A DNA stretch of 64,000 nucleotides from Levilactobacillus wangkuiensis. Its GTDB lineage: Bacteria; Bacillota; Bacilli; Lactobacillales; Lactobacillaceae. Below are positions 1 to 64,000 of this stretch, piece after piece. Position 1 is the first letter of the stretch. Each line of letters opens with the position of its first letter. The translations under genes were made by a program, and so were the position numbers. The stretch covers positions 1 through 64,000 of the forward strand of contig NZ_BOLM01000004.1 in NCBI RefSeq assembly GCF_016861605.1, given 5' to 3'. The notes below the pieces were generated by a model. It was not told the origin of the DNA. It saw only the letters and a list, made by a program, of their open reading frames with translations, and did not search any database.

Positions 1-1
1 C

Positions 2-124
2 ACAGGTCTTCAAGAACATGCATCCGGTTATGCTTACGCCTTACTGTCCTGTGTTGCACTTGATTTGACAATTGGGGATCGAAAAAAACTTCCAGATATT
101 GGGACTTATTCCGCCGATTTTTGA
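2..124 (+). CDS. C-terminal end of an unidentified protein (partial)
   Basis: The frame is open from the window edge to a TGA, giving about 40 residues. The tail contains ALLSCVALDLTIGDRKKLP and ends in YSADF. The gene starts outside the window. I do not recognise the family; the shape could fit the end of an oxidoreductase or similar enzyme, but that is a guess. A TATAAT-like box lies just after the stop, at 134-139, and may serve the next gene. Confidence 0.45.
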   Translation, partial: TGLQEHASGYAYALLSCVALDLTIGDRKKLPDIGTYSADF

Positions 125-181
125 AAACTTTAGTATAATGAACTTAAGCAGTCATTAGGATTATCATTTGGAGGGATATCT

Positions 182-376
182 ATGAGTCAAGAATTAAACG
201 ATTTGGCCGAAGCAATCATCGCCTACCAAAAGAAATACGATAAGACAGACGGAGAGATGGCCTTTGGCTCTCGCATTTCAGTTGAGAAGTTTCACGGCAT
301 CAAGACTGGCGAACTGCAACCAACTAGTGAAGAACAGAGCTCGTTGAAGGGCTTAATTGCTTCAAAGCCGCACTAA
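182..376 (+). CDS. Small conserved lactobacillus protein, 64 aa
   Basis: This is a 64-residue soluble acidic protein with no signal peptide or membrane segment. A good Shine-Dalgarno (GGAGGG) sits just upstream of the ATG at 182. The N-terminal half (LAEAIIAYQKKYDKTDGEMA) looks helical, like a small helix-turn-helix or regulatory fold. It resembles what I remember of the LBP_cg2779 family of small lactobacillus proteins of unknown function, but I cannot check this. It is transcribed alone and ends at a strong bidirectional terminator. Confidence 0.75.
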   Translation: MSQELNDLAEAIIAYQKKYDKTDGEMAFGSRISVEKFHGIKTGELQPTSEEQSSLKGLIASKPH

Positions 377-407
377 CAACCAGCGCATTCTATTTAAGAT
401 CAAAAAC

Positions 408-465
408 AGCCGTTTCAGAAAAGTTTCGCCAGTCACCTGGCCGCCTTTCTGAAACGGCTATTTGT
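408..465. terminator. Bidirectional intrinsic terminator
   Basis: A stem of AGCCGTTTCAGAAA paired with TTTCTGAAACGGCT encloses a loop of about 24 nt. A-rich and T-rich flanks lie on both sides. It sits between the convergent 182-376 and macro-domain genes and can end both transcripts. Confidence 0.85.
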
Positions 466-480
466 TTATCTTTTAAAACG

Positions 481-996
481 TTAATCGGCCAAGCGATTCC
501 AGGCCGTCCGGTACGCGGTGGCCGTGGCATCGTCAAACGCCACCAACCGCACGTGGGTCAGGCCGGAACTGTGAGCCAATTCATCGCCAATCGTTTGGGT
601 CGCGACGGCCGCCGCCTCTTCCAGCGGGAAGCCATACACGCCCGTACTGATTGACGGAAAATCAACCGTGTGACAGTCGTGGGCGACCGCAACGCGTAAA
701 CTGTTGCGATAACAGCTTGCGAGCAACTCGGCCTCCCCCTGTTGCCCCCCCCGCCAAACGGGACCGGGCGTGTGAATCACCCAGGTTGCTGGCAACTTGA
801 AGCCAGGCGTAATCTTGGCCTCGCCCGTCTCACAACCGTTCAACGGCACACAGGCCGCAAACAGCTCGGGACCCGCAGCCCGGTGAATCGCGCCGTCGAC
901 CCCGCCGCCACCCAACAACGTGGTATTGGCGGCGTTCACAATCGCATCAACTTTACTCTGGGTGATGTCGCCCCGAATTACCGTAAAATCAGCCAT
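481..996 (-). CDS. Macro-domain protein, O-acetyl-ADP-ribose deacetylase (YmdB type)
   Basis: The protein has about 171 residues and is a single macro domain. It carries the ADP-ribose-binding signatures [18 protein letters not shown] near the N-terminus and STGVYGFP near residue 120. The family hydrolyses O-acetyl-ADP-ribose or removes ADP-ribose from proteins. I start it at the ATG at 996 ([10 protein letters not shown]) rather than further upstream. The AAAGGAG ribosome site lies in the last codons of the zinc-ribbon gene, so the two are probably translationally coupled. It is the last gene of a three-gene minus-strand operon. Confidence 0.9.
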
Positions 997-1000
997 CCAC

Positions 1001-1255
1001 TCACTCCTTTGACCACGGCCAGTGCCAGTGATGCTTCGGCTTGGCCGCCTGGTCATCCCGGTCCTTCAACCGCTTCATCCCCTCGCGGTACGGGTTGGCG
1101 TACAACGAGGACAAGTTCAATTTCTGACTAGCCGGCTTGGCTGGCTTTTCTGACTGCCGGTAGGGTCGGAGATCCGTTTGACACTGCGGGCAAACGTCAT
1201 CGTCCGCCGTCACAGCCGCACCGCAATGCGGACAAAATTTCAACGCTGTTGCCAA
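1001..1255 (-). CDS. Zinc-ribbon small protein
   Basis: This 84-residue protein begins with a classic double-CxxC zinc ribbon: CPHC at residues 8-11 and CPQC near residues 22-25. A linker and a basic tryptophan-rich tail ([10 protein letters not shown]) follow. Such ribbons are common at the N-terminus of small lactobacillus membrane-associated or regulatory proteins of unknown role. Its stop codon lies 4 nt from the start of the macro-domain gene, and its last codons hold that gene's ribosome site. The function is unknown. Confidence 0.85.
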
Positions 1256-1266
1256 GAGACTGCCTC

Positions 1267-1614
1267 CTATTCGTGGTGCCGTTGTTGCTGATGTGCTTGG
1301 TTCCGCGCCAGGTTTTTCTCGCGCGTTTCGGCAGCGGTCTTGGCCGCTTCGACCTTCCGCTTTTCCCGGTCGATGACCCGTTGTTTGGCCGCGGCCTTCT
1401 TCTGTTCTTCGGCGAGCTTACGCTTCTGTTGACTCCTGTAGCTAAAGTAGCTCCAAACCCCAACGGCCAGTAATGCCACCACGATTTGAATCGGAACCAG
1501 CACCCAGTTGACGTTCTTCGCAAAGAAGGCGTCATAGATGATCAACAACACCGCCATCGCGCCAACCACAGAGAGGGTGTCGCGAATCCAGCGCGGTAAA
1601 TTTTGCCATTTCAT
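1267..1614 (-). CDS. Membrane protein with coiled-coil tail
   Basis: This is a 115-residue protein with two hydrophobic segments (about residues 14-30 and 36-56). A long, highly charged helix rich in K, E, Q and A follows and should form a cytoplasmic coiled coil. It is the first gene of the operon with the zinc-ribbon and macro-domain genes; the next gene starts 11 nt after its stop. AAGGAG lies before the ATG. I do not recognise a named family. It may anchor a small complex at the membrane, which is only an inference from context. Confidence 0.8.
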   Translation of the reverse strand: MKWQNLPRWIRDTLSVVGAMAVLLIIYDAFFAKNVNWVLVPIQIVVALLAVGVWSYFSYRSQQKRKLAEEQKKAAAKQRVIDREKRKVEAAKTAAETREKNLARNQAHQQQRHHE

Positions 1615-1692
1615 GTAAAAAACTCCTTATGTACGGCAGCGCCATTCCGCGCCACCAAATTTCATTGTTTAGCTTTGGGGTTAAATCCGTGT

Positions 1693-1973
1693 TGTCCGCG
1701 CCTCCAGAATGGTGAAAATAAGCGTAGCACATTCGTTCCCGGCGGCGGGCTCAAACGGCCCTGCTGTGGGGCCCGGCTCCAGCCTGAGAAGCGGTCTTCC
1801 GCCTCGACTTGAAACCTCACCAAACCCGTGAGTTTCCAAGGTCGGCCCATGCTCTAAACTGAGAAAATCACTCAGTTAAGACCATCGACACAGCTGGTCG
1901 GTTTGGCCCGCCTCTGGTCACTAACAGCGGCCACGCATTTTCACCATCCCTGCGGCTAACATTGGTTTAACCC
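1693..1973 (+). repeat. LSR structured repeat, subtype A
   Basis: This is a full-length copy, read on the + strand from TGTCCGCGCCTCC to GGCTAACATTGGTTTAACCC. The outer stem pairs AATGGTGAAAAT with ATTTTCACCAT. The inner stem, hairpin C, hairpin B (CTTGAAACC..GTTTCCAAG variant) and hairpin A (CTAAACTGAG..CTCAGTTAAG) are all present. It fills most of the 470-nt gap between the 1614 and 2084 genes. It is one of the few copies not placed after a stop codon in gene-sense orientation. It may overlap the promoter region of the 1614 operon. Confidence 0.85.
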
Positions 1974-2083
1974 GTAACTAAACGGTTTGTCACCGACATG
2001 AGTTGTTCTCATGCCTTAACTATTTTTATCACTTGAGCTTGATTTCTCAAACTTCTAACAAAAAGACTTTAGGCAACACCGTT

Positions 2084-3247
2084 TTACAAATCGCCTTCGA
2101 CCCGCAACTGGTGTTCCGTGAGGTAGGCGTCGAGGTAGCCGAATGACAGCTCCTCCACGTCTGCGATGCGGTAGGCCTTGCCGACCTGGTCGATTTCGTC
2201 TTCCGAAACCTCGTGGAAAATGAAGCGTTCGCCACCGACCCGACTGGGGTAACCAGTCTGACTGTCGTTATCCTTGAGTTTCACGTGGATAATCGTCCGG
2301 AACGTCGCGGCCTGACTCAGCCGTTCGCGGAACTGGTCCACCGTGGCATCAAAGAGACGTTCGTCATTTAACACCGGTTGCAGCGGTTGTTGGCGCGCCC
2401 GGTTCAGTAGCGAGAAGAGCCGCATCGTTTGGAGATAATCGGATTCGACCACGATGGCGTTCACATCGCTCAGCCGCATCAGGGTGTAGCCCCCGAATTG
2501 CCCCGACATATCGAGCAGGTTCATGATGACTGAATCGTCCGTCAACACGTTGATCTGCCCCACGAAGAAGAGGTCCTTGTTGTGCTTGGGAATCAGCGCC
2601 ACCAAGGGATCCTTCCCGGCTAGCTGTTGCAAGGTATCGCGGAATTGGGTGGGATCCTCGACCGCCACCTGTTCCACGTGCGTGAGCTTTTGCAAATGGG
2701 GTGCCGCGATGCCCTGTAACGTTAACTCCTTGCCTTGAAACTCAATGACTTCAATGTCCGCGGGATTCAGAATCATCGCCGGCTGGTCAGAATAATCAAA
2801 TTTATTGATCAACTGCACGCCGACCTCTTCACTCGCCACACTGGTCACTAAGCCTTCATAAAAATGTTCATCATTTTTTAAAACCAACATGATCACCAGG
2901 TGATCGACCCACGCGTGGCTCAAAACCTGCCGCCGCAAATCGCGTTGGGTGTCGAATTTCATGGTCAGCCCACCGGCTTGAATAAAGCGCTCTTCTTGCG
3001 CCGTCTTCATCCGAAAGGACATGTTGTCCAGATCATCACTAGAGAATTCGACCTCATCGATCACGTTCAGCGCCAGGAAGACCGCACCGTCCGGCAACCC
3101 AAAATCATCGTAGGTTGCAAGAATGATGCCCGTCTCACCGACCGTCGTCACGTAACCGGTGTAGACGACCTCCTGGTTCGTTTGGTAAACGTTGACCAGT
3201 AAGCGTTGGGCCAGTGCCCGGTTTAAATCATTCACAATTGAATTCAC
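2084..3247 (-). CDS. Uncharacterised protein with three Sm-like repeats
   Basis: The protein has 387 residues and no signal peptide or membrane segment. I see three related beta-rich modules at about residues 28-70, 129-171 and 227-270. Each starts with an aromatic-x-G strand (VYTGYVTTV, FYEGLVTSV, FFVGQINVL) and ends with a VIxxVE-like strand, much like the order of strands in Sm/LSm folds. No catalytic motif is visible. The start at 3247 has an AAGGGGG-type ribosome site. It is transcribed alone. The function is unknown; a nucleic-acid-binding or scaffold role is an inference from the fold guess. Confidence 0.8.
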   Translation of the reverse strand: MNSIVNDLNRALAQRLLVNVYQTNQEVVYTGYVTTVGETGIILATYDDFGLPDGAVFLALNVIDEVEFSSDDLDNMSFRMKTAQEERFIQAGGLTMKFDTQRDLRRQVLSHAWVDHLVIMLVLKNDEHFYEGLVTSVASEEVGVQLINKFDYSDQPAMILNPADIEVIEFQGKELTLQGIAAPHLQKLTHVEQVAVEDPTQFRDTLQQLAGKDPLVALIPKHNKDLFFVGQINVLTDDSVIMNLLDMSGQFGGYTLMRLSDVNAIVVESDYLQTMRLFSLLNRARQQPLQPVLNDERLFDATVDQFRERLSQAATFRTIIHVKLKDNDSQTGYPSRVGGERFIFHEVSEDEIDQVGKAYRIADVEELSFGYLDAYLTEHQLRVEGDL

Positions 3248-3356
3248 ATGACGACCCCCTTTTTTAGTATACGTTATCCCCTAATAGGTAAAACGTATTT
3301 ATCTGAAAATCTTACCATATATTGACAGAAATAGCCCGTCAGTAGTCGCGGCCCGT

Positions 3357-4340
3357 TTAGGATACGGCAGTGCTCAAGAATTGTTTGAGCTCGGCGCCCT
3401 GTAACCCGGCGCTCAGGCCCACTAATAGCTTAATCCGTGCTTTCTGCCCGTTCAGCCCCTGACACAGCATCAGCCCCATCTTGCGCAGCTCAATGCCACC
3501 GCCCTCGTAGTCATAAATGTCCTCGGCGACGCCATTATAACACCGTGACACCAGAACTAAAGGAATCTGCCGGTCTAACAGCCGTTGCACGGACGCCAGC
3601 GTTTTCGGTGGTAAATTCCCGGCACCCAGGCCTTCGATGACCACCCCGGCTGTCTCATCGTTATCGAGAAAATCAAACAGGCTCCCGTCCATCCCGGCGT
3701 AGGCCTTGATCAGGTAAACGTGGTCGATGACGTGATCAATATTGCAGGTATCTTCCCGAATTAATTTCTGAAAATAAACCGCGTGGTCCTTGGCAACGAT
3801 CCCAATCGGGCCAAACGTGGGCGTCCGGAACGTGGCCACGTTAGTCGTATGGGTCTTGGTCACGTAGCGGGCCGTGTGAATCTCATCGTTCATCACGACC
3901 ATCACACCATTTCCGCGTGAGGCGTCGTCTGCGGCCACTTCAATGGCGGATTGAAAATTGTACAGGCCATCGGAACCAACCTCATTAGAGGAGCGCATAG
4001 CCCCCGTCACGACAACGGGAATCGTGCTGGGGAGGGTCAGATCTAAGAAGTACGCCGTTTCTTCCAGCGTATCCGTCCCATGGGTGATGACCACGCCATC
4101 GATGCCATCCTTCTCGGCCTGGTCGATGCGTTCCTTGATCTGTAGCATCTCCACCGGCGTCATGTGGGGAGATGGCAAATTAAACATTTCATCGGTAAAC
4201 AATTCCACCCGTCCGGCCAGAATCGTTTCCTGTTGGGCAATCGGGTTCTGCGCGTTCGGCACAACTTCCCCCTGATCATTTTGCGACATGGAAATCGTCC
4301 CACCGGTATGAATGGCTAAAATTTTCTTCACAGTTGTCAA
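3357..4340 (-). CDS. ansA: L-asparaginase, cytoplasmic type
   Basis: This 327-residue enzyme hydrolyses L-asparagine to aspartate and ammonia. The N-terminal HTGGTISM motif (residues 11-18) carries the first catalytic threonine. ITHGTDTLEET near residue 90 carries the second threonine and aspartate. Neither a signal peptide nor a lipobox is seen, so it should be cytoplasmic. The length fits type I enzymes. It is monocistronic, on the minus strand. Confidence 0.95.
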   Translation of the reverse strand: MTTVKKILAIHTGGTISMSQNDQGEVVPNAQNPIAQQETILAGRVELFTDEMFNLPSPHMTPVEMLQIKERIDQAEKDGIDGVVITHGTDTLEETAYFLDLTLPSTIPVVVTGAMRSSNEVGSDGLYNFQSAIEVAADDASRGNGVMVVMNDEIHTARYVTKTHTTNVATFRTPTFGPIGIVAKDHAVYFQKLIREDTCNIDHVIDHVYLIKAYAGMDGSLFDFLDNDETAGVVIEGLGAGNLPPKTLASVQRLLDRQIPLVLVSRCYNGVAEDIYDYEGGGIELRKMGLMLCQGLNGQKARIKLLVGLSAGLQGAELKQFLSTAVS

Positions 4341-4423
4341 CTTCTTTCAGTATTAGTTAATTTCATTGAATGTTTTATGTTTATTGGTTATCCCTGGAAT
4401 AATGTTGCGGTAAGTCTGGTTCG

Positions 4424-4475
4424 GTCACGATCATGACAGCTTGGCGCCACCTATTGCAACACGGCCAGTCGTGAC
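4424..4475. repeat. Inverted repeat with GTCACGA arms
   Basis: GTCACGA at 4424 pairs with TCGTGAC at 4469, with a 38-nt spacer. The spacer and 3' arm (CCACCT, ACGGCCAG) resemble those of another inverted repeat at 59467-59506. No T-run follows, so it is not an ordinary terminator. The rest of this intergenic stretch holds only the miniature LSR copy. Confidence 0.4.
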
Positions 4476-4600
4476 GTAATCATCTACTCGACAGGCTTAG
4501 CTGGAGTTACATTCTCAACTCAGCCAACCATCGAAATACACCGACACACCCCAATCTATCGCAGCCACCAAAGCAACTTGTAGCAAAACCATCCACTCGG

Positions 4601-4692
4601 CGGGCTAAACCAGTGTCAGCCACAGGGCTGGGAAAACTGGGTCGGTCGTGGGAGTGACCAGGCCCAGTTTTCACCAGCCCGGAGGCGCTGCA
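4601..4692 (-). repeat. LSR miniature: outer stem only, interior deleted
   Basis: The conserved tail CGGGCTAAACCAG and the full 5' arm of the outer stem are followed directly by GAGTGACCAGG and the full 3' arm. The inner stem and all three hairpins are missing. The arms pair for about 30 bp (GGGCTGGGAAAACTGGG with CCCAGTTTTCACCAGCCC). It is therefore an internal-deletion derivative of a subtype A copy. Confidence 0.85.
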
Positions 4693-4793
4693 AGAAACAA
4701 AAGGTTCGAACCAAGCCCGCCAAGTAGATTCGTTATCCACATTGTACCGTATTTGCGATAGAATTAAGTTAGAATTCAGAGAGGATGTTAAAA

Positions 4794-4973
4794 ATGTCCA
4801 AAAGAGAAGACGAAGAAAAAGGCTACATCCCAGGCGTCCACGTCCACCCCAAAAAGTACAGCTCATCCGGGGGTATCGCCGACTGGGGCCCGCTCCTGAC
4901 TTGGTTCAACGGTCTAGTCAAATCTTTGTGGAACTGGCTCAAAGGACTCTGGTCGAAACATAAGGCCTCCTAA
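4794..4973 (+). CDS. Small tryptophan-rich amphipathic peptide, 59 aa
   Basis: The N-terminal half is charged (MSKREDEEKGYIPGVHVHP). The C-terminal half is a cationic amphipathic helix with five tryptophans (WFNGLVKSLWNWLKGLWSK). I start it at 4794 because AGAGAGG lies 9 nt upstream; an ATG at 4785 in frame is less well placed. No leader cleavage site or immunity gene is obvious. The tail looks membrane-active, like leaderless bacteriocins or small toxins, but no family is recognised. The guanine riboswitch of pbuX follows. Confidence 0.65.
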   Translation: MSKREDEEKGYIPGVHVHPKKYSSSGGIADWGPLLTWFNGLVKSLWNWLKGLWSKHKAS

Positions 4974-5036
4974 ATCGGTATTGTTATTTTTATTTTTCAG
5001 TGGTAAAGTAAATGACATTCCATTAAAAAAATAAGT

Positions 5037-5110
5037 GATTGCCTATATAATGCCAAGATAAGGTTGGCGAGTTTCTACCCAGAGCCGTAAACTCTGGACT
5101 ATGAGCAAAT
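5037..5110 (+). ncRNA. Purine riboswitch aptamer, guanine class
   Basis: The conserved core is intact: TATAAT, then P2 GCCAA/TTGGC, GTTTCTACC, P3 CAGAG/CTCTG with CCGTAAA in its loop, and GACTAT before the closing helix (TTGC/GCAA). The discriminating pyrimidine in GACTAT is C, which specifies guanine or hypoxanthine rather than adenine. It lies upstream of the xanthine permease gene, a typical target. Confidence 0.95.
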
Positions 5111-5163
5111 TGAGGACGAAACTCTTTTTGCCGATGAAAAGAGTTCGTCGGCGAGTTTTCAGT

Positions 5164-5192
5164 AGCCCCCTTTTTGCAAAGGGAGCTTTTTT
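5164..5192 (+). terminator. Riboswitch expression-platform terminator
   Basis: AGCCCCCTTT pairs with AAAGGGAGCT and is followed by a run of T. It lies between the guanine aptamer and pbuX. An upstream helix (ACTCTTTTTG with AAAGAGT, about 5121-5144) may compete with it. Ligand binding should favour termination and shut off the permease. Confidence 0.8.
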
Positions 5193-5246
5193 GTTTTCAA
5201 AATTAGCTTGGCGGCGTATGGACATCACGAGAAGGAGGAAACATTC

Positions 5247-6620
5247 TTGCAGTCCACAAAGTCCGCATCATCCGTTTCGTCATCAGAAAAAGGGCCAGCG
5301 TTACCCATGTGGCGCGCGGCCATTCTCGGTTTCCAGCATTTATTAGCCATGTACTCTGGTGACGTCATCGTTCCCCTACTGATTGGGGGCGCGCTTCATT
5401 TCAACGCCATGCAAATGGCCTACTTAATCAGTGCGGATATCTTCATGTGTGGGGTTGCAACCCTGCTCCAACTCAAACGCACCCCGCTGACCGGGATCGG
5501 CTTACCCGTCGTCCTCGGCTGTGCGGTGCAGGCCGTCACGCCCTTGAGCGCCATCGGAAATCAATACGGCGTCGGCGTCATGTACGGCGCCATCATCAGT
5601 GCCGGAATCTTCGTCTTTCTCAGCGCGGGCTGGTTTTCTAAAATTAAGAACTTCTTCCCACCCGTGGTGACTGGCTCACTCATCACCATCATTGGCTTCA
5701 CGCTGATTCCGGTTGGCTTCCAAGACCTGGGTGGTGGGGACGCCGCGGCCAAGAACTTCGGTGATCCCAAGATGTTACTGGTCGGCTTCCTCACGATGGG
5801 CATCATTTTAGGACTAAATGCCTTCGCCAAGGGCTTTCTTAAGTCCTTGGCCATTCTGGCGGGCATCCTGATTGGGACCTTCATCGCCGGTGCCATGGGC
5901 ATGGTCTCGCTAAAGGCGGTCGGCCAAGCCAGCTGGTTCCACCTGCCCCAATTTTTCTACTTTGGCACGCCCAAGTTTGAGTGGTCATCCATCGTCACCA
6001 TGATCCTGGTCTCCCTGACCACCATGGTTGAATCGACCGGGGTCTTCTTCGCTTTAGGCGATATCACCGGCAAGAAGATTGGCGAACAGGATTTGAAACG
6101 TGGGTACCGTGCGGAAGGCATCGCCGTTATTCTCGGTGGGCTCTTCAACACCTTCCCCTACTCGACCTTCTCCGAGAACGTTGGGGTCGTACAGTTGTCC
6201 GGCGTGAAAACGCGGAAGCCCCTGTACTTCTCGGCCGCCTTCTTGATGCTGTTGGGTCTGTTGCCTAAGATTGGCGCACTGGCCACGGTCATCCCCGACG
6301 CTGTCCTGGGTGGCGCCATGATCGTCATGTTCGGGATGGTTGGGGTTCAAGGGATTCGGATGCTCCAACAGGTTGATTTCCAAAATAACAACAACCTGTT
6401 AGTCTCCGCCATCTCCATTGGCCTGGGCTTAGGCGTCACCGTCTATCCTCAGATTTTTCAAGCCCTGCCCCAATCCTTACAAATCGTGATGAACAATGGG
6501 GTCGTCATCGGCAGTTTCTCCGCCGTGCTCTTGAATATCATCTTCAACATGCGACCCAACCGCGCTGTAACGACCGCCCAAGCGCAGGTCAACAGCGACG
6601 CCCAACCTCAAAATAAATAA
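5247..6620 (+). CDS. pbuX: Xanthine/guanine permease (NCS2 family)
   Basis: This protein of about 457 residues belongs to the nucleobase:cation symporter-2 family, which imports xanthine or uric acid-like purines. It has roughly 12-14 hydrophobic segments from residue 20 on. The family motif FSENVGVVQLSGVKTR lies around residue 315. I start it at the TTG at 5247, because AAGGAGG ends 8 nt before it; the earlier TTG at 5208 has no ribosome site. The guanine riboswitch upstream points to purine rather than uracil transport. A strong terminator follows. Confidence 0.93.
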   Translation: MQSTKSASSVSSSEKGPALPMWRAAILGFQHLLAMYSGDVIVPLLIGGALHFNAMQMAYLISADIFMCGVATLLQLKRTPLTGIGLPVVLGCAVQAVTPLSAIGNQYGVGVMYGAIISAGIFVFLSAGWFSKIKNFFPPVVTGSLITIIGFTLIPVGFQDLGGGDAAAKNFGDPKMLLVGFLTMGIILGLNAFAKGFLKSLAILAGILIGTFIAGAMGMVSLKAVGQASWFHLPQFFYFGTPKFEWSSIVTMILVSLTTMVESTGVFFALGDITGKKIGEQDLKRGYRAEGIAVILGGLFNTFPYSTFSENVGVVQLSGVKTRKPLYFSAAFLMLLGLLPKIGALATVIPDAVLGGAMIVMFGMVGVQGIRMLQQVDFQNNNNLLVSAISIGLGLGVTVYPQIFQALPQSLQIVMNNGVVIGSFSAVLLNIIFNMRPNRAVTTAQAQVNSDAQPQNK

Positions 6621-6631
6621 GTTGTTGCGCA

Positions 6632-6674
6632 AACGACTGACTGGGTTCCTTTGCCCGAGTCAGTCGTTTTTTTG
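6632..6674 (+). terminator. Intrinsic terminator of pbuX
   Basis: AACGACTGACTGGG pairs with CCCGAGTCAGTCGTT and is followed by seven T. It lies 12 nt after the pbuX stop. Confidence 0.9.
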
Positions 6675-6843
6675 AGTTAAATATAATTAACATTATACTA
6701 TATTCATACATCAAATGACTTTCTTCCAATCGACATCCATGATAAGCTATTAGCACGTCTTATTTTTTCAGACAATAGCCCACTGTGTGACAGGAACCTT
6801 ACAAACGGTTAAGAGTCCTTTAGTTTTTCCCCTGCATCTGCGT

Positions 6844-6849
6844 ATAATA
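6844..6849 (+). promoter_or_regulatory. Likely -10 box of the ABC operon
   Basis: A perfect TATAAT (in GCGTATAATATAAGC) stands about 500 nt before the ABC ATPase start. No convincing -35 is seen, and no credible gene lies in between. If it is used, the transcript carries a long leader that contains an LSR copy in antisense form. Confidence 0.4.
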
Positions 6850-7034
6850 TAAGCATGTTCGAGATAGGATTAGTCAACAATCTCAGCATTTATAGTCGGC
6901 AGTTGGTTTTACTAGATTCAATGAACCATATGCCGAAACGATTTGAAACTAAGCGTCATAGTATCTATGACAGCCTTCCAGGGATGGCACAACGTCACTC
7001 TGCTACCCAGAGTACAGAACGGACCACACGATTG

Positions 7035-7308
7035 TGGCTAAACCAGTGTCAGCTGCAGGGCTGGGAAAACTGGGGCGGTCGTGGGAGTGACCAGAGGCGG
7101 GCCAAACTGCCCAGCTGTGTCGATGGTCTTAATAGAGTGATTTTCTCTATTTAGAGCATGGGACAACCTTTGAGACCGGTTCTCAGGCTCAAAGTTGAGG
7201 TGAAAGCCCGCCTTTTGGCTGTAACCGGCCCCACAGCAGGGCAGTTTGAGCCCGCCGCCGGGAACGGACGCGACCAGGCCCATTTTCACCAGCCCGGAGG
7301 CGCTGACA
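7035..7308 (-). repeat. LSR structured repeat, subtype A
   Basis: This is a complete copy with tail GGCTAAACCAG. The inner stem pairs CCAAACTGCCC with GGGCAGTTTG, hairpin A is CTTAATAGAG/CTCTATTTAG, hairpin B is CTTTGAG/CTCAAAG, and the outer stem closes with GGCGCTGACA. It is unusual in lying in the probable 5' leader of the ABC export operon, 42 nt before the ATPase start and in antisense orientation to it. Confidence 0.9.
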
Positions 7309-7350
7309 AGAAGACATTTAACCGCAAAACAATTGATAGGAGAATTTGCC

Positions 7351-8247
7351 ATGCTAAGCATTCAACATATCAGCAAAGAATTCGGCCCAGTCAAAGCCCT
7401 GAACGACGTCACCTTTGACGTCCCAGATGGCCAGATACTGGGCCTGATCGGCCAAAACGGGGCCGGCAAGTCGACCACCTTTCACAGTATCCTGAACTTT
7501 ATCGACTACGGCGGCAGCATTCAGTGGCAGGGCCACACCCTGGCTGCCGAGGATTTCGACCACATCGGCTACCTGCCAGAAGAACGGAGCCTGATGACCA
7601 AGCTGACGATTGAACAACAAATCATTTACTTGGCCCGACTCAAAGGTCAACCGGCTAAAGTCATTCGGCCCCAAATCGACGACTGGCTTCAACGATTCGA
7701 TGTTAAAGGGACCCGTAAGAGTAAGATCAACGACCTGTCCAAAGGGAATCAACAGAAGGTCCAACTAATCTGTACGCTGATTCACCAGCCCGACCTGTTG
7801 ATTCTGGACGAACCCTTTAGTGGACTGGACCCGGTCAACGCCGACCTCCTCAAGCAAGCCATCGTGGCGGCCAAGGAACGCGGCGCGGCCATCATCTTTT
7901 CCAGCCACGACATGGAACACGTCACGGCCGTCTGTGACCGCCTCGTGATGCTGCGGAAAGGCAACGTCGTGTTGCGCGGGACCCTTGAGGACGTGCGTGA
8001 ACAATTTGGCAAGACTGAGCTATTTGTCACGACCGACTGGACCACTGAGCAGCTTGCAACCTTAACCGGCGTCGCCAGTGTGACCCACCGGCACGGTAAC
8101 CGCTACGTCCTGCATTTGACGGACGCTGCGGCCGGCCCCGCCATTTTCGATGCCCTGACGCAGGGCCATTACATTGAAGAATTTAGCCAACAGCCACCGA
8201 CCCTTGATGAAATCTTCCGTTTGAAAGTGGGTGAGGAACATGTCTAA
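7351..8247 (+). CDS. ABC exporter ATPase subunit
   Basis: This ATPase of about 298 residues powers the permease encoded by the next gene. It shows Walker A GQNGAGKS (about residues 36-43), signature LSKGNQQKV, Walker B LLILDEPFSGLDP and the switch histidine in SSHDMEH. The C-terminal extension is like the NatA/YhaQ type used with ABC-2 permeases. I start it at 7351, where GATAGGAG lies 8 nt upstream. Its end overlaps the permease start by 8 nt, so the pair is coupled. The substrate is unknown; sodium or drug export is typical of relatives. Confidence 0.92.
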   Translation: MLSIQHISKEFGPVKALNDVTFDVPDGQILGLIGQNGAGKSTTFHSILNFIDYGGSIQWQGHTLAAEDFDHIGYLPEERSLMTKLTIEQQIIYLARLKGQPAKVIRPQIDDWLQRFDVKGTRKSKINDLSKGNQQKVQLICTLIHQPDLLILDEPFSGLDPVNADLLKQAIVAAKERGAAIIFSSHDMEHVTAVCDRLVMLRKGNVVLRGTLEDVREQFGKTELFVTTDWTTEQLATLTGVASVTHRHGNRYVLHLTDAAAGPAIFDALTQGHYIEEFSQQPPTLDEIFRLKVGEEHV

Positions 8248-9457
8248 GACCTGGGTCGTCACGTTTGAAACCTACCTGCGCCAGATTAAATCCTGGAGCT
8301 TCCTGTTCATGATTCTGGGGCCATTTGTCATGATTGCCCTGACCGTCGGCATTAGCTATGTCAGTGCCAATAGCAGTCGTAGTAGCCAACAGGTCGCCAT
8401 CATTAGCGATTCAAAGGTGCTTCGCCAAAGCTACCTGCAACAGCACCAGGACGGCATCAATACCAAGATCACCACGACCGCCGCGGCCAAGAAGGCCCTG
8501 AAGGCCAACCACCTGGCCGGCTACCTGACGATAAGTACCAGTGGCAAACACCTGCGCGGGGATTATCACGGGAACAAGGCCATGGCCAACGGGCTGAAGG
8601 CGCAGGTCCAAAACTTCCTGACGCAATATCAGACCATTCAGAATTACCAGGCTGCTAAGCTGAGTCCCCAACAGAAACAGGCCCTCACCCAGACGCCGGT
8701 GCTCAAGCAGCACGTGGCCACCAAGGACGGCGCCACCAACCTGGCGAAGATTATCTCCTTCTGGATTCTGATCACCATGATCTACATCATCCTAATCACC
8801 TACTCCACCATCACGGCCCAAGAGATTGCGTCGGATAAGGGCACGAAGATTATGGAAATCATCTTCTCAAGTACCACGGCGACGAGCTACTTTGTCGGCA
8901 AAATCTTAGGGATTCTGCTGGTCATCGTCACGCAGATTGCCATCTACCTCCTGGGCGGCTGGGCCGGTTATGGATTGGCCATGCACAACGCCGGAATCAA
9001 ACGCCTGGTCAGTGCCAACCAATCGCTGGTCGACAGTGTCATTCACAACATCGTCAACCTGAACCTCCTGTACGTCTTGCTGGGGGTCGTCATCTACACG
9101 CTTCTGGCCGCCTACAGTGGCGCGCTGGTCTCCAAGGCGGAGGATGCTTCCAAAGCGGCACAACCCGTGGTGATGCTGGGAATGCTGGGCTTCTTTGCCG
9201 CCTTCCCGTTCCAAAACAATTTGGACGCTTTGGCCGTTAAGATTTTGTCCTACGTGCCCTTCTTCTCCTCATACTTCATGCCGATGCGGGTCATCAACGG
9301 CACCGTCAGCCTGGCGGAACAACTGGGCTCCCTGCTCGTCTTGTTAGTCACGATTGGCCTGTTCGCCCTGTACATCGGCCGCCAGTATCAACGACTGATG
9401 TTGCAGACAGACAGTGAAAATATGTGGCAACACCTAATTCACAGTTTTAAGGACTAA
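8240..9457 (+). CDS. ABC-2 type exporter permease (NatB/YhaP-like)
   Basis: This membrane protein of about 405 residues has one N-terminal segment (residues 20-40), a long extracytoplasmic region and five or six C-terminal segments from about residue 175. The layout is that of ABC-2 permeases of the NatB/YhaP group. The motif ITAQEIASDKGTKIMEII is typical of that group. The start at 8240 overlaps the ATPase gene; GTGAGGA acts as its ribosome site. No clear terminator follows before the tRNA promoter. Confidence 0.9.
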   Translation: MSKTWVVTFETYLRQIKSWSFLFMILGPFVMIALTVGISYVSANSSRSSQQVAIISDSKVLRQSYLQQHQDGINTKITTTAAAKKALKANHLAGYLTISTSGKHLRGDYHGNKAMANGLKAQVQNFLTQYQTIQNYQAAKLSPQQKQALTQTPVLKQHVATKDGATNLAKIISFWILITMIYIILITYSTITAQEIASDKGTKIMEIIFSSTTATSYFVGKILGILLVIVTQIAIYLLGGWAGYGLAMHNAGIKRLVSANQSLVDSVIHNIVNLNLLYVLLGVVIYTLLAAYSGALVSKAEDASKAAQPVVMLGMLGFFAAFPFQNNLDALAVKILSYVPFFSSYFMPMRVINGTVSLAEQLGSLLVLLVTIGLFALYIGRQYQRLMLQTDSENMWQHLIHSFKD

Positions 9458-9477
9458 ATGCAATAGCCATTTAGCCA

Positions 9478-9505
9478 TTAACATTTCACGGCAACGTGCT
9501 ATAAT
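9478..9505 (+). promoter_or_regulatory. Promoter of tRNA-Ala
   Basis: TTAACA at 9478 and TATAAT at 9500 are separated by 16 nt and lie 19 nt before the tRNA. Confidence 0.75.
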
Positions 9506-9523
9506 TAATGGCGTAAGTGGTAT

Positions 9524-9596
9524 GGGCCCTTAGCTCAGTTGGGAGAGCGCCTGCTTCGCATGCAGGAGGTCGTCGGTTCAAATCCGGTAGGGTCCA
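9524..9596 (+). tRNA. tRNA-Ala (anticodon CGC)
   Basis: The 73-nt cloverleaf has acceptor stem GGGCCCT/AGGGTCC with the G3-U70 wobble that marks alanine tRNAs. The anticodon stem CCTGC/GCAGG encloses TTCGCAT, giving anticodon CGC. The T-arm contains GGTTCAAATCC. The final CCA is not encoded in full. Confidence 0.95.
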
Positions 9597-9630
9597 TTGC
9601 GTGAGTTTTATTGAGATGGTATTTAAATTA

Positions 9631-9672
9631 ATAGAGGGTGAGCTGATTTTTTTCAGCTCACCCTCTATTTTT
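9631..9672 (+). terminator. Intrinsic terminator of tRNA-Ala
   Basis: A 16-bp perfect stem ATAGAGGGTGAGCTGA is followed by a T-rich loop, the complement, and TTTTTG. It also lies at the 3' end of the convergent oxidoreductase gene. Confidence 0.9.
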
Positions 9673-9697
9673 GTTAGACGTTACCGCCAATCATTTT

Positions 9698-10699
9698 CTA
9701 AAACCGAATAACCACTTTTCCCTTCGGATGGCCGTTTGCCAGATAATCTAACGCCTTATTGATATCCGTCAGCTTAAATTCAGTTGGGTCAACCGCTGGT
9801 TCAATCTGGTTGTCTTCAACAAGTTTAGTAATCTTCTTCAGTTGTTCGCCATCACTTCTCACAAAAATAAACCGATAGTCGGCGCCTGCTCGTTTGGCCT
9901 GCCAATCAATCCCGCTACCGGCAATCCCGATTAAAGCCGTTTTCCAAAATGGCATCTGATGATCTTTAGCAAACTGGCGATTAGGGGTCATGATCAAGGA
10001 CAACAATCGTCCACCTGGCTTCAAAACCTGAAGCTCATGATTCAGCTCCGTCTTCCCAACCGTATCAATGACGTAATCAACGGGTTCGAGATGCTCCCAA
10101 TAATTTTGTTCACGATAATCAAAATACTGTTCGACGCCCATATCCATTGCGGATTGCTTCGAACGCGCATTTCCACTAACCATGACCCGCAAACCCATTT
10201 CTTTGGCAATTGGAATGGCCATCTGTCCAAACGACCCAGAGCCACCCGGAATCATCACGCTTTGTCCGGGCCGGGCACCTAATTCTTCAGTCAAGCCTTG
10301 GTACGCGGTCAAGCCGGTTAAGGGCACTGCCGCACTGTGCACAAAGTCCAGGCCGGCCGGCTTCAGTGCCACGGCACGATAGTCGATGACCACATATTCT
10401 GCAAAGGCACCAATTTTTTCTAAAGGCAACCGTGAGTAAATTTCATCACCAGTTTTAAAGTCTTTGACGTTTTTGCCGACTGCTTCAACAACCCCCGACA
10501 ATTCGTTTCCCGTCGTCACTGGCAAGGCATAGTTCTGTAACAACTTCAGATAGCCGATGCCAATTAACTTTTCCAAAGGATTGACGGCCGCTGCCTTTAC
10601 TTTGACTAAGACCTCATCCTCAGTCGGCGTTGGTACGGGGATATCCTTAACAACTAATTTAAAATTTTTGTCGTATTTCAGTAATTGGGCAGCTTGCAT
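9698..10699 (-). CDS. Zinc-less alcohol dehydrogenase / quinone oxidoreductase-like protein
   Basis: This protein of about 333 residues is a medium-chain dehydrogenase/reductase that uses NADPH to reduce quinones or enones. It has an N-terminal GroES-like domain and a Rossmann domain with the nucleotide motif GGSGSFGQMAIPIAK (around residue 140). Catalytic zinc ligands are not seen, which fits the quinone-reductase branch. I start it at the ATG at 10699, preceded by AAAGGAG; the longer frame has no support. It is transcribed alone and divergently from the MucBP gene. Confidence 0.88.
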   Translation of the reverse strand: MQAAQLLKYDKNFKLVVKDIPVPTPTEDEVLVKVKAAAVNPLEKLIGIGYLKLLQNYALPVTTGNELSGVVEAVGKNVKDFKTGDEIYSRLPLEKIGAFAEYVVIDYRAVALKPAGLDFVHSAAVPLTGLTAYQGLTEELGARPGQSVMIPGGSGSFGQMAIPIAKEMGLRVMVSGNARSKQSAMDMGVEQYFDYREQNYWEHLEPVDYVIDTVGKTELNHELQVLKPGGRLLSLIMTPNRQFAKDHQMPFWKTALIGIAGSGIDWQAKRAGADYRFIFVRSDGEQLKKITKLVEDNQIEPAVDPTEFKLTDINKALDYLANGHPKGKVVIRF

Positions 10700-11000
10700 C
10701 TTGTCAATTCTCCTTTGCTTGTTAGCGAGTAATATCGTTCTGTCTTTTTTAGTTGAGAACATCTTATAATAATTAGTTACAATAGTAAAATAAAGTTACT
10801 TTTATAAAGACAATGCCATCTACCATAAAGACACATCCTTGTCACAGTCTTGTTAATCCCATAAATTAATTTATATAATTGTCATCAATCTAAGCTATGA
10901 CGCCTTTGTCCGAGATTCTCCTGTTTTTTGTAAACAAGTTTTCCAGCCTGAATCGTGGTACACTAGCACTATCTAAATAAGGAAAAGATGAGGTAACGCT

Positions 11001-12803
11001 ATGATGACAATCATCCACCGTTTCGTCCTGACTAGCCTGTCATTGCTTTTGATTGGTGCGAGCCTATCCCCCACTGTCGTTCAGGCCGCCACGCCCTCAA
11101 CGGAAACGAATTCCCCTGATACACAAACCTACAAGTTTGATTCCGCAGAATTGCCGTACAACATCATCACCGATGAACAAGGGCATACTAGCAAGATGTT
11201 CTGGTTTCCCAACGCCACTGCCCATGAGTTTACAGCAGAAGAAATCACCGATTCAGACTTTTTTACTAACAGTGTAACCGGAGGCAATCCATCGGATAAT
11301 AACGTTTTCAATGTGGTTGAAGCTATGAAAGGTCTGATACAAGATGGGCTGACCGTCACCTCCGATGAACATCTAGATCAATATCTGCTTGATAAAAAAG
11401 TCTTTCCAAACATTAATACGCTAACAGACTTTACTCAAACCTATAAGACTGCAATCTACATGTATACTTGGCTTTACCAAGCCGCTGCGGATAAGGTCGT
11501 AAATCATGTTGATTTTGACTCAGCTCAAGCGCACTATGAAGCGACTTTGCAGAAGCGGCTTACAGACCTGGGTAACCTGATGGACGCGGACACGCTCGTC
11601 ACCTTGAATGGTTTGTTCTCAGATAAGACCAAATACGATAGCAATCTTCCTCAACTGCTACCCTTCGCTTCCGCTAATTATTTAATGAGCTCCCCGGAAG
11701 AACTGGTTAACCTTGACCCTGTTGCATCTGAAGCGAAAGCAGCTAAGCTACTCCAAACACCCATTAAATCCTTCATTCATCATAATCCTGACGGTAAAGT
11801 CATGGCCGATGGCGTGTTGGTTTCCTATCCGCTTCTGACCCCCATTACCTATGTCTTCAAAGCACCCACCGCACCAGGACCTGGCTCAACGCCACCACCT
11901 AGTCAGCCAAGTCAGCCAGTCATTGTCCACTACCTTGATGAACAGGGCCAATCCCTCAGACCAACTAAGACCTTGACTGGCTCGCTTGGCAGTCGCTACC
12001 AAACTCAGCCCCTCAACGTCCCCAGCTACTACCTCGTCAAAACGGTCGGTCAGGAGACTGGAATCTTTACAACGAGCAAACAGACAGTCACCTATACCTA
12101 CCACCCGAATATCGTCGCTCCTGTCGGGAAAAACAGTGTCGTTTACGCCACAAAAGGCCTAAGCCTTTACGCCACTCCCACCTTTACCGCTTCTGCAAAG
12201 ATGACCCACTACGCGAAAAAGTCTCGAATCAATCGACCAATGTTTAAGGTCATTGACTTTGCGACCTCACGGAATGGCCTTAAACGTTACCGGGTGAAGG
12301 ACCTTACTGGTAAAGGGACAACCGGATATATCACCGCCAGGTCCACTTACGTTAAGGCCGTCTACTACGCTAATAAACCTAAGCAACTCACGGTTATCAA
12401 TCCCCGTGGCCTGAATGGCTATGCGCAGAAGAATTTGAGTGGCAAACGGACCCACTACCGGCAGGGACAAGTTCTTCGAATTAAACGGATCGTTACCCAC
12501 AACCTGACGACGCGCTTCGTGCTCCCAAACGGTCAGTTTGTGTCGGGAAACAAGAAACTAGTTATTGCTGGCAAATACACGATGCCTAAACGGGTTCAAG
12601 CCAAGACGGCCGTCAACCGTTATGGCACAGCCAACTTGACGAACCGCAATCGGCATTATCCTAAGAAGACTCATGCAACCTTCACCGTTAAAGGTTGGGC
12701 CTACTCCAACGCCAACAACTTCCGTAAGGGCGACACCCTACGCTACAAGGTTGCCGGTGGCTACATCACCGGGAATAAGCAGTTTGTGCGTGTGATCCAC
12801 TAA
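11001..12803 (+). CDS. Secreted MucBP-domain protein with DUF5776-like tail
   Basis: The protein has 600 residues. A signal peptide ends near VVQAA (residue 29). A unique helical domain spans about 40-280. A proline-rich linker (PGPGSTPPPSQPSQP) leads to one MucBP domain (VIVHYLDEQGQSL to VTYTYHP, about 307-372). The C-terminal 220 residues carry basic SH3-like repeats of the DUF5776 kind (VYATKGLSLYATP, then three YGxAN/YAQKN units). No LPxTG anchor is present, so the basic tail may bind the cell wall. Mucin or wall adhesion is the likely role. A GATGAGG ribosome site precedes the ATG. Confidence 0.85.
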   Translation: MMTIIHRFVLTSLSLLLIGASLSPTVVQAATPSTETNSPDTQTYKFDSAELPYNIITDEQGHTSKMFWFPNATAHEFTAEEITDSDFFTNSVTGGNPSDNNVFNVVEAMKGLIQDGLTVTSDEHLDQYLLDKKVFPNINTLTDFTQTYKTAIYMYTWLYQAAADKVVNHVDFDSAQAHYEATLQKRLTDLGNLMDADTLVTLNGLFSDKTKYDSNLPQLLPFASANYLMSSPEELVNLDPVASEAKAAKLLQTPIKSFIHHNPDGKVMADGVLVSYPLLTPITYVFKAPTAPGPGSTPPPSQPSQPVIVHYLDEQGQSLRPTKTLTGSLGSRYQTQPLNVPSYYLVKTVGQETGIFTTSKQTVTYTYHPNIVAPVGKNSVVYATKGLSLYATPTFTASAKMTHYAKKSRINRPMFKVIDFATSRNGLKRYRVKDLTGKGTTGYITARSTYVKAVYYANKPKQLTVINPRGLNGYAQKNLSGKRTHYRQGQVLRIKRIVTHNLTTRFVLPNGQFVSGNKKLVIAGKYTMPKRVQAKTAVNRYGTANLTNRNRHYPKKTHATFTVKGWAYSNANNFRKGDTLRYKVAGGYITGNKQFVRVIH

Positions 12804-12821
12804 CATCTGAACAACCTTAAT

Positions 12822-12858
12822 AGGGCATGAGCTAAGAAATCAGCTCACGCCCCTTTTT
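12822..12858 (+). terminator. Intrinsic terminator of the MucBP gene
   Basis: AGGGCATGAGCT pairs with AGCTCACGCCC and is followed by CTTTTTG. Confidence 0.85.
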
Positions 12859-12877
12859 GTCATTTTGCTTAAAATGC

Positions 12878-13381
12878 CTAGCCCTCTAATTCAAGAATTT
12901 GGTAATCATATCCTAAATTTTTAACGAACCGCAAGACGTCATCACTAGCCACAAAAATTGTACTGGTATTGATGTTAGGGTGGAAACTCATGCGCTTCTC
13001 ACTCAGGATGGCTTTATCAAAGTAAACCTTCACGTCATGATCCTGGTTGTTCAACAATCCAAAGATGGAAACGATGCCGGGGGCCAAGCCCAGCTTCTCA
13101 AACAGCAAATCATCGTGGCCCATCTTGGCCCGCTTGGCGCCGGTCAGCTCTTCAAATTGATGAAAATCGAGCCGCTTGGCATCATCCATGACTAGCAAAT
13201 AGCATTCGGTTTTCTTCTTGTTCGTCAAAAACATGGTCTTCGTCCGGACACCTTCAATGCCCTCGATGAATTTGTCGGCTTCTTCAGTGGTGTGGGCAAC
13301 CGCGTGATGAACGATTTGGTACTGAATGTTCATCTTTTTTAAGGCTTCTTCGACTTGTTTGTCAGGTTCCACAGCACTCAT
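12878..13381 (-). CDS. Prolyl-tRNA editing protein, YbaK/ProX type
   Basis: This 167-residue protein is a free-standing editing domain that hydrolyses mischarged tRNA, usually alanyl-tRNA(Pro). The YbaK/ProX fold is recognised from HHAVAHTTEEADKFI near the N-terminus, KTMFLTNKKKTECYLLVMDD, LGLAPGIVSIFGLLN, and the FHPNINTSTIFV strand near the C-terminus. The length is typical. It is monocistronic and convergent with the MucBP gene. Confidence 0.9.
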   Translation of the reverse strand: MSAVEPDKQVEEALKKMNIQYQIVHHAVAHTTEEADKFIEGIEGVRTKTMFLTNKKKTECYLLVMDDAKRLDFHQFEELTGAKRAKMGHDDLLFEKLGLAPGIVSIFGLLNNQDHDVKVYFDKAILSEKRMSFHPNINTSTIFVASDDVLRFVKNLGYDYQILELEG

Positions 13382-13493
13382 CCCTTCGAATTCTGTATTT
13401 TTAATAGCGGTTACATTTTAACTTATCATTTATCTTAGCATTAACCTTTAGCGTTGAACACACATCGCGGCCATTTAATTTCAGCAATCGTGC

Positions 13494-14375
13494 CTAAGCC
13501 AAGGCCGACAAACTAGCGATAAACCGAGTCAACACCTGTGATTGCGGCTGATTCTTTCGCTGAACGTAGACGGTCGTGAGGGCTTGCTTGGCAAAGTTGG
13601 TCGGCAACACCTGTAGCTGACCCGCAGTCAGTTCGGATTGCACCACGAATTGTGGTAAATAAGCCACCCCGAGATTACTCATCACACTTCGTTTCACGGC
13701 CTCGACGCTCCCAATCTCTAACAAATTGGTGACCCGGATGTCACGTGCGGCAATGGCCGTCATGAATTGCTTGTGGTAAATACTTTCGCGGTCGTCCGTG
13801 ATGACGGCACAGGCAACTTGCTGGTGGTGTCGTTGAAAATTTACCCTCTGCGGATCTAGTTGGGCACTAGCAACCAACACCAGGGGAACCTGTCCCAACC
13901 GCGTCACCGCCAAGTTATGACCATAGCCACCGACATCATAATGGATTCCCAAATCGACCGTCCCCGCAGCCACGCGTTGGGGAATCGTAAAACAATTGGC
14001 CATCTGTAACGACAACTGCACGGCCGGTAGTTGATGGTGAAACGCCTGTAACACCGGCTGCATCCGATAGGTCAACAACGTATCGGGAATGGCGATTCGC
14101 AGCTCACCGGTTAAGTCGGCCGCGGCTTTGCCATAATTTTTCATCTCGGACACCGTTCCTAAGATGCGCGCAATATCCGGCAAGATCTGCTTCCCCGCCG
14201 CCGTGAACACCATCTTACGACCAACCTTTTCAAATAATTGCAGGGATAGTTCCTGTTCTAGCTGTTTGACCTGAAAGGTTACCGTAGACTGGGCATAATT
14301 CAATTGATTCGCTGCGGCCTGAAAGCTCCCCGTTTCCGCAATGGCGCGGATGGTTTTTAAGTATTTAATATCCAT
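13494..14375 (-). CDS. LysR-family transcriptional regulator
   Basis: The protein has 293 residues. The N-terminal winged helix-turn-helix contains GSFQAAANQLNYAQSTVTFQ (residues 17-36). A linker helix and a periplasmic-binding-like effector domain follow. It is divergent from the GNAT gene, with 145 nt between the starts, so it may regulate that gene and itself. The inducer is unknown. Confidence 0.92.
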   Translation of the reverse strand: MDIKYLKTIRAIAETGSFQAAANQLNYAQSTVTFQVKQLEQELSLQLFEKVGRKMVFTAAGKQILPDIARILGTVSEMKNYGKAAADLTGELRIAIPDTLLTYRMQPVLQAFHHQLPAVQLSLQMANCFTIPQRVAAGTVDLGIHYDVGGYGHNLAVTRLGQVPLVLVASAQLDPQRVNFQRHHQQVACAVITDDRESIYHKQFMTAIAARDIRVTNLLEIGSVEAVKRSVMSNLGVAYLPQFVVQSELTAGQLQVLPTNFAKQALTTVYVQRKNQPQSQVLTRFIASLSALA

Positions 14376-14520
14376 GTCGGCCCACCTCTCTCACTTCAAT
14401 CCATCGAAAATGTTGCATGCTTATATTGATTGTTTCAATTAGACTGAATGATTATTTTGTCCTAGTATAAGTACCAATCACATGCCTGTCAATGGCACGT
14501 AGCAGAGAGGAAGTCCCACA

Positions 14521-15003
14521 TTGGAAATTAAACCTTACACCCCCAAATACCGCAATCAAGTGATTGCCTTAATTCTTTACCTACAAAACTATGACAATCA
14601 AGTTGATCTCTCGTTGGAAGAACAACCGGATATGGCGGACATCCCCGCCCACTATTTAAATGGTCAAGGTGGCTTTTGGCTGGCCATCAACAATCAGGAC
14701 ATGGTTGTGGGCACCATCGGCCTGCTGGTCGAAAATAGCCAATACGGCGTCCTCAAGAAATTCTTTGTCCATCAGGATTACCGGGGCACGGCAGCCGACG
14801 TCTCCCATCGACTATTTGCGACACTGATTGCCACGGCAAACCAGAGAAACCTTCAACATATTTTGCTAGATACACCGGCCGCCTGTCATCGCGCGCACCA
14901 CTTTTATCGCAAGCATGACTTTAGAGAAATCCCCCGGACCGCTGTCCCTGTGCGCTACGACTTTCCAGACCGGGAGTCCATTTTCTTTGTTAAAGACCTG
15001 TAA
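14521..15003 (+). CDS. GNAT-family acetyltransferase
   Basis: This 160-residue protein has the GNAT fold. Strand motif VVGTIGLLV leads to LKKFFVHQDYRGTAADVSHRL, which matches the acetyl-CoA-binding loop (Q/R-x-x-G-x-A). A final FYRKHDFREI motif is present. The start is a TTG at 14521 after AGAGAGGAAG. The substrate is unknown. It is divergent from the LysR gene. Confidence 0.88.
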   Translation: MEIKPYTPKYRNQVIALILYLQNYDNQVDLSLEEQPDMADIPAHYLNGQGGFWLAINNQDMVVGTIGLLVENSQYGVLKKFFVHQDYRGTAADVSHRLFATLIATANQRNLQHILLDTPAACHRAHHFYRKHDFREIPRTAVPVRYDFPDRESIFFVKDL

Positions 15004-15051
15004 GTCATTAGTCCACCAAATTTTCACCTGCCACCGTCATCAAATTAACCC

Positions 15052-15080
15052 TTACAAAACTATACAGTGTGCTGTACAAT
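15052..15080 (+). promoter_or_regulatory. Promoter with MarR operator palindrome
   Basis: TTACAA and TACAAT are separated by 17 nt. The palindrome TACAGTGTGCTGTA (15063-15076) fills the end of the spacer and touches the -10 box. A MarR dimer bound there should block its own promoter and that of the MFS gene. Confidence 0.75.
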
Positions 15081-15099
15081 TTAATCATGAGGTGATGAA

Positions 15100-15525
15100 A
15101 TGATTGATGATGGCATGGTTGCGCGCCAGTTGTTACAGCTGGCCCGTCGAATCAAGCAACGGCGAAACCGACACATTCAAGATTTAGATTTAACGACCGG
15201 ACAGGGGGATGCCCTAAAGTACTTCGCAGAAAATCCTAACCAGACAATTGCGACGTTCAAAGACTACCAGGGCATCACCCATCAGACGGCCCGAGTCATC
15301 GTCCAGCACATGGTGGCCCTAGGAGTTGTCACTTTGACAGCCAATCCGCAAGATGGTCGGTCAAAATTAGTGGTGGTCACGCCGCTGGGGTTATCCAAAT
15401 ATGCCCAGTTAACGAAACACGGCTGGCGAACGAGTGAAGAACTTTTCGCTGGCTTTACAGCCGCAGAGCAACAACAATTTTTAGCATTGGCTCGACGCGC
15501 TAACGCAAACTTAGAAGGGAAATGA
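15100..15525 (+). CDS. MarR-family regulator
   Basis: The protein has 141 residues and a winged-helix core. The recognition region is GITHQTARVIVQHMVALGVV and the wing is NPQDGRSKLVVVTPLG. GAGGTGAT lies 4 nt before the ATG. It is transcribed with the MFS transporter, whose start touches its stop, so it probably represses this efflux operon until a ligand binds. A matching palindrome lies in its promoter. Confidence 0.9.
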   Translation: MIDDGMVARQLLQLARRIKQRRNRHIQDLDLTTGQGDALKYFAENPNQTIATFKDYQGITHQTARVIVQHMVALGVVTLTANPQDGRSKLVVVTPLGLSKYAQLTKHGWRTSEELFAGFTAAEQQQFLALARRANANLEGK

Positions 15526-16689
15526 TTGGGCGTGCACACACGCTTATACAGTAAGAATGTTCTATTAGTTTTAATCGCAAGTTTCTTTTACTTAATGAGT
15601 CCCATGTTGATCAATCCGGTCATCGCGGGCTTTTCAGCAAATAGTGGGGCGAGCAGTATTTTAGCCGGGGTGATTGCCGGCGCCATGAACCTAACCGCCC
15701 TCGTGTTACGGCCGCTAGCAGGTAATTTAACCGATCGTATTTCTAAATACAGCCTCACTCTAATTGGTGGCATCTCCCTGTTGGTGGCAAGCCTGGGGTA
15801 TACGTTTACCACGAATGTCGCTTTAATTCTGCTTTTCCGTGTGATTAGTGGTTTTGGCTATACCTTGTGTTCAGTCTGCATGGCGACCTGGATAGCCGAT
15901 CTCTTACCCGCCGACCGAATCGGTTCTGGCATGGGCATTTACGGCCTATCAAGCGCCCTGGGCATGGCTGTGGGCCCGGCATTCAGTGTCTACTTATACC
16001 AACAGTACAACTACCAAAGCGTCTTTTGGGTCGCATCTTTCTTTAGCGTTTTAATGTTGATTGTCATTCAATTTGTCAGCAACCGAGGGCTTCCCAGCCG
16101 GCCCAAGGCAACGCAGTCAAAGACAGCTAAAAAAATCCAACTGGTTCAGCCTAAGGTCGTCCCTTTGGCAATCATCTTACTCTTATTCTCCTTACCCTAT
16201 TTTGCTACGGAAACCTACATCGTGAGCTATATTGCCCATTGTCACTTTGCCGTCCCGGCAGGCGCCTTCTTTCCCGCTTACGCCATTATCTTGTTAGTAA
16301 TGCGCCTGCTGCTACGCGATGCCTTTGACCACATCCCGTTTAAAAAATTCTTCTGGTTATGTTTAGGCTTTAACCTATGGGGCATCATTGGACTCACCGA
16401 TTTAAAAAATTGGTTGATGTTGTTCCTGGGCGCGTTCGGCTTCGCGGCTGGTTATGGCCTAATGTTCTCAATTTGCCAGGCGAAGGCGCTGACACTAGTC
16501 CCCATGTCGGATCGCGGCTTAGCCAATAGCACCTTCTACATTGGCGTGGATATCGGGATGTCGGGCGGACCGGTACTGGCCGGAATTATCACGGCCGTCT
16601 TACCCTGGACGTGGCTCTACCCGGTCATGGCACTGTCGTTACCCGTGACGGTGGTCGTTTACCTGGCCAATCGACGGCTATTAGCCTAA
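15526..16689 (+). CDS. MFS efflux transporter
   Basis: This 387-residue protein has about 12 hydrophobic segments and the MFS loop motif RPLAGNLTDRISKYS between segments 2 and 3 (about residues 60-74). It is probably a proton-driven drug or metabolite exporter. The start is either the TTG at 15526 or the GTG at 15532; AGAAGGGA serves either. It directly follows the marR gene and is probably controlled by it. Confidence 0.88.
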   Translation: MGVHTRLYSKNVLLVLIASFFYLMSPMLINPVIAGFSANSGASSILAGVIAGAMNLTALVLRPLAGNLTDRISKYSLTLIGGISLLVASLGYTFTTNVALILLFRVISGFGYTLCSVCMATWIADLLPADRIGSGMGIYGLSSALGMAVGPAFSVYLYQQYNYQSVFWVASFFSVLMLIVIQFVSNRGLPSRPKATQSKTAKKIQLVQPKVVPLAIILLLFSLPYFATETYIVSYIAHCHFAVPAGAFFPAYAIILLVMRLLLRDAFDHIPFKKFFWLCLGFNLWGIIGLTDLKNWLMLFLGAFGFAAGYGLMFSICQAKALTLVPMSDRGLANSTFYIGVDIGMSGGPVLAGIITAVLPWTWLYPVMALSLPVTVVVYLANRRLLA

Positions 16690-16807
16690 CATTTAATGTG
16701 AAAATGTAAATTTTTAATCATTTCCAACTTTTATCAAGATAAATTGAAACTTATCGTGAAAGCGACCCGTGATAGGCGTATGATAGGAATACTGCTGTTT
16801 TTCGGCG

Positions 16808-16845
16808 TCCCACCAGTGGTCGGTGGGCGGTGACTGGGGCAGTCG
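16808..16845 (+). other. Small hairpins in the leader of the GlpF-type gene
   Basis: CCCACC pairs with GGTGGG across a 7-nt loop, and GACTGGGGCAGTC forms a second small stem. Both lie shortly before the transporter start. They may be a leader structure or chance; I recognise no riboswitch class. Confidence 0.25.
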
Positions 16846-16879
16846 GCTATCTTATACTTATGTGGAGTTGAAATTATTT

Positions 16880-17602
16880 ATGCATGATTCTTTATTCATT
16901 CGGTGCATCGCCGAATTTATTGGGACGGCCATCATGGTTGCCCTGGGTAACGGTTCCGTTGCCAACGTTGAGCTCAAGGGTACCAAAGGCTATCACGGCA
17001 GTTGGCTGTTGATTGGTTGGGGGTACGGGATTGGCGTCATGATTCCCGCTCTCATGTTTGGGACCATTTCCGGGGCCCAGATCAACCCGGCCATGACGAT
17101 TGCCTCGGCCGTCGTCGGCAACTTCCCGTGGCAAGAAGTACTGCCCTACGTGGTGGCGCAACTGCTGGGGGCCATCATCGGTCAGCTGGCCGTGGTGCTC
17201 GCCTACAAGCCCTACTACGAGAAAACAACGGATACGGAAGCCATCCTGGGAACCTTTTCCACGATTGATGCCGCCAATAGTAAGCTGAACGGCTTCATCA
17301 ACGAATTTCTCGGGACCTTCCTGCTGGTACTGGGGGCCGTTGCCATGACCGCTGACAAATTGGACCCCCGCGCCGACTTCATTGGCCTGGGCTTCCTGGT
17401 CATGTGTCTGGTCGTTTCCCTGGGTGGTCCCACCGGTCCGGCGTTGAACCCGGCCCGTGATCTGGGTCCCCGCCTGCTGCACGCCATCTGGCCGTTCCCC
17501 CACAAGGGAAGCTCGCAGTTTGAATACAGCTGGGTGCCAGTCATCGCGCCAATTGCCGGGGCCATCTGTGCCACGGTTCTCTGGCAAACGGTTTTTAACT
17601 AA
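16880..17602 (+). CDS. Glycerol/water facilitator (MIP family, GlpF-like)
   Basis: The protein has about 240 residues and six membrane segments. Both pore motifs are present: INPAMTIA near residue 70 and LNPARDLGPR near residue 195. The aspartate after the second NPAR is the mark of glycerol facilitators rather than strict aquaporins. Lactobacillus members also pass lactic acid and dihydroxyacetone. I start it at 16880 (MHDSLFIRC) because TGTGGAG lies upstream. A bidirectional terminator follows. Confidence 0.92.
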   Translation: MHDSLFIRCIAEFIGTAIMVALGNGSVANVELKGTKGYHGSWLLIGWGYGIGVMIPALMFGTISGAQINPAMTIASAVVGNFPWQEVLPYVVAQLLGAIIGQLAVVLAYKPYYEKTTDTEAILGTFSTIDAANSKLNGFINEFLGTFLLVLGAVAMTADKLDPRADFIGLGFLVMCLVVSLGGPTGPALNPARDLGPRLLHAIWPFPHKGSSQFEYSWVPVIAPIAGAICATVLWQTVFN

Positions 17603-17610
17603 AGTTATTC

Positions 17611-17645
17611 AAAAAGTCATGTTCGCGCTGAACATGACTTTTTCG
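17611..17645. terminator. Bidirectional intrinsic terminator
   Basis: AAAAAGTCATGTTC pairs with GAACATGACTTTTT. A and T runs flank both sides, so it can serve the facilitator gene. It can also serve the convergent nucleoid-associated gene. Confidence 0.9.
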
Positions 17646-17725
17646 TTTCTATTTTTTAAACAGCCGGATAACTACGCCGCCACCTGTTCTCTGCTTCCCC
17701 GTTTTCTTTTTAAAAAAATCGCCAC

Positions 17726-18715
17726 CTAAAACTGACTCTTCAAACTTCCAATATTCTTAATCACCACCGAAGTACTGCCATCCGGATTCGTTTCAAACGC
17801 AATCGCATCCCGGTTCTTCAACAAGCTAATCGGCACGTTGATTTCAATCCCATTATCTAACTTGATCTTTTGGCGCTCATATTTCTTTTCAAAATAGTCC
17901 GCGTTGGGGACGGTAACGACTGGTTCAATCGCCTTCTTAGTCAGTTGGTCCTTAAATTCTGCTTTAGCTTCTTCTTTCTGGTCAAACACCACATCGGCGA
18001 CATAATCATTATCGATGACGCCATCCGTCTCGATACTGTCGTGAATCGCCTGTTGCGTCTTGGACGTGATGGTGAAGTCATCCCCGTCATCGTACTGTTC
18101 TGAAATTTTTTGAATCGATTTTTTGATCTGCTTAACGTTGTTCGAAACTTTGACGGGAACCGCCGCAACGTTAAGAAAATCCCGCGACATCAGCCACTTA
18201 CCACTGGCACCCGTGTACTGCTGTTCACGTAACTGAACTTTATCGCCATCAATCAGGAGCATGTTCTTGACCCCCTGACCAGGCGATGGCAGGATACTAT
18301 TGTTTTGAACGATGTTATTAACCAAAGCATCCTCGTCATACTCAATGTTGTGGATATAGCGCTGGGTGTAATCCAACTTGGCAATCCCAATCATTTGGCT
18401 CAAGTCCTCTAGTTCGACGTTAAAGAATAACAAGTCGCCACCGGGAATTTTTTCATTGACCTTGATACTGTCAAAATAATCCAGCGCAAATTTTTCCGTC
18501 AGTTTTTGAAAATCGTCACGCCCATTCCAGAACTGTTCGAGCATCGGAATCCGTGATAGCGCCAACTCTACATATTCACTTTTTTCAAATTTATCAATCA
18601 CTTTTTCAACGTACTTGGAAATTTCAAGGTTATCCTTAGCAATCTCTTTTTGCGACAAAATAACGTTGCCGGAGTCCTTATCCAAGATGTGGTCAATCAC
18701 ATTTAGAATTCGCAT
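17726..18715 (-). CDS. Nucleoid-associated protein (NdpA/YejK family)
   Basis: This 329-residue acidic protein matches the NdpA family of bacterial nucleoid-associated proteins. Its start (MRILNVIDHILDKDSG), the middle segment GGDLLFFNVELEDLSQMIGIAKLDY and the C-terminal IKLDNGIEINVPISLL strand are typical. The family binds or associates with DNA; its exact role in lactobacilli is unknown. It is monocistronic on the minus strand. Confidence 0.85.
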   Translation of the reverse strand: MRILNVIDHILDKDSGNVILSQKEIAKDNLEISKYVEKVIDKFEKSEYVELALSRIPMLEQFWNGRDDFQKLTEKFALDYFDSIKVNEKIPGGDLLFFNVELEDLSQMIGIAKLDYTQRYIHNIEYDEDALVNNIVQNNSILPSPGQGVKNMLLIDGDKVQLREQQYTGASGKWLMSRDFLNVAAVPVKVSNNVKQIKKSIQKISEQYDDGDDFTITSKTQQAIHDSIETDGVIDNDYVADVVFDQKEEAKAEFKDQLTKKAIEPVVTVPNADYFEKKYERQKIKLDNGIEINVPISLLKNRDAIAFETNPDGSTSVVIKNIGSLKSQF

Positions 18716-18963
18716 TACTTCTCCTCATTATGCATACCGGTATTGAAATACGGTTTAGTTGCTGGTAAAACCCAGCTAATATCATTATAGCTAGTGTTGA
18801 CTACGAAAGCTATCGCCACTAGCCGCTCTTATTTCGTCTAAACCAAGTGACCAAACAAGCGTATACTGGTGAAAACAAAATTGCGTTTAAAAAAAGTTTC
18901 GCAAAATGAGGCATTTCCGACTATCCTAGAGAGGTAAGCAGGATGAAAATGGAGGTCTTCAAG

Positions 18964-19710
18964 ATGGAATTTAACGTCACACGTGACGGGTTAACTTTAG
19001 CAGGCATTTACGAACCAGCACCGCAGCCCAACGGCACGGTTGCCATTCTCATGCACGGTTTCACGAGCGACCGCGGGTACACGCCCACGGCCTTACTGGT
19101 TCAACTGGCCCAACGTTTGCGGGCAATTGGTGTCAGTACCGTGCGCTTTGACTTTAACGGCCTGGGACACAGCGATGGCGACTTCGCCAACATGACCGTT
19201 CTCAACGAAATCGCCGATGCACAGGCCGTGTTGACTGCCGTTCAGACCCGACTCAAGCCACAGCGGATCGACTTGCTGGGTCACTCCCAGGGTGGCGTGG
19301 TCGCTAGCATGCTGGCTGGTTACTACCCCGATGTGATTCACAAATTAGTGTTGATGGCGCCCGCCGCCACACTGAAGGATGATGCCATTGCCGGGCACAC
19401 CCGTGGCTTGGCTTACGACCCGCACCACATCCCCGCCCAACAGCCCATGGACAACGGCATGACGCTAGGCGGCTTTTACCTCCGCACGGCCCAACTGCTC
19501 CCTATCTATGAGACCGCGCAGGCCTTCGCCGGTCCCGTCTGCCTGATTCACGGGGACGCCGACCAAATTGTGGCCCACCGCGCATCCGAACGCTACGACG
19601 CCGTTTATCAAGACAGTACCCTGCACCTCATCCCCGGCGCCAGTCATCGGCTAGACGGTGACGCCCGCGAGACGGTCCTGCAGCTAGCCACCGACTTTAT
19701 TCAAGATTGA
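18964..19710 (+). CDS. Alpha/beta hydrolase, cinnamoyl/feruloyl esterase-like
   Basis: This 248-residue serine hydrolase has nucleophile motif GHSQGG (Ser108). Asp200 lies in HGDADQ and His228 in GASHR. The spacing is almost that of the Lactobacillus johnsonii cinnamoyl esterase LJ0536 (Ser106, Asp197, His225). Such enzymes release hydroxycinnamic acids from plant esters. HGFTSDRG (around residue 26) forms the oxyanion hole. I start it at 18964, as GGAGG lies 8 nt upstream; an ATG at 18943 also has a fair site. Confidence 0.88.
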   Translation: MEFNVTRDGLTLAGIYEPAPQPNGTVAILMHGFTSDRGYTPTALLVQLAQRLRAIGVSTVRFDFNGLGHSDGDFANMTVLNEIADAQAVLTAVQTRLKPQRIDLLGHSQGGVVASMLAGYYPDVIHKLVLMAPAATLKDDAIAGHTRGLAYDPHHIPAQQPMDNGMTLGGFYLRTAQLLPIYETAQAFAGPVCLIHGDADQIVAHRASERYDAVYQDSTLHLIPGASHRLDGDARETVLQLATDFIQD

Positions 19711-19716
19711 TTATCG

Positions 19717-19749
19717 AACGCGCTCAGTCAGCGACTGGACGCGTTTTTT
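19717..19749 (+). terminator. Intrinsic terminator of the esterase gene
   Basis: AACGCG and CGCGTT enclose an inner GTCAGCGAC stem, followed by TTTTTTG. Confidence 0.75.
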
Positions 19750-19918
19750 GTGGCTATTTTTCAGGGGATTCATCACCCAACTGGTCGTTGATTACCTCCC
19801 CTAATTATCATGACCAACCTGCTTCTTTTTTCGTTCCCTTTTCCCGAAAAACCCGCTATAATCAGTTAGGTTACACCAGATTTCGTCAAAAAATTCTAAG
19901 CATAGAGGAGGTAGCCTG

Positions 19919-21028
19919 ATGACGCAACCGATTATTACCTTGCGCAATGTCACCAAACGTTACGGGACCCATACCATTCTAAAAAATATCAATTTGACAC
20001 TGGAACCCGGGAAATTCTATACCCTGCTTGGCCCGTCAGGCTGCGGTAAAACCACGATTCTCCGGACGATTGCCGGCTTTACCGATGCCACTGACGGCGA
20101 CGTCTTATTTGCGGGTGACCGCATCAACGACGTTCCCGCCAACAAACGCAACGTCAACACGGTCTTCCAAGACTACGCGCTTTTCCCCCACCTGACCGTG
20201 GCGGAAAACGTGGCCTTCGGGTTGACCCTGAAAAAACGCCCCAAACCAGAAATTGCCGAACGCGTCGCTCAAGCCTTGAAGCTGGTCCAACTGGCCGATT
20301 ACGGCGACCGGGAGATCAGCGCGCTCTCCGGTGGTCAGCAACAGCGAATCGCCATTGCCCGCGCCATCGTGATGGAACCCCAAGTCCTGTTGCTGGACGA
20401 ACCGCTGTCCGCTCTGGATGCCAAGCTCCGGCGACAAATGCAATACGAACTGCGCGACCTGCAGCAACGATTGGGCATCACCTTTTTATTCGTGACCCAT
20501 GACCAGGAAGAAGCCCTCGCCATGAGCGATGAGATCTTCGTCATGAGTCAGGGTGAGGTCCTGCAGAGCGGCTCCCCCGTCGACATTTATGACGAGCCCA
20601 TCAACCATTTTGTCGCCGACTTCATCGGGGAAAGCAATATCTTACCCGGTAAAATGATTGCTGACTTCCAGGTGGCCTTCGGGGGCCATCAATTTGAATG
20701 TGCCGACGCCGGTATCCCGGTCAACGAGGCCGTGGAAATTGTGATTCGCCCCGAGGACCTCACGCTGACCGACCCGGCCAATGCCAAGCTGACCGTGACC
20801 ATCGACACCCAGCTGTTCCGGGGCGACTACTACGAAATCGCCGCCACCGACAGCCTGGGCAACGACTGGCTGATTCATTCCGTCAATCCCGCCGAGGATG
20901 GCGAGAGCGTTGGCATCACCTTCCGCCCACAGGACCTCCACGTCATGCGGTTCGGGGAAAAGGAAGCCGAATTCGACGCGCGCCTCGAGACCTACGAAAC
21001 GGAGGATGAGTCCCATGACGAACCGTAA
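19919..21028 (+). CDS. potA: Spermidine/putrescine ABC importer ATPase PotA
   Basis: The 369-residue ATPase drives polyamine uptake. Walker A is GPSGCGKT (about 38-45), the signature is LSGGQQQR, and Walker B is [12 protein letters not shown]. The C-terminal TOBE-type beta domain starts near residue 240 ([10 protein letters not shown]). AGGAGG lies 7 nt before the ATG. It heads a tight potABCD operon in which each gene overlaps the next. Confidence 0.96.
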
Positions 21029-21830
21029 AACGTGGCTGTACTTCATCCCCTACGGCCTGTGGCTCGCACTGTTCGTGATTGCCCCGGTCGGCCTGATCAT
21101 TTATCAATCCTTCTTTGACCTCGGTCACCACTTCACGGTGGCCAACTACGGCACTTATTTTCAGTCGGCCACCTATCTCAAGATGACCCTCAACTCCGTC
21201 TGGTACGCCTTCTTGATCACGCTGTTCACGGTGCTTATCAGTTACCCCACGGCTTATTTTCTTCATCAATTAAAACACCGCCAGTTCTGGCTTCTGCTGG
21301 TGATTCTGCCGACCTGGATCAACATCCTGCTCAAGGCCTACGCCTTCATCGGCATCTTCAGCCAGGCCGGCCTCGCCAATCAGTTCCTAACGTTCATTGG
21401 CATTGGCCCGCAGCAAATTCTGTTTACCAACGCCAGCTTCATTTTCGTGGCAACCTACATTCAGATTCCGTTTATGATTTTGCCAATTTTTAACGCCCTC
21501 GACGACCTCAATCCGGCGTTTATCAATGCCAGTAAGGACCTGGGAGCCAGCGCCTGGCAGACCTTTCACCGGGTGATCTTCCCGTTAACGCTGCCCGGCG
21601 TGAAGGCTGGCGTCCAGGCCGTGTTCATCCCCTCGCTCTCCCTCTTCATGTTGACGCGCCTGATTGGCGGCAACAAGGTTATCACGTTGGGGACCGCGAT
21701 TGAGGAACACTTCCTGACGACCATGAACTGGGGCATGGGCTCCACGATTGGCGTCGTCTTAATCGTCGCCATGATCATCGTGATGACCCTGACCGGCGAC
21801 CAGAAGCCGAAGGGAGGGACGCCCCGATGA
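21015..21830 (+). CDS. potB: Polyamine ABC importer permease PotB
   Basis: This permease of about 271 residues has six membrane segments and the EAA-type loop [22 protein letters not shown]. That loop contacts PotA. I start it at 21015, inside the end of potA (14-nt overlap), with ACGGAGGATG as its ribosome site. Longer frames are shadows within potA. Confidence 0.95.
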
Positions 21831-22630
21831 AACGCCATTTAGCCAACACCTACTTAGTTCTCGTCTTCATTATCTTGTACGCACCCATCCTGTTTCTCAT
21901 CGTCTACTCCTTCAGCCAGGGCGATACCATGACCAACTACCACGGCTTCACCTGGCGCCATTACCAAACGCTGTTCAGCGACGCCCGCATGCTGGCCATC
22001 GTGGCCAACACGCTGCTGGTGGCCCTACTGTCCTCGCTGATTGCCACATTGATTGGTACCCTGGGCGCGCTCAGCATTAATCGGACGACCAAACGCGTGA
22101 CCCGCGAGTCGCTGCTGACCCTGAACAACGTCTTGATGGTCTCGCCCGATGTCATCATTGGGGCCAGCTTCCTGATCTTCTTCACGATGCTCAAGATTCC
22201 CCTGGGCTTCGGCTCCGTTCTGATGAGCCACATCGCCTTTGAGATTCCCATCGTGGTCCTGATGGTGCTACCCCGGTTGCGCGAAATGTCCACCTCCATG
22301 CTGGATGCCGCCCAAGACCTCGGCGCCACGACCCGGCAGTTACTGTCGCGCGTCATCATTCCCTTTATCTCACCAGGAATCTTCGCCGGCTTCTTCATGG
22401 CGCTCACCTACTCGCTGGACGACTTCGCCGTAACCTTCTTCGTCACCGGTAACGGCTTCTCGACGCTGTCCGTGGAAATTTACTCACGGGCCCGCCAAGG
22501 CATCAACCTCGAAATCAACGCGCTGTCCGGCGTCATGTTCCTCTTTTCTCTGTTGCTGGTTGGCGGCTACTACTGGATTCAACAGGCCAGCCAGAAACGC
22601 AAACACCGTAAGCGGGAGGTGGTTTCATGA
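21827..22630 (+). CDS. potC: Polyamine ABC importer permease PotC
   Basis: This 267-residue permease has six membrane segments and the coupling loop LDAAQDLGATTRQLLSRVIIPF. Its ATG overlaps the potB stop (ATGA). It pairs with PotB to form the channel. Confidence 0.95.
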   Translation: MKRHLANTYLVLVFIILYAPILFLIVYSFSQGDTMTNYHGFTWRHYQTLFSDARMLAIVANTLLVALLSSLIATLIGTLGALSINRTTKRVTRESLLTLNNVLMVSPDVIIGASFLIFFTMLKIPLGFGSVLMSHIAFEIPIVVLMVLPRLREMSTSMLDAAQDLGATTRQLLSRVIIPFISPGIFAGFFMALTYSLDDFAVTFFVTGNGFSTLSVEIYSRARQGINLEINALSGVMFLFSLLLVGGYYWIQQASQKRKHRKREVVS

Positions 22631-23697
22631 AACGCTTAGTGACCATGGTCGTGGCCCTGCTCGCCATTTGCGGCCTGCTGGGCTACACCAGCAATCGCCT
22701 GGAACGGTCCAGTGGAAGCACCGGTGACAAGGTGCTGAACCTGTACAATTGGGGCGATTATATTGACCCCAGCCTACTGACCAAATTTCAAAAGGAAACC
22801 GGCTACCATGTGAACGTCGAGACCTTCGACAACAACGAAGCCATGTACACTAAGATCAATCAGGGGGGCACTCACTACGATTTGGCCGTGCCGAGTGAAT
22901 ACATGGTCGCCAAGATGAAGCGTGCCCACCTCTTGAAGCCGTTGGACCAGAGTCGGCTGACCGGTTGGCAGAACTACGATTCACAGTTTCTCAACCAGTC
23001 GTTTGACCGCGGCAATCGCTACTCCATGCCCTACTTCTGGGGCACGCTGGGCATCATTTACAACGATAAATTTGTCAAGGCCAGTCAGGTCCAGCACTGG
23101 CAAGACTTGTGGTCCCCGAAGTTTCGCGACAAGATCATGTTGATCGACTCGGCCCGCGATATCATGGGGATGTCCCTCGTGACGCTGCACAAGTCGATGA
23201 ATACCACGGATCCGGCAACGTTGCTGGCGGCCGAACACAAGCTCAATCAATTGGCGCCCAACGTGAAGGCCATCGTGGCCGATGAAATCAAGATGTACAT
23301 GACGCAAAACGAGGCGCCGCTGGCTGTCGACTGGTCCGGTGAGGCGGCAGAAATGCTGGCCAACAATAAACACCTGCACTACGTCGTCCCAAGTGAGGGC
23401 AGTAATCTGTGGTTTGACAACCTGGTCATCCCCAAGACGGCCCAGCATACCAACGCCATCTACGCCTTCCTCAACTTCATGAGTCAGCCCAAAAACGCGG
23501 CGCAAAACGCTGAATACATTGGCTATGCCACGCCGAATCGCAAGGCCAAGGCGCTCCTGCCCAAATCGGTTCGTGATGACCGCCAGTTCTACCCCACGCA
23601 GGCCACCATCGACCATCTGCAGGTCTATCGCGACTTGTCGCCAGCCAAGGTCGAGCTTTACAACGACCGTTATCTAGAATTCAAGATGCACCACTAG
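22627..23697 (+). CDS. potD: Polyamine-binding protein PotD
   Basis: This 356-residue extracellular binding protein begins with a hydrophobic segment, then the usual VLNLYNWGDYIDP strand of PotD/PotF proteins. WGTLGIIYN and DSARDIMGMSL are family motifs. The cysteine in LLAICGLLG is preceded by Ile, not Gly, Ala or Ser, so the lipobox is not canonical and the protein may be held by an uncleaved anchor. Its ATG overlaps the potC stop. Confidence 0.95.
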   Translation: MKRLVTMVVALLAICGLLGYTSNRLERSSGSTGDKVLNLYNWGDYIDPSLLTKFQKETGYHVNVETFDNNEAMYTKINQGGTHYDLAVPSEYMVAKMKRAHLLKPLDQSRLTGWQNYDSQFLNQSFDRGNRYSMPYFWGTLGIIYNDKFVKASQVQHWQDLWSPKFRDKIMLIDSARDIMGMSLVTLHKSMNTTDPATLLAAEHKLNQLAPNVKAIVADEIKMYMTQNEAPLAVDWSGEAAEMLANNKHLHYVVPSEGSNLWFDNLVIPKTAQHTNAIYAFLNFMSQPKNAAQNAEYIGYATPNRKAKALLPKSVRDDRQFYPTQATIDHLQVYRDLSPAKVELYNDRYLEFKMHH

Positions 23698-23767
23698 GTT
23701 GGCCTGTCAGCGGACATCGTCACCGACTGACAACTTACTAGCTGATATTAGCTTTGCTAATGATTCG

Positions 23768-23814
23768 AAAAAACTACGATTATCTGTACGCTTACAGATA
23801 GTCGTAGTTTTTTT
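23768..23814. terminator. Bidirectional intrinsic terminator
   Basis: AAACTACGATTATCTGT pairs with ACAGATAGTCGTAGTTT, with A and T runs at the outer ends. It closes the pot operon. It can also serve the convergent secreted-protein gene. Confidence 0.9.
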
Positions 23815-23841
23815 GATGCAACTTATATAGGAGTCACTATT

Positions 23842-24669
23842 TTATCCTGGGTAAATCGTTGATTCGCTTAAGAAGTATTGGGTCTTGCCGACCTTGTACC
23901 CCGCAGCGATTTCAACCGAGTTCAGAACGTTCTTAGACTTGGCGTTGTAGAACATCGTGCCATAGAACTGATTGAGGCGCTTAATCGTTACCTTATAGCG
24001 GTAATTGCCCTTCTTGCTGACCTTACTCCCGATGGCCTTAGGCACGGCACCCTTGGTATAGAGGGTCAGCGTGCTTTTAGACTTCGACGTCTTGGTAATC
24101 TTCATGGAAGTCGTGGGGTTTTTATCTACGCCGTTCACCCTGAAGGGACTGCTCTTGTAGTATTCCAGGTAGCCATTGGGCGTCACGTGGACCCGCGCCA
24201 TCTTGGCCTTGGTATCGTTCTTAGGATATTTCGTGCCCTTGTACAGGTTGCCATCGGCCATGTAGTTCCGCAAAGCCCCGTCCGGATAAGTCTTCTGGGT
24301 TGCGTAGAAGCCAAGATACTTGGGCACTGACACGTGTTTGAAATTCTTGGTTGTCGCCGGGATTGATTCCGTCATGGTTGGCGACAGCTTGTAAGTCTTG
24401 CGAATGTTATAACTCAATTGATTGATGTTGAGGCCGACCCAGGTCTTGCCATTGCTAGCACTGATGGCTTGAATCTGGACCACGGTGCCCTTAGGAATCG
24501 TAATGGTCCCCTTCTTCACCGAATTCTTGGTGACAATCTTCCGTTGCGTCTTTAAAAATTTATGCGTGGTCACGCCCAAATACTGGGTACTGGCCTGTGC
24601 CGGCAAGGTACCGACCCCACACATGCCAGCGGCGATTAGCCCCGCCACAATCCATTTGCCTTTAATCAA
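23842..24669 (-). CDS. Secreted protein of unknown function
   Basis: This protein of about 275 residues has a signal peptide (hydrophobic core IVAGLIAAGMCGVGTLP, cleavage after AQA). The mature part is basic and rich in beta strands. I place the start at a TTG at 24669, as GGGAGG lies 9 nt before it. The ATG at 24678 touches the ribosome site and is unlikely. SH3-like strands (GTITIPKGTVVQI, KTWVGLNINQLSYN) appear near residues 45-85, as in many lactobacillus wall-associated proteins. No named family is recognised. Confidence 0.75.
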   Translation of the reverse strand: MIKGKWIVAGLIAAGMCGVGTLPAQASTQYLGVTTHKFLKTQRKIVTKNSVKKGTITIPKGTVVQIQAISASNGKTWVGLNINQLSYNIRKTYKLSPTMTESIPATTKNFKHVSVPKYLGFYATQKTYPDGALRNYMADGNLYKGTKYPKNDTKAKMARVHVTPNGYLEYYKSSPFRVNGVDKNPTTSMKITKTSKSKSTLTLYTKGAVPKAIGSKVSKKGNYRYKVTIKRLNQFYGTMFYNAKSKNVLNSVEIAAGYKVGKTQYFLSESTIYPG

Positions 24670-24733
24670 CTTGAACATCCTCCCAAAATAAGGTTTGCAC
24701 TTATTATACGCCAACCAGAGAAAAGACGGCAGT

Positions 24734-24777
24734 AAAAAAAGCTCGTGAATGGGCGTCTCCGCACCCACTCACGAACT
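24734..24777 (-). terminator. Intrinsic terminator of the pst operon
   Basis: Read on the minus strand, GTTCGTGAGTGGG pairs with CCCATTCACGAGC and is followed by seven T. It lies directly after pstB, so no phoU or second pstB is in this operon. Confidence 0.9.
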
Positions 24778-24780
24778 TCT

Positions 24781-25584
24781 TTAACCGAAACTCCCAGCGA
24801 TATAATCTTGGGTCACTGGAATTTGCGGATTGCTAAACATGGTCCCGGTCGGCGTGTACTCCATCACGTGACCGAGGTGGAAAAAGGCACATTGGCTGCT
24901 GACCCGTGCGGCCTGCTGCATGTTGTGGGTCACGATGATGATGGAGTATTTCTTTTGTAATTCCAACAGCGTTTCTTCCACCTTCACCGTCGAGATGGGA
25001 TCCAGCGCGCTACAAGGTTCATCGAGCAAGAGCACGTCGGGTTCCATGGCAATCGAACGGGCAATACATAACCGTTGTTGTTGCCCACCAGAGAGGGACA
25101 GGGCACTCTTATCAAGACTGTCCTTAACTTCATCCCAGAGTGCGGCACCCCGCAGGCTCTTCTCGACCCGTTCTTCCAATTCTGCCTTATTCTTCAGGCC
25201 ATTGGCCCGCAACGCGTACACAATGTTTTCCCGAATCGACTTGGCAAAGGGGTTAGGCCGTTGAAAGACCATCCCGATGTGCCGGCGAATCTCGTAAATG
25301 TTTACGGTCGGTTCATTGATATCCACATTGTGGTACCAGATTTTTCCCGTCACCGTGGCAATCCCATCGTTCATGCGGTTCAGTGACCGCAGATACGTGG
25401 ACTTCCCGGAACCAGAAGCGCCAATCAACGCGGTGATCTGGTTCTTCGGAAAGGCCAGGTCGGCGTCATGCATGGCGTGGTTGGCACCATAGAAGACTTG
25501 TAGATTCTCAGTCTTCATGGCTAGCGATGTCTTATCATCAAAGGTTTGCACCGCTGTTTCTTCAAATGAATATTGTTTTAACAT
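24781..25584 (-). CDS. pstB: Phosphate ABC importer ATPase PstB
   Basis: This 267-residue ATPase has Walker A GASGSGKS (about 53-60), the PstB-specific NRMND segment, signature LSGGQQQR and Walker B VLLLDEPCSALDP. It powers high-affinity phosphate uptake with PstC and PstA. It is the last gene of pstSCAB. Confidence 0.96.
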   Translation of the reverse strand: MLKQYSFEETAVQTFDDKTSLAMKTENLQVFYGANHAMHDADLAFPKNQITALIGASGSGKSTYLRSLNRMNDGIATVTGKIWYHNVDINEPTVNIYEIRRHIGMVFQRPNPFAKSIRENIVYALRANGLKNKAELEERVEKSLRGAALWDEVKDSLDKSALSLSGGQQQRLCIARSIAMEPDVLLLDEPCSALDPISTVKVEETLLELQKKYSIIIVTHNMQQAARVSSQCAFFHLGHVMEYTPTGTMFSNPQIPVTQDYIAGSFG

Positions 25585-25596
25585 GGCTGCTCCCCC

Positions 25597-26484
25597 CTAT
25601 TTGCTAGCCGTGACGCGCCGGTACAGGAAGTTCCCCAGTAACCGGGCACCCAGGTTGAATAACAGAACGGCAATGATCAACACAGCTGAGGCTGCAGCGG
25701 ACAGTTGGGCTGCATTGTTGGCTAGCCCTTCCGTGTTAACCTTCCAGATGTGGACCGCCAACGTTTCCGCTGGTCGGAAAGGATTCAACGGACTGGCTGG
25801 ATCCATGGGATTCCAGTCACCAAAGTTGGTCACAGGCGCACTTTGACCGGCCGTGTAAATCAAGGCAGCGGCTTCCCCGAAGACCCGCCCAGCACTCAAC
25901 ACGATTCCAGTCACGATTCCTGGTAAGGCCACTGGCAAGATGATGCCAATTTCCGTTTTCCATTTGGATAAGCCCAATGACAGGCCTGCTTCCCGTTGAC
26001 TCCGAGACACGGCGCTCAAGGACTCTTCAATGTTCCGCGTTAATAACGGGAGGTTGAAGAACGTCAGCGCAATGGCCCCAGAAATAACGGAAAAGCCAAT
26101 TTTAAATTTCACCACGAACAGCAAGAACCCAAACAACCCAACGACCACGGAAGGCAGTGAGCTCAGGACTTCAATCGCCGAACGAATTAAACTCGTCCGC
26201 CAGTTGTCCTTGGCGTATTCTGCCAAGTAAATCCCAGCGCCCAAGGAAATGGGCACGGAAATCAACATGGTCAGAATCAACAGATAGAAGGAGTTAAACA
26301 GCTGAACACCAATTCCGCCAGCACCACTAAAGGCATCCGTCGTCCCCGTCAGGAATGACCAGCTCACGTGCGGCAGTCCTGAAATCAGGATGTAAGCCAG
26401 TAAGAAGACCAAGATACCCACGACCGTCGCCACGATTAGATTAATCACGACCGTCGCCAAAAAATCAGTTCGTTTAGCGTTCAT
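25597..26484 (-). CDS. pstA: Phosphate ABC importer permease PstA
   Basis: The 295-residue permease has six membrane segments. The coupling-loop region is REAGLSLGLSKWKTEIGIILPVALPG. It overlaps the end of pstC by a few bases and lies 12 nt before pstB. Confidence 0.95.
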   Translation of the reverse strand: MNAKRTDFLATVVINLIVATVVGILVFLLAYILISGLPHVSWSFLTGTTDAFSGAGGIGVQLFNSFYLLILTMLISVPISLGAGIYLAEYAKDNWRTSLIRSAIEVLSSLPSVVVGLFGFLLFVVKFKIGFSVISGAIALTFFNLPLLTRNIEESLSAVSRSQREAGLSLGLSKWKTEIGIILPVALPGIVTGIVLSAGRVFGEAAALIYTAGQSAPVTNFGDWNPMDPASPLNPFRPAETLAVHIWKVNTEGLANNAAQLSAAASAVLIIAVLLFNLGARLLGNFLYRRVTASK

Positions 26485-27427
26485 GTTTCAGTTGCCCCCT
26501 CTTAGCAATGACCCGCACGAGTGCGTTGAAGAATAATGACATCAGTAACAGGATCAGAGCCAAGGACCATAAGGCGTTGTTTGGCAGCGTCCCATCAATC
26601 GTATCCCCGATACCAGTGGTTAGTTGACTGGTTAATGTTGAAGCGGGTGAAATTAAGTTCTTAGGCATAATCGCCGCGTTCCCGATAACCATTTGAACGG
26701 CTAAGGCTTCCCCGAAAGCCCGGGCCATCCCAAAGATCACGGCCGTCAAAATCCCCGGCGTTGCTGAACGCAGGATGACCCGCGAAACAGTTTGCCAACG
26801 GGTTGCACCCAACGCCAAGGAAGCTTCCTTGAAGTGGCGAGGCACTGCCCGTAAACTATCGACCGTCATGGATGTAATCGTTGGCAGGACCATGACAAAC
26901 AGCACGAAGGTAGCGGAAATAATTCCGAACCCGGAGCCGCCGACCACGTGGCGCATGAATGGCACCACCACGGCCAGGCCAATGAACCCGTACACAACGG
27001 AAGGAATCCCAACCAGCAATTCAATCACGGGTTGTAAGAGTTTCCGGCCCTTGTTTGGTGAGATTTCGGTCATGAAGATGGCCGTCCCAACAGCAAAGGG
27101 TGTGGCCACAATCGCAGCGGCAAAGGTCACCGCGAAGGACCCGACAATCATCGGTAAGGCCCCAATATGACCTTGATCAGGCGCCCAGTTGGTCCCAAAC
27201 AAGAACTTGGTCAGGCTAACGTGGTTCTGGGTAAACGTGGCAACCCCTTTAGACGTGATAAACCAGAGCATTGACGCCACCACCAAGATGATGACCCCAA
27301 TACAGAGGTAGCTAATCCCTTTACCCATCCAGTCCTCACGTGTGGCCCGCGTGGCGTGATGCAAGCGCGCTGACCAGTCGTTGGACTGCGATTTCTGTTT
27401 CTTAAGTTGAAAATTTGTTTGCTCCAT
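26474..27427 (-). CDS. pstC: Phosphate ABC importer permease PstC
   Basis: This permease of about 317 residues has six membrane segments and the loop EASLALGATRWQTVSRVILRSATPG. I start it at 27427 (MEQTNFQLKK), with AAGGGGGAGT upstream. The intrinsic terminator between pstS and pstC should lower its expression relative to PstS. Confidence 0.94.
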   Translation of the reverse strand: MEQTNFQLKKQKSQSNDWSARLHHATRATREDWMGKGISYLCIGVIILVVASMLWFITSKGVATFTQNHVSLTKFLFGTNWAPDQGHIGALPMIVGSFAVTFAAAIVATPFAVGTAIFMTEISPNKGRKLLQPVIELLVGIPSVVYGFIGLAVVVPFMRHVVGGSGFGIISATFVLFVMVLPTITSMTVDSLRAVPRHFKEASLALGATRWQTVSRVILRSATPGILTAVIFGMARAFGEALAVQMVIGNAAIMPKNLISPASTLTSQLTTGIGDTIDGTLPNNALWSLALILLLMSLFFNALVRVIAKRGQLKHER

Positions 27428-27443
27428 CTGTTGACTCCCCCTT

Positions 27444-27478
27444 AAAAAAAGTGAAGGTGCTACGACCGCACCTCCACC
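27444..27478 (-). terminator. Attenuating terminator between pstS and pstC
   Basis: On the minus strand, GTGGAGGTGC pairs with GCACCTTCAC and is followed by seven T. It lies inside the operon, so partial readthrough would give more PstS than permease. Confidence 0.85.
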
Positions 27479-27508
27479 CATGTGACTACGACAATTTGTT
27501 CGTGGCGC

Positions 27509-28402
27509 TTAGTTCTGGGTCACAGTTCCCTTAGCGTCCTTAGTAACTTTCATATCATGGATACTGATGTAGCCCATGTCTTTAACCAAACTGTCTTGAA
27601 CAGTCTTGGAATCCATGTACTTCAGGAAGGCAGCAACGGCTTTGTCAGGCGTGCCCTTCGTGTACATGTGTTCGTAGGACCAGATCTTCCACTTGTTGTT
27701 TTCAACGTTGTTGTCCGTTGGCGTGACGTTGTCAATGGAAACAGCTTGTAACTTGTTCGTGAAGTATGAGAAGGCCAAGTAGCTAATGGCACCAGGTGTC
27801 GTGGCAACAATCTTTTGAACGGCACCGTTAGAGTCTTGTTCTTGTGACTTCACAGCGGTTGCGCCCTTGAGAACAGCATTTTCAAAGGTTGCTCGCGTCC
27901 CACTACCTTGCGCACGGTTGATGATGACGATCTTCTGGTCTTTACCGCCAACTTCTTTCCAGTTGGTAATCTTACCAGTAAAGATTTGTTTTACTTGCGC
28001 CATCTTTAAGTTCTTGATGCCGGCATCTTTGTTCACAACGGGTGCCATCCCAACAACGGCAACCTTGTGGTCAGTCAATTTGTCTGCCTTGATACCTTCT
28101 TTTTCTTCAGCGAAGATATCTGAGTTCCCAATTGAAACGGCCCCAGCTTGCACTTGGCTTAACCCAGTTCCGGAACCCCCACCTTGAACGGTCAAGTTAA
28201 CCTTGCTGTTCTTAGCTTGGAAGTTGGCGCCGGCCTTGGCAGCCAGTGGTTGTAAGGCGGTTGACCCCACAGCCGTGACCTTGCCAGAAAGTGCTTCACT
28301 ACTGCTACTCTTGCTGCTAGTCGAACTGGTTGCCTTACCACAGCCCACTAATAGTAAACTGATTGTTGCAATCCCCATCGCTAACTTTGTTCCCTTATTC
28401 AT
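27509..28402 (-). CDS. pstS: Phosphate-binding lipoprotein PstS
   Basis: This protein of about 297 residues has a lipobox LLLVGC (Cys near residue 20). The phosphate-binding loops are visible as GSTALQPLA, GGGSGTGLSQV and RAQGSGTRATFE. It delivers phosphate to PstCAB. I start it at 28402 (MNKGTKLAMG) with a GGAGTG ribosome site. A probable PhoP box lies upstream. Confidence 0.95.
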   Translation of the reverse strand: MNKGTKLAMGIATISLLLVGCGKATSSTSSKSSSSEALSGKVTAVGSTALQPLAAKAGANFQAKNSKVNLTVQGGGSGTGLSQVQAGAVSIGNSDIFAEEKEGIKADKLTDHKVAVVGMAPVVNKDAGIKNLKMAQVKQIFTGKITNWKEVGGKDQKIVIINRAQGSGTRATFENAVLKGATAVKSQEQDSNGAVQKIVATTPGAISYLAFSYFTNKLQAVSIDNVTPTDNNVENNKWKIWSYEHMYTKGTPDKAVAAFLKYMDSKTVQDSLVKDMGYISIHDMKVTKDAKGTVTQN

Positions 28403-28537
28403 CTCTGTCACTCCATGTCTTTTTAAGATATAGTAGAACCACCACAACGTAAGCTAAGTCGCAAATGTTTCGTGGTGCCTCCCCTTAACTTACAAGGCCA
28501 ATTCTACGTGGTGAATTTATGTTTTTCGTCGCAATCG

Positions 28538-28565
28538 TGTAAATTTTCGGTAAATGTTGCCGAAA
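28538..28565 (-). promoter_or_regulatory. Probable PhoP box upstream of pstS
   Basis: On the minus strand TTTACC and TTTACA occur as direct repeats with an 11-nt period, and a weaker TTTCGG precedes them at the same spacing. This fits the TT(A/T)ACA direct repeats bound by PhoP in Firmicutes. A CATAAAT-like -10 lies downstream towards pstS. Confidence 0.6.
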
Positions 28566-28688
28566 TCTCTATAAATTCGTTTATATTGAGATACTTAACC
28601 CCCAAACACGATTAATCAACTAATTACGGGTGATTAATTGCGTAATATCAAGAGAATGGCTAGAATTAAAGGTAAGAGGTGACCAGAA

Positions 28689-29039
28689 GTGGCAAATAAA
28701 AATGCAAAAGCCGCACGGCACGCCATCATCGTTGATATGAACGACTTTTTGATGGACTACGCTGCCAACAAGTTAGGGAAACAACCCGACTTGGCTGAAA
28801 AGGTAGCAGCTGCCGCAAAGAATGATCTTTCAGAATTAGACAGCCTATTTAAAGACAACGGTGTCGGTCGACGGACCAAGTACCTGGACCTCGCTGCGGG
28901 CTTTCTCCGCGACGAAGCCGATGCTGACGACGAAGACACCAGTCACGATTTTACCGCTGCTAGCGACGCCTTGGCTAAAGAAGCAATGGCTTACCTTAGC
29001 AGCCACACCAACGAGTTCGACCGTTGGGAAGAAGAATAA
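28689..29039 (+). CDS. Unidentified acidic protein, 116 aa
   Basis: This soluble protein starts with a GTG at 28689 after AGAGGTGA. The N-terminus is basic and helical (MANKNAKAARHAIIVDMNDFL). The middle has GVGRRTKYLDLAAGFLRDE, and the C-terminus is very acidic (DEADADDEDTS, DRWEEE). I do not recognise a family. It is divergent from pstS and ends at a bidirectional terminator. Confidence 0.75.
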   Translation: MANKNAKAARHAIIVDMNDFLMDYAANKLGKQPDLAEKVAAAAKNDLSELDSLFKDNGVGRRTKYLDLAAGFLRDEADADDEDTSHDFTAASDALAKEAMAYLSSHTNEFDRWEEE

Positions 29040-29056
29040 GCGCTGATTGAAACACA

Positions 29057-29094
29057 AAACACCCCACGAAAAAAATTCGTGAGGTGTTTTTATT
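29057..29094. terminator. Bidirectional intrinsic terminator
   Basis: AACACCCCACGAA pairs with TTCGTGAGGTGTT, with A-rich and T-rich flanks. It separates the convergent 28689 and 29303 genes. Confidence 0.88.
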
Positions 29095-29099
29095 TTGCT

Positions 29100-29303
29100 T
29101 TACTTCCACTGCCAGAGGTCAGCCTTCATGTTGGTCGCAATGATTTTGGCCAGCAAATCAACAAACTGATCGGGCATGTAGGCGGTCGTATCCAGTGTCG
29201 TTGCCTGGTCGTTGACCTTAGTGATGGTCAGGCCTTGATGTTCCAGCGTCAGCCCGTACTTGGGGGCAATCTGGCAGAGTCGTTCGACTTGTTCTTCGTT
29301 CAC
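29100..29303 (-). CDS. Unidentified small protein, 67 aa
   Basis: This 67-residue protein has no signal peptide or membrane segment. AGGAGG-like bases stand before the ATG. It reads as two helices around a short sheet (LTLEHQGLTITKVND, TAYMPDQFVDLLAKIIA). No family is recognised. It is transcribed alone. Confidence 0.7.
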   Translation of the reverse strand: MNEEQVERLCQIAPKYGLTLEHQGLTITKVNDQATTLDTTAYMPDQFVDLLAKIIATNMKADLWQWK

Positions 29304-29377
29304 GGGAGGTCCTCCTTGTCTAGTGTCTTTACCACGAGCTTAGCCAATCCCCCCGGCCACGTCAAGTTGAACTAGTC

Positions 29378-29645
29378 TTTGCTTTCGCCTCCGGGATGGT
29401 AAAAATTGACGGCACCTATCGTTCCCGACGGTGGGCTCAAACTGCCCTGCTGTGGGGAACGGCTCCAGCCTGAGAAGCGGTCTGGGGCCTCGCCTTGAAA
29501 CCTCGCTAAGGTTCGCGAGTTTCCAAGGTCGTCCCGTGCTCTAGGCTGAAAGGCCCTCAGCCAAGACCACCGACACAGCTGAGCAGTTTGGCCCACCTCT
29601 GGTCACTAACACTAGCAGCCATTTTTACCATCCCTGCGGCTGACA
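29378..29645 (+). repeat. LSR structured repeat, subtype A
   Basis: This is a full copy. The outer stem has changed on both arms: GGGATGGTAAAAAT pairs with ATTTTTACCATCCC. The inner stem pairs GGGCTCAAACTGCC with GCAGTTTGGCCC. Hairpin A is CTAGGCTGA/TCAGCCAAG. It lies upstream of the 29303 gene start, not after a stop codon. Confidence 0.85.
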
Positions 29646-29710
29646 CTAGCCCAGCTCCAACTTGACCTTGTCGTTTGTCTTCCTAACTATTTTCCACACC
29701 AATTGTTCAT

Positions 29711-29745
29711 AAATAAACCCCATGACTACGGAAAAAGCCATGAGG
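29711..29745 (-). terminator. Probable terminator on the minus strand
   Basis: On the minus strand CCTCATGGC pairs with GTCATGGGG (two G-U pairs) and is followed by TTTATTTA. It would end the HPr-like transcript after two LSR copies. Confidence 0.5.
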
Positions 29746-29816
29746 CAGAAAAGTTTTAATTTTAAAAATAGTAATTGTTATCAGCTACCAGACATAGAAA
29801 TGAACTCGCCAATGTA

Positions 29817-29996
29817 AGCGACCAGAGGCGGGCCAAGAGTCCCAGCTGTGTCGATGGTCTTAACTGAGTGAACTTTCTCAGTTTAGAGCATGGGACGTCC
29901 TTTGAGACTGGTGGTTTTCCAGGCTTAAAGGCGAACTGGAAGACCGCCCCTCAGGCTGGAAGCGGGCCCCACAGCAGGGACTCTTGAGCCCGCCAT
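29817..29996 (-). repeat. LSR structured repeat, core only
   Basis: The inner stem is perfect and unusual: CCAAGAGTCCC pairs with GGGACTCTTG. Hairpins A (CTTAACTGAG/CTCAGTTTAG) and C are clear and B is altered. The outer stem cannot be recognised. It is in tandem, same orientation, with the copy at 30059. Confidence 0.8.
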
Positions 29997-30058
29997 CAAG
30001 AACAACCTGACGACTGTCGTGAAGCAATTGGCAACACAACTGGTTCTCACAACCACCG

Positions 30059-30248
30059 TGTAAGCCGTGAGGGCGGCGAAAATAACGTCAGCTGTGGGAA
30101 TGCCCTTGGTAGTGTTCTTAGCTGCTTAGGGCATTGGCGTCTTTGAGACGTGGCCTACGGCTCAAAGCGAGGTCGAAGACCGCTCTCTGGCTTCGACCGT
30201 CCGCCCCAGCGTTCCATGTTATTTTCGCCGCCCGGTAAGGCGCTGACA
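30059..30248 (-). repeat. LSR structured repeat, subtype B (short)
   Basis: The outer stem pairs GGGCGGCGAAAATAAC with GTTATTTTCGCCGCCC, a fully compensated variant. The inner stem is absent. Hairpin A is AATGCCCTTGG../..TTAGGGCATT, B is CTTTGAG/CTCAAAG, and C is GGTCGAAG/CTTCGACC. Its end lies 16 nt after the stop of the HPr-like gene. Confidence 0.88.
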
Positions 30249-30264
30249 ACGACTGACTTGGCGT

Positions 30265-30528
30265 TTAATAACAATACTTGTCTTTGGCTAATTGCTGATG
30301 AATGGCGGCGGCTAATTGGGCTTCGTCTGGACCATCCGTCACCACCTGCACAAAGTCACCCCCATGCTTCGAAAGCTCCGCGACCTCCTGGGCTCGTTTG
30401 GGATTCAGGTCCGTGTTGCGCACCCGAATCGTCGCCGTTCCTGTGTAACGCTGACAAATTTTCTGGAGCGCGGCACTTTCGTCAGTTGCGGGCATTTCTT
30501 GGTATAATGGGAATCCGATTGTTTTCAT
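30265..30528 (-). CDS. HPr-like protein lacking the phosphorylated histidine
   Basis: This 87-residue protein has the length and strand order of HPr (PATDESAALQ at helix 1; GPDEAQLAAAIHQQL as the last helix). The active-site region has no histidine before PAT, where HPr has HARPAT, and no SIMGV-type serine motif is seen. It may be a degenerate or non-PTS relative; a ferredoxin-like fold of other origin is possible. AGGTGAT precedes the ATG. Its promoter carries a perfect cre site, so CcpA control is likely. Confidence 0.65.
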   Translation of the reverse strand: MKTIGFPLYQEMPATDESAALQKICQRYTGTATIRVRNTDLNPKRAQEVAELSKHGGDFVQVVTDGPDEAQLAAAIHQQLAKDKYCY

Positions 30529-30548
30529 CTGTAATCACCTCTGAATTA

Positions 30549-30577
30549 ATTGTAAGCGATTACATAGTCTTTGCCAA
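30549..30577 (-). promoter_or_regulatory. Promoter with perfect cre site (30551-30564)
   Basis: On the minus strand TTGGCA and TACAAT are 17 nt apart. The sequence TGTAATCGCTTACA, which matches the CcpA consensus TGWAANCGNTNWCA on both strands, covers the end of the spacer and the -10 box. CcpA bound here should repress the HPr-like gene when preferred sugars are present. Confidence 0.85.
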
Positions 30578-30737
30578 TACCTTTTCCCATTTTTCACAAA
30601 GTCACTGACCGAACCCTTCCTACAGCCGCTGCTCTAGGAAAAATCACATGGCATTTTGGTTCACGACTTTCCGAACACGCGTTCAAACCCGGGGCAAAGT
30701 GTGGTATGATATTGCCAGAAATGGAGGCGATGGCGGC

Positions 30738-33101
30738 ATGACCACCAAACTTGGCGTCCGGGAATTAGTGGAGTTCACGCTCCGTACCGGCGACCTCAGT
30801 GCCACTTCCGGCAGCCAAAACACGGCCTTACTGGGCGCACAGATCCACCGTCGTCTACAAAAACAACGCGGTGAAAATTATCAAAAGGAATACTACCTCG
30901 ATAAAGAACTGACCCTAAACGGCGACGACTACCTGCTTCACGGCCGGGCCGACGGGGTCACCCTGACCGAAGACGCCGCCAGCATCGAGGAAATCAAGAC
31001 GTCTGAAACCGTCTTTGACCAGCTGAGCGACAACACCCTGACCCTCTACTGGGCGCAGGTGAAAATTTATGCTTACCTTTTAATGGAAAAGGAATCTAAT
31101 TTAGATCAGGTCACATTGACCCTGACCTACTTTCAGACCAACACGGAAACGACTACCCAAACGGACCAAATCATCACGCGTGAAGCGGCCGCGGCCTTCT
31201 TTAACCAGGTCATTACGGAATACATTACCTGGCTTAAATTCCGCTCGGACCTGCGTGAACGACGGGACCCCACCATTCAGGCGCTGACCTTCCCCTTTGG
31301 TCAGTACCGACCGGGGCAACGCGAGCTCGCCGTGGCCGTCTACAAGACCATTCTGACCAGCAAACGCCTCTTCGCCGAGGCCCCAACTGGGACCGGGAAG
31401 ACCATTTCCACGCTGTTCCCGACCATCAAGGCGATTGGCGAGGGCGTGATTCAACGCATCTTCTACCTCACCGCCAAGCAGAGCACGCGGCGGGTGGCCG
31501 AGGAAGCCGTCGACCTGATGGCCAGTCAGGGACTGAAGCTCAAGAGCATCACCCTGACGGCCAAGGATAAGATCAAGTTTCCCGAGGAGGCCGACCTCCA
31601 GCCCGACGAGAACCCTTATATGCTGGGCTATTACGACCGGTTGAAGCCGGCCTTACTGGACCTCATTCAACATAATGACCAGCTCACCCGCCCGGTCATC
31701 GAAGAATACGCGCGCAAACATACGCTGGACCCGTTTGAATTTCAGCTGGATGCGAGCCTCTTTTGTGATATCATCATCGGCGATTACAACTACCTCTTCG
31801 ACCCGCAAGTCCACCTTCAGCGCTTCTTTGCGACCGAAGACCCCGATAACTTTTTCCTGATCGACGAAGCCCACAACCTGGTCAGTCGATCCCGCGATAT
31901 GTACTCAGCGGAAATCAATAGCCAGCCGCTGGACCGCTTAATCGAAACCAGTCGGGACCTGGCACAAGCCACGCCCAAGCTGCGACGGCGGCTCCAAGAC
32001 CTGCGTGCTACCTTTAGTGACATTGCCCAACCATTGATTGACGACGGCCAAACCGACAGTACCTTTTTGATGCCGCCGGAAAACTTCGACCACGACCTTA
32101 GCCGCTTGGTGGAGGCCATTCACGACTGGTTGGTCGACCAGCCCCAGACGCCCTTCACCCAGGCCATCCTCGACTACTACTTCGCCGCCATCAGCTACCA
32201 GCGCATCGGCGAGTACTATGACGACACCTACCGCATGCGCCTCGAGCTGGACAACGGCAATATCATGCTCAAGGAGTTGTGCCTGGACCCCAGCGCCTTT
32301 CTCGCCGACAGCCTCGCGCTGGGCCACGGCGCCGTGCTCTTCTCGGCCACCCTGTCGCCCATGGACTACTACCAAAACGTATTGGGCGGCGACCAGGACA
32401 GTCTGGCCTACCAGCTCGACTCCCCGTTTGAACCCGCGCACCAAGAAATTCTAGTCACGACCTACATTCAAACGACTTACAAGCAGCGTAACGCCAATCT
32501 CGCCAACATCTTACTGGCGATTAAAAATTTGATTGATGGCAAGACCGGCAACTATCTAATTTTTTTGCCTTCCTATAGTTATCTACTCGACGTCAGCCAG
32601 GCCTTTCATCTGGCCTACCCGCACGTCAAAACCGTCTGCCAGGAATCGCAAATGGCCGAGGCTAATCGGACGGCCTTTCTCGCCAGCTTCACGGCCAATC
32701 CCAGTGAAACGCTGGTCGGCTTTGCCCTGCTCGGTGGCATTTTCTCCGAGGGTATCGACTTGAAGGCCGACCGCTTGATTGGCGTTGGCATCGTTAGTGT
32801 CGGCTTGCCCGGACTCAATCCGGAGACCAACCTGTTGCGCGACTACTTTGACGAGCGCTCCCACCGTGGCTTTGCCTACGCCTACCAGCTCCCCGGCTTG
32901 AACAACGTGTTCCAGGCGGCCGGCCGGTTGATTCGCGGGTCGAAGGACGTGGGGGTTATTTTACTGATGGATCAACGGTTCGCCAGCCCCCGCTACACCA
33001 ACCTGTATCCACGCCACTGGCAACATTTCCGCCGAATTTATCGGCCCGAACAGCTCAGTCCCGCGATTGAAAATTTCTGGCATCAGGAGGTGCCCCAATG
33101 A
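30738..33101 (+). CDS. DinG/XPD-like helicase with N-terminal PD-(D/E)XK nuclease domain
   Basis: This 787-residue protein starts at 30738 after GGAGG. An N-terminal nuclease-like domain has Asp72 in GRADGV and Glu85-x-Lys87 in EEIKTSE. The superfamily 2 helicase part has Walker A EAPTGTGKT (214-222), DEAH box IDEAHNL (376-379), SATLSPMDYY and the motif VI region QAAGRLIRGSKD. Almost no cysteines lie between Walker A and DEAH, so the iron-sulphur cluster of XPD and DinG is absent. It overlaps the next gene by 4 nt. A role in DNA repair or defence is likely. Confidence 0.88.
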   Translation: MTTKLGVRELVEFTLRTGDLSATSGSQNTALLGAQIHRRLQKQRGENYQKEYYLDKELTLNGDDYLLHGRADGVTLTEDAASIEEIKTSETVFDQLSDNTLTLYWAQVKIYAYLLMEKESNLDQVTLTLTYFQTNTETTTQTDQIITREAAAAFFNQVITEYITWLKFRSDLRERRDPTIQALTFPFGQYRPGQRELAVAVYKTILTSKRLFAEAPTGTGKTISTLFPTIKAIGEGVIQRIFYLTAKQSTRRVAEEAVDLMASQGLKLKSITLTAKDKIKFPEEADLQPDENPYMLGYYDRLKPALLDLIQHNDQLTRPVIEEYARKHTLDPFEFQLDASLFCDIIIGDYNYLFDPQVHLQRFFATEDPDNFFLIDEAHNLVSRSRDMYSAEINSQPLDRLIETSRDLAQATPKLRRRLQDLRATFSDIAQPLIDDGQTDSTFLMPPENFDHDLSRLVEAIHDWLVDQPQTPFTQAILDYYFAAISYQRIGEYYDDTYRMRLELDNGNIMLKELCLDPSAFLADSLALGHGAVLFSATLSPMDYYQNVLGGDQDSLAYQLDSPFEPAHQEILVTTYIQTTYKQRNANLANILLAIKNLIDGKTGNYLIFLPSYSYLLDVSQAFHLAYPHVKTVCQESQMAEANRTAFLASFTANPSETLVGFALLGGIFSEGIDLKADRLIGVGIVSVGLPGLNPETNLLRDYFDERSHRGFAYAYQLPGLNNVFQAAGRLIRGSKDVGVILLMDQRFASPRYTNLYPRHWQHFRRIYRPEQLSPAIENFWHQEVPQ

Positions 33102-33790
33102 AAACCAAACTCACTTTAGAAATGGAAGCGACCCTCTACGCCTACTGCCGAGAAGCTGGCGCGTTTGCGGTCGAAGAGGTCACCATGCCCGACGACGCTG
33201 GGATTGTGGACACCCTGAGCTACCAGGAGATGTCCGATAAATCCATCGAGTGGCGCTGCTATGAGCTGAAGGTCACCAAGAGTGACTTTCACTCGAAGGC
33301 CAAGCTCTCCTTCGTCGGCCACTACAACTATTTCGTCCTGCCGCTCAAGCTCTACCAAACGGTTCAAGACGAGATTCCACCCCGCATCGGCGTCCTGATT
33401 TACCGGCCCTTCGATGCGGAAATGCTAGCGACCGCAACCGAAGCACCCAGCACCCCGGGCTACCTGACCGTGGCCCGGCCGCCGCGTCATCAGGACCTGC
33501 AAGTCTCCGCCTCGGAACTGACGACCCGCTTCATCGCCTCGCAGGCACGGGAGGTCGGCAAGGCCAAACAGATGGCGACCGGTCTCAAACAATATTCAAC
33601 CGACCGGCTCTACCAGGAATTGAAGAAACGCCATCAACATTATGATATCTACGATCCGGATGCCAACTTCTATGATCAGTTCATCGAGGATACGCAGTCG
33701 ACGGCGGTCACGGCCCTTCAGAGCGAAATCGATGCCCTAAACTTAGAACGGCACGACCTCCAGCAAGAGTTAAAGGAGCAGCGGCCATGA
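33098..33790 (+). CDS. PD-(D/E)XK nuclease-like protein (MmcB/sce7726-like)
   Basis: This 230-residue protein has a compact nuclease-like core: AGIVDTLSY, then EWRCYELKVTKSDF, in which E-x-K forms the PD-(D/E)XK signature. The C-terminal third is charged and ends in a coiled coil. It overlaps both neighbours (ATGA junctions), so all three proteins are probably made together. Its partner downstream resembles sce7725, which is often found next to sce7726 nuclease-like proteins; this may be the equivalent. The exact activity is unknown. Confidence 0.7.
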   Translation: MKTKLTLEMEATLYAYCREAGAFAVEEVTMPDDAGIVDTLSYQEMSDKSIEWRCYELKVTKSDFHSKAKLSFVGHYNYFVLPLKLYQTVQDEIPPRIGVLIYRPFDAEMLATATEAPSTPGYLTVARPPRHQDLQVSASELTTRFIASQAREVGKAKQMATGLKQYSTDRLYQELKKRHQHYDIYDPDANFYDQFIEDTQSTAVTALQSEIDALNLERHDLQQELKEQRP

Positions 33791-34701
33791 TTTATTTCCC
33801 TTACTTTCGCGGGCGGCAATTCGACCTTTTGGCCCTGAAAAATATTGCCCAACAACACATTCTGCCACCGAACATCATCCCGATTATCGAACCTGTCCGG
33901 GACATCCGGGCTTTGCCCCAGACCGTGGCGGCCTTCGTCGAACACGACCAACCGCTAGTGGTGATCGCCAATCCGACCGTCAGTGACTACGCCTTGACCC
34001 AACAAAAGCTCCACGATTGGCGGCCCTACGCGGATAATCCCCAGTTAATCGTCGGCCATATTCTGACGCCCACCATCATCCCCGCGAGTCTTCAACCAGC
34101 CGCGGAACACCGGACGTTGCTGGTCGGTCGCCAATACGATGAACTGGTTGCCGCCCAACATGCTGGCTGGCTCAACGACCCGAGCTACCTGCTAGTACCG
34201 CCTGAAGCACGGATTCGCCAGCTCATCACCCGGCCCACCGTCAGTCTCTTTGACCATGCCTGGATTCCGGAGCACGAGCGCAGTTACGCCGACATCACCG
34301 ATGGCTTCTTCAGTGACGACTGGGTGCTCGCCACCCTCGACAGCTATCACGGCGTCAGTGACTACACGATTGGTGGCGCCCATTACAGCGAGCACGGCTA
34401 CCCGGCCCGCGCCGTCACCCTGCACCTCACCTACTTTCAGGGTGACCAATTGCGCATCCACCGCTTCGTTTCCGATGACCGCGAAGACTTCCGCCATCCC
34501 AAGGAGAAATTTTTCCAGGCCGTTGCCAAGCTGGCCGCCTGGTTGCCAGACCACCCGGATGTCCAAACACCGGCGGCTCTGGCCCTGGCGGACTACCATG
34601 CCACGCAACATTTCCCCGGACTGGGCGTGGTGAAGCGCCTCAGCCTGGAGCACCATCTACAAACTATGGCCACTTACTTTAAAGCACACTATCCAGAATA
34701 A
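33787..34701 (+). CDS. sce7725-family (beta-protein-like) protein
   Basis: The 304-residue protein begins MIYFPYFRGRQFDLLALKNI and continues with IIPIIEPVRD, the pattern I associate with the sce7725 family and the phage T4 beta-protein fold (a TIM-barrel-like shape). It ends with PGLGVVKRLSLEHHL. No catalytic residues can be assigned. It overlaps the nuclease-like gene by 4 nt and closes the cassette. The first LSR copy follows 16 nt after its stop. Confidence 0.75.
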   Translation: MIYFPYFRGRQFDLLALKNIAQQHILPPNIIPIIEPVRDIRALPQTVAAFVEHDQPLVVIANPTVSDYALTQQKLHDWRPYADNPQLIVGHILTPTIIPASLQPAAEHRTLLVGRQYDELVAAQHAGWLNDPSYLLVPPEARIRQLITRPTVSLFDHAWIPEHERSYADITDGFFSDDWVLATLDSYHGVSDYTIGGAHYSEHGYPARAVTLHLTYFQGDQLRIHRFVSDDREDFRHPKEKFFQAVAKLAAWLPDHPDVQTPAALALADYHATQHFPGLGVVKRLSLEHHLQTMATYFKAHYPE

Positions 34702-34717
34702 GGTTGTCGAGATTGCC

Positions 34718-34908
34718 GTTCCCGGCGGCGGATTCAACCTGATCTGCTGTGGGGAACGGTTTCGGCCTGTGAAGCGGTCCTACACCTCGCCTGAAAGCCT
34801 GGAAAGCCACCAGTCTCCCAGGTCGTCCCGTGCTCTAAACCGAGAAAACCACTCAGTTAAGACCACCGACACAGCTGTCCAGGTTGATCCGCCTCTGGTC
34901 ACTAATAC
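34718..34908 (+). repeat. LSR structured repeat, subtype A, weak outer stem
   Basis: The inner stem is compensated in full: GGCGGATTCAACCTG pairs with CAGGTTGATCCGCC. Hairpins C, B (a changed form) and A (CTAAACCGAG/CTCAGTTAAG) are present. The outer stem is poorly kept. It starts 16 nt after the sce7725 stop, gene-sense. Confidence 0.85.
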
Positions 34909-35216
34909 TGTCCAGCTATTTCTTGATTTGCGAAATCAGACCAGGCCACGAATAGTTAACATCCCCCTATGCTAGTGGAAATTGCTCACAACAAATCGCA
35001 TCCTTAACACATCACTAGTTTGCGTGAGAGACCCGCTACCAGCCGTCAGACCGTGAAAATTAGTAACACTGCACAACGTTAGTGACGACCTCATTTTTAA
35101 TTTGTGAAACATGACCCGTCTGCCAATCGTTAAAGCACGCTTCCACATTAATGTAGAAAAATTCATACCACAGTAGAACATTGCCAACGAATCGCTTAGT
35201 TGCATGGAAAATCCAC
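34909..35216. other. Intergenic stretch without recognisable feature
   Basis: About 300 nt between two inverted LSR copies. I see no open frame with a ribosome site and no terminator. GTTAGTGACG and similar fragments may be remains of older repeats. Confidence 0.4.
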
Positions 35217-35445
35217 GTCAGCCGCAGGATTGGTAAAATGAACCCGCGAGGACAATGTCAGTGACCAGAGGCAGATCAACTTTCCCAGCTGTGTCGGTGG
35301 GCTAGGCTGGGGAGAATTTCCCCAGCCTAGCCCACGGGGCAACCTTTGAGACCGCTTTTCAGGCTCAAAGTTGAGGTGGAAGCCCGCCCTTCGGCTGGAA
35401 CCGACCCCATAGCAGGGAAGGTTGAATCTGCCGCCGGGAACGCCA
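35217..35445 (-). repeat. LSR structured repeat, subtype A, weak outer stem
   Basis: The inner stem pairs GGCAGATCAAC with GTTGAATCTGCC, another compensated variant. Hairpin A is long (GGGCTAGGCTGGGG/CCCCAGCCTAGCCC). Hairpins B and C are standard. The 5' arm GTCAGCCGCAGG is kept, but the 3' arm is diverged. It lies after the terminator of the phosphogluconolactonase gene. Confidence 0.85.
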
Positions 35446-35491
35446 CTTTCGGCCACCGCGTTCCGGCTCAATTTTCAACAGTCAAAAGACA

Positions 35492-35528
35492 TAAAAATAG
35501 CGCCTGGGAAAAATTTTCCAAGCGCTAT
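35492..35528 (-). terminator. Intrinsic terminator of the pgl gene
   Basis: On the minus strand ATAGCGCTTGGAAAA pairs with TTCCCAGGCGCTAT and is followed by TTTTATG. Confidence 0.85.
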
Positions 35529-35540
35529 CCGTTTAATTAT

Positions 35541-36587
35541 TTAGAATTTAGCTGGTAAGACGCTGACACCTTCTGGGACCATGAAGTCCTTTTGGGCCAA
35601 CGTTAACTTCCCACTCTCGGCGTCGCGACTGAACAACGAAGCGTTATCGGAGTTTTGGTTAACGACCAGCAATAAGCTTTGGTCTGACGTCCAGTTGAAG
35701 TCCCGTGGGAAGTCACCTTCCGTGGAGATCCGTTGAACCAGCGTCAACGTGCCATCATCAGCGGTGGCGAAGACAGCCAGGGAGTTGTTCCCCCGGTTTG
35801 AGACGTAAATGAACCGCCCGTCCTTGCTCATGCGAATGGCTGCGGCACCGTTGTGCGTGGTCCAGTCGGCTGGAATCGTGGAGATGATACTCTTCACAGC
35901 CAGCTTGCCGGTGGCGGCGTCGTAGCTTAACGTGGCCACGTTGCTGCTTAATTCACCAACGAGGTAAGCGACACCCTTTTTGTCATCAAAGACGATGTGC
36001 CGTGGGCCGTAGCCAGCTGGCATGTCGAGTTGACTGACGGGAGATAATTTGCCATCATCAGAAACGTCATAAACGTAAACCTTGTCGGACCCTAAGTCAC
36101 AAACGACTAAGCGGTTGTCCGGCGTCAGGTCAGCGAAGTGGGGATGGGGACCGTCAGCTTGTTCAGGCGCTGGGCCAACGGGATCCTGGTCAACGACCTT
36201 ATCCGTTTCCTTCAACGTCCCATCAGCGGCGATGGCGTAAACCGTCACAGCAGCCGTATGGTAATTGGCCGTGTAGACCAACTGCCGCGCTTCATCAACC
36301 GACACGTAGGCTGGTGAGGCACCCAATTCCAAGACCTGTTGAATGGCCCGTGGCTTTTCTTCAGATACATCATAGATGATCAACCCACCGTGGGTCGTGC
36401 CATCCGTTTCTTTTTTGTTGATGACGTACAGGCGCTTAGCTGCAGCCTTTGCGATGTAAGTCGGGCTCCCAGCTGATGCTAACCATTCGCAGTCCATTAA
36501 CTTAGGCGCTGCGGTGTCTACGGTTACCCGGTAAATCCCACGACTAATGCGCTTGGTATAAGTTCCAATGTAAAAATCTTCCGTCAT
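35541..36587 (-). CDS. pgl: 6-phosphogluconolactonase-like seven-bladed propeller (lactonase family)
   Basis: This protein of about 348 residues has the YkgB/lactonase beta-propeller. Repeated motifs such as YVSNRGNNSLAVF, DLGSDKVYVY and GPRHIVFDDK mark the blades. It hydrolyses 6-phosphogluconolactone in the pentose phosphate route. I start it at 36587 (MTEDFYIGTYT), with AAAGGGG upstream; the longer TTG start is less likely. It is monocistronic. Confidence 0.9.
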   Translation of the reverse strand: MTEDFYIGTYTKRISRGIYRVTVDTAAPKLMDCEWLASAGSPTYIAKAAAKRLYVINKKETDGTTHGGLIIYDVSEEKPRAIQQVLELGASPAYVSVDEARQLVYTANYHTAAVTVYAIAADGTLKETDKVVDQDPVGPAPEQADGPHPHFADLTPDNRLVVCDLGSDKVYVYDVSDDGKLSPVSQLDMPAGYGPRHIVFDDKKGVAYLVGELSSNVATLSYDAATGKLAVKSIISTIPADWTTHNGAAAIRMSKDGRFIYVSNRGNNSLAVFATADDGTLTLVQRISTEGDFPRDFNWTSDQSLLLVVNQNSDNASLFSRDAESGKLTLAQKDFMVPEGVSVLPAKF

Positions 36588-36876
36588 GTGTGCTGCCCCT
36601 TTCAACTTGCCAATATCACTCTTAAGTATAGCACAGCTGGCTAGTAAAGGCCGGTGAAGTCATTTTACGGGACGGAAGCGTGCGTCAGTCACCCTAGTGG
36701 TTACCAAATATCTCCGAAACTTAGTTGCAACCATCCTCTGAGATTAGTATGATGTAATGTAACCACCCGCTTAAAGAATAAGCCGTTTGACGGTCGGCTC
36801 ACACTGACCGAAACCCCTTTTCTCTAAGCCAATGCACGTACCTACAGAATGACTGCCAAGAAAGGACTCACCGCAC

Positions 36877-37326
36877 ATGTCTAGTTTCGAAGGGTATCAT
36901 CCCCTTTTGACACCGCTATTTCGTTTCGACTGGCTCACCCAATTCAAGTTAAAAAATGTGGCGGATCTCACCACTAATGACCTGGGGGCCACCGCCGACT
37001 GGGTCAACGCCACCATGCACGACACCATGGACCGTTCCGCGCTCACCTGGGGCATCGAACGGCGCCGGACCCACAAACTCATTGCCTGGGGCGGCTTCAG
37101 TGACCTCGACCTGACCGCTCATACCGGTAAAATTGGCTTCAACGGCAAGCGCGTGCCCGTCAACGAACAACAGGAAATTGTTGACCGACTGGTTCATTTC
37201 GGTCACGAAGAACTTCAACTGACGGACATGACCCTGACCAGCGCCGGCAAACTAGACGACGCCGTGCTGGCCGCTGCTGGCTTCGTGCAAACGGACGGCC
37301 AGTGGCGCTGGACGTTCCGCCGCTAA
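36877..37326 (+). CDS. GNAT-like acetyltransferase
   Basis: This 149-residue protein has GNAT-like strands (LTWGIERRRTHKLIAWGGFSDLD, then KIGFN) but the acetyl-CoA loop is not well kept. It ends with AAAGFVQTDGQWRWTFRR, the usual final strand. AAAGGA lies upstream of the ATG. The substrate is unknown. Confidence 0.7.
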   Translation: MSSFEGYHPLLTPLFRFDWLTQFKLKNVADLTTNDLGATADWVNATMHDTMDRSALTWGIERRRTHKLIAWGGFSDLDLTAHTGKIGFNGKRVPVNEQQEIVDRLVHFGHEELQLTDMTLTSAGKLDDAVLAAAGFVQTDGQWRWTFRR

Positions 37327-37340
37327 AATTAAGTGTAAAC

Positions 37341-37374
37341 AAAAGCCCATTTCTGCGCGAAATGGGCTTTTTTC
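37341..37374. terminator. Bidirectional intrinsic terminator
   Basis: AAGCCCATTT pairs with AAATGGGCTT, with A and T runs on either side. It separates the convergent GNAT and secreted-protein genes. Confidence 0.9.
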
Positions 37375-38172
37375 TTATTTCGAGGCAAAAACTAATAATC
37401 CCGTGCCACCAGTGGTGCCGGTTGGCGTGCCAATCTTACCGGCAATCTGCCACCGTTGCAGGTCCTTTTGCTGTTGGGCAGTCAGCTGCGCATCCACCGC
37501 CTGCTTGACCGCGGCCGCGTTGGTCGGGTCACTCACATGGAACCGCACCAGGTAAAGGGCACTGTAGCTAGCATTATTGGCGGTCAACAGCTGATCAAAG
37601 TCATCTTGGGAACTTGTGATCTGCTCCGTTAAAATGGGCTGATTGTCCGCTGAGGCAAAGACTTGATTGACCGCGGCCATCAGGTCACCGTCGTAGGCCG
37701 CGTGCGGGAACAACTTCATCAAATTGATGTCGGCTGGTTGGAGCCCGGCCGTCTTGGTAGCCGTTGCCCAGTTCATCGTCGCCGTCGTTGCCGCTGCGGG
37801 CGTGCTGGCCGCGGACTTCAAGTAGCCACGCCAGATCCACCCACCGTGCTGACCATCGGCGCTGTTCACGTGATAGTAAATTAAGTACTTCCCGGTAGCC
37901 ACGTCGTACAGCTTTTCATGGGCATTCGTGTACCACGTCACATCCGGTAGACTGCTGTTGTACCCATACCAGGTGCCTAAATGTTTGGAGTACCGACTAC
38001 CCTTTACGGCGGTCAGCGCGTGCCGCTTCATACTAGCACGCCAAACCAACCGAACGGACTTGGACCGACTGGCGGAATATTGAGACTTGGCCGAAGCCGT
38101 AACCGTCCCCAAGCCGCCGACCAAACTAATACCGACGCCTAACGCAATGATTCCTTTAACAAATTGTTTCAT
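37375..38172 (-). CDS. Secreted protein of unknown function
   Basis: This protein of about 265 residues has a signal peptide (core GIIALGVGISLVGGLGTVT, cleavage after ASA). The first mature 100 residues have aromatic SH3-like strands (LGTWYGYNSSLPDVTWYTN, GGWIWRGYLK) like the GW or SLAP-type wall modules of lactobacilli. The rest is alpha/beta and unrecognised. I start it at 38172, with GGGGAGG upstream. It is transcribed alone. Confidence 0.78.
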   Translation of the reverse strand: MKQFVKGIIALGVGISLVGGLGTVTASAKSQYSASRSKSVRLVWRASMKRHALTAVKGSRYSKHLGTWYGYNSSLPDVTWYTNAHEKLYDVATGKYLIYYHVNSADGQHGGWIWRGYLKSAASTPAAATTATMNWATATKTAGLQPADINLMKLFPHAAYDGDLMAAVNQVFASADNQPILTEQITSSQDDFDQLLTANNASYSALYLVRFHVSDPTNAAAVKQAVDAQLTAQQQKDLQRWQIAGKIGTPTGTTGGTGLLVFASK

Positions 38173-38368
38173 GTTCAAACCTCCCCGATTCTTCTTTTAG
38201 TTTAGGTGGGAAACGAGTTAAAGTCTACTGGATTTTTTCAATCGTTGCGCAAAATTAAGTAAACCCCGTAAGCAAAGAGGTAGCACCGAGGTCAGAAACG
38301 ATTCTTATAAGCTTCCATCGTAAGCTGTTGTCGAGTGTGAGAGCAAAATAATTCGATGAAATTTCCAA

Positions 38369-38401
38369 TAATAAAAGAGCCCTACCTATTGGCAAGGCTC
38401 C
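38369..38401 (-). terminator. Intrinsic terminator of the 38724 gene
   Basis: On the minus strand GAGCC and GGCTC enclose a 14-nt loop and are followed by TTTTATTATT. Confidence 0.6.
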
Positions 38402-38439
38402 GCTCAGTCATTCTTAAATTTACGAGCTGAAGGTTGAAA

Positions 38440-38724
38440 TTAAATACCTAAAGACTTGAAAAGATCTTCCTGATTGTGAGTGGTTGTTAACCTTTCAGTT
38501 TCATTAACAACATCATCAATTTCTTTTTGGATTTCAGGACGTACGTTAGACTGCGACCGTGTGAACGTAGATTGGTCCTCCATTCGTTTCTGTTCTCTAG
38601 TAACAAATAACAATCTAGCCGAAGCTATTCGATTTTGATCCAATGTTTTTACTCCGAATGCTTTTATAGCTTTAGCTTTCTGCGAGACATGTAATGCCAT
38701 AATTGATTTCATTTTTAGCTTCAT
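38440..38724 (-). CDS. Unidentified AT-rich small protein, 94 aa
   Basis: This basic, helical protein starts MKLKMKSIMALHVSQ and ends DLFKSLGI. It has GGGAGT before the ATG. Its codon use is visibly more AT-rich than its neighbours, which suggests later arrival or relaxed selection. No family is recognised. An LSR copy lies upstream of its start. Confidence 0.6.
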   Translation of the reverse strand: MKLKMKSIMALHVSQKAKAIKAFGVKTLDQNRIASARLLFVTREQKRMEDQSTFTRSQSNVRPEIQKEIDDVVNETERLTTTHNQEDLFKSLGI

Positions 38725-38790
38725 GAGTACTCCCTCTCACACAGATTCAATCTAAACTCCCACCAGAGCAATGGGCATGCAACTCACTGG

Positions 38791-39063
38791 ATTAAACCGA
38801 TGTTAGCCGCAGGACTGGGAAAACTGGGCCGGTCGTGGAAGTGACCAGAGGCGAGCCAAGGTGACCAGCTGTGTCGATGGTCTTAGCTGAGGTTTCTCAC
38901 TCAGCTTAGAGCATGGGACAACCTTTGAGACCGCTTCTCAGGCTCAAAGTTGAGGTGGAAGCCCGCCCTTTGGCTGGAACCGGCCCCACAGCAGGGCGCC
39001 TTGAGCGCGCCGACGGGAACGGACGCGACCAGGCCCATTTTCACCAGTCCGGAGGCGATGACT
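38791..39063 (-). repeat. LSR structured repeat, subtype A
   Basis: This is a complete copy with tail ATTAAACC. The outer stem holds a compensated change (GGACTGG with CCAGTCC). The inner stem is CAAGGTGACC../..GGGCGCCTTG. Hairpin A is CTTAGCTGAG/CTCAGCTTAG. It begins 8 nt after the stop of the amino acid permease gene, gene-sense. Confidence 0.9.
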
Positions 39064-39071
39064 ACATCCGT

Positions 39072-40661
39072 TTAATCCTCGGTGACGCGCTGGTTTAGCT
39101 CTTCGGCGATGCTGAACGACTCGCTGTAATAAGCGTCGTGCACGCCCAGGTAGTAACACCCCAGGCTTCCCAACGCCACCACCACAAAGTCCAGCGGATA
39201 TGGCAACCAGCCAACACCGCCAAACTCATGGCTCCCAACCAACGACATCACTGTCAGCCAAATCATTTCGGCCAACAACCAGCGGCTCCCTTTGAGACTC
39301 GCCCGTAACGCGCGCCAGCCAGCCGGTTGCCGCACTTCATAGTAGACGTAGAACACCAGGCCCAACGCAATCACGCCGAAGACCTCAATCGTCGTCGGCC
39401 ACTTGGCCCAGTAGATCGCCAGGCTGGCTAAAATGTAAGCCAGCGGTGCCCACCAATGCAGGCCTCGCAGGCGAAATGGCCGGACAAACTTCTTGCCCTG
39501 ATGCCGCAGCGCTGCCACCGTGACCGGTCCCGTTAAATAAGCAATCAACGTGGACGTGGAGATGACATTTGATAAGGCACTCCAGTTCCGGAAGCCTGCG
39601 ACCAGCACGACACCCAGGAACATGTCGACAATCATCGCCCGCCGTGGCGTTTGATATTTCCGATTAATTTCACCCAACCGCGTCGGCATGTGCTTGGTGC
39701 CCGTCATCGCGGCCAGCGCCCGACTCGTGGTGGCCACGAACGAGACCCCGGTCCCAAATGGCGAGACGAAGGCGTCCAGGTACAGCAACGTCGACAGCCA
39801 GCCCAGATTCAAGAGAATGGCCAGGTCGGCGAATGGTGACTGGAAGTTGACCCCCTGCCACCCGTGCGCCAGGTTGCCAGCGGGCACGGCGCCAATGAAG
39901 GCCACCTGCAGCATCGTGTAGATGACGGTGCTAATCCCAAAGGCAATCACGATGCCCCAGAGAATGTTGCGCTCCGGATGCTCGATTTCATTGCCCATAT
40001 TAATCGTCGTTTGAAAGGCATTGTAGGAGAAAATAATCCCCGCGGCGGTCGTGGCCGAGAAAATCGACGCACTACCACCTGGCATAAAGCCCGCTGTCTG
40101 GCTGAAATTGTGGGGATCAAACCCGGTCCAAATCAACACGATAATCGTCAGCGTGGGAATCAGTAATTTAAAAATTGAAATAAAACTGGTAAAACGTGTC
40201 AGTAATTTGACTGACCAAAAGTTTAACAACGTAAAGGCTAGGATGAACAAAAAGACAATGACTAACCCTTCATTGGTGATATTGCCATTTTTTAAAAATC
40301 CCCGGGTCCAGTTGGCCCATGACCACGGCCAGGACGCCATGTACTGTACGGCCGCAACGGCCTCAATCGGGATAATGGTTAAGAGCGATAACCAGTTCGC
40401 CCATCCGGCAACGAACCCCAACAAGGGCCCGTGGGAGAAGGCCGCGTACTGGCTCATCCCCCCGCTGGTCGGAAACATAGTCCCCAACTCGATATAATTC
40501 AGGGCAATCAGGCCAATGACCACGGCCCCTAAAATCCATGATAAAACTGCGGCCGGACCGGCAATCTGGGCGGCCATCCCCGCGCCAAACAGCCAACCCG
40601 AGCCAATGATGGCACTCAGCGTTAACATGACTAGCGAAAACAAACTCATCTTGCGCTTCAA
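39072..40661 (-). CDS. APC-family amino acid permease
   Basis: This 529-residue protein has about 12-14 membrane segments. The APC motif SAIIGSGWLFGAG near the N-terminus and the segment NEIEHPERNILWGI in the middle are typical. It probably exchanges or imports amino acids. The start is a TTG at 40661 with GAGGA 7 nt upstream; the family's usual basic tail (MKRKMSLFS) supports it. An LSR copy stands directly after its stop. Confidence 0.88.
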   Translation of the reverse strand: MKRKMSLFSLVMLTLSAIIGSGWLFGAGMAAQIAGPAAVLSWILGAVVIGLIALNYIELGTMFPTSGGMSQYAAFSHGPLLGFVAGWANWLSLLTIIPIEAVAAVQYMASWPWSWANWTRGFLKNGNITNEGLVIVFLFILAFTLLNFWSVKLLTRFTSFISIFKLLIPTLTIIVLIWTGFDPHNFSQTAGFMPGGSASIFSATTAAGIIFSYNAFQTTINMGNEIEHPERNILWGIVIAFGISTVIYTMLQVAFIGAVPAGNLAHGWQGVNFQSPFADLAILLNLGWLSTLLYLDAFVSPFGTGVSFVATTSRALAAMTGTKHMPTRLGEINRKYQTPRRAMIVDMFLGVVLVAGFRNWSALSNVISTSTLIAYLTGPVTVAALRHQGKKFVRPFRLRGLHWWAPLAYILASLAIYWAKWPTTIEVFGVIALGLVFYVYYEVRQPAGWRALRASLKGSRWLLAEMIWLTVMSLVGSHEFGGVGWLPYPLDFVVVALGSLGCYYLGVHDAYYSESFSIAEELNQRVTED

Positions 40662-40842
40662 GCCAAATTCCTCACTTTCAAAAAATAATCACGCAAAACA
40701 GTGCTAGGTAGCCGGTCAGACTGACCAACCCCCAAAACTAATTTTGATATGTTCGACTAATTTTACACTTGCTATCTGGCAATGCAATAAGAAAGTGCAA
40801 AGTCTTTGCTTAGAAGGCGCTGACCCATATCTCATTGCCCAA

Positions 40843-40897
40843 CAAAAACAAAACAGGCAGCGGACGTTTCCCAAAGGATAGTCGCGCTGCCTGTCGT
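40843..40897 (-). terminator. Intrinsic terminator downstream of the VIT genes
   Basis: On the minus strand ACAGGCAGCG pairs with CGCTGCCTGT and is followed by TTTGTTTTTG. It lies after the LSR copy, so the VIT transcript should contain that copy. Confidence 0.75.
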
Positions 40898-40988
40898 TAA
40901 GTTATCAGTAAAATAGCTGTCTAATAATAGAATCAATCAATACATTTCCCGCTTAAACCAGCTAGTGTCACGCGACCAATCAGCTAAT

Positions 40989-41186
40989 GGGTTAAACCCG
41001 TGTCAGCCGCAGGGCTGGTGAAAATGGGCTCAGCCGTGGGAGTTGCCTTAGCGGGTTTCCCGCTTAGGCAACTGCTATCTTTGAGACGTGTTCTTCGGCT
41101 CAAAGTAAGTCCGAAGACCGCACCTCAGGCTTCGGACGTGCGCCCACAGCGCCACGGCCCATTTTCACCAGCCCGGAGGCGATGAA
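40989..41186 (-). repeat. LSR structured repeat, subtype B (short)
   Basis: The tail GGGTTAAACCC and outer stem GGGCTGGTGAAAATGGG/CCCATTTTCACCAGCCC are complete. The inner stem is missing. Hairpin A is GTTGCCTTAGCGGG/CCCGCTTAGGCAAC, B is CTTTGAG/CTCAAAG and C is GTCCGAAG/CTTCGGAC. It begins 20 nt after the VIT gene stop. Confidence 0.9.
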
Positions 41187-41206
41187 ACCACGCCAGTTCA
41201 ACCCAT

Positions 41207-41914
41207 TTAGAAGAATTGGCCGACGTAGTAGTGGATAAACATCGTGATGATCCCCACGATTAAATTCCGAATAATAGCCGTCTTAACCAGCCCATGCCCC
41301 AGCTTAGCGCTCAGGAACCCGGTCAACGTCACCGAAATCAGCACGGCCACGATGGTTGCGGGCCACTGCGTCGCTGCCGGGAACAGGGTCATGGCTGCCA
41401 AGGGGAAGATGCCCCCCAGGCTAGCCGCGAACAATGAGGAGAATGCGGCGTCCCACGGGTTCATGTAATGGCCCAGTTGGATGTCATCCTTCACGTTGAC
41501 CACCGTCTTCAGCGCGTCCTTGGCCATTAAGTCTTGGGCAATCGCCAGCGACGTTTCAGCGGACACGCCACGGTCTTCATAAAACTGTTGCACGGCCGCC
41601 TGCTGATCGTTGTAGTTTGATTTTAACAGTGCTGCTTCCTTGGCAACTGCGGCCTTTTCCGTATCCTTTTGCGTGCTGACTGAGGCGTATTCGCCGGACG
41701 CCATGGAAAACGCACACGCCAACAGGTCCGACAACCCGGCGATAAAAATGGTGAACTGGTTCGTCGTCGCTGCCGCCACACTGAACAGTACCCCAACGAC
41801 GGTCAGAATCCCGTCGTTTGAACCCAAGACGCCGGCCCGTAAGGTGTTTAATTTTTCATCCATGGTCAGCTGTTTCTTTTGCTTCTTCGTTTTCAATTCT
41901 TGATTCGCAACCAT
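41207..41914 (-). CDS. VIT-family iron/manganese transporter
   Basis: This 235-residue protein belongs to the VIT1/CCC1 family of proton-coupled Fe/Mn exporters. Membrane segments flank the conserved GSNDGILTVVGV motif and MASGEYASVSTQKD. The cytoplasmic metal-binding helix (about 70-130) has many acidic residues. It is the second of a pair of paralogues; the first lies 28 nt upstream. Confidence 0.9.
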   Translation of the reverse strand: MVANQELKTKKQKKQLTMDEKLNTLRAGVLGSNDGILTVVGVLFSVAAATTNQFTIFIAGLSDLLACAFSMASGEYASVSTQKDTEKAAVAKEAALLKSNYNDQQAAVQQFYEDRGVSAETSLAIAQDLMAKDALKTVVNVKDDIQLGHYMNPWDAAFSSLFAASLGGIFPLAAMTLFPAATQWPATIVAVLISVTLTGFLSAKLGHGLVKTAIIRNLIVGIITMFIHYYVGQFF

Positions 41915-41942
41915 TGTGTGTAACCTCCCTTATGCCTGACGC

Positions 41943-42629
41943 TTACGCAAATAACCGGCCGATGCCGTACGTGACTAACATGGTTAAGATTCCCGCAATC
42001 ACGTTTCGCGCGGTCCCGTTACGCCGGTTGGCATTTCCCAAAACCGCCGCCACGTAGCCGGTAATTGACAACGCCACCACCACGGCCAGGAAGGTCCCGA
42101 TGATCCGCCAACTCTTAGGTAATAAGCTAATCGACACTAACGGCAAGATTGAACCGGTCGGAAATGAAATCATCGACGCGATGGCCGCGGAAAACGGATT
42201 GGTGTACTCCCCTACGTTAAAGCCAAACCGTTCCCGCACGGTCGTCTTCACGGGGTCGTCCGCCATCATTTCCTTGGTCGCCTGTTCGGCTAAGTCTGGC
42301 TGAATACCACTGGCCAGGTATTTATCCCGGACAAAGCCGTACTCACCCTCGTAGTCTTCATCCAATGCCACCGTTTGCGTTTCAATCGCCTTACGTTGCG
42401 CATCCTTTTGCGTGTTGACCGAGACGTACTCGCCCATGGCCATCGACACCGTCCCGGCAATCATGCCGGCAATCCCGGAAATAAAGATGGCGTAACTGCT
42501 GGTCGCCGCGCCGGCCACCCCTACAACAATCCCGGCTACTGACAGGATGCCGTCGTTGGCGCCCATGACGCTCGCCCGTAACACGTTGATCCGTTGCGCC
42601 AAGGTTGCTGGCTTCTTTGCTTTCTTCAT
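41943..42629 (-). CDS. VIT-family iron/manganese transporter
   Basis: This paralogue of the next gene has about 228 residues with GANDGILSVAGIVVG and MAMGEYVSVNTQKDAQ. I start it at 42629 (MKKAKKPATLAQ), after GGGGGCGG; the upstream ATG has no ribosome site. The two VIT genes form an operon divergent from a Fur-family regulator, which may control them. Confidence 0.88.
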   Translation of the reverse strand: MKKAKKPATLAQRINVLRASVMGANDGILSVAGIVVGVAGAATSSYAIFISGIAGMIAGTVSMAMGEYVSVNTQKDAQRKAIETQTVALDEDYEGEYGFVRDKYLASGIQPDLAEQATKEMMADDPVKTTVRERFGFNVGEYTNPFSAAIASMISFPTGSILPLVSISLLPKSWRIIGTFLAVVVALSITGYVAAVLGNANRRNGTARNVIAGILTMLVTYGIGRLFA

Positions 42630-43004
42630 CGTATCCGCCCCCAGATAGTTTTTAACACTCATGTTTCATTTTAACACTAACAGAAATAAAAGTTTGGGAT
42701 AGCTAACACTTTCCGCTAGATTAGAATCGTTATTAACTGTAACCAAAATCCATTGTACTCACCTAACTAGAAAATGTAAACTTAAATTGGCCATTTTCTT
42801 AAAATAAATACGATTCATTCTAAATAAGGCTTTTTACTGGAACTCCTGGCTAAATGTGGTTTAATAGAGTCAAACTAGATTGATTCCAAAAAAGGATTTA
42901 CTGTTTCTATGGAAGATGGTTATAATGGTCAGGTCGAGTTTTTTCGGGGTGAACAGGCCCCCGACCTGCCTAACTGGCTTATCACATATAAGGAGGGACT
43001 ACCC

Positions 43005-43493
43005 TTGGCTGGTCAGCAACAGCTTTTAACGCACGCATTACAAACTTTAAAAGAACACCACGTCCGGGTCACCCCGCAGCGGCAGGTCATCTTGACCTAC
43101 CTCGTGACCCATCACAATCACCCGTCCGTCGACACGATTTTCAGTGCCCTAGCGACCGAGCTACCGAACCTTAGCATGGCGACCGTCTACAACACCTTAA
43201 ACCTATTGGTGGACCTGGGGATCGTCATTGAATTGCCAAATGACAACGGCGGGATTCGCTACGACTTCTACGGACGGCCACACTACCACGTCATCTGTGA
43301 AAATTGCGGTAAGATCACCGACGTCTTCACGCCCGACTTTTCTAAAATTGAAAACGAGCTGAATCAACAGGCCAGCGAGCAAACCGGCTACCTCGTGACG
43401 AGCAATCACGTGGAGGTTTACGGGTTGTGCCCCGAGTGCCAGCAGAAGCTTCACATCGATCCGCAACGTCAGACCTGGGCGCAACAGAAATAG
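43005..43493 (+). CDS. Fur/PerR-family metal-dependent regulator
   Basis: This regulator has about 162 residues. The DNA-binding domain contains TPQRQVILTYLVTHHNHPSVDTIF and SMATVYNTLNLL. The metal-binding part has HYHVICENCGKITDV and a C-terminal CPEC, so both CxxC zinc sites are present. I start it at the TTG at 43005, as AAGGAGG lies just upstream; the longer frame has no support. It is divergent from the VIT metal transporters. Its stop codon lies inside the outer stem of an LSR copy. Confidence 0.88.
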   Translation: MAGQQQLLTHALQTLKEHHVRVTPQRQVILTYLVTHHNHPSVDTIFSALATELPNLSMATVYNTLNLLVDLGIVIELPNDNGGIRYDFYGRPHYHVICENCGKITDVFTPDFSKIENELNQQASEQTGYLVTSNHVEVYGLCPECQQKLHIDPQRQTWAQQK

Positions 43494-43717
43494 GCCTTGA
43501 CCTTGTGTTTGGGGTTCGTTCCCGGCGGTGGGCTCAAACTGCCCTGCTGTGGGGTCGGTTCCAGCCTGTGGTGCGGGCTTACACCTCAACTTTGAGCCAC
43601 AAATCGGTCTCAAAGCTTGCCCCGTGGTCTAAGCTGAGAAAGTACCTCAGCCAAGACCACCGACACAGCTGGGCAGTTTGGCCCACCTCTGGTTACTGAC
43701 ACTGGCCAGGCTATTTC
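43487..43717 (+). repeat. LSR structured repeat, subtype A, new outer stem
   Basis: The core is standard: inner stem GGGCTCAAACTGCCC/GGGCAGTTTGGCCC, hairpins C, B and A (CTAAGCTGAG/CTCAGCCAAG). The outer stem is not the usual sequence. GAAATAGGCC, which includes the fur stop codon, pairs with GGCCAGGCTATTTC beyond the core, so the stem is rebuilt from local sequence. Confidence 0.85.
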
Positions 43718-43805
43718 TATCGGGCTCCGTGTCGTGTGATTTCGTTCTACTGAGTTTGATTCTATACAAGATTAAATCAACTTATACAATTACCGATGAT
43801 GACTT

Positions 43806-43838
43806 AGCCCAGGCTTCTTGTGCCTAGGCTTTTTATTT
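43806..43838 (+). terminator. Intrinsic terminator after the fur gene and LSR copy
   Basis: AGCCCAGGC pairs with GCCTAGGCT and is followed by TTTTATTT. The fur transcript should carry the LSR copy. Confidence 0.75.
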
Positions 43839-43839
43839 G

Positions 43840-44210
43840 GTCGACCATTTTGATTGCGTGCTACGGCGCCTAGGGGTACCGGATTCTGGGAGCCCGCCTT
43901 TAGCTTGTTAGCCCTTTCAACCGTTGACTTTGCTAACTTTCACAATCATTTTCATAGAAAGCGTCCGCAGGCCCGGTGTGGCAATGTTACAGCCACATTA
44001 CAGGTGACGCTAAGTTTTAATCTATTTGCAAACACCCCGAACAAACGCCGCCACCGTCGATATAAGCCGCGTAATATTACGCATAAAGCCCCGTCTGACG
44101 GTTGTCGTGGCCGCTGATAATGTATATAGTTGATAACGAATATTAAGCAATAACGACTGAGCAACCGGGGAAACCGGTTGTCGTAAAAAATAACGACGAA
44201 AGATTTGAGG
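43840..44210. other. Intergenic region with 14-bp palindrome
   Basis: About 370 nt without a credible gene. It holds the perfect palindrome GCGTAATATTACGC at 44069-44082 and the likely promoter of the amidase gene. I see nothing else. Confidence 0.4.
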
Positions 44211-44220
44211 GATGATCACG

Positions 44221-45315
44221 GTGAAAATGCATAAAATCGTTTTAACTGCACTGGCTACTCTGGGAGCCGCCGGCGTTTTAGGCTTGTCTACCACGACAGC
44301 ATCTGCTAGTTCTAAGGTCAATAGTTACATTAGTAGTGAGAAAATCACACCAGCTAAGGTAACCAAGTCCATCTGGAGCGGCTTTCCAAAGAACAAGTAC
44401 CGTCACGGCAAGGCTAAGCCTGAAGGGGTCGTGATTCACGAAACGGCCAACCCTTCTTCAACGATTTACAACGAAATTGCCTACATGAAGCGTAACTACA
44501 ACAACGCCTTCGTGCACAGTTTCGTTGATGGCTCCCGGATCATCAACATCGCCAACACCGACTACTTAGCTTGGGGGGTTGGCTTCCCTGGGAACGCCCG
44601 CTTCGTCCAATTTGAACAGGTCGAAGTTCACAGCAAGTCCGCCTTTGCCCATGAAATTTCCAACGCGGCTTGGTACACGGCTTACCTCTTAAATGAATAT
44701 AACTTGAAACCAAACGATGCCGCTTACGATGGTAAGGGGACGGTCTGGTCACATGGTTCAGTTGCCAAACATCTTGGTGGCTCCACCCATACCGACCCGG
44801 TTGGCTACTACGCTAGCGCCGGTAGCAAGTACTTCGGTCAAAAGTACACCATGGCAATGTTCTACGAGATGGTTCAGAAATACTATAACGCCATGAACGT
44901 TAAACACACCAAGTTGGTGAGCGCTAAATATACTTCAGTGAACAAACAAGCGAAGTTAAGCAGCAAGTACAAGAAGTTTAACCTCTACAACCACGTGAAG
45001 AACGTCAGCAAGAATGCCAAGCGTCAAAAGTGGTCCAAGATTTCCCCTAAGATTGGGAAGACCTACTACATCGACATGCAGGCAAAGAAGAGTACCGGCC
45101 AAACCTGGTACCGCATCAGAACTTCTAAGAATACCAAGAGCAAGACCCGCTACTGGGTTTACTCTGAAAATCTGACTGGCGTGAAGAACGTGCCAGCTGC
45201 GACGACGACCAGCTCAAGTTCCAGTGCCAGTTCCGAAAGCACGGTCCCAACTTCCGCTGCTTCTAGTACCGGTGCCAGCACGACTGAAACTAGCAGTGTT
45301 AGCAGCAGTAACTAA
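44221..45315 (+). CDS. Secreted N-acetylmuramoyl-L-alanine amidase
   Basis: This protein of about 364 residues has a signal peptide (cleavage after ASA) and an Amidase_2 domain. Zinc ligands are visible as the His in VVIHETAN, the His in THTDP and the Asp that follows it. The next part has basic SH3-like wall-binding repeats (YKKFNLYNHVKN, YWVYSENLTG). It ends in a long Ser/Thr/Ala tail. It cleaves the amide bond between muramic acid and the stem peptide. I start it at the GTG at 44221 with GAGGG upstream. Confidence 0.9.
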   Translation: MKMHKIVLTALATLGAAGVLGLSTTTASASSKVNSYISSEKITPAKVTKSIWSGFPKNKYRHGKAKPEGVVIHETANPSSTIYNEIAYMKRNYNNAFVHSFVDGSRIINIANTDYLAWGVGFPGNARFVQFEQVEVHSKSAFAHEISNAAWYTAYLLNEYNLKPNDAAYDGKGTVWSHGSVAKHLGGSTHTDPVGYYASAGSKYFGQKYTMAMFYEMVQKYYNAMNVKHTKLVSAKYTSVNKQAKLSSKYKKFNLYNHVKNVSKNAKRQKWSKISPKIGKTYYIDMQAKKSTGQTWYRIRTSKNTKSKTRYWVYSENLTGVKNVPAATTTSSSSSASSESTVPTSAASSTGASTTETSSVSSSN

Positions 45316-45332
45316 ATAAATGTGACATCCCT

Positions 45333-45367
45333 GAACGGTCCCCCTTCATTGGCGGGACCGTTTTTTT
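45333..45367 (+). terminator. Intrinsic terminator of the amidase gene
   Basis: AACGGTCCC pairs with GGGACCGTT and is followed by seven T. The T-run overlaps the outer stem of the next LSR copy. Confidence 0.88.
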
Positions 45368-45584
45368 GCGTTTGATCTGGCGTTTCCGTTCCCGGCGGTG
45401 GGCTCAAACTGCCCTGCTGTGGGGTCGGTTCCAGCCTGTGGAACGGGCTTCCACCTCAACTTTGAGCCACAAACCGGTCTCAAAGGTTGCCCCGTGGACT
45501 AGGCTGAGAAAAGGCCTCAGCCAAGACCACCGACACAGCTGGTCAGTTTGGCCCACCTCTGGTCACTGACACTGATCACGCAAA
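45365..45584 (+). repeat. LSR structured repeat, subtype A, new outer stem
   Basis: The core is standard (inner stem GGGCTCAAACTG/CAGTTTGGCCC; hairpin A CTAGGCTGAG/CTCAGCCAAG). The outer stem is TTTGCGTTTGATC with GATCACGCAAA, again unlike the family sequence but still paired. It starts at the T-run of the amidase terminator. Confidence 0.82.
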
Positions 45585-45773
45585 CAAAACGGTCCTAGCC
45601 CTCTCACGTCCATTGCGAACTGTACTGACTACCAATTCTCATTTTTCTATTCATTACTCCTCACTTGTCAGCTTTATCCCTCCCACCTTAAGCAAACCTT
45701 ACCGAAAACTTGCCGCCGTCTTAAGACCTCCTTGCTACAATAGCATCATTAAACCATTGGGGAGGAAACATAT

Positions 45774-47042
45774 ATGGTTACTTCAAAATTTCGGATAGGA
45801 AAATTAATCTTACTCACTAGTTTTGTCACCTGTTTAGGCACCGTGACCGCGTACACGACGGCATCGGCCGCTGACCAGTCCGCTGTCAGTGCCCTTCGCC
45901 AACAGGCCAAGACGCACCGTAAGCTCCAGAACCTCCGCGACAAGCTCGGCACCCTGCAAAAGGTCGTGACCAATGATCGGCACATCGCCTACCGCCTCGA
46001 CAAGAAAGTTCGTGGCTACTACGAACTAACGGACCGCGAGAAACACACGTCCATCCTGGGTGACTTGGCATCAGAAGAACACGCGGACCGCTACAATTTT
46101 ATGGCCGTTAGAACCTACTATGGCAGTAAGCAGACCCTCGTCGCCGTGCGAATGTACGACCTCTACGACACGTATAAGCCGCTCAGTCAGGCCCCCGCCC
46201 CAACACAATTGGCGGTCCCCGATTTTGACGATGAACCCATCACCGGGTACGTTCCCATCCAAGCGCTTCACGAGGTCCAACCCGTCGTTCGCCAAAAGAA
46301 ATTGGCCAACGTGCCCTATTATCTCAATATGTTTGACGGCTACAACATGGCAGCTACCTATAAGATGACGGTCATGCGGGTCTGGAACGCCATTCCCGGC
46401 AGCCAACCCAACGTCACCAGCAACGATGTGAGTCCCTACATGTACCAACAGCTCTACGCCACCCGTGAAGCCACCAATAACCAGGGGCGCACATACCTGT
46501 ACCTGCGCAATAAAAAAGGCGCAATTGGTTGGGTGCGCAAAAGCCATCAACTTTCTCAGGGTAAATACGTCAGCCCCGTTGACCGCCTCCTGCACGTCCA
46601 AAAGTACGAACGCCTGACCCGGCAGATTCAACCGTTAGCCACGCGACATGGCTATCACCTCTCCCAGCGCGTCTACAACGTGTACGACCGTTTCGGCCGG
46701 CTATCCCGCAGTCTGGCGATGAGCTATCTCTTTTACCCCAATCTGTTCATTATCAAAAATAATCGGGTGGTCACCGCTAAGTTCTATGACCACGACTATC
46801 ACGTCCTTAAAAGCGTGCACAACGCCAAGGGCTTAAAGAAGGTCACGGTCAATCCGAAACCGGGCACGTTGGATTATTGGGACGACAATTCGCGCTACGC
46901 CACCTTCAATGACATGGGCTCTGACAAACTCTACGACCTAACCGATGGCTTGGAAGACCCCGAATCGACCTACGGGACCATCTCGGTTTCCCATACCGGT
47001 TACGCCGTCATGAAGAGTTCGGGCATGGCATCAATGGAATAG
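45774..47042 (+). CDS. Secreted protein of unknown function, 422 aa
   Basis: A signal peptide (core LILLTSFVTCLGTVTAY, cleavage after ASA) leads to a soluble extracellular domain. The N-terminal part is helical (residues 35-65). Several tyrosine-rich beta segments follow (YYELTD, YLNMFDGYN, LYDTYKPL), as in many lactobacillus wall-associated proteins. No LPxTG motif is present. GGGGAGG precedes the ATG. I do not recognise the family. Confidence 0.78.
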   Translation: MVTSKFRIGKLILLTSFVTCLGTVTAYTTASAADQSAVSALRQQAKTHRKLQNLRDKLGTLQKVVTNDRHIAYRLDKKVRGYYELTDREKHTSILGDLASEEHADRYNFMAVRTYYGSKQTLVAVRMYDLYDTYKPLSQAPAPTQLAVPDFDDEPITGYVPIQALHEVQPVVRQKKLANVPYYLNMFDGYNMAATYKMTVMRVWNAIPGSQPNVTSNDVSPYMYQQLYATREATNNQGRTYLYLRNKKGAIGWVRKSHQLSQGKYVSPVDRLLHVQKYERLTRQIQPLATRHGYHLSQRVYNVYDRFGRLSRSLAMSYLFYPNLFIIKNNRVVTAKFYDHDYHVLKSVHNAKGLKKVTVNPKPGTLDYWDDNSRYATFNDMGSDKLYDLTDGLEDPESTYGTISVSHTGYAVMKSSGMASME

Positions 47043-47050
47043 ACACGAAC

Positions 47051-47093
47051 CAAAAGACCTGCACCGGATCAATGTCCAGTACAGGTCTTTTGA
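47051..47093. terminator. Bidirectional intrinsic terminator
   Basis: AAAAGACCTG pairs with CAGGTCTTTT across a 20-nt loop. It separates the convergent secreted-protein and YibE/F genes. Confidence 0.8.
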
Positions 47094-47097
47094 CTGC

Positions 47098-47877
47098 CTA
47101 TTTAGAAGTATCTTTCATCGCCCGTTTCCGTTGACCGGCCACGGCACGGGTCATGACCCACGTCGTGATGGGCACGGTCAGAATCACGCTGACCATGGCA
47201 AAGAGAATCATCAAGATTTCAGAGACAAATATTTTATCGTTTAAGATTTCACCCACCGAGTAGTGAACTCCGGTGAACCAAATGAACAAGGCCAGGAAAC
47301 CGCCGAAGAACCCGAAGAATAACGTGTTAAACGTGGTCCCAATAATTTGCTTGCCCACGGCGATGCCATCCCCCAGCAAGGCCTTTAAAGCGACCTGCGG
47401 GTGTTGCTCAAGGATTTCACTGAGCCCGGCTGAAATGGCCATGGCTGCCTCGGCAATGGCCCCCAGCGTGCTGAGAATGGCTGTGGCGGTGGTTACCTGC
47501 ACGAAGTTCACCCCGACCAAGACGGAGAGGCCTTCCAGGTCCTCACTGTCCTCGGGACCAAATCCCTGGACCAACGCCCAGTGTTCGACCGGCACAATCA
47601 AAATGATCAACATGACCAGCACCACGGCCGACGCGATGAAGGCCACCGTGCTAGAGAGGTCGTCGCCACTGCTCATGAAGATGGTCAGTGCCAGCACCAG
47701 CATCCCCACGACCAGTGTGACGATCAACGGTGAAAATTGAAAGGCCACTAAAACAATGGCCAAGTACAGCAGGCCAAAGTTTAAAATCAACGCCAGAAAC
47801 GACTGGGCCCCGGCCTTGCCACCGACGAGGACCATCAAAATCAAGAGGACGAGTCCCAAAACACTAATCGTACTCAT
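47098..47877 (-). CDS. YibE/F family membrane protein
   Basis: This 259-residue protein has about seven hydrophobic segments. LGTIAEAAMAISAGL-like (LGAIAEAAMAISAGLSEI) and GTTFNTLFFGFFGG segments mark the YibE/F family, found as two adjacent genes in many Gram-positives. Transport is suspected but the substrate is unknown. It overlaps its partner by 4 nt. Confidence 0.88.
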   Translation of the reverse strand: MSTISVLGLVLLILMVLVGGKAGAQSFLALILNFGLLYLAIVLVAFQFSPLIVTLVVGMLVLALTIFMSSGDDLSSTVAFIASAVVLVMLIILIVPVEHWALVQGFGPEDSEDLEGLSVLVGVNFVQVTTATAILSTLGAIAEAAMAISAGLSEILEQHPQVALKALLGDGIAVGKQIIGTTFNTLFFGFFGGFLALFIWFTGVHYSVGEILNDKIFVSEILMILFAMVSVILTVPITTWVMTRAVAGQRKRAMKDTSK

Positions 47878-48989
47878 GCCGTCACCTTCTTTGCCATGAA
47901 CCGACTAGCCAGGAAGCTCGCCAGTGGGACCGCCAAGACGATACCAATCCCACTGATCAGGCTTTGGACGACGCCCATCGACATGTTCATCGAGAAGGTG
48001 TAGCCCCAGCTGTTGCCGTTTTTCAGGTACAGCATCGCCATCGGGAAGGTATCGGCCACGAAGATAAAGAACAGCACGTTGATCAGCGGTCCCATGATGG
48101 TACTGCCGATTTGCCGACCAGATTTAAAAATCTGCGTTGCCGACAGCTCCGGGCGTTCCCGTTTCAACGCAAAGAGTGAGGAAATGATATCCGTCGACTC
48201 GTCCATCACGGCCCCCAGGGACCCCAGCAAGGTCTCGGCCAGAAATAGCGGCCGTGGCAGTTGCGTCACGTACTGCATGGACTCGTAGTACATGCCCTTT
48301 TCGTGGGTAAAATGGAAGACCAACAACGCCGTCACCAGTGCCAAGGCCGTGCCCCCCAGCGTGGTTGCCAGGGTAATCAGCATTTGCCGGTTGGCCCCCA
48401 GCACCAGCCACAGCGTCAGCGTCGCAAACACCACGGAGAGACTGCCGAAGATCCACAACACCTGCGCCCCCTGAGTTGAGCCATTTAACAGAATTGCGAT
48501 TAGGAAGAGGATTCCGTTCGCCGCCACACTCAGAAAGGCCATGAATCCGCTGAACTGCATAATCAATAGAAGTAACCCGACGACCAGCCAGATCATGAAG
48601 ACTAACGGCGTGTCACGCTTCACATCCTTGGCACTCGCCGTCAAATGGGTCGCGCTGTGGGCGTGAACCACCACAAAGAGTTGGCTGCCGACGTGATAGC
48701 GCTGATCCACGGCGCCCGACCGGGAATACGTGTTGGTCACGGTCAGCCGCTGCCCCTTGTAGGTGCCGTTTAAAATTTTGCCGTGTAGCGTCTGCTTGGT
48801 CTGGCGGTCAACGTTGTGGAAATCATCCGTCTCCTTGGTCGCCGCCCCCGTGTCAACGCTGGTCACCTGCATGATGGGGTCGCTGTAAATGGCCGCATCG
48901 TGTTGGGTACCCCAGACCAGCAGGCCACCGACCAAAATTGCCAGGACCCAGGTCCACCAGCGTCCCTTTTTCGTTTTAAAAAATTGCAT
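47874..48989 (-). CDS. YibE/F family membrane protein
   Basis: This protein of about 371 residues starts at 48989 (MQFFKTKKGRW) after AAAGGGACGGG. A first membrane segment is followed by an extracytoplasmic beta domain (residues 40-125), then about seven segments. LLGSLGAVMDESTDIISSL is the family motif. It is translated with the smaller YibE/F protein. Confidence 0.88.
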   Translation of the reverse strand: MQFFKTKKGRWWTWVLAILVGGLLVWGTQHDAAIYSDPIMQVTSVDTGAATKETDDFHNVDRQTKQTLHGKILNGTYKGQRLTVTNTYSRSGAVDQRYHVGSQLFVVVHAHSATHLTASAKDVKRDTPLVFMIWLVVGLLLLIMQFSGFMAFLSVAANGILFLIAILLNGSTQGAQVLWIFGSLSVVFATLTLWLVLGANRQMLITLATTLGGTALALVTALLVFHFTHEKGMYYESMQYVTQLPRPLFLAETLLGSLGAVMDESTDIISSLFALKRERPELSATQIFKSGRQIGSTIMGPLINVLFFIFVADTFPMAMLYLKNGNSWGYTFSMNMSMGVVQSLISGIGIVLAVPLASFLASRFMAKKVTA

Positions 48990-49217
48990 GTTGCCCGTCC
49001 CTTTCTCACCGGATTTGCCGCGTTGAACCCAATATACCACTTTCTGACAGGTTGAATTGGCTTCCCGGAAAATTTTAACAAAATCACAGTAACCCGCGTT
49101 CTGTCAAGGCTCCAGAGTGGTCGAACCCAGCTAAATCCCGTGAAAGCCTTGCATTTTCGAATAAAAACCAGTACACTTACAGTCGATTGTTATTTTAATT
49201 AAGCGAGGGTTTTTACA

Positions 49218-49334
49218 ATGAGAAAAGCACATCCAAATGGCGTACAAGGCCGCCGCAAGGTTAACCGTAAAAAGGACCGTAAGCGCCGCGACGAAATTTC
49301 TGACTTACAACGTTGGTTAAAGAACAAAAAGTAA
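49218..49334 (+). CDS. Very small basic protein, 38 aa
   Basis: The reading frame starts with ATG at 49218 after GCGAGGG and encodes MRKAHPNGVQGRRKVNRKK, then a charged helix ending in QRWLKNKK. It has about 17 basic residues. A clear terminator follows. It could bind RNA or ribosomes; I recognise no family. It is too short for routine gene calling. Confidence 0.65.
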   Translation: MRKAHPNGVQGRRKVNRKKDRKRRDEISDLQRWLKNKK

Positions 49335-49353
49335 GCTGGACGCCAATACCATA

Positions 49354-49395
49354 GAACGCACTGACAATTTATAATTGTTGGTGCGTTTTATTTTG
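49354..49395 (+). terminator. Intrinsic terminator of the 38-aa gene
   Basis: AACGCACTGACAATT pairs with AATTGTTGGTGCGTT and is followed by TTATTTTG. Confidence 0.85.
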
Positions 49396-49441
49396 CTTTC
49401 AAATATTTTCTCCCTTATTCAGACCGAATGAAGGGTAAAAG

Positions 49442-49470
49442 AAAAAAGCCTGGGATCAACTCCCAGACTT
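49442..49470 (-). terminator. Intrinsic terminator on the minus strand
   Basis: On the minus strand TCTGGGA pairs with TCCCAGG and is followed by CTTTTTTC. It would end the lipoprotein transcript after the LSR copy. Confidence 0.75.
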
Positions 49471-49590
49471 CATGTTTGTCATTTAATTGCTACTACCTAC
49501 TCTAGTTGACCAATCAATCCAACGTCCAACGGCCTGACACCACTAACAACACAGCTCGGTGAACACTTCTAGTGACACCTGCCAAGTAAG

Positions 49591-49867
49591 CGGGCCGAAC
49601 CAGTATCAGCCGCGGGGCTGGGAAAACTGGGCCGGTCGTGGAAGTGACCAGAGGCGAGCCAAGGTGCCCGGCTGTGTCGATGGTCTTGGCTGGAGTCTTT
49701 TTCCAGCCTAGCCCATGGGACAACCTTTGAGACCGCCCCTCAGGCTCAAAGTTGAGGTGGAAGCCCGCTTCTCAGGCTGGAACCGGCCCCACAGCAGGGC
49801 TCCTTGAGCGCGCCGCCGGGAACGGACGCGACCAGGCCCAGTTTTCACCAGCCCGGAGGCGCTGACA
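49591..49867 (-). repeat. LSR structured repeat, subtype A
   Basis: This is a complete copy with tail CGGGCCGAACCAG. Hairpin A is CTTGGCTGGA/TCCAGCCTAG, a compensated change from AGCTGAG/CTCAGCT. The outer stem pairs GGGCTGGGAAAACTGGGCC with GGCCCAGTTTTCACCAGCCC. It begins 16 nt after the lipoprotein stop. Confidence 0.9.
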
Positions 49868-49883
49868 ACACCAAGAGACAGGC

Positions 49884-50768
49884 TTACTTGGTCATGTAGA
49901 TGTAGAGGTGATCCGTTGAGAAACCAGTGTTGAACCGCACGCCATTCGACCGAATCGTCTTAGTCGTCGTGGATGAGCTGTTCTTCTTAGCATCCTTCAG
50001 AACCTTTTCAAACTTATTGATGACATACTTTGGCTTGGCCTTCAGCGTCGTCCCCAACAAGGCAAACGTGGTTCCAAAGGTCTTCTGACCGTCCTTGGTC
50101 TTCATCTGCTTGGTTGGCACGATCAGCGCTAAGCCCATCAACTTGCCATCCTGCACGTTGCCCCGCACCGTCACGTCCTGGGTGTCGATGAGATTTTGCA
50201 CGCCATCCTTGGCCGTGGTTGGTAACAGGTCGTCCTTGGCCTGCTTCTTAGCGGTGACCATTTGCGCCTGTAATTGCTTGGCGGCAGCTTGTTGTTGCTT
50301 AGCAGCGGCTGCGGCGGCCATGGGGTCGGTCTTAGCTAAGGCTGTCAATTTTTTCTTAGTCGCGGCTTGGGTCTTTTGCGCCTGTTGTAATTGCTTTTGG
50401 ACCTTCTTTGGCAAATGGGTCCCAATCACCATCTGGTTGTAAGTGGCCGCTAGCTTCTTGTAGTTGCCCAGGGCCGTGACCGACTTGACCGTCACCGTCT
50501 TCTTGGCGTTGCCCGCCGTCAGCTTGACTGTTTGTCGCTTGGCCGCTGCGGGGACTTGGAAGAAGTAGGTCCCGCCGTTCACCTTGACGCTGTGCTTGGC
50601 CCCACCATCGACCTGGTAGTTCACGGTCTTGGTCTTGGCGTCACCTTTAATCACCGCGGTCAAAGCCGTTGGGTGGTAACTGGTCTTGTTCGTGGTCAGT
50701 GCGTTACTCGAGCAGCCGGCAAGGGTCAAGGCTAACAACCCAACGGCGCCCAACAAAAACTTTTTCAT
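49884..50768 (-). CDS. Lipoprotein of unknown function
   Basis: This protein of about 294 residues has lipobox LTLAGC (Cys near residue 19). It has an N-terminal beta domain (about 30-100), a long alanine/glutamine-rich coiled coil (about 125-185) and a C-terminal alpha/beta domain. The start at 50768 follows GAGGGATGG. No family is recognised. It is anchored to the outer face of the membrane. Confidence 0.82.
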   Translation of the reverse strand: MKKFLLGAVGLLALTLAGCSSNALTTNKTSYHPTALTAVIKGDAKTKTVNYQVDGGAKHSVKVNGGTYFFQVPAAAKRQTVKLTAGNAKKTVTVKSVTALGNYKKLAATYNQMVIGTHLPKKVQKQLQQAQKTQAATKKKLTALAKTDPMAAAAAAKQQQAAAKQLQAQMVTAKKQAKDDLLPTTAKDGVQNLIDTQDVTVRGNVQDGKLMGLALIVPTKQMKTKDGQKTFGTTFALLGTTLKAKPKYVINKFEKVLKDAKKNSSSTTTKTIRSNGVRFNTGFSTDHLYIYMTK

Positions 50769-50960
50769 ATTTTTCCATCCCTCAATGATTAATATCCGTT
50801 TACTGGCACCGGCCATCGGTTGCACCGCTACACATATACTTGGTTTATCTTACCACATTCTTTCACACTATGGGGCAAACTTTATGCGGGACATTTCCAT
50901 TTAATGTCACACTAATTTTACGAGCTCCAAAGTCCCCTGCCACCACTGATTTACCCCATT

Positions 50961-50998
50961 AAAAAAGTCCACCAACTCTGAAATGAGCCGTGGACTTC
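50961..50998 (-). terminator. Intrinsic terminator of the UspA gene
   Basis: On the minus strand GAAGTCCAC pairs with GTGGACTTT and is followed by TTTAATG. Confidence 0.85.
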
Positions 50999-51028
50999 AA
51001 TAATAGCAAGATGCAATTTTAACCTGAA

Positions 51029-51454
51029 TTAGTCGACAACCAAGACACTCGTGTCTGAATTGTGAACGACATAGCTAGTGGTGGATCCCATGATGGCGCG
51101 CCCGAAGCCGTGGACCCCAGAACGGCCGATGACCGTCAGTGAGGTGTGTAGTTCAGCCGGCAACGTCTTGGCAATCGTGGGTTTTGGCAGGCCTACCCGG
51201 AAAGAGGTTTCGACCGGCACGCCCTGTGCTTCCACTTCTTCAACCGCACTCTCCAAGAATTTTGAAGCGGCATCCTTGAAATGGGTCACGATTTCACTAC
51301 CGAATTCCGCGCCGTAGTGGGCATAGGTCTGATCGCTGGCGACGGAAACGATGAACAATTTAGAACCCAGCTCCTTGGCTAATTTGGTGGCCTCAATCAG
51401 TGCGGCGTGCGCATTTTTGCTACCATCCATTGGTACTAAGATCCGTTCATACAT
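51029..51454 (-). CDS. Universal stress protein, UspA family
   Basis: This protein of about 141 residues starts at 51454 (MYERILVPMDGS) after AAAGGACGGG. The ATP-binding motif appears as VIGRSGVHGFGRAIMGSTTSYVV (G2xG9xG[S/T] pattern) near the C-terminus. Such proteins help survive stress. It is monocistronic. The 360 nt upstream, up to the MarR gene, hold only promoters and a weak cre-like sequence near 51530. Confidence 0.93.
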   Translation of the reverse strand: MYERILVPMDGSKNAHAALIEATKLAKELGSKLFIVSVASDQTYAHYGAEFGSEIVTHFKDAASKFLESAVEEVEAQGVPVETSFRVGLPKPTIAKTLPAELHTSLTVIGRSGVHGFGRAIMGSTTSYVVHNSDTSVLVVD

Positions 51455-51815
51455 AATATCCCGTCCTTTCCATAGTAAACCATCCATGTGGTATCGTTTC
51501 TACATATTTATCATAACAATTAAACGGCTTACGTGGAAGCGTTTTACCTATTTTTTCACGAGATTTTTAGGGTACGCGCTGAAATGTTAGGCAATTCTCA
51601 TTTCCCGACGAAATTCCACGCTTGCTCGCAAGAGTTACTTACCTTTTGTCCTTAGAATACAAGCTGAATTATCTTAACCACCCTCCGCGAGCGCAATCAT
51701 TTTCATCCCCACTCTTCAGGCCGCATAATAACGGTATGCTGAGTTAGTGAAGAAGAACCGTCATTGTGCGCGATAACTTTGCTGAAGCAGCAATTCGTTT
51801 TTGGGGGAGGATTTT

Positions 51816-52322
51816 ATGATGAAAAACGAAGATAGAGTATTCGAGACGTTTCTACGGCAATATCGGTCAATCTTTCGGGTGTTGATCAATGCGGCCGAAC
51901 AGATTACCAGTCAGTATTCAGTGAGTTTTGAACAATATTTACTGTTGAAACAGATTCATGAACAACGCAACATTACGTTGAGTGAACTGGCGGATTCCAC
52001 CCGGACCACCCGTTCCGCAGCGGCGCGGAAGTTACGGGCTTTACTGTTAGATGGCTTCGTAGAACAAGAAGCCAAGATGGACGATCGGCGGGTCAAGTAC
52101 CTGCGCCTGACCGCCAAAGGGGCTAACGTAGAGCATGACATCCGGCAAGCCTTTCTGCAGAGCGCCACGACCTGGGAAGAGATTCCTAGCGACCTGACCG
52201 GGGAAGACATTAACCAGTTCTTTACGCAGTATCAGCAGAACATTGCGATTTGGGACCGGACGCGGCCTAAGTTCCGGCGCCCGGTTCTCCGCGCCAAGAA
52301 ACCTGCTGCTGGCAACGACTAA
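51816..52322 (+). CDS. MarR-family regulator
   Basis: This regulator of about 168 residues has the winged helix-turn-helix with TLSELADSTRTTRSAAARKL and wing KMDDRRVKYLRLT. The start at 51816 (or 51819) follows GGGGGAGG. It is not next to a transporter, so the target is unclear. A tandem LSR array lies after its stop. Confidence 0.88.
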   Translation: MMKNEDRVFETFLRQYRSIFRVLINAAEQITSQYSVSFEQYLLLKQIHEQRNITLSELADSTRTTRSAAARKLRALLLDGFVEQEAKMDDRRVKYLRLTAKGANVEHDIRQAFLQSATTWEEIPSDLTGEDINQFFTQYQQNIAIWDRTRPKFRRPVLRAKKPAAGND

Positions 52323-52348
52323 CCTCGGTTCTGGTTAAACTTGTGCTT

Positions 52349-52623
52349 TGTCAGCGCCTCCGGGCTGGTGAAAATGGGCCTGGTCGCGTCCGTTCCCGGC
52401 GTCGCGCTCAAGGAGCCCTGCTGTGGGGTCGGTTCCAGCCAAAAAGCGGGCTTCCACCTCAACTTTGAGCCAAAAATCGGTCTCAAAGGTTGTCCCATGG
52501 GCTAGGCTGGAAAAGAACTCCAGCCAAGACCATCGACACAGCCGGGCACCTTGGCGCGACTCTGGTCACTTCCACGACTGGCCCATTTTCACCAGCCCTG
52601 CGGCTTACACTTGTTTAACCCGG
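52349..52623 (+). repeat. LSR structured repeat, subtype A
   Basis: This is a complete copy, from TGTCAGCGCCTCC to CTTGTTTAACCCGG. The outer stem is GGGCTGGTGAAAATGGGCC/GGCCCATTTTCACCAGCCC [last part near perfect]. Hairpin A is CTAGGCTGGA/TCCAGCCAAG. It begins 26 nt after the MarR stop and heads a tandem array. Confidence 0.9.
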
Positions 52624-52895
52624 ATTAGTCGTTGGCATCAGCGATTGTTGCTTGCGTTTTCTATTTGGGCGTTTTCCACCTTAACTTTGGTTACACCTCA
52701 ACCAAGACCATCGACACAGCCGGGCGCCTTGGCGCGACTCTGGTCACTTCCACGACTGGCCCATTTTCACCATCCCTGCGGCTCACACTTGTTTAACCCG
52801 GAGTAGTCGTTGGCATCAGCGATTGTCGGTTGGGTTTCTGCTTTGGGTGTTTGCCATTTCTACTTTGGTTGCACCTCGACTAAGATCATCGACAA
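52624..52895 (+). repeat. Tandem partial LSR units, 178-bp period
   Basis: The 24-nt motif containing TCGTTGGCATCAGCGATTG occurs at 52629 and again 178 nt later. The first unit holds a partial LSR (3' half: ACCAAGACCATCGACACAG to GTTTAACCCGG, 52665-52801). The second unit stops in a decayed copy of the same half. This looks like a tandem duplication of the 3' half of the preceding element plus spacer. Confidence 0.8.
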
Positions 52896-53110
52896 ATTTG
52901 TGTTTCCGATTCGTGGTTCCTGGGGGCAACTGAGATTCAACCCAAGCCACTAGCCAACGCCAACAATCACCAGAACATTAATCGGCGTTAGTCTTTTTCC
53001 ACCTAGCCCTTTTCGGCTACTGACATTTTCACCGTAACTGGTTCAAACTTCGACTATTTTCACCCACTGACAGGTTTCATCGTCGGTTCGTTTTACACCC
53101 AGTTTTACTT

Positions 53111-53150
53111 AAGTCTGGGAGCCCATCTGACGCTCTCAGGCTTATTTTTA
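53111..53150 (+). terminator. Intrinsic terminator after the MarR/LSR region
   Basis: AAGTCTGGGAGC pairs with GCTCTCAGGCTT and is followed by ATTTTTA. Confidence 0.75.
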
Positions 53151-53253
53151 TGGCTTACTTGGCCATTATGAGAAATTCATGATAAAAAAGTTTCCTTTTG
53201 CGCGTGAAAGGGTTAACCTGTTCTTAACAAATAGTTTTAAGGAGGATTTCTGT

Positions 53254-55212
53254 ATGCGACTTGATAATTATTCGTCCAACCAAACCCTGCCAACCATGGC
53301 TAGTGGCTTCCCGGTGGATACAGCTAAACTGACCGACGACCTGTACGACGCGGTCAACGGCAAATGGGCCGAACAGGCGACCATTCCTGGGGACCACTCC
53401 TCGACTGGTGGCTTCATGGACCTGGTCGACAACATTGAACACACCCTGATGAGCGACTTCGACGACCTGTTGGCTGGCAAGCTCACCCCGGCTAACCCTG
53501 AGATGGCTGAGTTCAAGAAGCTATACACCTTAGCCCTGGATGCCGACCGCCGCAACAAAGACGGCGTGGCACCGCTCAAGCCTTACCTGGCTAAGATTGA
53601 GGGTCTCAAGGACTTCGCTGACCTGAACGCCCACCTGGTTGAATGGTTCCAAACCGACCTGCCAACCCCCGTTGACATCAGCGTTGAAGCCGACATGAAG
53701 GACACCAGCAACTACGCCCTTTATTTGGACGCCCCAAGCCTGATTCTCCCCGATAAAACTTACTACGAAAAGGATAACCCCGCTGCTAAGCAATTGATGC
53801 CCGTCTTCACGACGACCGCCGTCAAGGTCTTGGTTTTGGCTGGTTATGCTGAAGACCGTGCCAAGGAAATCGTGGAACAAGCGAAGACCTTCGATGCCCA
53901 GATTGCGCCACACGTGAAGTCCGCGGAAGAATCTGCCGACTACGTTAAGATGTACAACCCATTCCCACTAGCCGACGTGGATGCCAAGATCGACAACCTC
54001 GATTTGACCAGCACCATCAAGGGCTTGATCAACGACGTGCCTGCCCAAGTCATCCTGCCACAACCGACCTACTTTGATGCCGTTAACGACCTTTTGACGC
54101 CAGCCAACTTTGATAACTTAAAGAGCTGGATGCTGGTCAACACAGTTCTCGGCGCCACGGGTGCTTTGACCGAAGACTTCCGTCAAGTCGGTGGCACTTA
54201 CCGGCGGGCCCTGTCCGGTCAAAAGGAAGCGCGCTCACCTAAGAAGGCGGCCTACTACCTGGCAACCGGCACGTTTGGCCAAGTCGTCGGTGACTACTAC
54301 GGTCGCAAGTACTTTGGTGAAGCTGCTAAGGCCGACGTCCGTGAAATGGTCCTGAAGATGGCGCGCGTTTATCAAAACCGGCTCAAGTCCAACGACTGGC
54401 TAAGCACCGCCACCAGCGAAAAGGCCATCGTCAAGCTGCAGAAATTAACCATCAAGGTCGGCTACCCAGACGAAATCGACCCACTCTACAGCAAGTTTAC
54501 GATTGACGAGAACGCCTCACTCTTTGAAAACTTACAAAACATTACCGAAATCATCATCAAGAATCACTTTGGCCACTGGGGTCACCCCGTTGACCGGAAG
54601 CGTTGGGACATGAGCGCCAACACCGTCAACGCCTACTACTCCCCATCGAACAACGAAATCGTCTTCCCCGCTGCCATCCTGCAGAAGCCATTCTACAGTT
54701 TGGACCAACCAAGCAGCGCGAACTACGGGGGTATTGGGGCCGTCATTGCCCACGAAATTTCTCACGCGTTCGATAACAACGGCTCACAATTCGATGAATT
54801 TGGGAACCTGAACAACTGGTGGACCGACCAAGACTTAGCCCACTTCAAGGACTTGGCCCAAGCCATGATCGATGAGTTTGACGGCATCGAATTCGCTGGC
54901 CAAAAGGTCAACGGGAAGCTGACCGTCTCCGAAAACATCGCCGATGCCGGTGGGCTGAGCTGTGCCTTAGAGGCCGCCAAGTCTTCCACTGAAATCGATT
55001 TGAAGGCGTTCTTCATCAACTGGGCCAACGTTTGGCGGATGAAGGCCACGACTGAATACATGCAACTGTTGCTGTCAATCGACGTCCACGCCCCAGCTAA
55101 ACTGCGGGCCAACGTCCAGGTCAAGAACCTCGACGACTTCTTCAAGACGTTCGATGTCAAGCCAACGGACAACATGTACCTGGCACCAGACAAGCGGGTT
55201 AAGATCTGGTAA
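53254..55212 (+). CDS. pepO: M13 zinc endopeptidase PepO
   Basis: This 652-residue peptidase cuts oligopeptides in the cytoplasm. The zinc motif HEISH is at residues 500-504 and ENIADAGG (about 560-567) supplies the third ligand. The C-terminal W ends a typical M13 fold (KRVKIW). I start it at 53254 (MRLDNYSSNQ), 8 nt after AAGGAGG; the longer frame is not supported. It is monocistronic, followed by an LSR copy. Confidence 0.95.
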   Translation: MRLDNYSSNQTLPTMASGFPVDTAKLTDDLYDAVNGKWAEQATIPGDHSSTGGFMDLVDNIEHTLMSDFDDLLAGKLTPANPEMAEFKKLYTLALDADRRNKDGVAPLKPYLAKIEGLKDFADLNAHLVEWFQTDLPTPVDISVEADMKDTSNYALYLDAPSLILPDKTYYEKDNPAAKQLMPVFTTTAVKVLVLAGYAEDRAKEIVEQAKTFDAQIAPHVKSAEESADYVKMYNPFPLADVDAKIDNLDLTSTIKGLINDVPAQVILPQPTYFDAVNDLLTPANFDNLKSWMLVNTVLGATGALTEDFRQVGGTYRRALSGQKEARSPKKAAYYLATGTFGQVVGDYYGRKYFGEAAKADVREMVLKMARVYQNRLKSNDWLSTATSEKAIVKLQKLTIKVGYPDEIDPLYSKFTIDENASLFENLQNITEIIIKNHFGHWGHPVDRKRWDMSANTVNAYYSPSNNEIVFPAAILQKPFYSLDQPSSANYGGIGAVIAHEISHAFDNNGSQFDEFGNLNNWWTDQDLAHFKDLAQAMIDEFDGIEFAGQKVNGKLTVSENIADAGGLSCALEAAKSSTEIDLKAFFINWANVWRMKATTEYMQLLLSIDVHAPAKLRANVQVKNLDDFFKTFDVKPTDNMYLAPDKRVKIW

Positions 55213-55222
55213 GACTAGTCTC

Positions 55223-55418
55223 TGTCAGCGCCTACCGGGTGGTCAAAATAGGACCGGTTCGCTGTGGAAGGACGGTCGAAGCCAAAGAGCGGTCTTCAAC
55301 CTTGCTTTGAGCCGCCAAAAACGCGTCTCAAAGTCACCATTTTCTGAGCAAACCACTCAGAAAATCCAACGGCTAGGCCTATTTTGACCGCCCTCTCGGC
55401 TGACACTAGTTTTAACCA
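55223..55418 (+). repeat. LSR structured repeat, subtype B (short)
   Basis: The outer stem pairs GGGTGGTCAAAATAGG with CCTATTTTGACCGCCC, a compensated variant. Hairpin C is GTCGAAG/CTTCAAC-like, B is CTTTGAG/CTCAAAG, and A is ATTTTCTGAG/CTCAGAAAAT. The inner stem is absent. It begins 10 nt after the pepO stop. Confidence 0.85.
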
Positions 55419-55482
55419 GCAACTTATCCCACACTTTCTAATCCACAATACAAATAACCATAACCTTCATAGTTATGGCATC

Positions 55483-55522
55483 AAAAAACTCTCGTAACCA
55501 TTATCGGCTGCGAGAGTTTTTT
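55483..55522. terminator. Bidirectional intrinsic terminator
   Basis: AAAAAACTCTCG pairs with CGAGAGTTTTTT across an 18-nt loop. It can serve pepO and the convergent PduO gene, both after LSR sequences. Confidence 0.88.
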
Positions 55523-55613
55523 CGTGGAATCATTTTTAATTGCAACTAGTGCGCACAACCTACAGCACCTAGTCAACGCAAGAACAATTGAAACAAATCA
55601 GGCACTGTGTCTC

Positions 55614-55672
55614 CTCAGACTGGAACCGACCCCATAGCAGGGCCGCTTGAACCCACCGCCGGGAACGCTTGC
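55614..55672 (-). repeat. LSR fragment (about 60 nt)
   Basis: Only one side remains: the 3' arm of hairpin C (TCAGACTGGAACC), then ATAGCAGGGC and CCGCCGGGAACG, as in other minus-strand copies. The rest is lost. It lies 7 nt after the PduO stop, gene-sense. Confidence 0.8.
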
Positions 55673-55679
55673 TAAAGCC

Positions 55680-56267
55680 TTATTTTGACGTCTTCTTAGC
55701 CAGCCGCTTAGCATCACGTGCCGCCTTCAACTCGGCCTTTTCCTTGTTACTAGGCACTTCCTGATACCCATCCAAATGGTTTACGTAGCGGGCCATCGCG
55801 AAAAGATAATCCGATAAGCGGTTAAGGTATTTCAGAATGGCTGGTTCCAACGGCTGCTCGAGGTTCAACGCGACGGCTGACCGTTCGGCACGCCGCGCCA
55901 CCGTGCGGGCATACTGCATCCGCGCGCCGGACTCAGAACCACCGGGTAAAATGAACTCCCGTAACTCAGGCGTATTGTCCATAAAGAAGTCGACTCGTTC
56001 CTCCAGCGCCGTCGTATCCGCCAAGGTGATCTCCTGGTGGCGTTTCACACTGATGTCGGCCTCCAACTGATACAGCTTGCGTTGCACCTCGCTGAGCTCA
56101 ACCACCAGGTCTGGATGTGCGCCCAAGCTAGCCACCACAACGCCAAGGTAGGACTGGAACTCATCAATGTCGCCCAGGGTCACAATCTGAGCATCGGTCT
56201 TCGACACCATCTTGCCACTAACCTGCTTGGTCATCCCCTGGTCACCCACACGCGTATAAATTTTCAT
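55680..56267 (-). CDS. Cob(I)alamin adenosyltransferase, PduO type
   Basis: This protein of about 195 residues converts cobalamin to adenosylcobalamin with ATP. The N-terminal MKIYTRVGDQGMTKQ motif binds ATP. The C-terminal RTVARRAERSAVAL and LNRLSDYLFAMAR helices are the family signatures. I start it at 56267. No B12 synthesis genes are near, so it probably works on imported cobalamin. The B12-dependent reductase upstream is its likely customer. Confidence 0.93.
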   Translation of the reverse strand: MKIYTRVGDQGMTKQVSGKMVSKTDAQIVTLGDIDEFQSYLGVVVASLGAHPDLVVELSEVQRKLYQLEADISVKRHQEITLADTTALEERVDFFMDNTPELREFILPGGSESGARMQYARTVARRAERSAVALNLEQPLEPAILKYLNRLSDYLFAMARYVNHLDGYQEVPSNKEKAELKAARDAKRLAKKTSK

Positions 56268-56383
56268 GTTATTAGCCACCATTTCGTTAATTTTTGGTTC
56301 ACGTAATAATCGGAAAACGAATTATTAATCGTACCTCTAGCAAAATTGGATACCCCACGAAAGCTATCCATACTATTCTGAAT

Positions 56384-56420
56384 ACAACAAGAAGCGTTGA
56401 TCAGAAACAATCAACGCCTC
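56384..56420 (-). terminator. Intrinsic terminator after nrdJ and its LSR copy
   Basis: On the minus strand GGCGTTGAT pairs with ATCAACGCTT and is followed by CTTGTTG. Confidence 0.7.
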
Positions 56421-56475
56421 AAGCATACACATATTTAATTCAAAACACCAAACGTTAGGGTTAACACCTTCCCCA

Positions 56476-56651
56476 GCCGGAGGTAGCCAGACAGAGCCCC
56501 GTGTCGGTGGCATTAGCCGAGTGGTTTGCTCGGGTTAGGCCACGGCCGAGCTTTGAAACTCACGGGCTTAGTGAGGTTCAAAGTCGCCCTGAAGACCGCT
56601 CTTCGGCTTCAGGTCTGCCCACGGGAGCAGCGTCTGGCTACCGCAGGCGGC
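56476..56651 (-). repeat. LSR structured repeat, diverged subtype C
   Basis: The sequence is unlike subtype A but the plan is the same. The outer stem is GGTAGCCAGAC/GTCTGGCTACC. Hairpin A is GTGGCATTAGCCGAG/CTCGGGTTAGGCCAC, B is CTTTGAAACTCAC/GTGAGGTTCAAAG and C is CCTGAAG/CTTCAGG. It begins 20 nt after the nrdJ stop. Confidence 0.8.
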
Positions 56652-56671
56652 AAGGCAAGGGCATGGAAAAC

Positions 56672-58924
56672 CTAACGGATTGGGCAGGCACCGCCGGCAC
56701 AATCCGACTGGTCCACCAACTCAATATCCTTCTGATCATGGTTCCCGGTCATGGCCGCAAAGGTTTCCGCCACGTCGGCCGTGATTTCCGCACACTTTTC
56801 CGTGTAGGTGTTGGCGTCGATGGGTTCCTTAGGCGCTTGCTTGAAGTCGGCGCCGCTGTATGGCAACAGGGACGTGGACTTGATGGTGTTCCGGTATTGC
56901 ATCAGCAAGTCGCTGATCTGGTCGCCCTCTTCGGGTTGGAACGTCACGGTACAACTAACCGCGTTGTCGGACCAGTACGTCTGGAGAAAGGCCTGGGTCG
57001 CAAATTGTTCGGCGATGGAGACCTCACCAGCGGACGCAAAAGCAGACTGATCGGCGTGAGCGGCCTTCACTGGGAATTCCACGCACATCGTGTTTTGACT
57101 GTACACGTCGGGTTCAACCTTGTAGCCACTCGCCTTCAGCGCTGGCAGTAAGGGGTCGCTGTCCTGGAACCGAATCCGTTGAATCAGGTAACGGGCGTAG
57201 TGGAAGTGCATCCCCTCGGAGACACCGGCTAATTTGGCCACCGTTCCGGAAGGCTTGACCGTCGTGTGCTTGATGGAAGGCTGGCACCCCAACGTGGCGG
57301 AGTAATCCTTGTCCGCCTTGACCACGGCCGCGTACAGGTCGCTGAAGCGTTTAACGGCCGTCTGATTGTAAATTGGGGCCATGAACGTCTTGCCAGTTTC
57401 CGCATCGCGCTTGGCTTCAAAACCAGTGACAACGCGTTGCTTGAAGGTCTTTAAGATCCAGTCTTGAATGCCGGACATGGAAACCCCGATGCGCCGGTTC
57501 TTCTGGATGGCCTTGCGAGAAACTTCCCAGTCATAGTGACTGAACGTGACCCGCTTGGTGTACCGGGCGCCTAAACCAAAGGCGTCCTCGAGTTGCCAGC
57601 CTTGGTCCTCGGCGACTCCGGGGAAGACTTCAAACAGGTTGCAGGGTTCCCCGTTGCTCAGGGAAATTTCACCACACGGGTTGGTGCCCTCAACGGCCTC
57701 GTCAATGCCCTCCTGACGGCCATCAATCAAGCGGCCGTAGTTACGAGACAGACCGAGGTTCACGATGCCGGGTTCCCCGTTGTGTTGAATGGAGTCGGCG
57801 ATGGGCTGGTAATCGGTGAAGTCGCTATCCACGGCCACACTGTTGTTGGAGGCCCACCGGTGATGGTAAAGTTTATCCTTGTCCTGCTTCATGGTGATGA
57901 AGTCATCGTCTTCGGCGCCACCTAAGGCCAATTCAGCCGAACGCCGGACGTTCCCAGCGACGACCGTCTTGCCGATCATGTTGCCCATGTCGGTGCAGTC
58001 GACGGCGGTCAGCTTGCGGCCAACGGCGTCGTTTAAAATCGTATTAATATCAAATAACATTTCCACTAATGGCATGGGACCAGAGGCCGTCCCACCAAAG
58101 CCGTGAATCGGTGCGTCCTTGGGCCGGATGTCGCTAATGTCCAGAACGACCTTGGTCTTGCCATCGGGGTTGGTGCCGTTGAAGTGGGCATCAATCATGT
58201 TGGCGTTGGCTAAGACCCAGCCCTCACGCGTGTCTGGCAACCGGTAGTAGCGGGTGTCGGCCAAGGAATTGGCGTGCATCCAGTCGGTCTTGTCGACGGC
58301 ACCCAGCTTCAGTGAGGCGTCGTAGGAGGCGCTCTCACTGTCAATGACGATGGTCAGGTCCACGTGATTGTCGACCTTAGGCATTTGCCGGACATTGTTA
58401 GGCGTCACGGAGAAGCCCACACCGCCGCCCTTCATCAGTTGGTCAAACATGAAGGAAAATGGCATCGAGGCCGCGATTTGTTCCGGCTTCAGGTAACTAG
58501 GGATAATGTGACTGTCCCCGTAAGCTTGCGGCCGCACGGCGATGAACCAACAGTTGTTCAGGGCATCCCCATTACGGTGTTGGTAGTCGGTCCCGGAGAT
58601 CCACAGGTTCCGGCCAGAGGGCGTTGCGGCCAGGCCATAGATCAGTTTAAATAGGTTCTGGGCTTCGGTGGTCAATTCGGTAATCACTTGGGCATCAACG
58701 TGGTCAGCCTGCAGACGAGGGTCGAGGTTAATGTTACCTTCGACCACCCGTTGGACCGTTTCTGGCCACTCTTCGTTGCGTTGTTGGTCCGGCAGCCAAC
58801 GAGCGTAGGTCCGCTTGTAGGTTACCCAGCCGAGTTCACCCCAATGTGGTGTTACTTCGTTTTCTGTTTTGGCGATAAATTCGGGCGTCAGGCGTACTGG
58901 CGCAGCGGTTTCTACGTTCATCAT
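56672..58924 (-). CDS. nrdJ: Adenosylcobalamin-dependent ribonucleoside-triphosphate reductase
   Basis: This 750-residue class II reductase makes dNTPs from NTPs with adenosylcobalamin. All redox cysteines are visible: Cys125 (NNCWF), the thiyl Cys417 (NPCGEI), Cys428 (EPCNLF) and the C-terminal pair Cys742/Cys747. These match the Lactobacillus leichmannii enzyme with a constant shift. No cobalamin riboswitch is seen upstream. GGGAGAG lies before ATG ATG. Confidence 0.97.
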   Translation of the reverse strand: MMNVETAAPVRLTPEFIAKTENEVTPHWGELGWVTYKRTYARWLPDQQRNEEWPETVQRVVEGNINLDPRLQADHVDAQVITELTTEAQNLFKLIYGLAATPSGRNLWISGTDYQHRNGDALNNCWFIAVRPQAYGDSHIIPSYLKPEQIAASMPFSFMFDQLMKGGGVGFSVTPNNVRQMPKVDNHVDLTIVIDSESASYDASLKLGAVDKTDWMHANSLADTRYYRLPDTREGWVLANANMIDAHFNGTNPDGKTKVVLDISDIRPKDAPIHGFGGTASGPMPLVEMLFDINTILNDAVGRKLTAVDCTDMGNMIGKTVVAGNVRRSAELALGGAEDDDFITMKQDKDKLYHHRWASNNSVAVDSDFTDYQPIADSIQHNGEPGIVNLGLSRNYGRLIDGRQEGIDEAVEGTNPCGEISLSNGEPCNLFEVFPGVAEDQGWQLEDAFGLGARYTKRVTFSHYDWEVSRKAIQKNRRIGVSMSGIQDWILKTFKQRVVTGFEAKRDAETGKTFMAPIYNQTAVKRFSDLYAAVVKADKDYSATLGCQPSIKHTTVKPSGTVAKLAGVSEGMHFHYARYLIQRIRFQDSDPLLPALKASGYKVEPDVYSQNTMCVEFPVKAAHADQSAFASAGEVSIAEQFATQAFLQTYWSDNAVSCTVTFQPEEGDQISDLLMQYRNTIKSTSLLPYSGADFKQAPKEPIDANTYTEKCAEITADVAETFAAMTGNHDQKDIELVDQSDCAGGACPIR

Positions 58925-58959
58925 AACAATCTCTCCCGTTCTTTAAGTCTATACCAGAT

Positions 58960-59530
58960 ATAGTATCGCATTCGCCAAGTAAATACAATATATGGATATA
59001 TTTAACTGTCCCCTGGACATTTCCACCTGAGAAGCTACTACCAAAAATGACCGAAAAAGCAACCATTTTCGTCCGCCCAGTTAATTGTAATTGGACAAAC
59101 AAACTGCCCCCTACAAGAACGCCAAATCCAGCAAAGGTGAACGGCCAACACCCGACGCAGTAAACTAACTGTTTGGGACGCAATTTAATTTCAAAATCAT
59201 TGCCACGCCAAAACAAAAGAATCTAAATTTTTTTCGACCACCCAATTAGCGGTCACTTTGCCAACTGCATCCCCATATCTTGGGGGTGTCCTTGCGACCT
59301 GCCCCATCCCCCACGCTATTTTCCTTAAGATTGGGCAAAGCGCTTTACCTCCGCGCTTGCGCCAACTATGATGAGATTAACTAACGCCCTGCCACCCCCT
59401 GAAGGCACCGTCTAATCCCGTTAGCCGGCTCGCAACTCAGGGGTAACCTCGACACCCAATCAGCCAGTCGTCACCGTATACGCGGCACCTCACGGCCAGT
59501 GACGACCACCTGACCCACACAACTGTCATA
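58960..59530. other. Long intergenic region with hairpins
   Basis: About 570 nt between divergent nrdJ and the LOR gene. It holds the promoters of both, a hairpin CATCCCC/GGGGGTG at 59266-59291, a cre-like core AAAGCGCTTT near 59338, and the inverted repeat at 59467. I see no gene or known riboswitch. Confidence 0.45.
59467..59506. repeat. Inverted repeat with GTCGTCAC arms
   Basis: GTCGTCAC pairs with GTGACGAC around a 24-nt spacer containing GGCACCTCACGGCCA. This spacer resembles the one of the inverted repeat at 4424-4475. Confidence 0.5.
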
Positions 59531-59540
59531 AGAATGAGAG

Positions 59541-60047
59541 ATGAAACGAATGCACAAGTTATATGTAACCCAACAGCAATGGGCGCTGCAAGAACGGTTC
59601 AGCGTGCGCGACGACCACAATGACCCCGTCTACCAGGTCGTCGGCAGTAAATTTCAAATGCCCAAGTTTTTTGAGATTTTAGACTTAAACAATCAGGTCG
59701 TGGCAACCGTCACGAAGAAGCCCCTGAGCCTGGTGGCGACCTACTACCTCCAGATTGGCGGCCAGACGCTGGCCACGATTCAAAGACGCCCCACCTTCCT
59801 GCGGCCCAGCTACGATTTAACGGCAGTCGGGCTAACCGTCACTGGTTCCCTCTGGGATTTGAATTTTGCAATCAAGCGCCAAGACAAAGTCGTCGGTCGC
59901 GTCAGAAGGGCCGGCTTAAGTCTGAACAACAAATACGAAATCGTGGTCTTAGACGACGACATCCAACTGATTCTGGTCGGCTTGGTGCTAGCCATCGACT
60001 ACGGCAGACACGCGGCAGCCGCCGCAGCTGTGAGCACCACATTTTAA
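59541..60047 (+). CDS. LURP-one/tubby-like (LOR) domain protein, YxjI type
   Basis: This 168-residue protein has the LOR pattern: MPKFFEILDLNNQVVATVTKKPLSL, YYLQIGGQTLATIQRRPTFLRPSYDL and a hydrophobic end that buries a central helix (LILVGLVLAIDYGRH). The family is widespread and its function in bacteria is unknown. The start may be 59541 or 59550. A terminator follows. Confidence 0.85.
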   Translation: MKRMHKLYVTQQQWALQERFSVRDDHNDPVYQVVGSKFQMPKFFEILDLNNQVVATVTKKPLSLVATYYLQIGGQTLATIQRRPTFLRPSYDLTAVGLTVTGSLWDLNFAIKRQDKVVGRVRRAGLSLNNKYEIVVLDDDIQLILVGLVLAIDYGRHAAAAAAVSTTF

Positions 60048-60056
60048 GTGAACGCT

Positions 60057-60094
60057 AAAAGGACTTGGGCAATCGCTCAAGTCCCTTTTGTTTG
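60057..60094. terminator. Intrinsic terminator of the LOR gene
   Basis: AAAAGGACTTG pairs with CAAGTCCCTTTT. The loop contains GGCAATCGCT. Confidence 0.85.
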
Positions 60095-60153
60095 CTTGTA
60101 GATTCGGTGGTGAAGAAAAAGTCGAGCAACGAATGGTAGCCCGACTAGGAAAA

Positions 60154-60348
60154 TTATTTTGATGCCAACGATTCTGATTCTGAATGACTTTCAGGCAACG
60201 ATTCTGATTCTGAATGACTTTCAGGCGTTGTAGCTGGCACCGACTTAACCAAAACATCGTGGACAGTCACTGTTGCCGTATCCCCGTTCAACGCAGCAGT
60301 CGCCTGCCGAATGCTTTCTTGTAAAGACGTCAGTTTATTTGTCATCAT
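60154..60348 (-). CDS. Small protein with SHSESES repeats, 64 aa
   Basis: The first 40 residues read as a helix and strand (LTSLQESIRQATAALNG, ATVTVHDVLVKSV). The C-terminus has two exact copies of PESHSESESL. They come from a 30-nt DNA repeat in tandem (60166-60225). AAGGAACTA precedes the ATG pair. No family is recognised. Confidence 0.6.
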   Translation of the reverse strand: MMTNKLTSLQESIRQATAALNGDTATVTVHDVLVKSVPATTPESHSESESLPESHSESESLASK

Positions 60349-60432
60349 TAGTTCCTTCCCACTATGCTGAAATCGTAAACAATTTCGACATAAGAAGCAA
60401 CCAACACGACTTACAGTCAGATACGTTTAACA

Positions 60433-60469
60433 ATAAAAAAGCCGGACAACAAAAATGTCAGCCCGACTA
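60433..60469 (-). terminator. Intrinsic terminator after the GalR-like gene and LSR copy
   Basis: On the minus strand AGTCGGGC pairs with GTCCGGCT (two G-U pairs) and is followed by TTTTTATTG. Confidence 0.65.
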
Positions 60470-60518
60470 GAAAACAATGTTCAATTAAAATACAACCTAA
60501 CCCAACACCCACGAAACC

Positions 60519-60795
60519 CGGGTTAAACCAGTGTCAGCCGCAGGGCTGGAAAAACTGGGTCGGTCGTGGGAGTGACCAGAGGCGCGCCAAGGTGACCAGC
60601 TGTGTCGATGGTCTTAGTAGAGTGATTTTCTCTGCTTAGAGCATGGGACAACCTTTGAGACCGCCCCTCAGACTCAAAGTTGAGGTGGAAGCCCGCTTCT
60701 CAGGCTGGAACCGGCCCCACAGCAGGGCACCTTGAGCGCACCGCCGGGAACGGACACGACCAGGCCCAGTTTTCACCAGCCCGGAGGCCCTGACA
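60519..60795 (-). repeat. LSR structured repeat, subtype A
   Basis: This is a complete copy with the best tail (CGGGTTAAACCAG). The inner stem pairs CCAAGGTG with CACCTTG, a compensated form. The outer stem is GGGCTGGAAAAACTGGG/CCCAGTTTTCACCAGCCC. It begins 9 nt after the regulator's stop. Confidence 0.9.
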
Positions 60796-60804
60796 ACGAC
60801 CAGC

Positions 60805-61833
<1,029 letters not shown>

Positions 61834-61854
61834 TTATCATTAAACTAATGCTGC

Positions 61855-62107
61855 GTGGTAACTGATTCCGCCTGCGGTTCGTTGACTCCGCCTACGGTAG
61901 ATTAGGGACGCTTCACCCTGTGGGACCCGACTAAAGCCTGAGGTACGGTCTTTAGCCTCGGTTTGAAGCCTAGCCAAACCCGCTAGTCTCCAAACACGGT
62001 CCGTGCTGTAAGGCTGGGAAAAGGTCACCCAGTCTAACACCACTATCACAGGGTTCGGTCCCTATCTACCTCCGGCTCCGTCAGCGAACCACGGCATCAG
62101 TTACCAC
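61855..62107 (+). repeat. LSR structured repeat, diverged subtype C with long outer stem
   Basis: The outer stem is about 50 bp (GTGGTAACTGAT with ATCAGTTACCAC; inward GGTAGAT.AGGGAC with GTCCCTATCTACC). Hairpin C is CTAAAG/CTTTAG, B is TTTG..CTAGC/GCTAG..CCAAA, and A is GTGCTGTAAGGCTGGG/CCCAGTCTAACACCAC with the usual T-T mismatch. It lies upstream of the GalR-like gene, not after a stop. Confidence 0.78.
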
Positions 62108-62511
62108 GGCAACGTTTACTTCTACATTCATTCAGTGGTTGCTGGCAATCCACAAGCCATTTCATGATAGTTTTTCTACCATAAAGATAGACTACATGAT
62201 GTCAGTACCTACACAACAACGTATGTACCAGCTAAATCAGCGGTCACGGTTCAAATAAACAGATTAATAACCAACCAATTACCGCAACCACTAGTTCAAC
62301 CAGTGAATTCTTTTAAAACGTCACATGGGGTTGAGCCGTCCAGCATGGTCAAAACCACACCGAACCACAACAACCCCATGGTTTGATTATTTAATTGATT
62401 AAAACAGTCTCCAAGATGATCAAGGCTGAAACAGCTGAAAACAGCCGCCACATAACCACAACCACCCCAGCAGCCAAGGCCAACAGCCCAGACCAGTTAC
62501 CCGCAAATCTA
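62108..62511. other. Intergenic stretch with a long-loop hairpin
   Basis: About 400 nt without a credible gene. CATGGGGTTG (62324) and CAACCCCATG (62371) form a stem with a 37-nt loop; on the minus strand GACGTTTTAAAAG follows, so it may end the galT transcript. I see nothing else. Confidence 0.4.
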
Positions 62512-62785
62512 CGGGCTAAACCAGTGTGAGCCGCAGGGCTGGGAAAACTGGGCCGGTTGCGGGAGTGACCAGAGGCGAGCCAAGGTGACCGGCTGTGTCG
62601 ATGGCCTTGGCTGGGGTATTTCCCCAGCCTAGCCCATGGGACAACCTTTGAGACCGCCCTTCGGCTCAAAGTTGAGGTGGAAGCCCGCCCTTTGGCTGGA
62701 ACCGGCCCCACAGCAGGGCTCCTTGAGCTCGCCGCCGGGAACGGACGCGACCAGGCCCAGTTTTCACCAGCCCGGAGGCGCTGCC
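62512..62785 (-). repeat. LSR structured repeat, subtype A
   Basis: This is a complete copy with tail ACGGGCTAAACCAG. Hairpin A is GGCTGGGG/CCCCAGCC, a further compensated variant. The outer stem is GGGCTGGGAAAACTGGGCC/GGCCCAGTTTTCACCAGCCC. It begins 17 nt after the galT stop. Confidence 0.9.
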
Positions 62786-62802
62786 CACAACACAAGTTTA
62801 CC

Positions 62803-64000
62803 CTAGATTTGCGCGATAAATGCGTCCAGGGCTGCTTGGCCCTTGGCATCGCGCTTGAAGACGCCGGCGTCTGCCAGCACCCGAGCAAACACATCACCAA
62901 TTGCTTGGTGCAAAACAGCCGTAACGTTCTCTGGCGTCACTTTGTTGTTTTGCTTGATGTCATCGGCCCAGGCCTTGTGCATGTCGACCATCTCATTAGG
63001 TTGGTCAAGCAAGTACTTCGTGACTTCCGCCATTTCGTCCTTGAGTCGTGCTGGCAGGATAGCCCGCCCCATGACTTCGATCAACCCAATATTTTCCTTC
63101 TTAATGTGTTGAACATCCTGATGTGGGTGGAAAATGCCGTCAGGATACTTGTCTGACGTTTGGTTGTCTCGCAGGACTAGATCCAAAACGTAGTCGGCAC
63201 CGTCACGGTACGCGATTGGCGTAATCGTGTGGTGGCGCGTATCCCCGGTGTAAGCCCGGACATCGACGGATTCATCAGAGTAACCAATCCAGCTGTTCAG
63301 TACCTTGGTAGCGGCGTTGATCAGCGGTTCTGGCTGACTCCCGGTCAACCGGATATCGGTCATTGGCCAGTTAACGACCCCGGCCTTGACCCCGGCGACA
63401 CCGAGATCAATTTCACGGTCGATGCCAGCCTTCATCATTGGGAAGGTGTGCTTCCCACCTTGGTAGTGGTCATGCGTCAACATGGAACCCCCAACGATTG
63501 GCAAATCGGCGTTACTGCCGACAAAGTAGGTTGGCAGCGTCCGAACGATTTCCAACAGATTGGTAAACGTGTGCTGGTTGATGACCATTGGCCGGTGTTC
63601 CTTAGCCAAGAAGATGGCGTGCTCTGAGAAGTAGGCGTATGGGGAGTACTGGAAGCCCCAGGTTTCGCCGCCCAGCATCATCCGGATGATCCGGTGATTG
63701 CTACGAGCAGGATAGCCTAAACGGCCCAAGTACCCTTCGTTGGTCATGCACAGTTGATCCAGTGGGTAGCTAGTACTCTTCTGGGTCAGGGCTGCGGCGA
63801 TGGCCTTGGGGTCCTTTTCCGGCTTCGACAGGTTGATGGTGATTTCTAATTCACCAGCGGGTGTCTTGGCTGGGAAGACCACATTTTTGGCAATGTTGCG
63901 CGTCTTAATGTAGTTGTTGGCTTGGCTTAACTGGTAGAACCAGTCGGTCGCCTTGCTAGGACTCTCTTGATACCGGTCCCAGAAACCGCGGTTGAGCGCG
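62803..64000 (-). CDS. galT: UDP-glucose--hexose-1-phosphate uridylyltransferase (partial)
   Basis: About 399 residues are seen; the N-terminus lies beyond the window edge, since the frame stays open (ATDWFYQLSQANNYIKTRNI). This is the Gram-positive GalT type of the Leloir pathway, swapping UDP between glucose and galactose phosphates. PIVGGSMLTHDHYQGGKH holds the catalytic histidine region. It is probably the last gene of a gal operon. Confidence 0.95.
   Translation of the reverse strand, partial: ALNRGFWDRYQESPSKATDWFYQLSQANNYIKTRNIAKNVVFPAKTPAGELEITINLSKPEKDPKAIAAALTQKSTSYPLDQLCMTNEGYLGRLGYPARSNHRIIRMMLGGETWGFQYSPYAYFSEHAIFLAKEHRPMVINQHTFTNLLEIVRTLPTYFVGSNADLPIVGGSMLTHDHYQGGKHTFPMMKAGIDREIDLGVAGVKAGVVNWPMTDIRLTGSQPEPLINAATKVLNSWIGYSDESVDVRAYTGDTRHHTITPIAYRDGADYVLDLVLRDNQTSDKYPDGIFHPHQDVQHIKKENIGLIEVMGRAILPARLKDEMAEVTKYLLDQPNEMVDMHKAWADDIKQNNKVTPENVTAVLHQAIGDVFARVLADAGVFKRDAKGQAALDAFIAQI

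Follow-up and report, generated by a model that had tools for sequence, protein, structure and literature searches.

A predicted LexA-controlled helicase-nuclease operon with an sce7725 family protein in Levilactobacillus wangkuiensis

What process is served by three tightly overlapping genes, encoding a helicase-nuclease, a second nuclease-like protein and a member of the sce7725 family, that lie within a 64,000-nucleotide stretch of the Levilactobacillus wangkuiensis genome (the window)? An earlier note had read the three genes as a DNA-processing cassette, with defence against phage or plasmids as a possible role. The content of a helicase with two nuclease folds supports DNA processing. 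We consider it likely that the genes form a LexA-repressed, DNA-damage-inducible repair operon, and the predicted LexA control of the trio is the main new result of this study.

Three overlapping genes and their protein domains

All three reading frames are on the forward strand at the positions first reported, and the ATGA overlaps between them are confirmed at 33098-33101 and 33787-33790. HEL (30738..33101) encodes an EndoDinG-like helicase-nuclease of 787 aa, NUC (33098..33790) an MmcB-like PD-(D/E)XK nuclease of 230 aa with a long C-terminal helix, and SCE (33787..34701) an sce7725 family protein of 304 aa. An alternative in-frame ATG for HEL is present upstream at 30648, but the start at 30738 is preferred because it is preceded by a ribosome-binding site read from the sequence (GGAGG, 30723..30727, + strand) and lies past a promoter-like site. 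As the three genes are conserved in other species with low dN/dS (0.03-0.13 where estimable against 10 congeners, with dS near saturation and several pairs saturated), chance open reading frames are disfavoured.

The description of HEL in the earlier note, as an iron-sulphur-less DinG/XPD-like helicase with an N-terminal PD-(D/E)XK domain, is borne out in each of its parts. The helicase region matches Helicase_C_2 (4.8e-37) and DEAD_2 (5.3e-8), contains Walker A K221, DEAH D376/E377 and motif VI R730/R733, and has a relative in the PDB (9kqh, 498 bits); a literature search on 9KQH found no paper. The N-terminal domain matches Cas4 models (E 2e-4 and 4e-6) and has conserved H37, D72, E85, K87, Q107 and Y111. 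In the HEL alignment, H37 is present in 52/53 rows with one gap, D72, E85 and K87 are present in 53/53, and the helicase motifs are intact. K, L, N and D stand in HEL at the positions of the four Fe-S cysteines, in the stretch at 31575..31730 (+ strand) that aligns to KDKICF...LCPFE in relatives and reads KDKIKF...LDPFE here. These cysteines are found in 0/40 aligned HELs of the same family and are kept by 9/13 HELs from other families; one genus (g327 of family f3) accounts for the exceptions, with 4/4 HELs lacking all four, and the remaining 9/9 have them. The PADLOC typeIV_DinG model also matches HEL (380 bits, 5.9e-114). Despite this score, identification as a type IV CRISPR helicase was rejected on the basis of the fused nuclease domain and the lack of an adjoining CRISPR array, none being seen in 29000-35600 around the trio.

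The proposal that the second protein is also PD-(D/E)XK-like is upheld for NUC by invariant D38, E56 and K58 together with the predicted fold. Assignment to MmcB by Pfam alone failed, as NUC scores below the gathering score of the MmcB-like model PF06319, and PF06319 was absent from the 22 families listed for 17 members in the NUC comparison. The model was reached only through a relative, a plasmid protein that is 40% identical to NUC over 124 aa (E 1e-23) and passes PF06319 with 23.6 bits against a cut-off of 22. The predicted NUC structure matches 3dnx, which we take to be an MmcB protein, at Z 14.7 (rmsd 3.2, 143 aligned), with the next match at 8.1. Foldseek alone returned no match for NUC at E <= 0.001, the NUC profile had no match among PDB sequences, and the sequence match involving 3dnx and a Selenomonas protein was weak, at E 0.22 only. 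A literature search on 3DNX yielded nothing on function.

SCE scores 277.6 bits on NF033831 (cut-off 60), in agreement with its initial description as sce7725-like, and is predicted to fold as a TIM barrel. Because many unrelated TIM barrels were tied at Z 9-10 in the structure search, we claim no enzyme class for it; the SCE profile found two weak matches only among PDB sequences (E 1.5 and 1.8). Endonuclease IV-type structures were absent among the SCE matches listed, an absence that excludes nothing. In an 18-sequence alignment, SCE and scattered sce7725 proteins have 17 invariant residues in common, and the invariant polar residues R8, E35, N62, D156 and D192 are at or just past predicted strand ends, positions that in the model are consistent with a barrel active site.

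SOS-box-like sites and predicted LexA control

An SOS (LexA) box, CGAACACGCGTTCA (30672..30685, + strand), precedes HEL, matching CGAACRNRYGTTCG at 13/14 positions with an exact GAAC-N4-GTTC core, and is kept across the genus. It overlaps the -35 of a promoter-like TTCAAA-17 nt-TATGAT in which TG precedes the -10 (30682..30710, + strand), a call that is weak by itself because two promoter-like sites were found against 1.8 expected in shuffles. Similarly, an exact box match alone is no proof, since the reversed pattern gave 22 matches in this genome against 13 for the true pattern, and since the 10 distinct exact CGAACN4GTTC sites in the 3.1 Mb genome comprise four upstream of HEL, dnaE, parE and, at about 300 bp, a Y-family polymerase, and six others, among them sites at mraZ and a small HTH gene and one within a phage-like gene. 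The genome has lexA, with CGAACATCTGTTTG upstream (12/14 on the lexA strand, 13/14 on the opposite strand); for recA, usually among the SOS genes, no site in this genome exceeds 11/14.

The box recurs at the HEL promoter in the genus, for example at 13/14 in front of the operon of Levilactobacillus brevis ATCC 14869, and related boxes are found where NUC-SCE is separate from HEL. Such pairs have their own box of at least 12/14 in 41/51 genomes (12/18 and 29/33) and 8/9 genera, the 51 having been drawn from 58 full-NUC genomes outside the L. wangkuiensis family, compared with 5/706 control upstreams of other genes and 18/3000 shuffled sequences (0.6-0.7% across both controls). Among NUC genes lying within the operon, 0/31 had a box of their own, and random windows gave a box in 51/2640, although these windows can include real boxes. 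The exact GAAC-N4-GTTC core is present in only 4/41 of the separate-NUC boxes, the others being off by at least one base. In one genus of family f3 (g18), boxes are found at both units, with HEL having its own in 7/7. There are also exceptions: no box of at least 12/14 precedes NUC in 6/6 genomes of f3 genus g327, and Secundilactobacillus has the operon with a box in 0/10 loci and none of at least 12/14 within 1 kb. HEL was without a box of at least 12/14 in 26/53 cases in the first survey, which kept genes with an alignable start and the upstream region inside the locus and left out L108-L110 as repeats of L073/L074/L076, and in 15/27 in the second. With these two groups excepted, a LexA box at the HEL promoter that is conserved in relatives is predicted from sequence. 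Literature searches found no paper linking lmo0157 with SOS, and nothing on function for LexA/SOS boxes in Lactobacillus or LexA regulon helicases in Listeria.

As SOS boxes precede both the operon and the separate NUC-SCE pair, they point to a role in repair, and we infer LexA binding and induction as follows. Damage would lead to RecA-driven cleavage of LexA, freeing the promoter and allowing HEL, NUC and SCE to be made together. NUC, as an MmcB-like PD-(D/E)XK endonuclease, may cut DNA at or near the damage, and by analogy with MmcB our best guess at its substrate is interstrand crosslinks. HEL would be expected to load on the resulting single strand and to unwind 5' to 3', as in other XPD/DinG helicases, with its RecB/Cas4-type nuclease trimming the displaced strand. 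SCE would probably work with NUC, either acting on the lesion-bearing product, by binding or processing it, or controlling NUC.

Distribution and competing explanations

In the 34 congeners sampled, HEL is present in 34/34 and NUC and SCE in 33/34, and the trio is at the same pst/pgl site in 28/28 loci, these being the loci with wide flanks. The idea of a variable defence cassette is rejected, since within the genus the trio proved to be core and syntenic. The earlier note had named core presence, synteny and a known repair role as features that would tell against its idea; the first two were found, and a literature search found no published repair role for the trio. The relative with a scattered, defence-like distribution is another triplet, sce7726-sce7725-RES. 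A domesticated anti-invader system, in which HEL and NUC degrade incoming phage or plasmid DNA and SOS control acts as an infection trigger, would fit the PADLOC match of HEL, the occurrence of sce7725 relatives on plasmids and at scattered loci containing a RES NAD+ phosphorylase, the NUC-SCE pair carried by an E. faecium plasmid, and the NUC relatives that occur in phages. However, the core and syntenic position beside pst and pgl, the low dN/dS, and the lack of any PADLOC match for NUC and SCE up to E 1 make this improbable.

Among 395 genomes of the order, full NUC is present in 81, and 81/81 of these have SCE and HEL (HEL counted at E <= 1e-40), even where HEL sits away from NUC-SCE. HEL is directly upstream of NUC-SCE in 75/80 loci, kept out of 194 relatives, a set that is not independent of the first box survey because the two draw partly on the same assemblies. 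The co-occurrence is in part shared ancestry, and genomes of the same genus are not independent. Alternatively, HEL could be a helicase that acts in SOS repair on its own, with NUC-SCE as a distinct two-gene unit (a nuclease and the protein that regulates it, for instance) merely joined to it in Lactobacillaceae, as might be suggested by HEL without full NUC in 51/132 genomes and by the location of NUC-SCE apart from HEL in family f3. We give this only a small probability, as no full NUC was found without HEL, HEL is so often directly upstream, and both units have SOS boxes in f3 genus g18.

The tight NUC-SCE overlap, and the association of scattered sce7725 with a RES NAD+ phosphorylase, whose fold occurs in toxins, would also fit an SOS-triggered self-damaging module, in which NUC cuts the chromosome or cellular RNA to halt growth and SCE restrains NUC. 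This is very unlikely: there is no RES gene at the trio locus, HEL persists in one congener (G021) that has neither NUC nor SCE, the pair being core in the other congeners, and NUC resembles a protective repair nuclease.

The trio looks like a stable, damage-switched repair kit of lactic acid bacteria, not a phage-defence island. On the repair reading, sce7725, an annotated family of unknown function, gains a first testable function, the barely studied EndoDinG helicases are placed in a DNA-damage regulon, and an MmcB-like repair route is suggested for lactic acid bacteria. With its Fe-S loss, HEL would offer a natural example of how an XPD-type helicase can work when the cluster is gone.

Comparison with known systems

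The pairing of sce7725 with sce7726, described in the earlier note as frequent, is seen in other genomes, and no sce7726 gene is present at the trio locus. NUC was rejected as a sce7726 homologue (hhalign probability 0.4), the sce7726 model NF033832 having no match to NUC up to E 1. Elsewhere, sce7725 occurs in a scattered and partly plasmid-borne sce7726-sce7725-RES cassette without such SOS boxes. In both arrangements sce7725 is partnered with a D-X(n)-E-X-K protein, but in the trio this partner is NUC and not sce7726, there is no RES gene, an SOS box is present, and the locus is core, not scattered. A literature search for sce7725 and sce7726 found nothing on function. We tentatively propose, while considering it rather unlikely, that sce7725 proteins, as a new kind of TIM-barrel enzyme or sensor of a ligand, form with a PD-(D/E)XK-like partner a lesion-processing core with two wirings, one an SOS-controlled EndoDinG repair operon of lactic acid bacteria, and the other a sce7726-sce7725-RES cassette, where the place of the helicase is taken by an NAD+-destroying effector. 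If the core is shared, a repair module would be tied to a candidate suicide-defence module.

HEL shares its helicase core with CasDinG, the type IV CRISPR helicase, and differs from it in having a nuclease domain at the N terminus and in being flanked by pst/pgl genes. It shares its architecture with the published EndoDinG class, whose XPD/DinG helicase core is fused to an N-terminal PD-(D/E)XK domain in which H, D, E and K are conserved (PMC11981726, section 3.7). EndoDinG has a conserved CCCC Fe-S domain, in contrast to HEL, which is at most an Fe-S-less EndoDinG derivative because these cysteines are replaced; that section describes neither partner genes nor LexA control. By analogy, the nearest characterised parallel to the trio is MmcB of Caulobacter (PF06319), described as an SOS-regulated PD-(D/E)XK endonuclease that protects against mitomycin C (PMC9578287). 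NUC is likewise a PD-(D/E)XK nuclease with predicted LexA-type regulation, while differing from MmcB in scoring under the Pfam cut-off, in its long C-terminal helix and in its constant sce7725 partner.

The gene trio and its inheritance

The three open reading frames named in the earlier note were borne out, with ATGA overlaps at their junctions: HEL, an EndoDinG-type helicase-nuclease (30738-33101), NUC, an MmcB-like PD-(D/E)XK protein (33098-33790), and SCE, of the sce7725 family (33787-34701). The reading that fits best is that the trio is a core, SOS-controlled repair module; what this proposed module does enzymatically, which lesion it acts on and how SCE contributes are inferred. Within Levilactobacillus, the genus of the window, HEL was found in 34/34 congeners sampled, in one of them divided between two contigs, and NUC and SCE in 33/34; in loci read with wide flanks, HEL lay between the pst genes and pgl in 28/28, and NUC and SCE occupied this site in 27/28. 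Across the order, full NUC occurs in 81/395 genomes, all 81 of which also encode SCE and HEL; 51 genomes hold HEL without full NUC, and five others SCE without NUC or HEL. SCE is present in 80/80 named loci, and HEL directly adjoins NUC in 75. Over 75 loci, the window's included, the pairwise distances of HEL, NUC and SCE correlate with one another at 0.94-0.97, in keeping with vertical inheritance; the nearest NUC to the window's own is from L. lanxiensis (99%).

In another family of the order (f3), probably Enterococcaceae, NUC-SCE stands apart from HEL. HEL was beside NUC in 0/18 loci read outside Lactobacillaceae, and by coordinates was at least 6.6 kb from NUC or on another contig in the 51 genomes of the box survey. 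The NUC-SCE pair is also carried by the conjugative Enterococcus faecium plasmid p114-2 (L263), annotated there as hypothetical protein and sce7725.

The intergenic regions flanking the cassette (29420-30003 and 34693-35466) hold a roughly 200-bp repeat, whose copies frequently form inverted pairs about 300-700 bp apart. It has at least 56 matches in the genome (40 of 274 candidates scored) and is therefore an abundant, apparently non-coding element; Rfam gave no match. A purine riboswitch lies at 5023-5121 (70 bits).

Predicted SOS boxes in the genome and its relatives

A predicted SOS box, CGAACACGCGTTCA (30672-30685), overlaps the -35 element of a promoter-like site before HEL; for B. subtilis and S. 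aureus, a table in PMC9578287 gives the box as CGAACN4GTTCG. This genome contains 10 distinct exact matches to CGAACN4GTTC. One is the HEL site and three lie ahead of a Y-family polymerase gene, dnaE and parE; the other six include sites at mraZ, at two similar small genes and at a small HTH gene, and one within a phage-like gene. lexA has a site matching 12-13 of the 14 consensus positions, and recA none above 11/14. Two similar-looking small proteins without Pfam match are encoded on contigs 16 and 29 (L159:145-549 and L162:1218-1601); an SOS-type box, CGAACAAACGTTC (both strands read), lies near each gene start, and the two may be uncharacterised SOS genes.

The survey of relatives counted boxes of at least 12/14 from -150 to +20 of the gene start. 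In the first genome set HEL had a box in 27/53 (20 of the 27 scoring 13) and separate NUC in 12/18; NUC inside the operon had one in 0/31, and control genes in 5/706. The second set gave 29/33 for separate NUC and 12/27 for HEL, with 18/3000 for shuffled controls. Over both sets separate NUC has a box in 41/51 genomes and 8/9 genera, the exact GAAC-N4-GTTC core occurring in only 4 of the 41. The strongest point is the box ahead of those NUC genes that are separate from HEL, since NUC-SCE there carries a site of its own. Among named loci, HEL boxes of at least 12 within 200 bp were found in 23/26 Levilactobacillus (the remaining three at -325 to -693), 14/18 Companilactobacillus, 4/11 Lactiplantibacillus, 1/4 Lacticaseibacillus, 0/10 Secundilactobacillus and 4/4 uncultured or unplaced loci.

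sce7725 outside the trio

Elsewhere sce7725 is sporadic (9/398 genomes sampled from the phylum, this one included). sce7726-like, sce7725 and RES-like genes adjoin in 12/12 scattered loci with gene order read (L099-L105, L107, L147-L150), the RES-like gene being in two pieces in L101; in a thirteenth, L106, a broken sce7725 adjoins an sce7726-like gene. This triplet, with its RES NAD+ phosphorylase, also occurs at plasmid loci L264 and L265. Representatives matched NF033832 (three sce7726 tested) and PF08808 RES (one tested), and annotations of two plasmids agree. L107 is on contig 94 of Levilactobacillus koreensis (G018), which has two sce7725 copies, one core and one scattered. sce7726 matched the PADLOC model 'cll' at about 1e-15, and no SOS box above 11/14 preceded the scattered sce7726 genes. 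The triplet looks like a suicide-type defence cassette; we found no description of it in the open-access literature searched.

Protein relationships and the EndoDinG class

SCE is modelled as a TIM-barrel-like fold (pLDDT 89.5) for which many barrels tie at Z 9-10; core and scattered sce7725 members share 17 invariant residues. NUC has no reliable Pfam match. PHROG_2776 matches 17/17 members of a diverse NUC alignment and phrog_5429 (DNA repair protein) 15/17, and D38, E56 and K58 are invariant in two alignments, of 17 and 45 sequences. The closest structure to its AlphaFold model (pLDDT 83) is 3dnx (Z 14.7, 143 residues), followed by restriction and repair nucleases, none of them above Z 8.1; Foldseek alone returned nothing at E <= 0.001. 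A Selenomonas plasmid protein, 40% identical to NUC over 124 residues, is annotated as MmcB family and passes PF06319. MmcB is described in PMC9578287 as an SOS-regulated PD-(D/E)XK endonuclease that shields Caulobacter from mitomycin C.

HEL has Pfam matches to Helicase_C_2 and DEAD_2, and profile searches matched DinG/XPD models and, weakly, Cas4. The solved relative 9kqh covers residues 3-762, and an alignment of 53 HEL proteins of sampled loci shows conservation of both the nuclease residues and the helicase motifs. The four cysteines of an XPD-type Fe-S cluster, visible in 9kqh, are present in 9/13 aligned HELs from other families and absent from 40/40 Lactobacillaceae HELs and 4/4 of one f3 genus (g327). 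HEL has the architecture of the EndoDinG class, as set out in PMC11981726 (section 13), with the Fe-S feature of that class lost.
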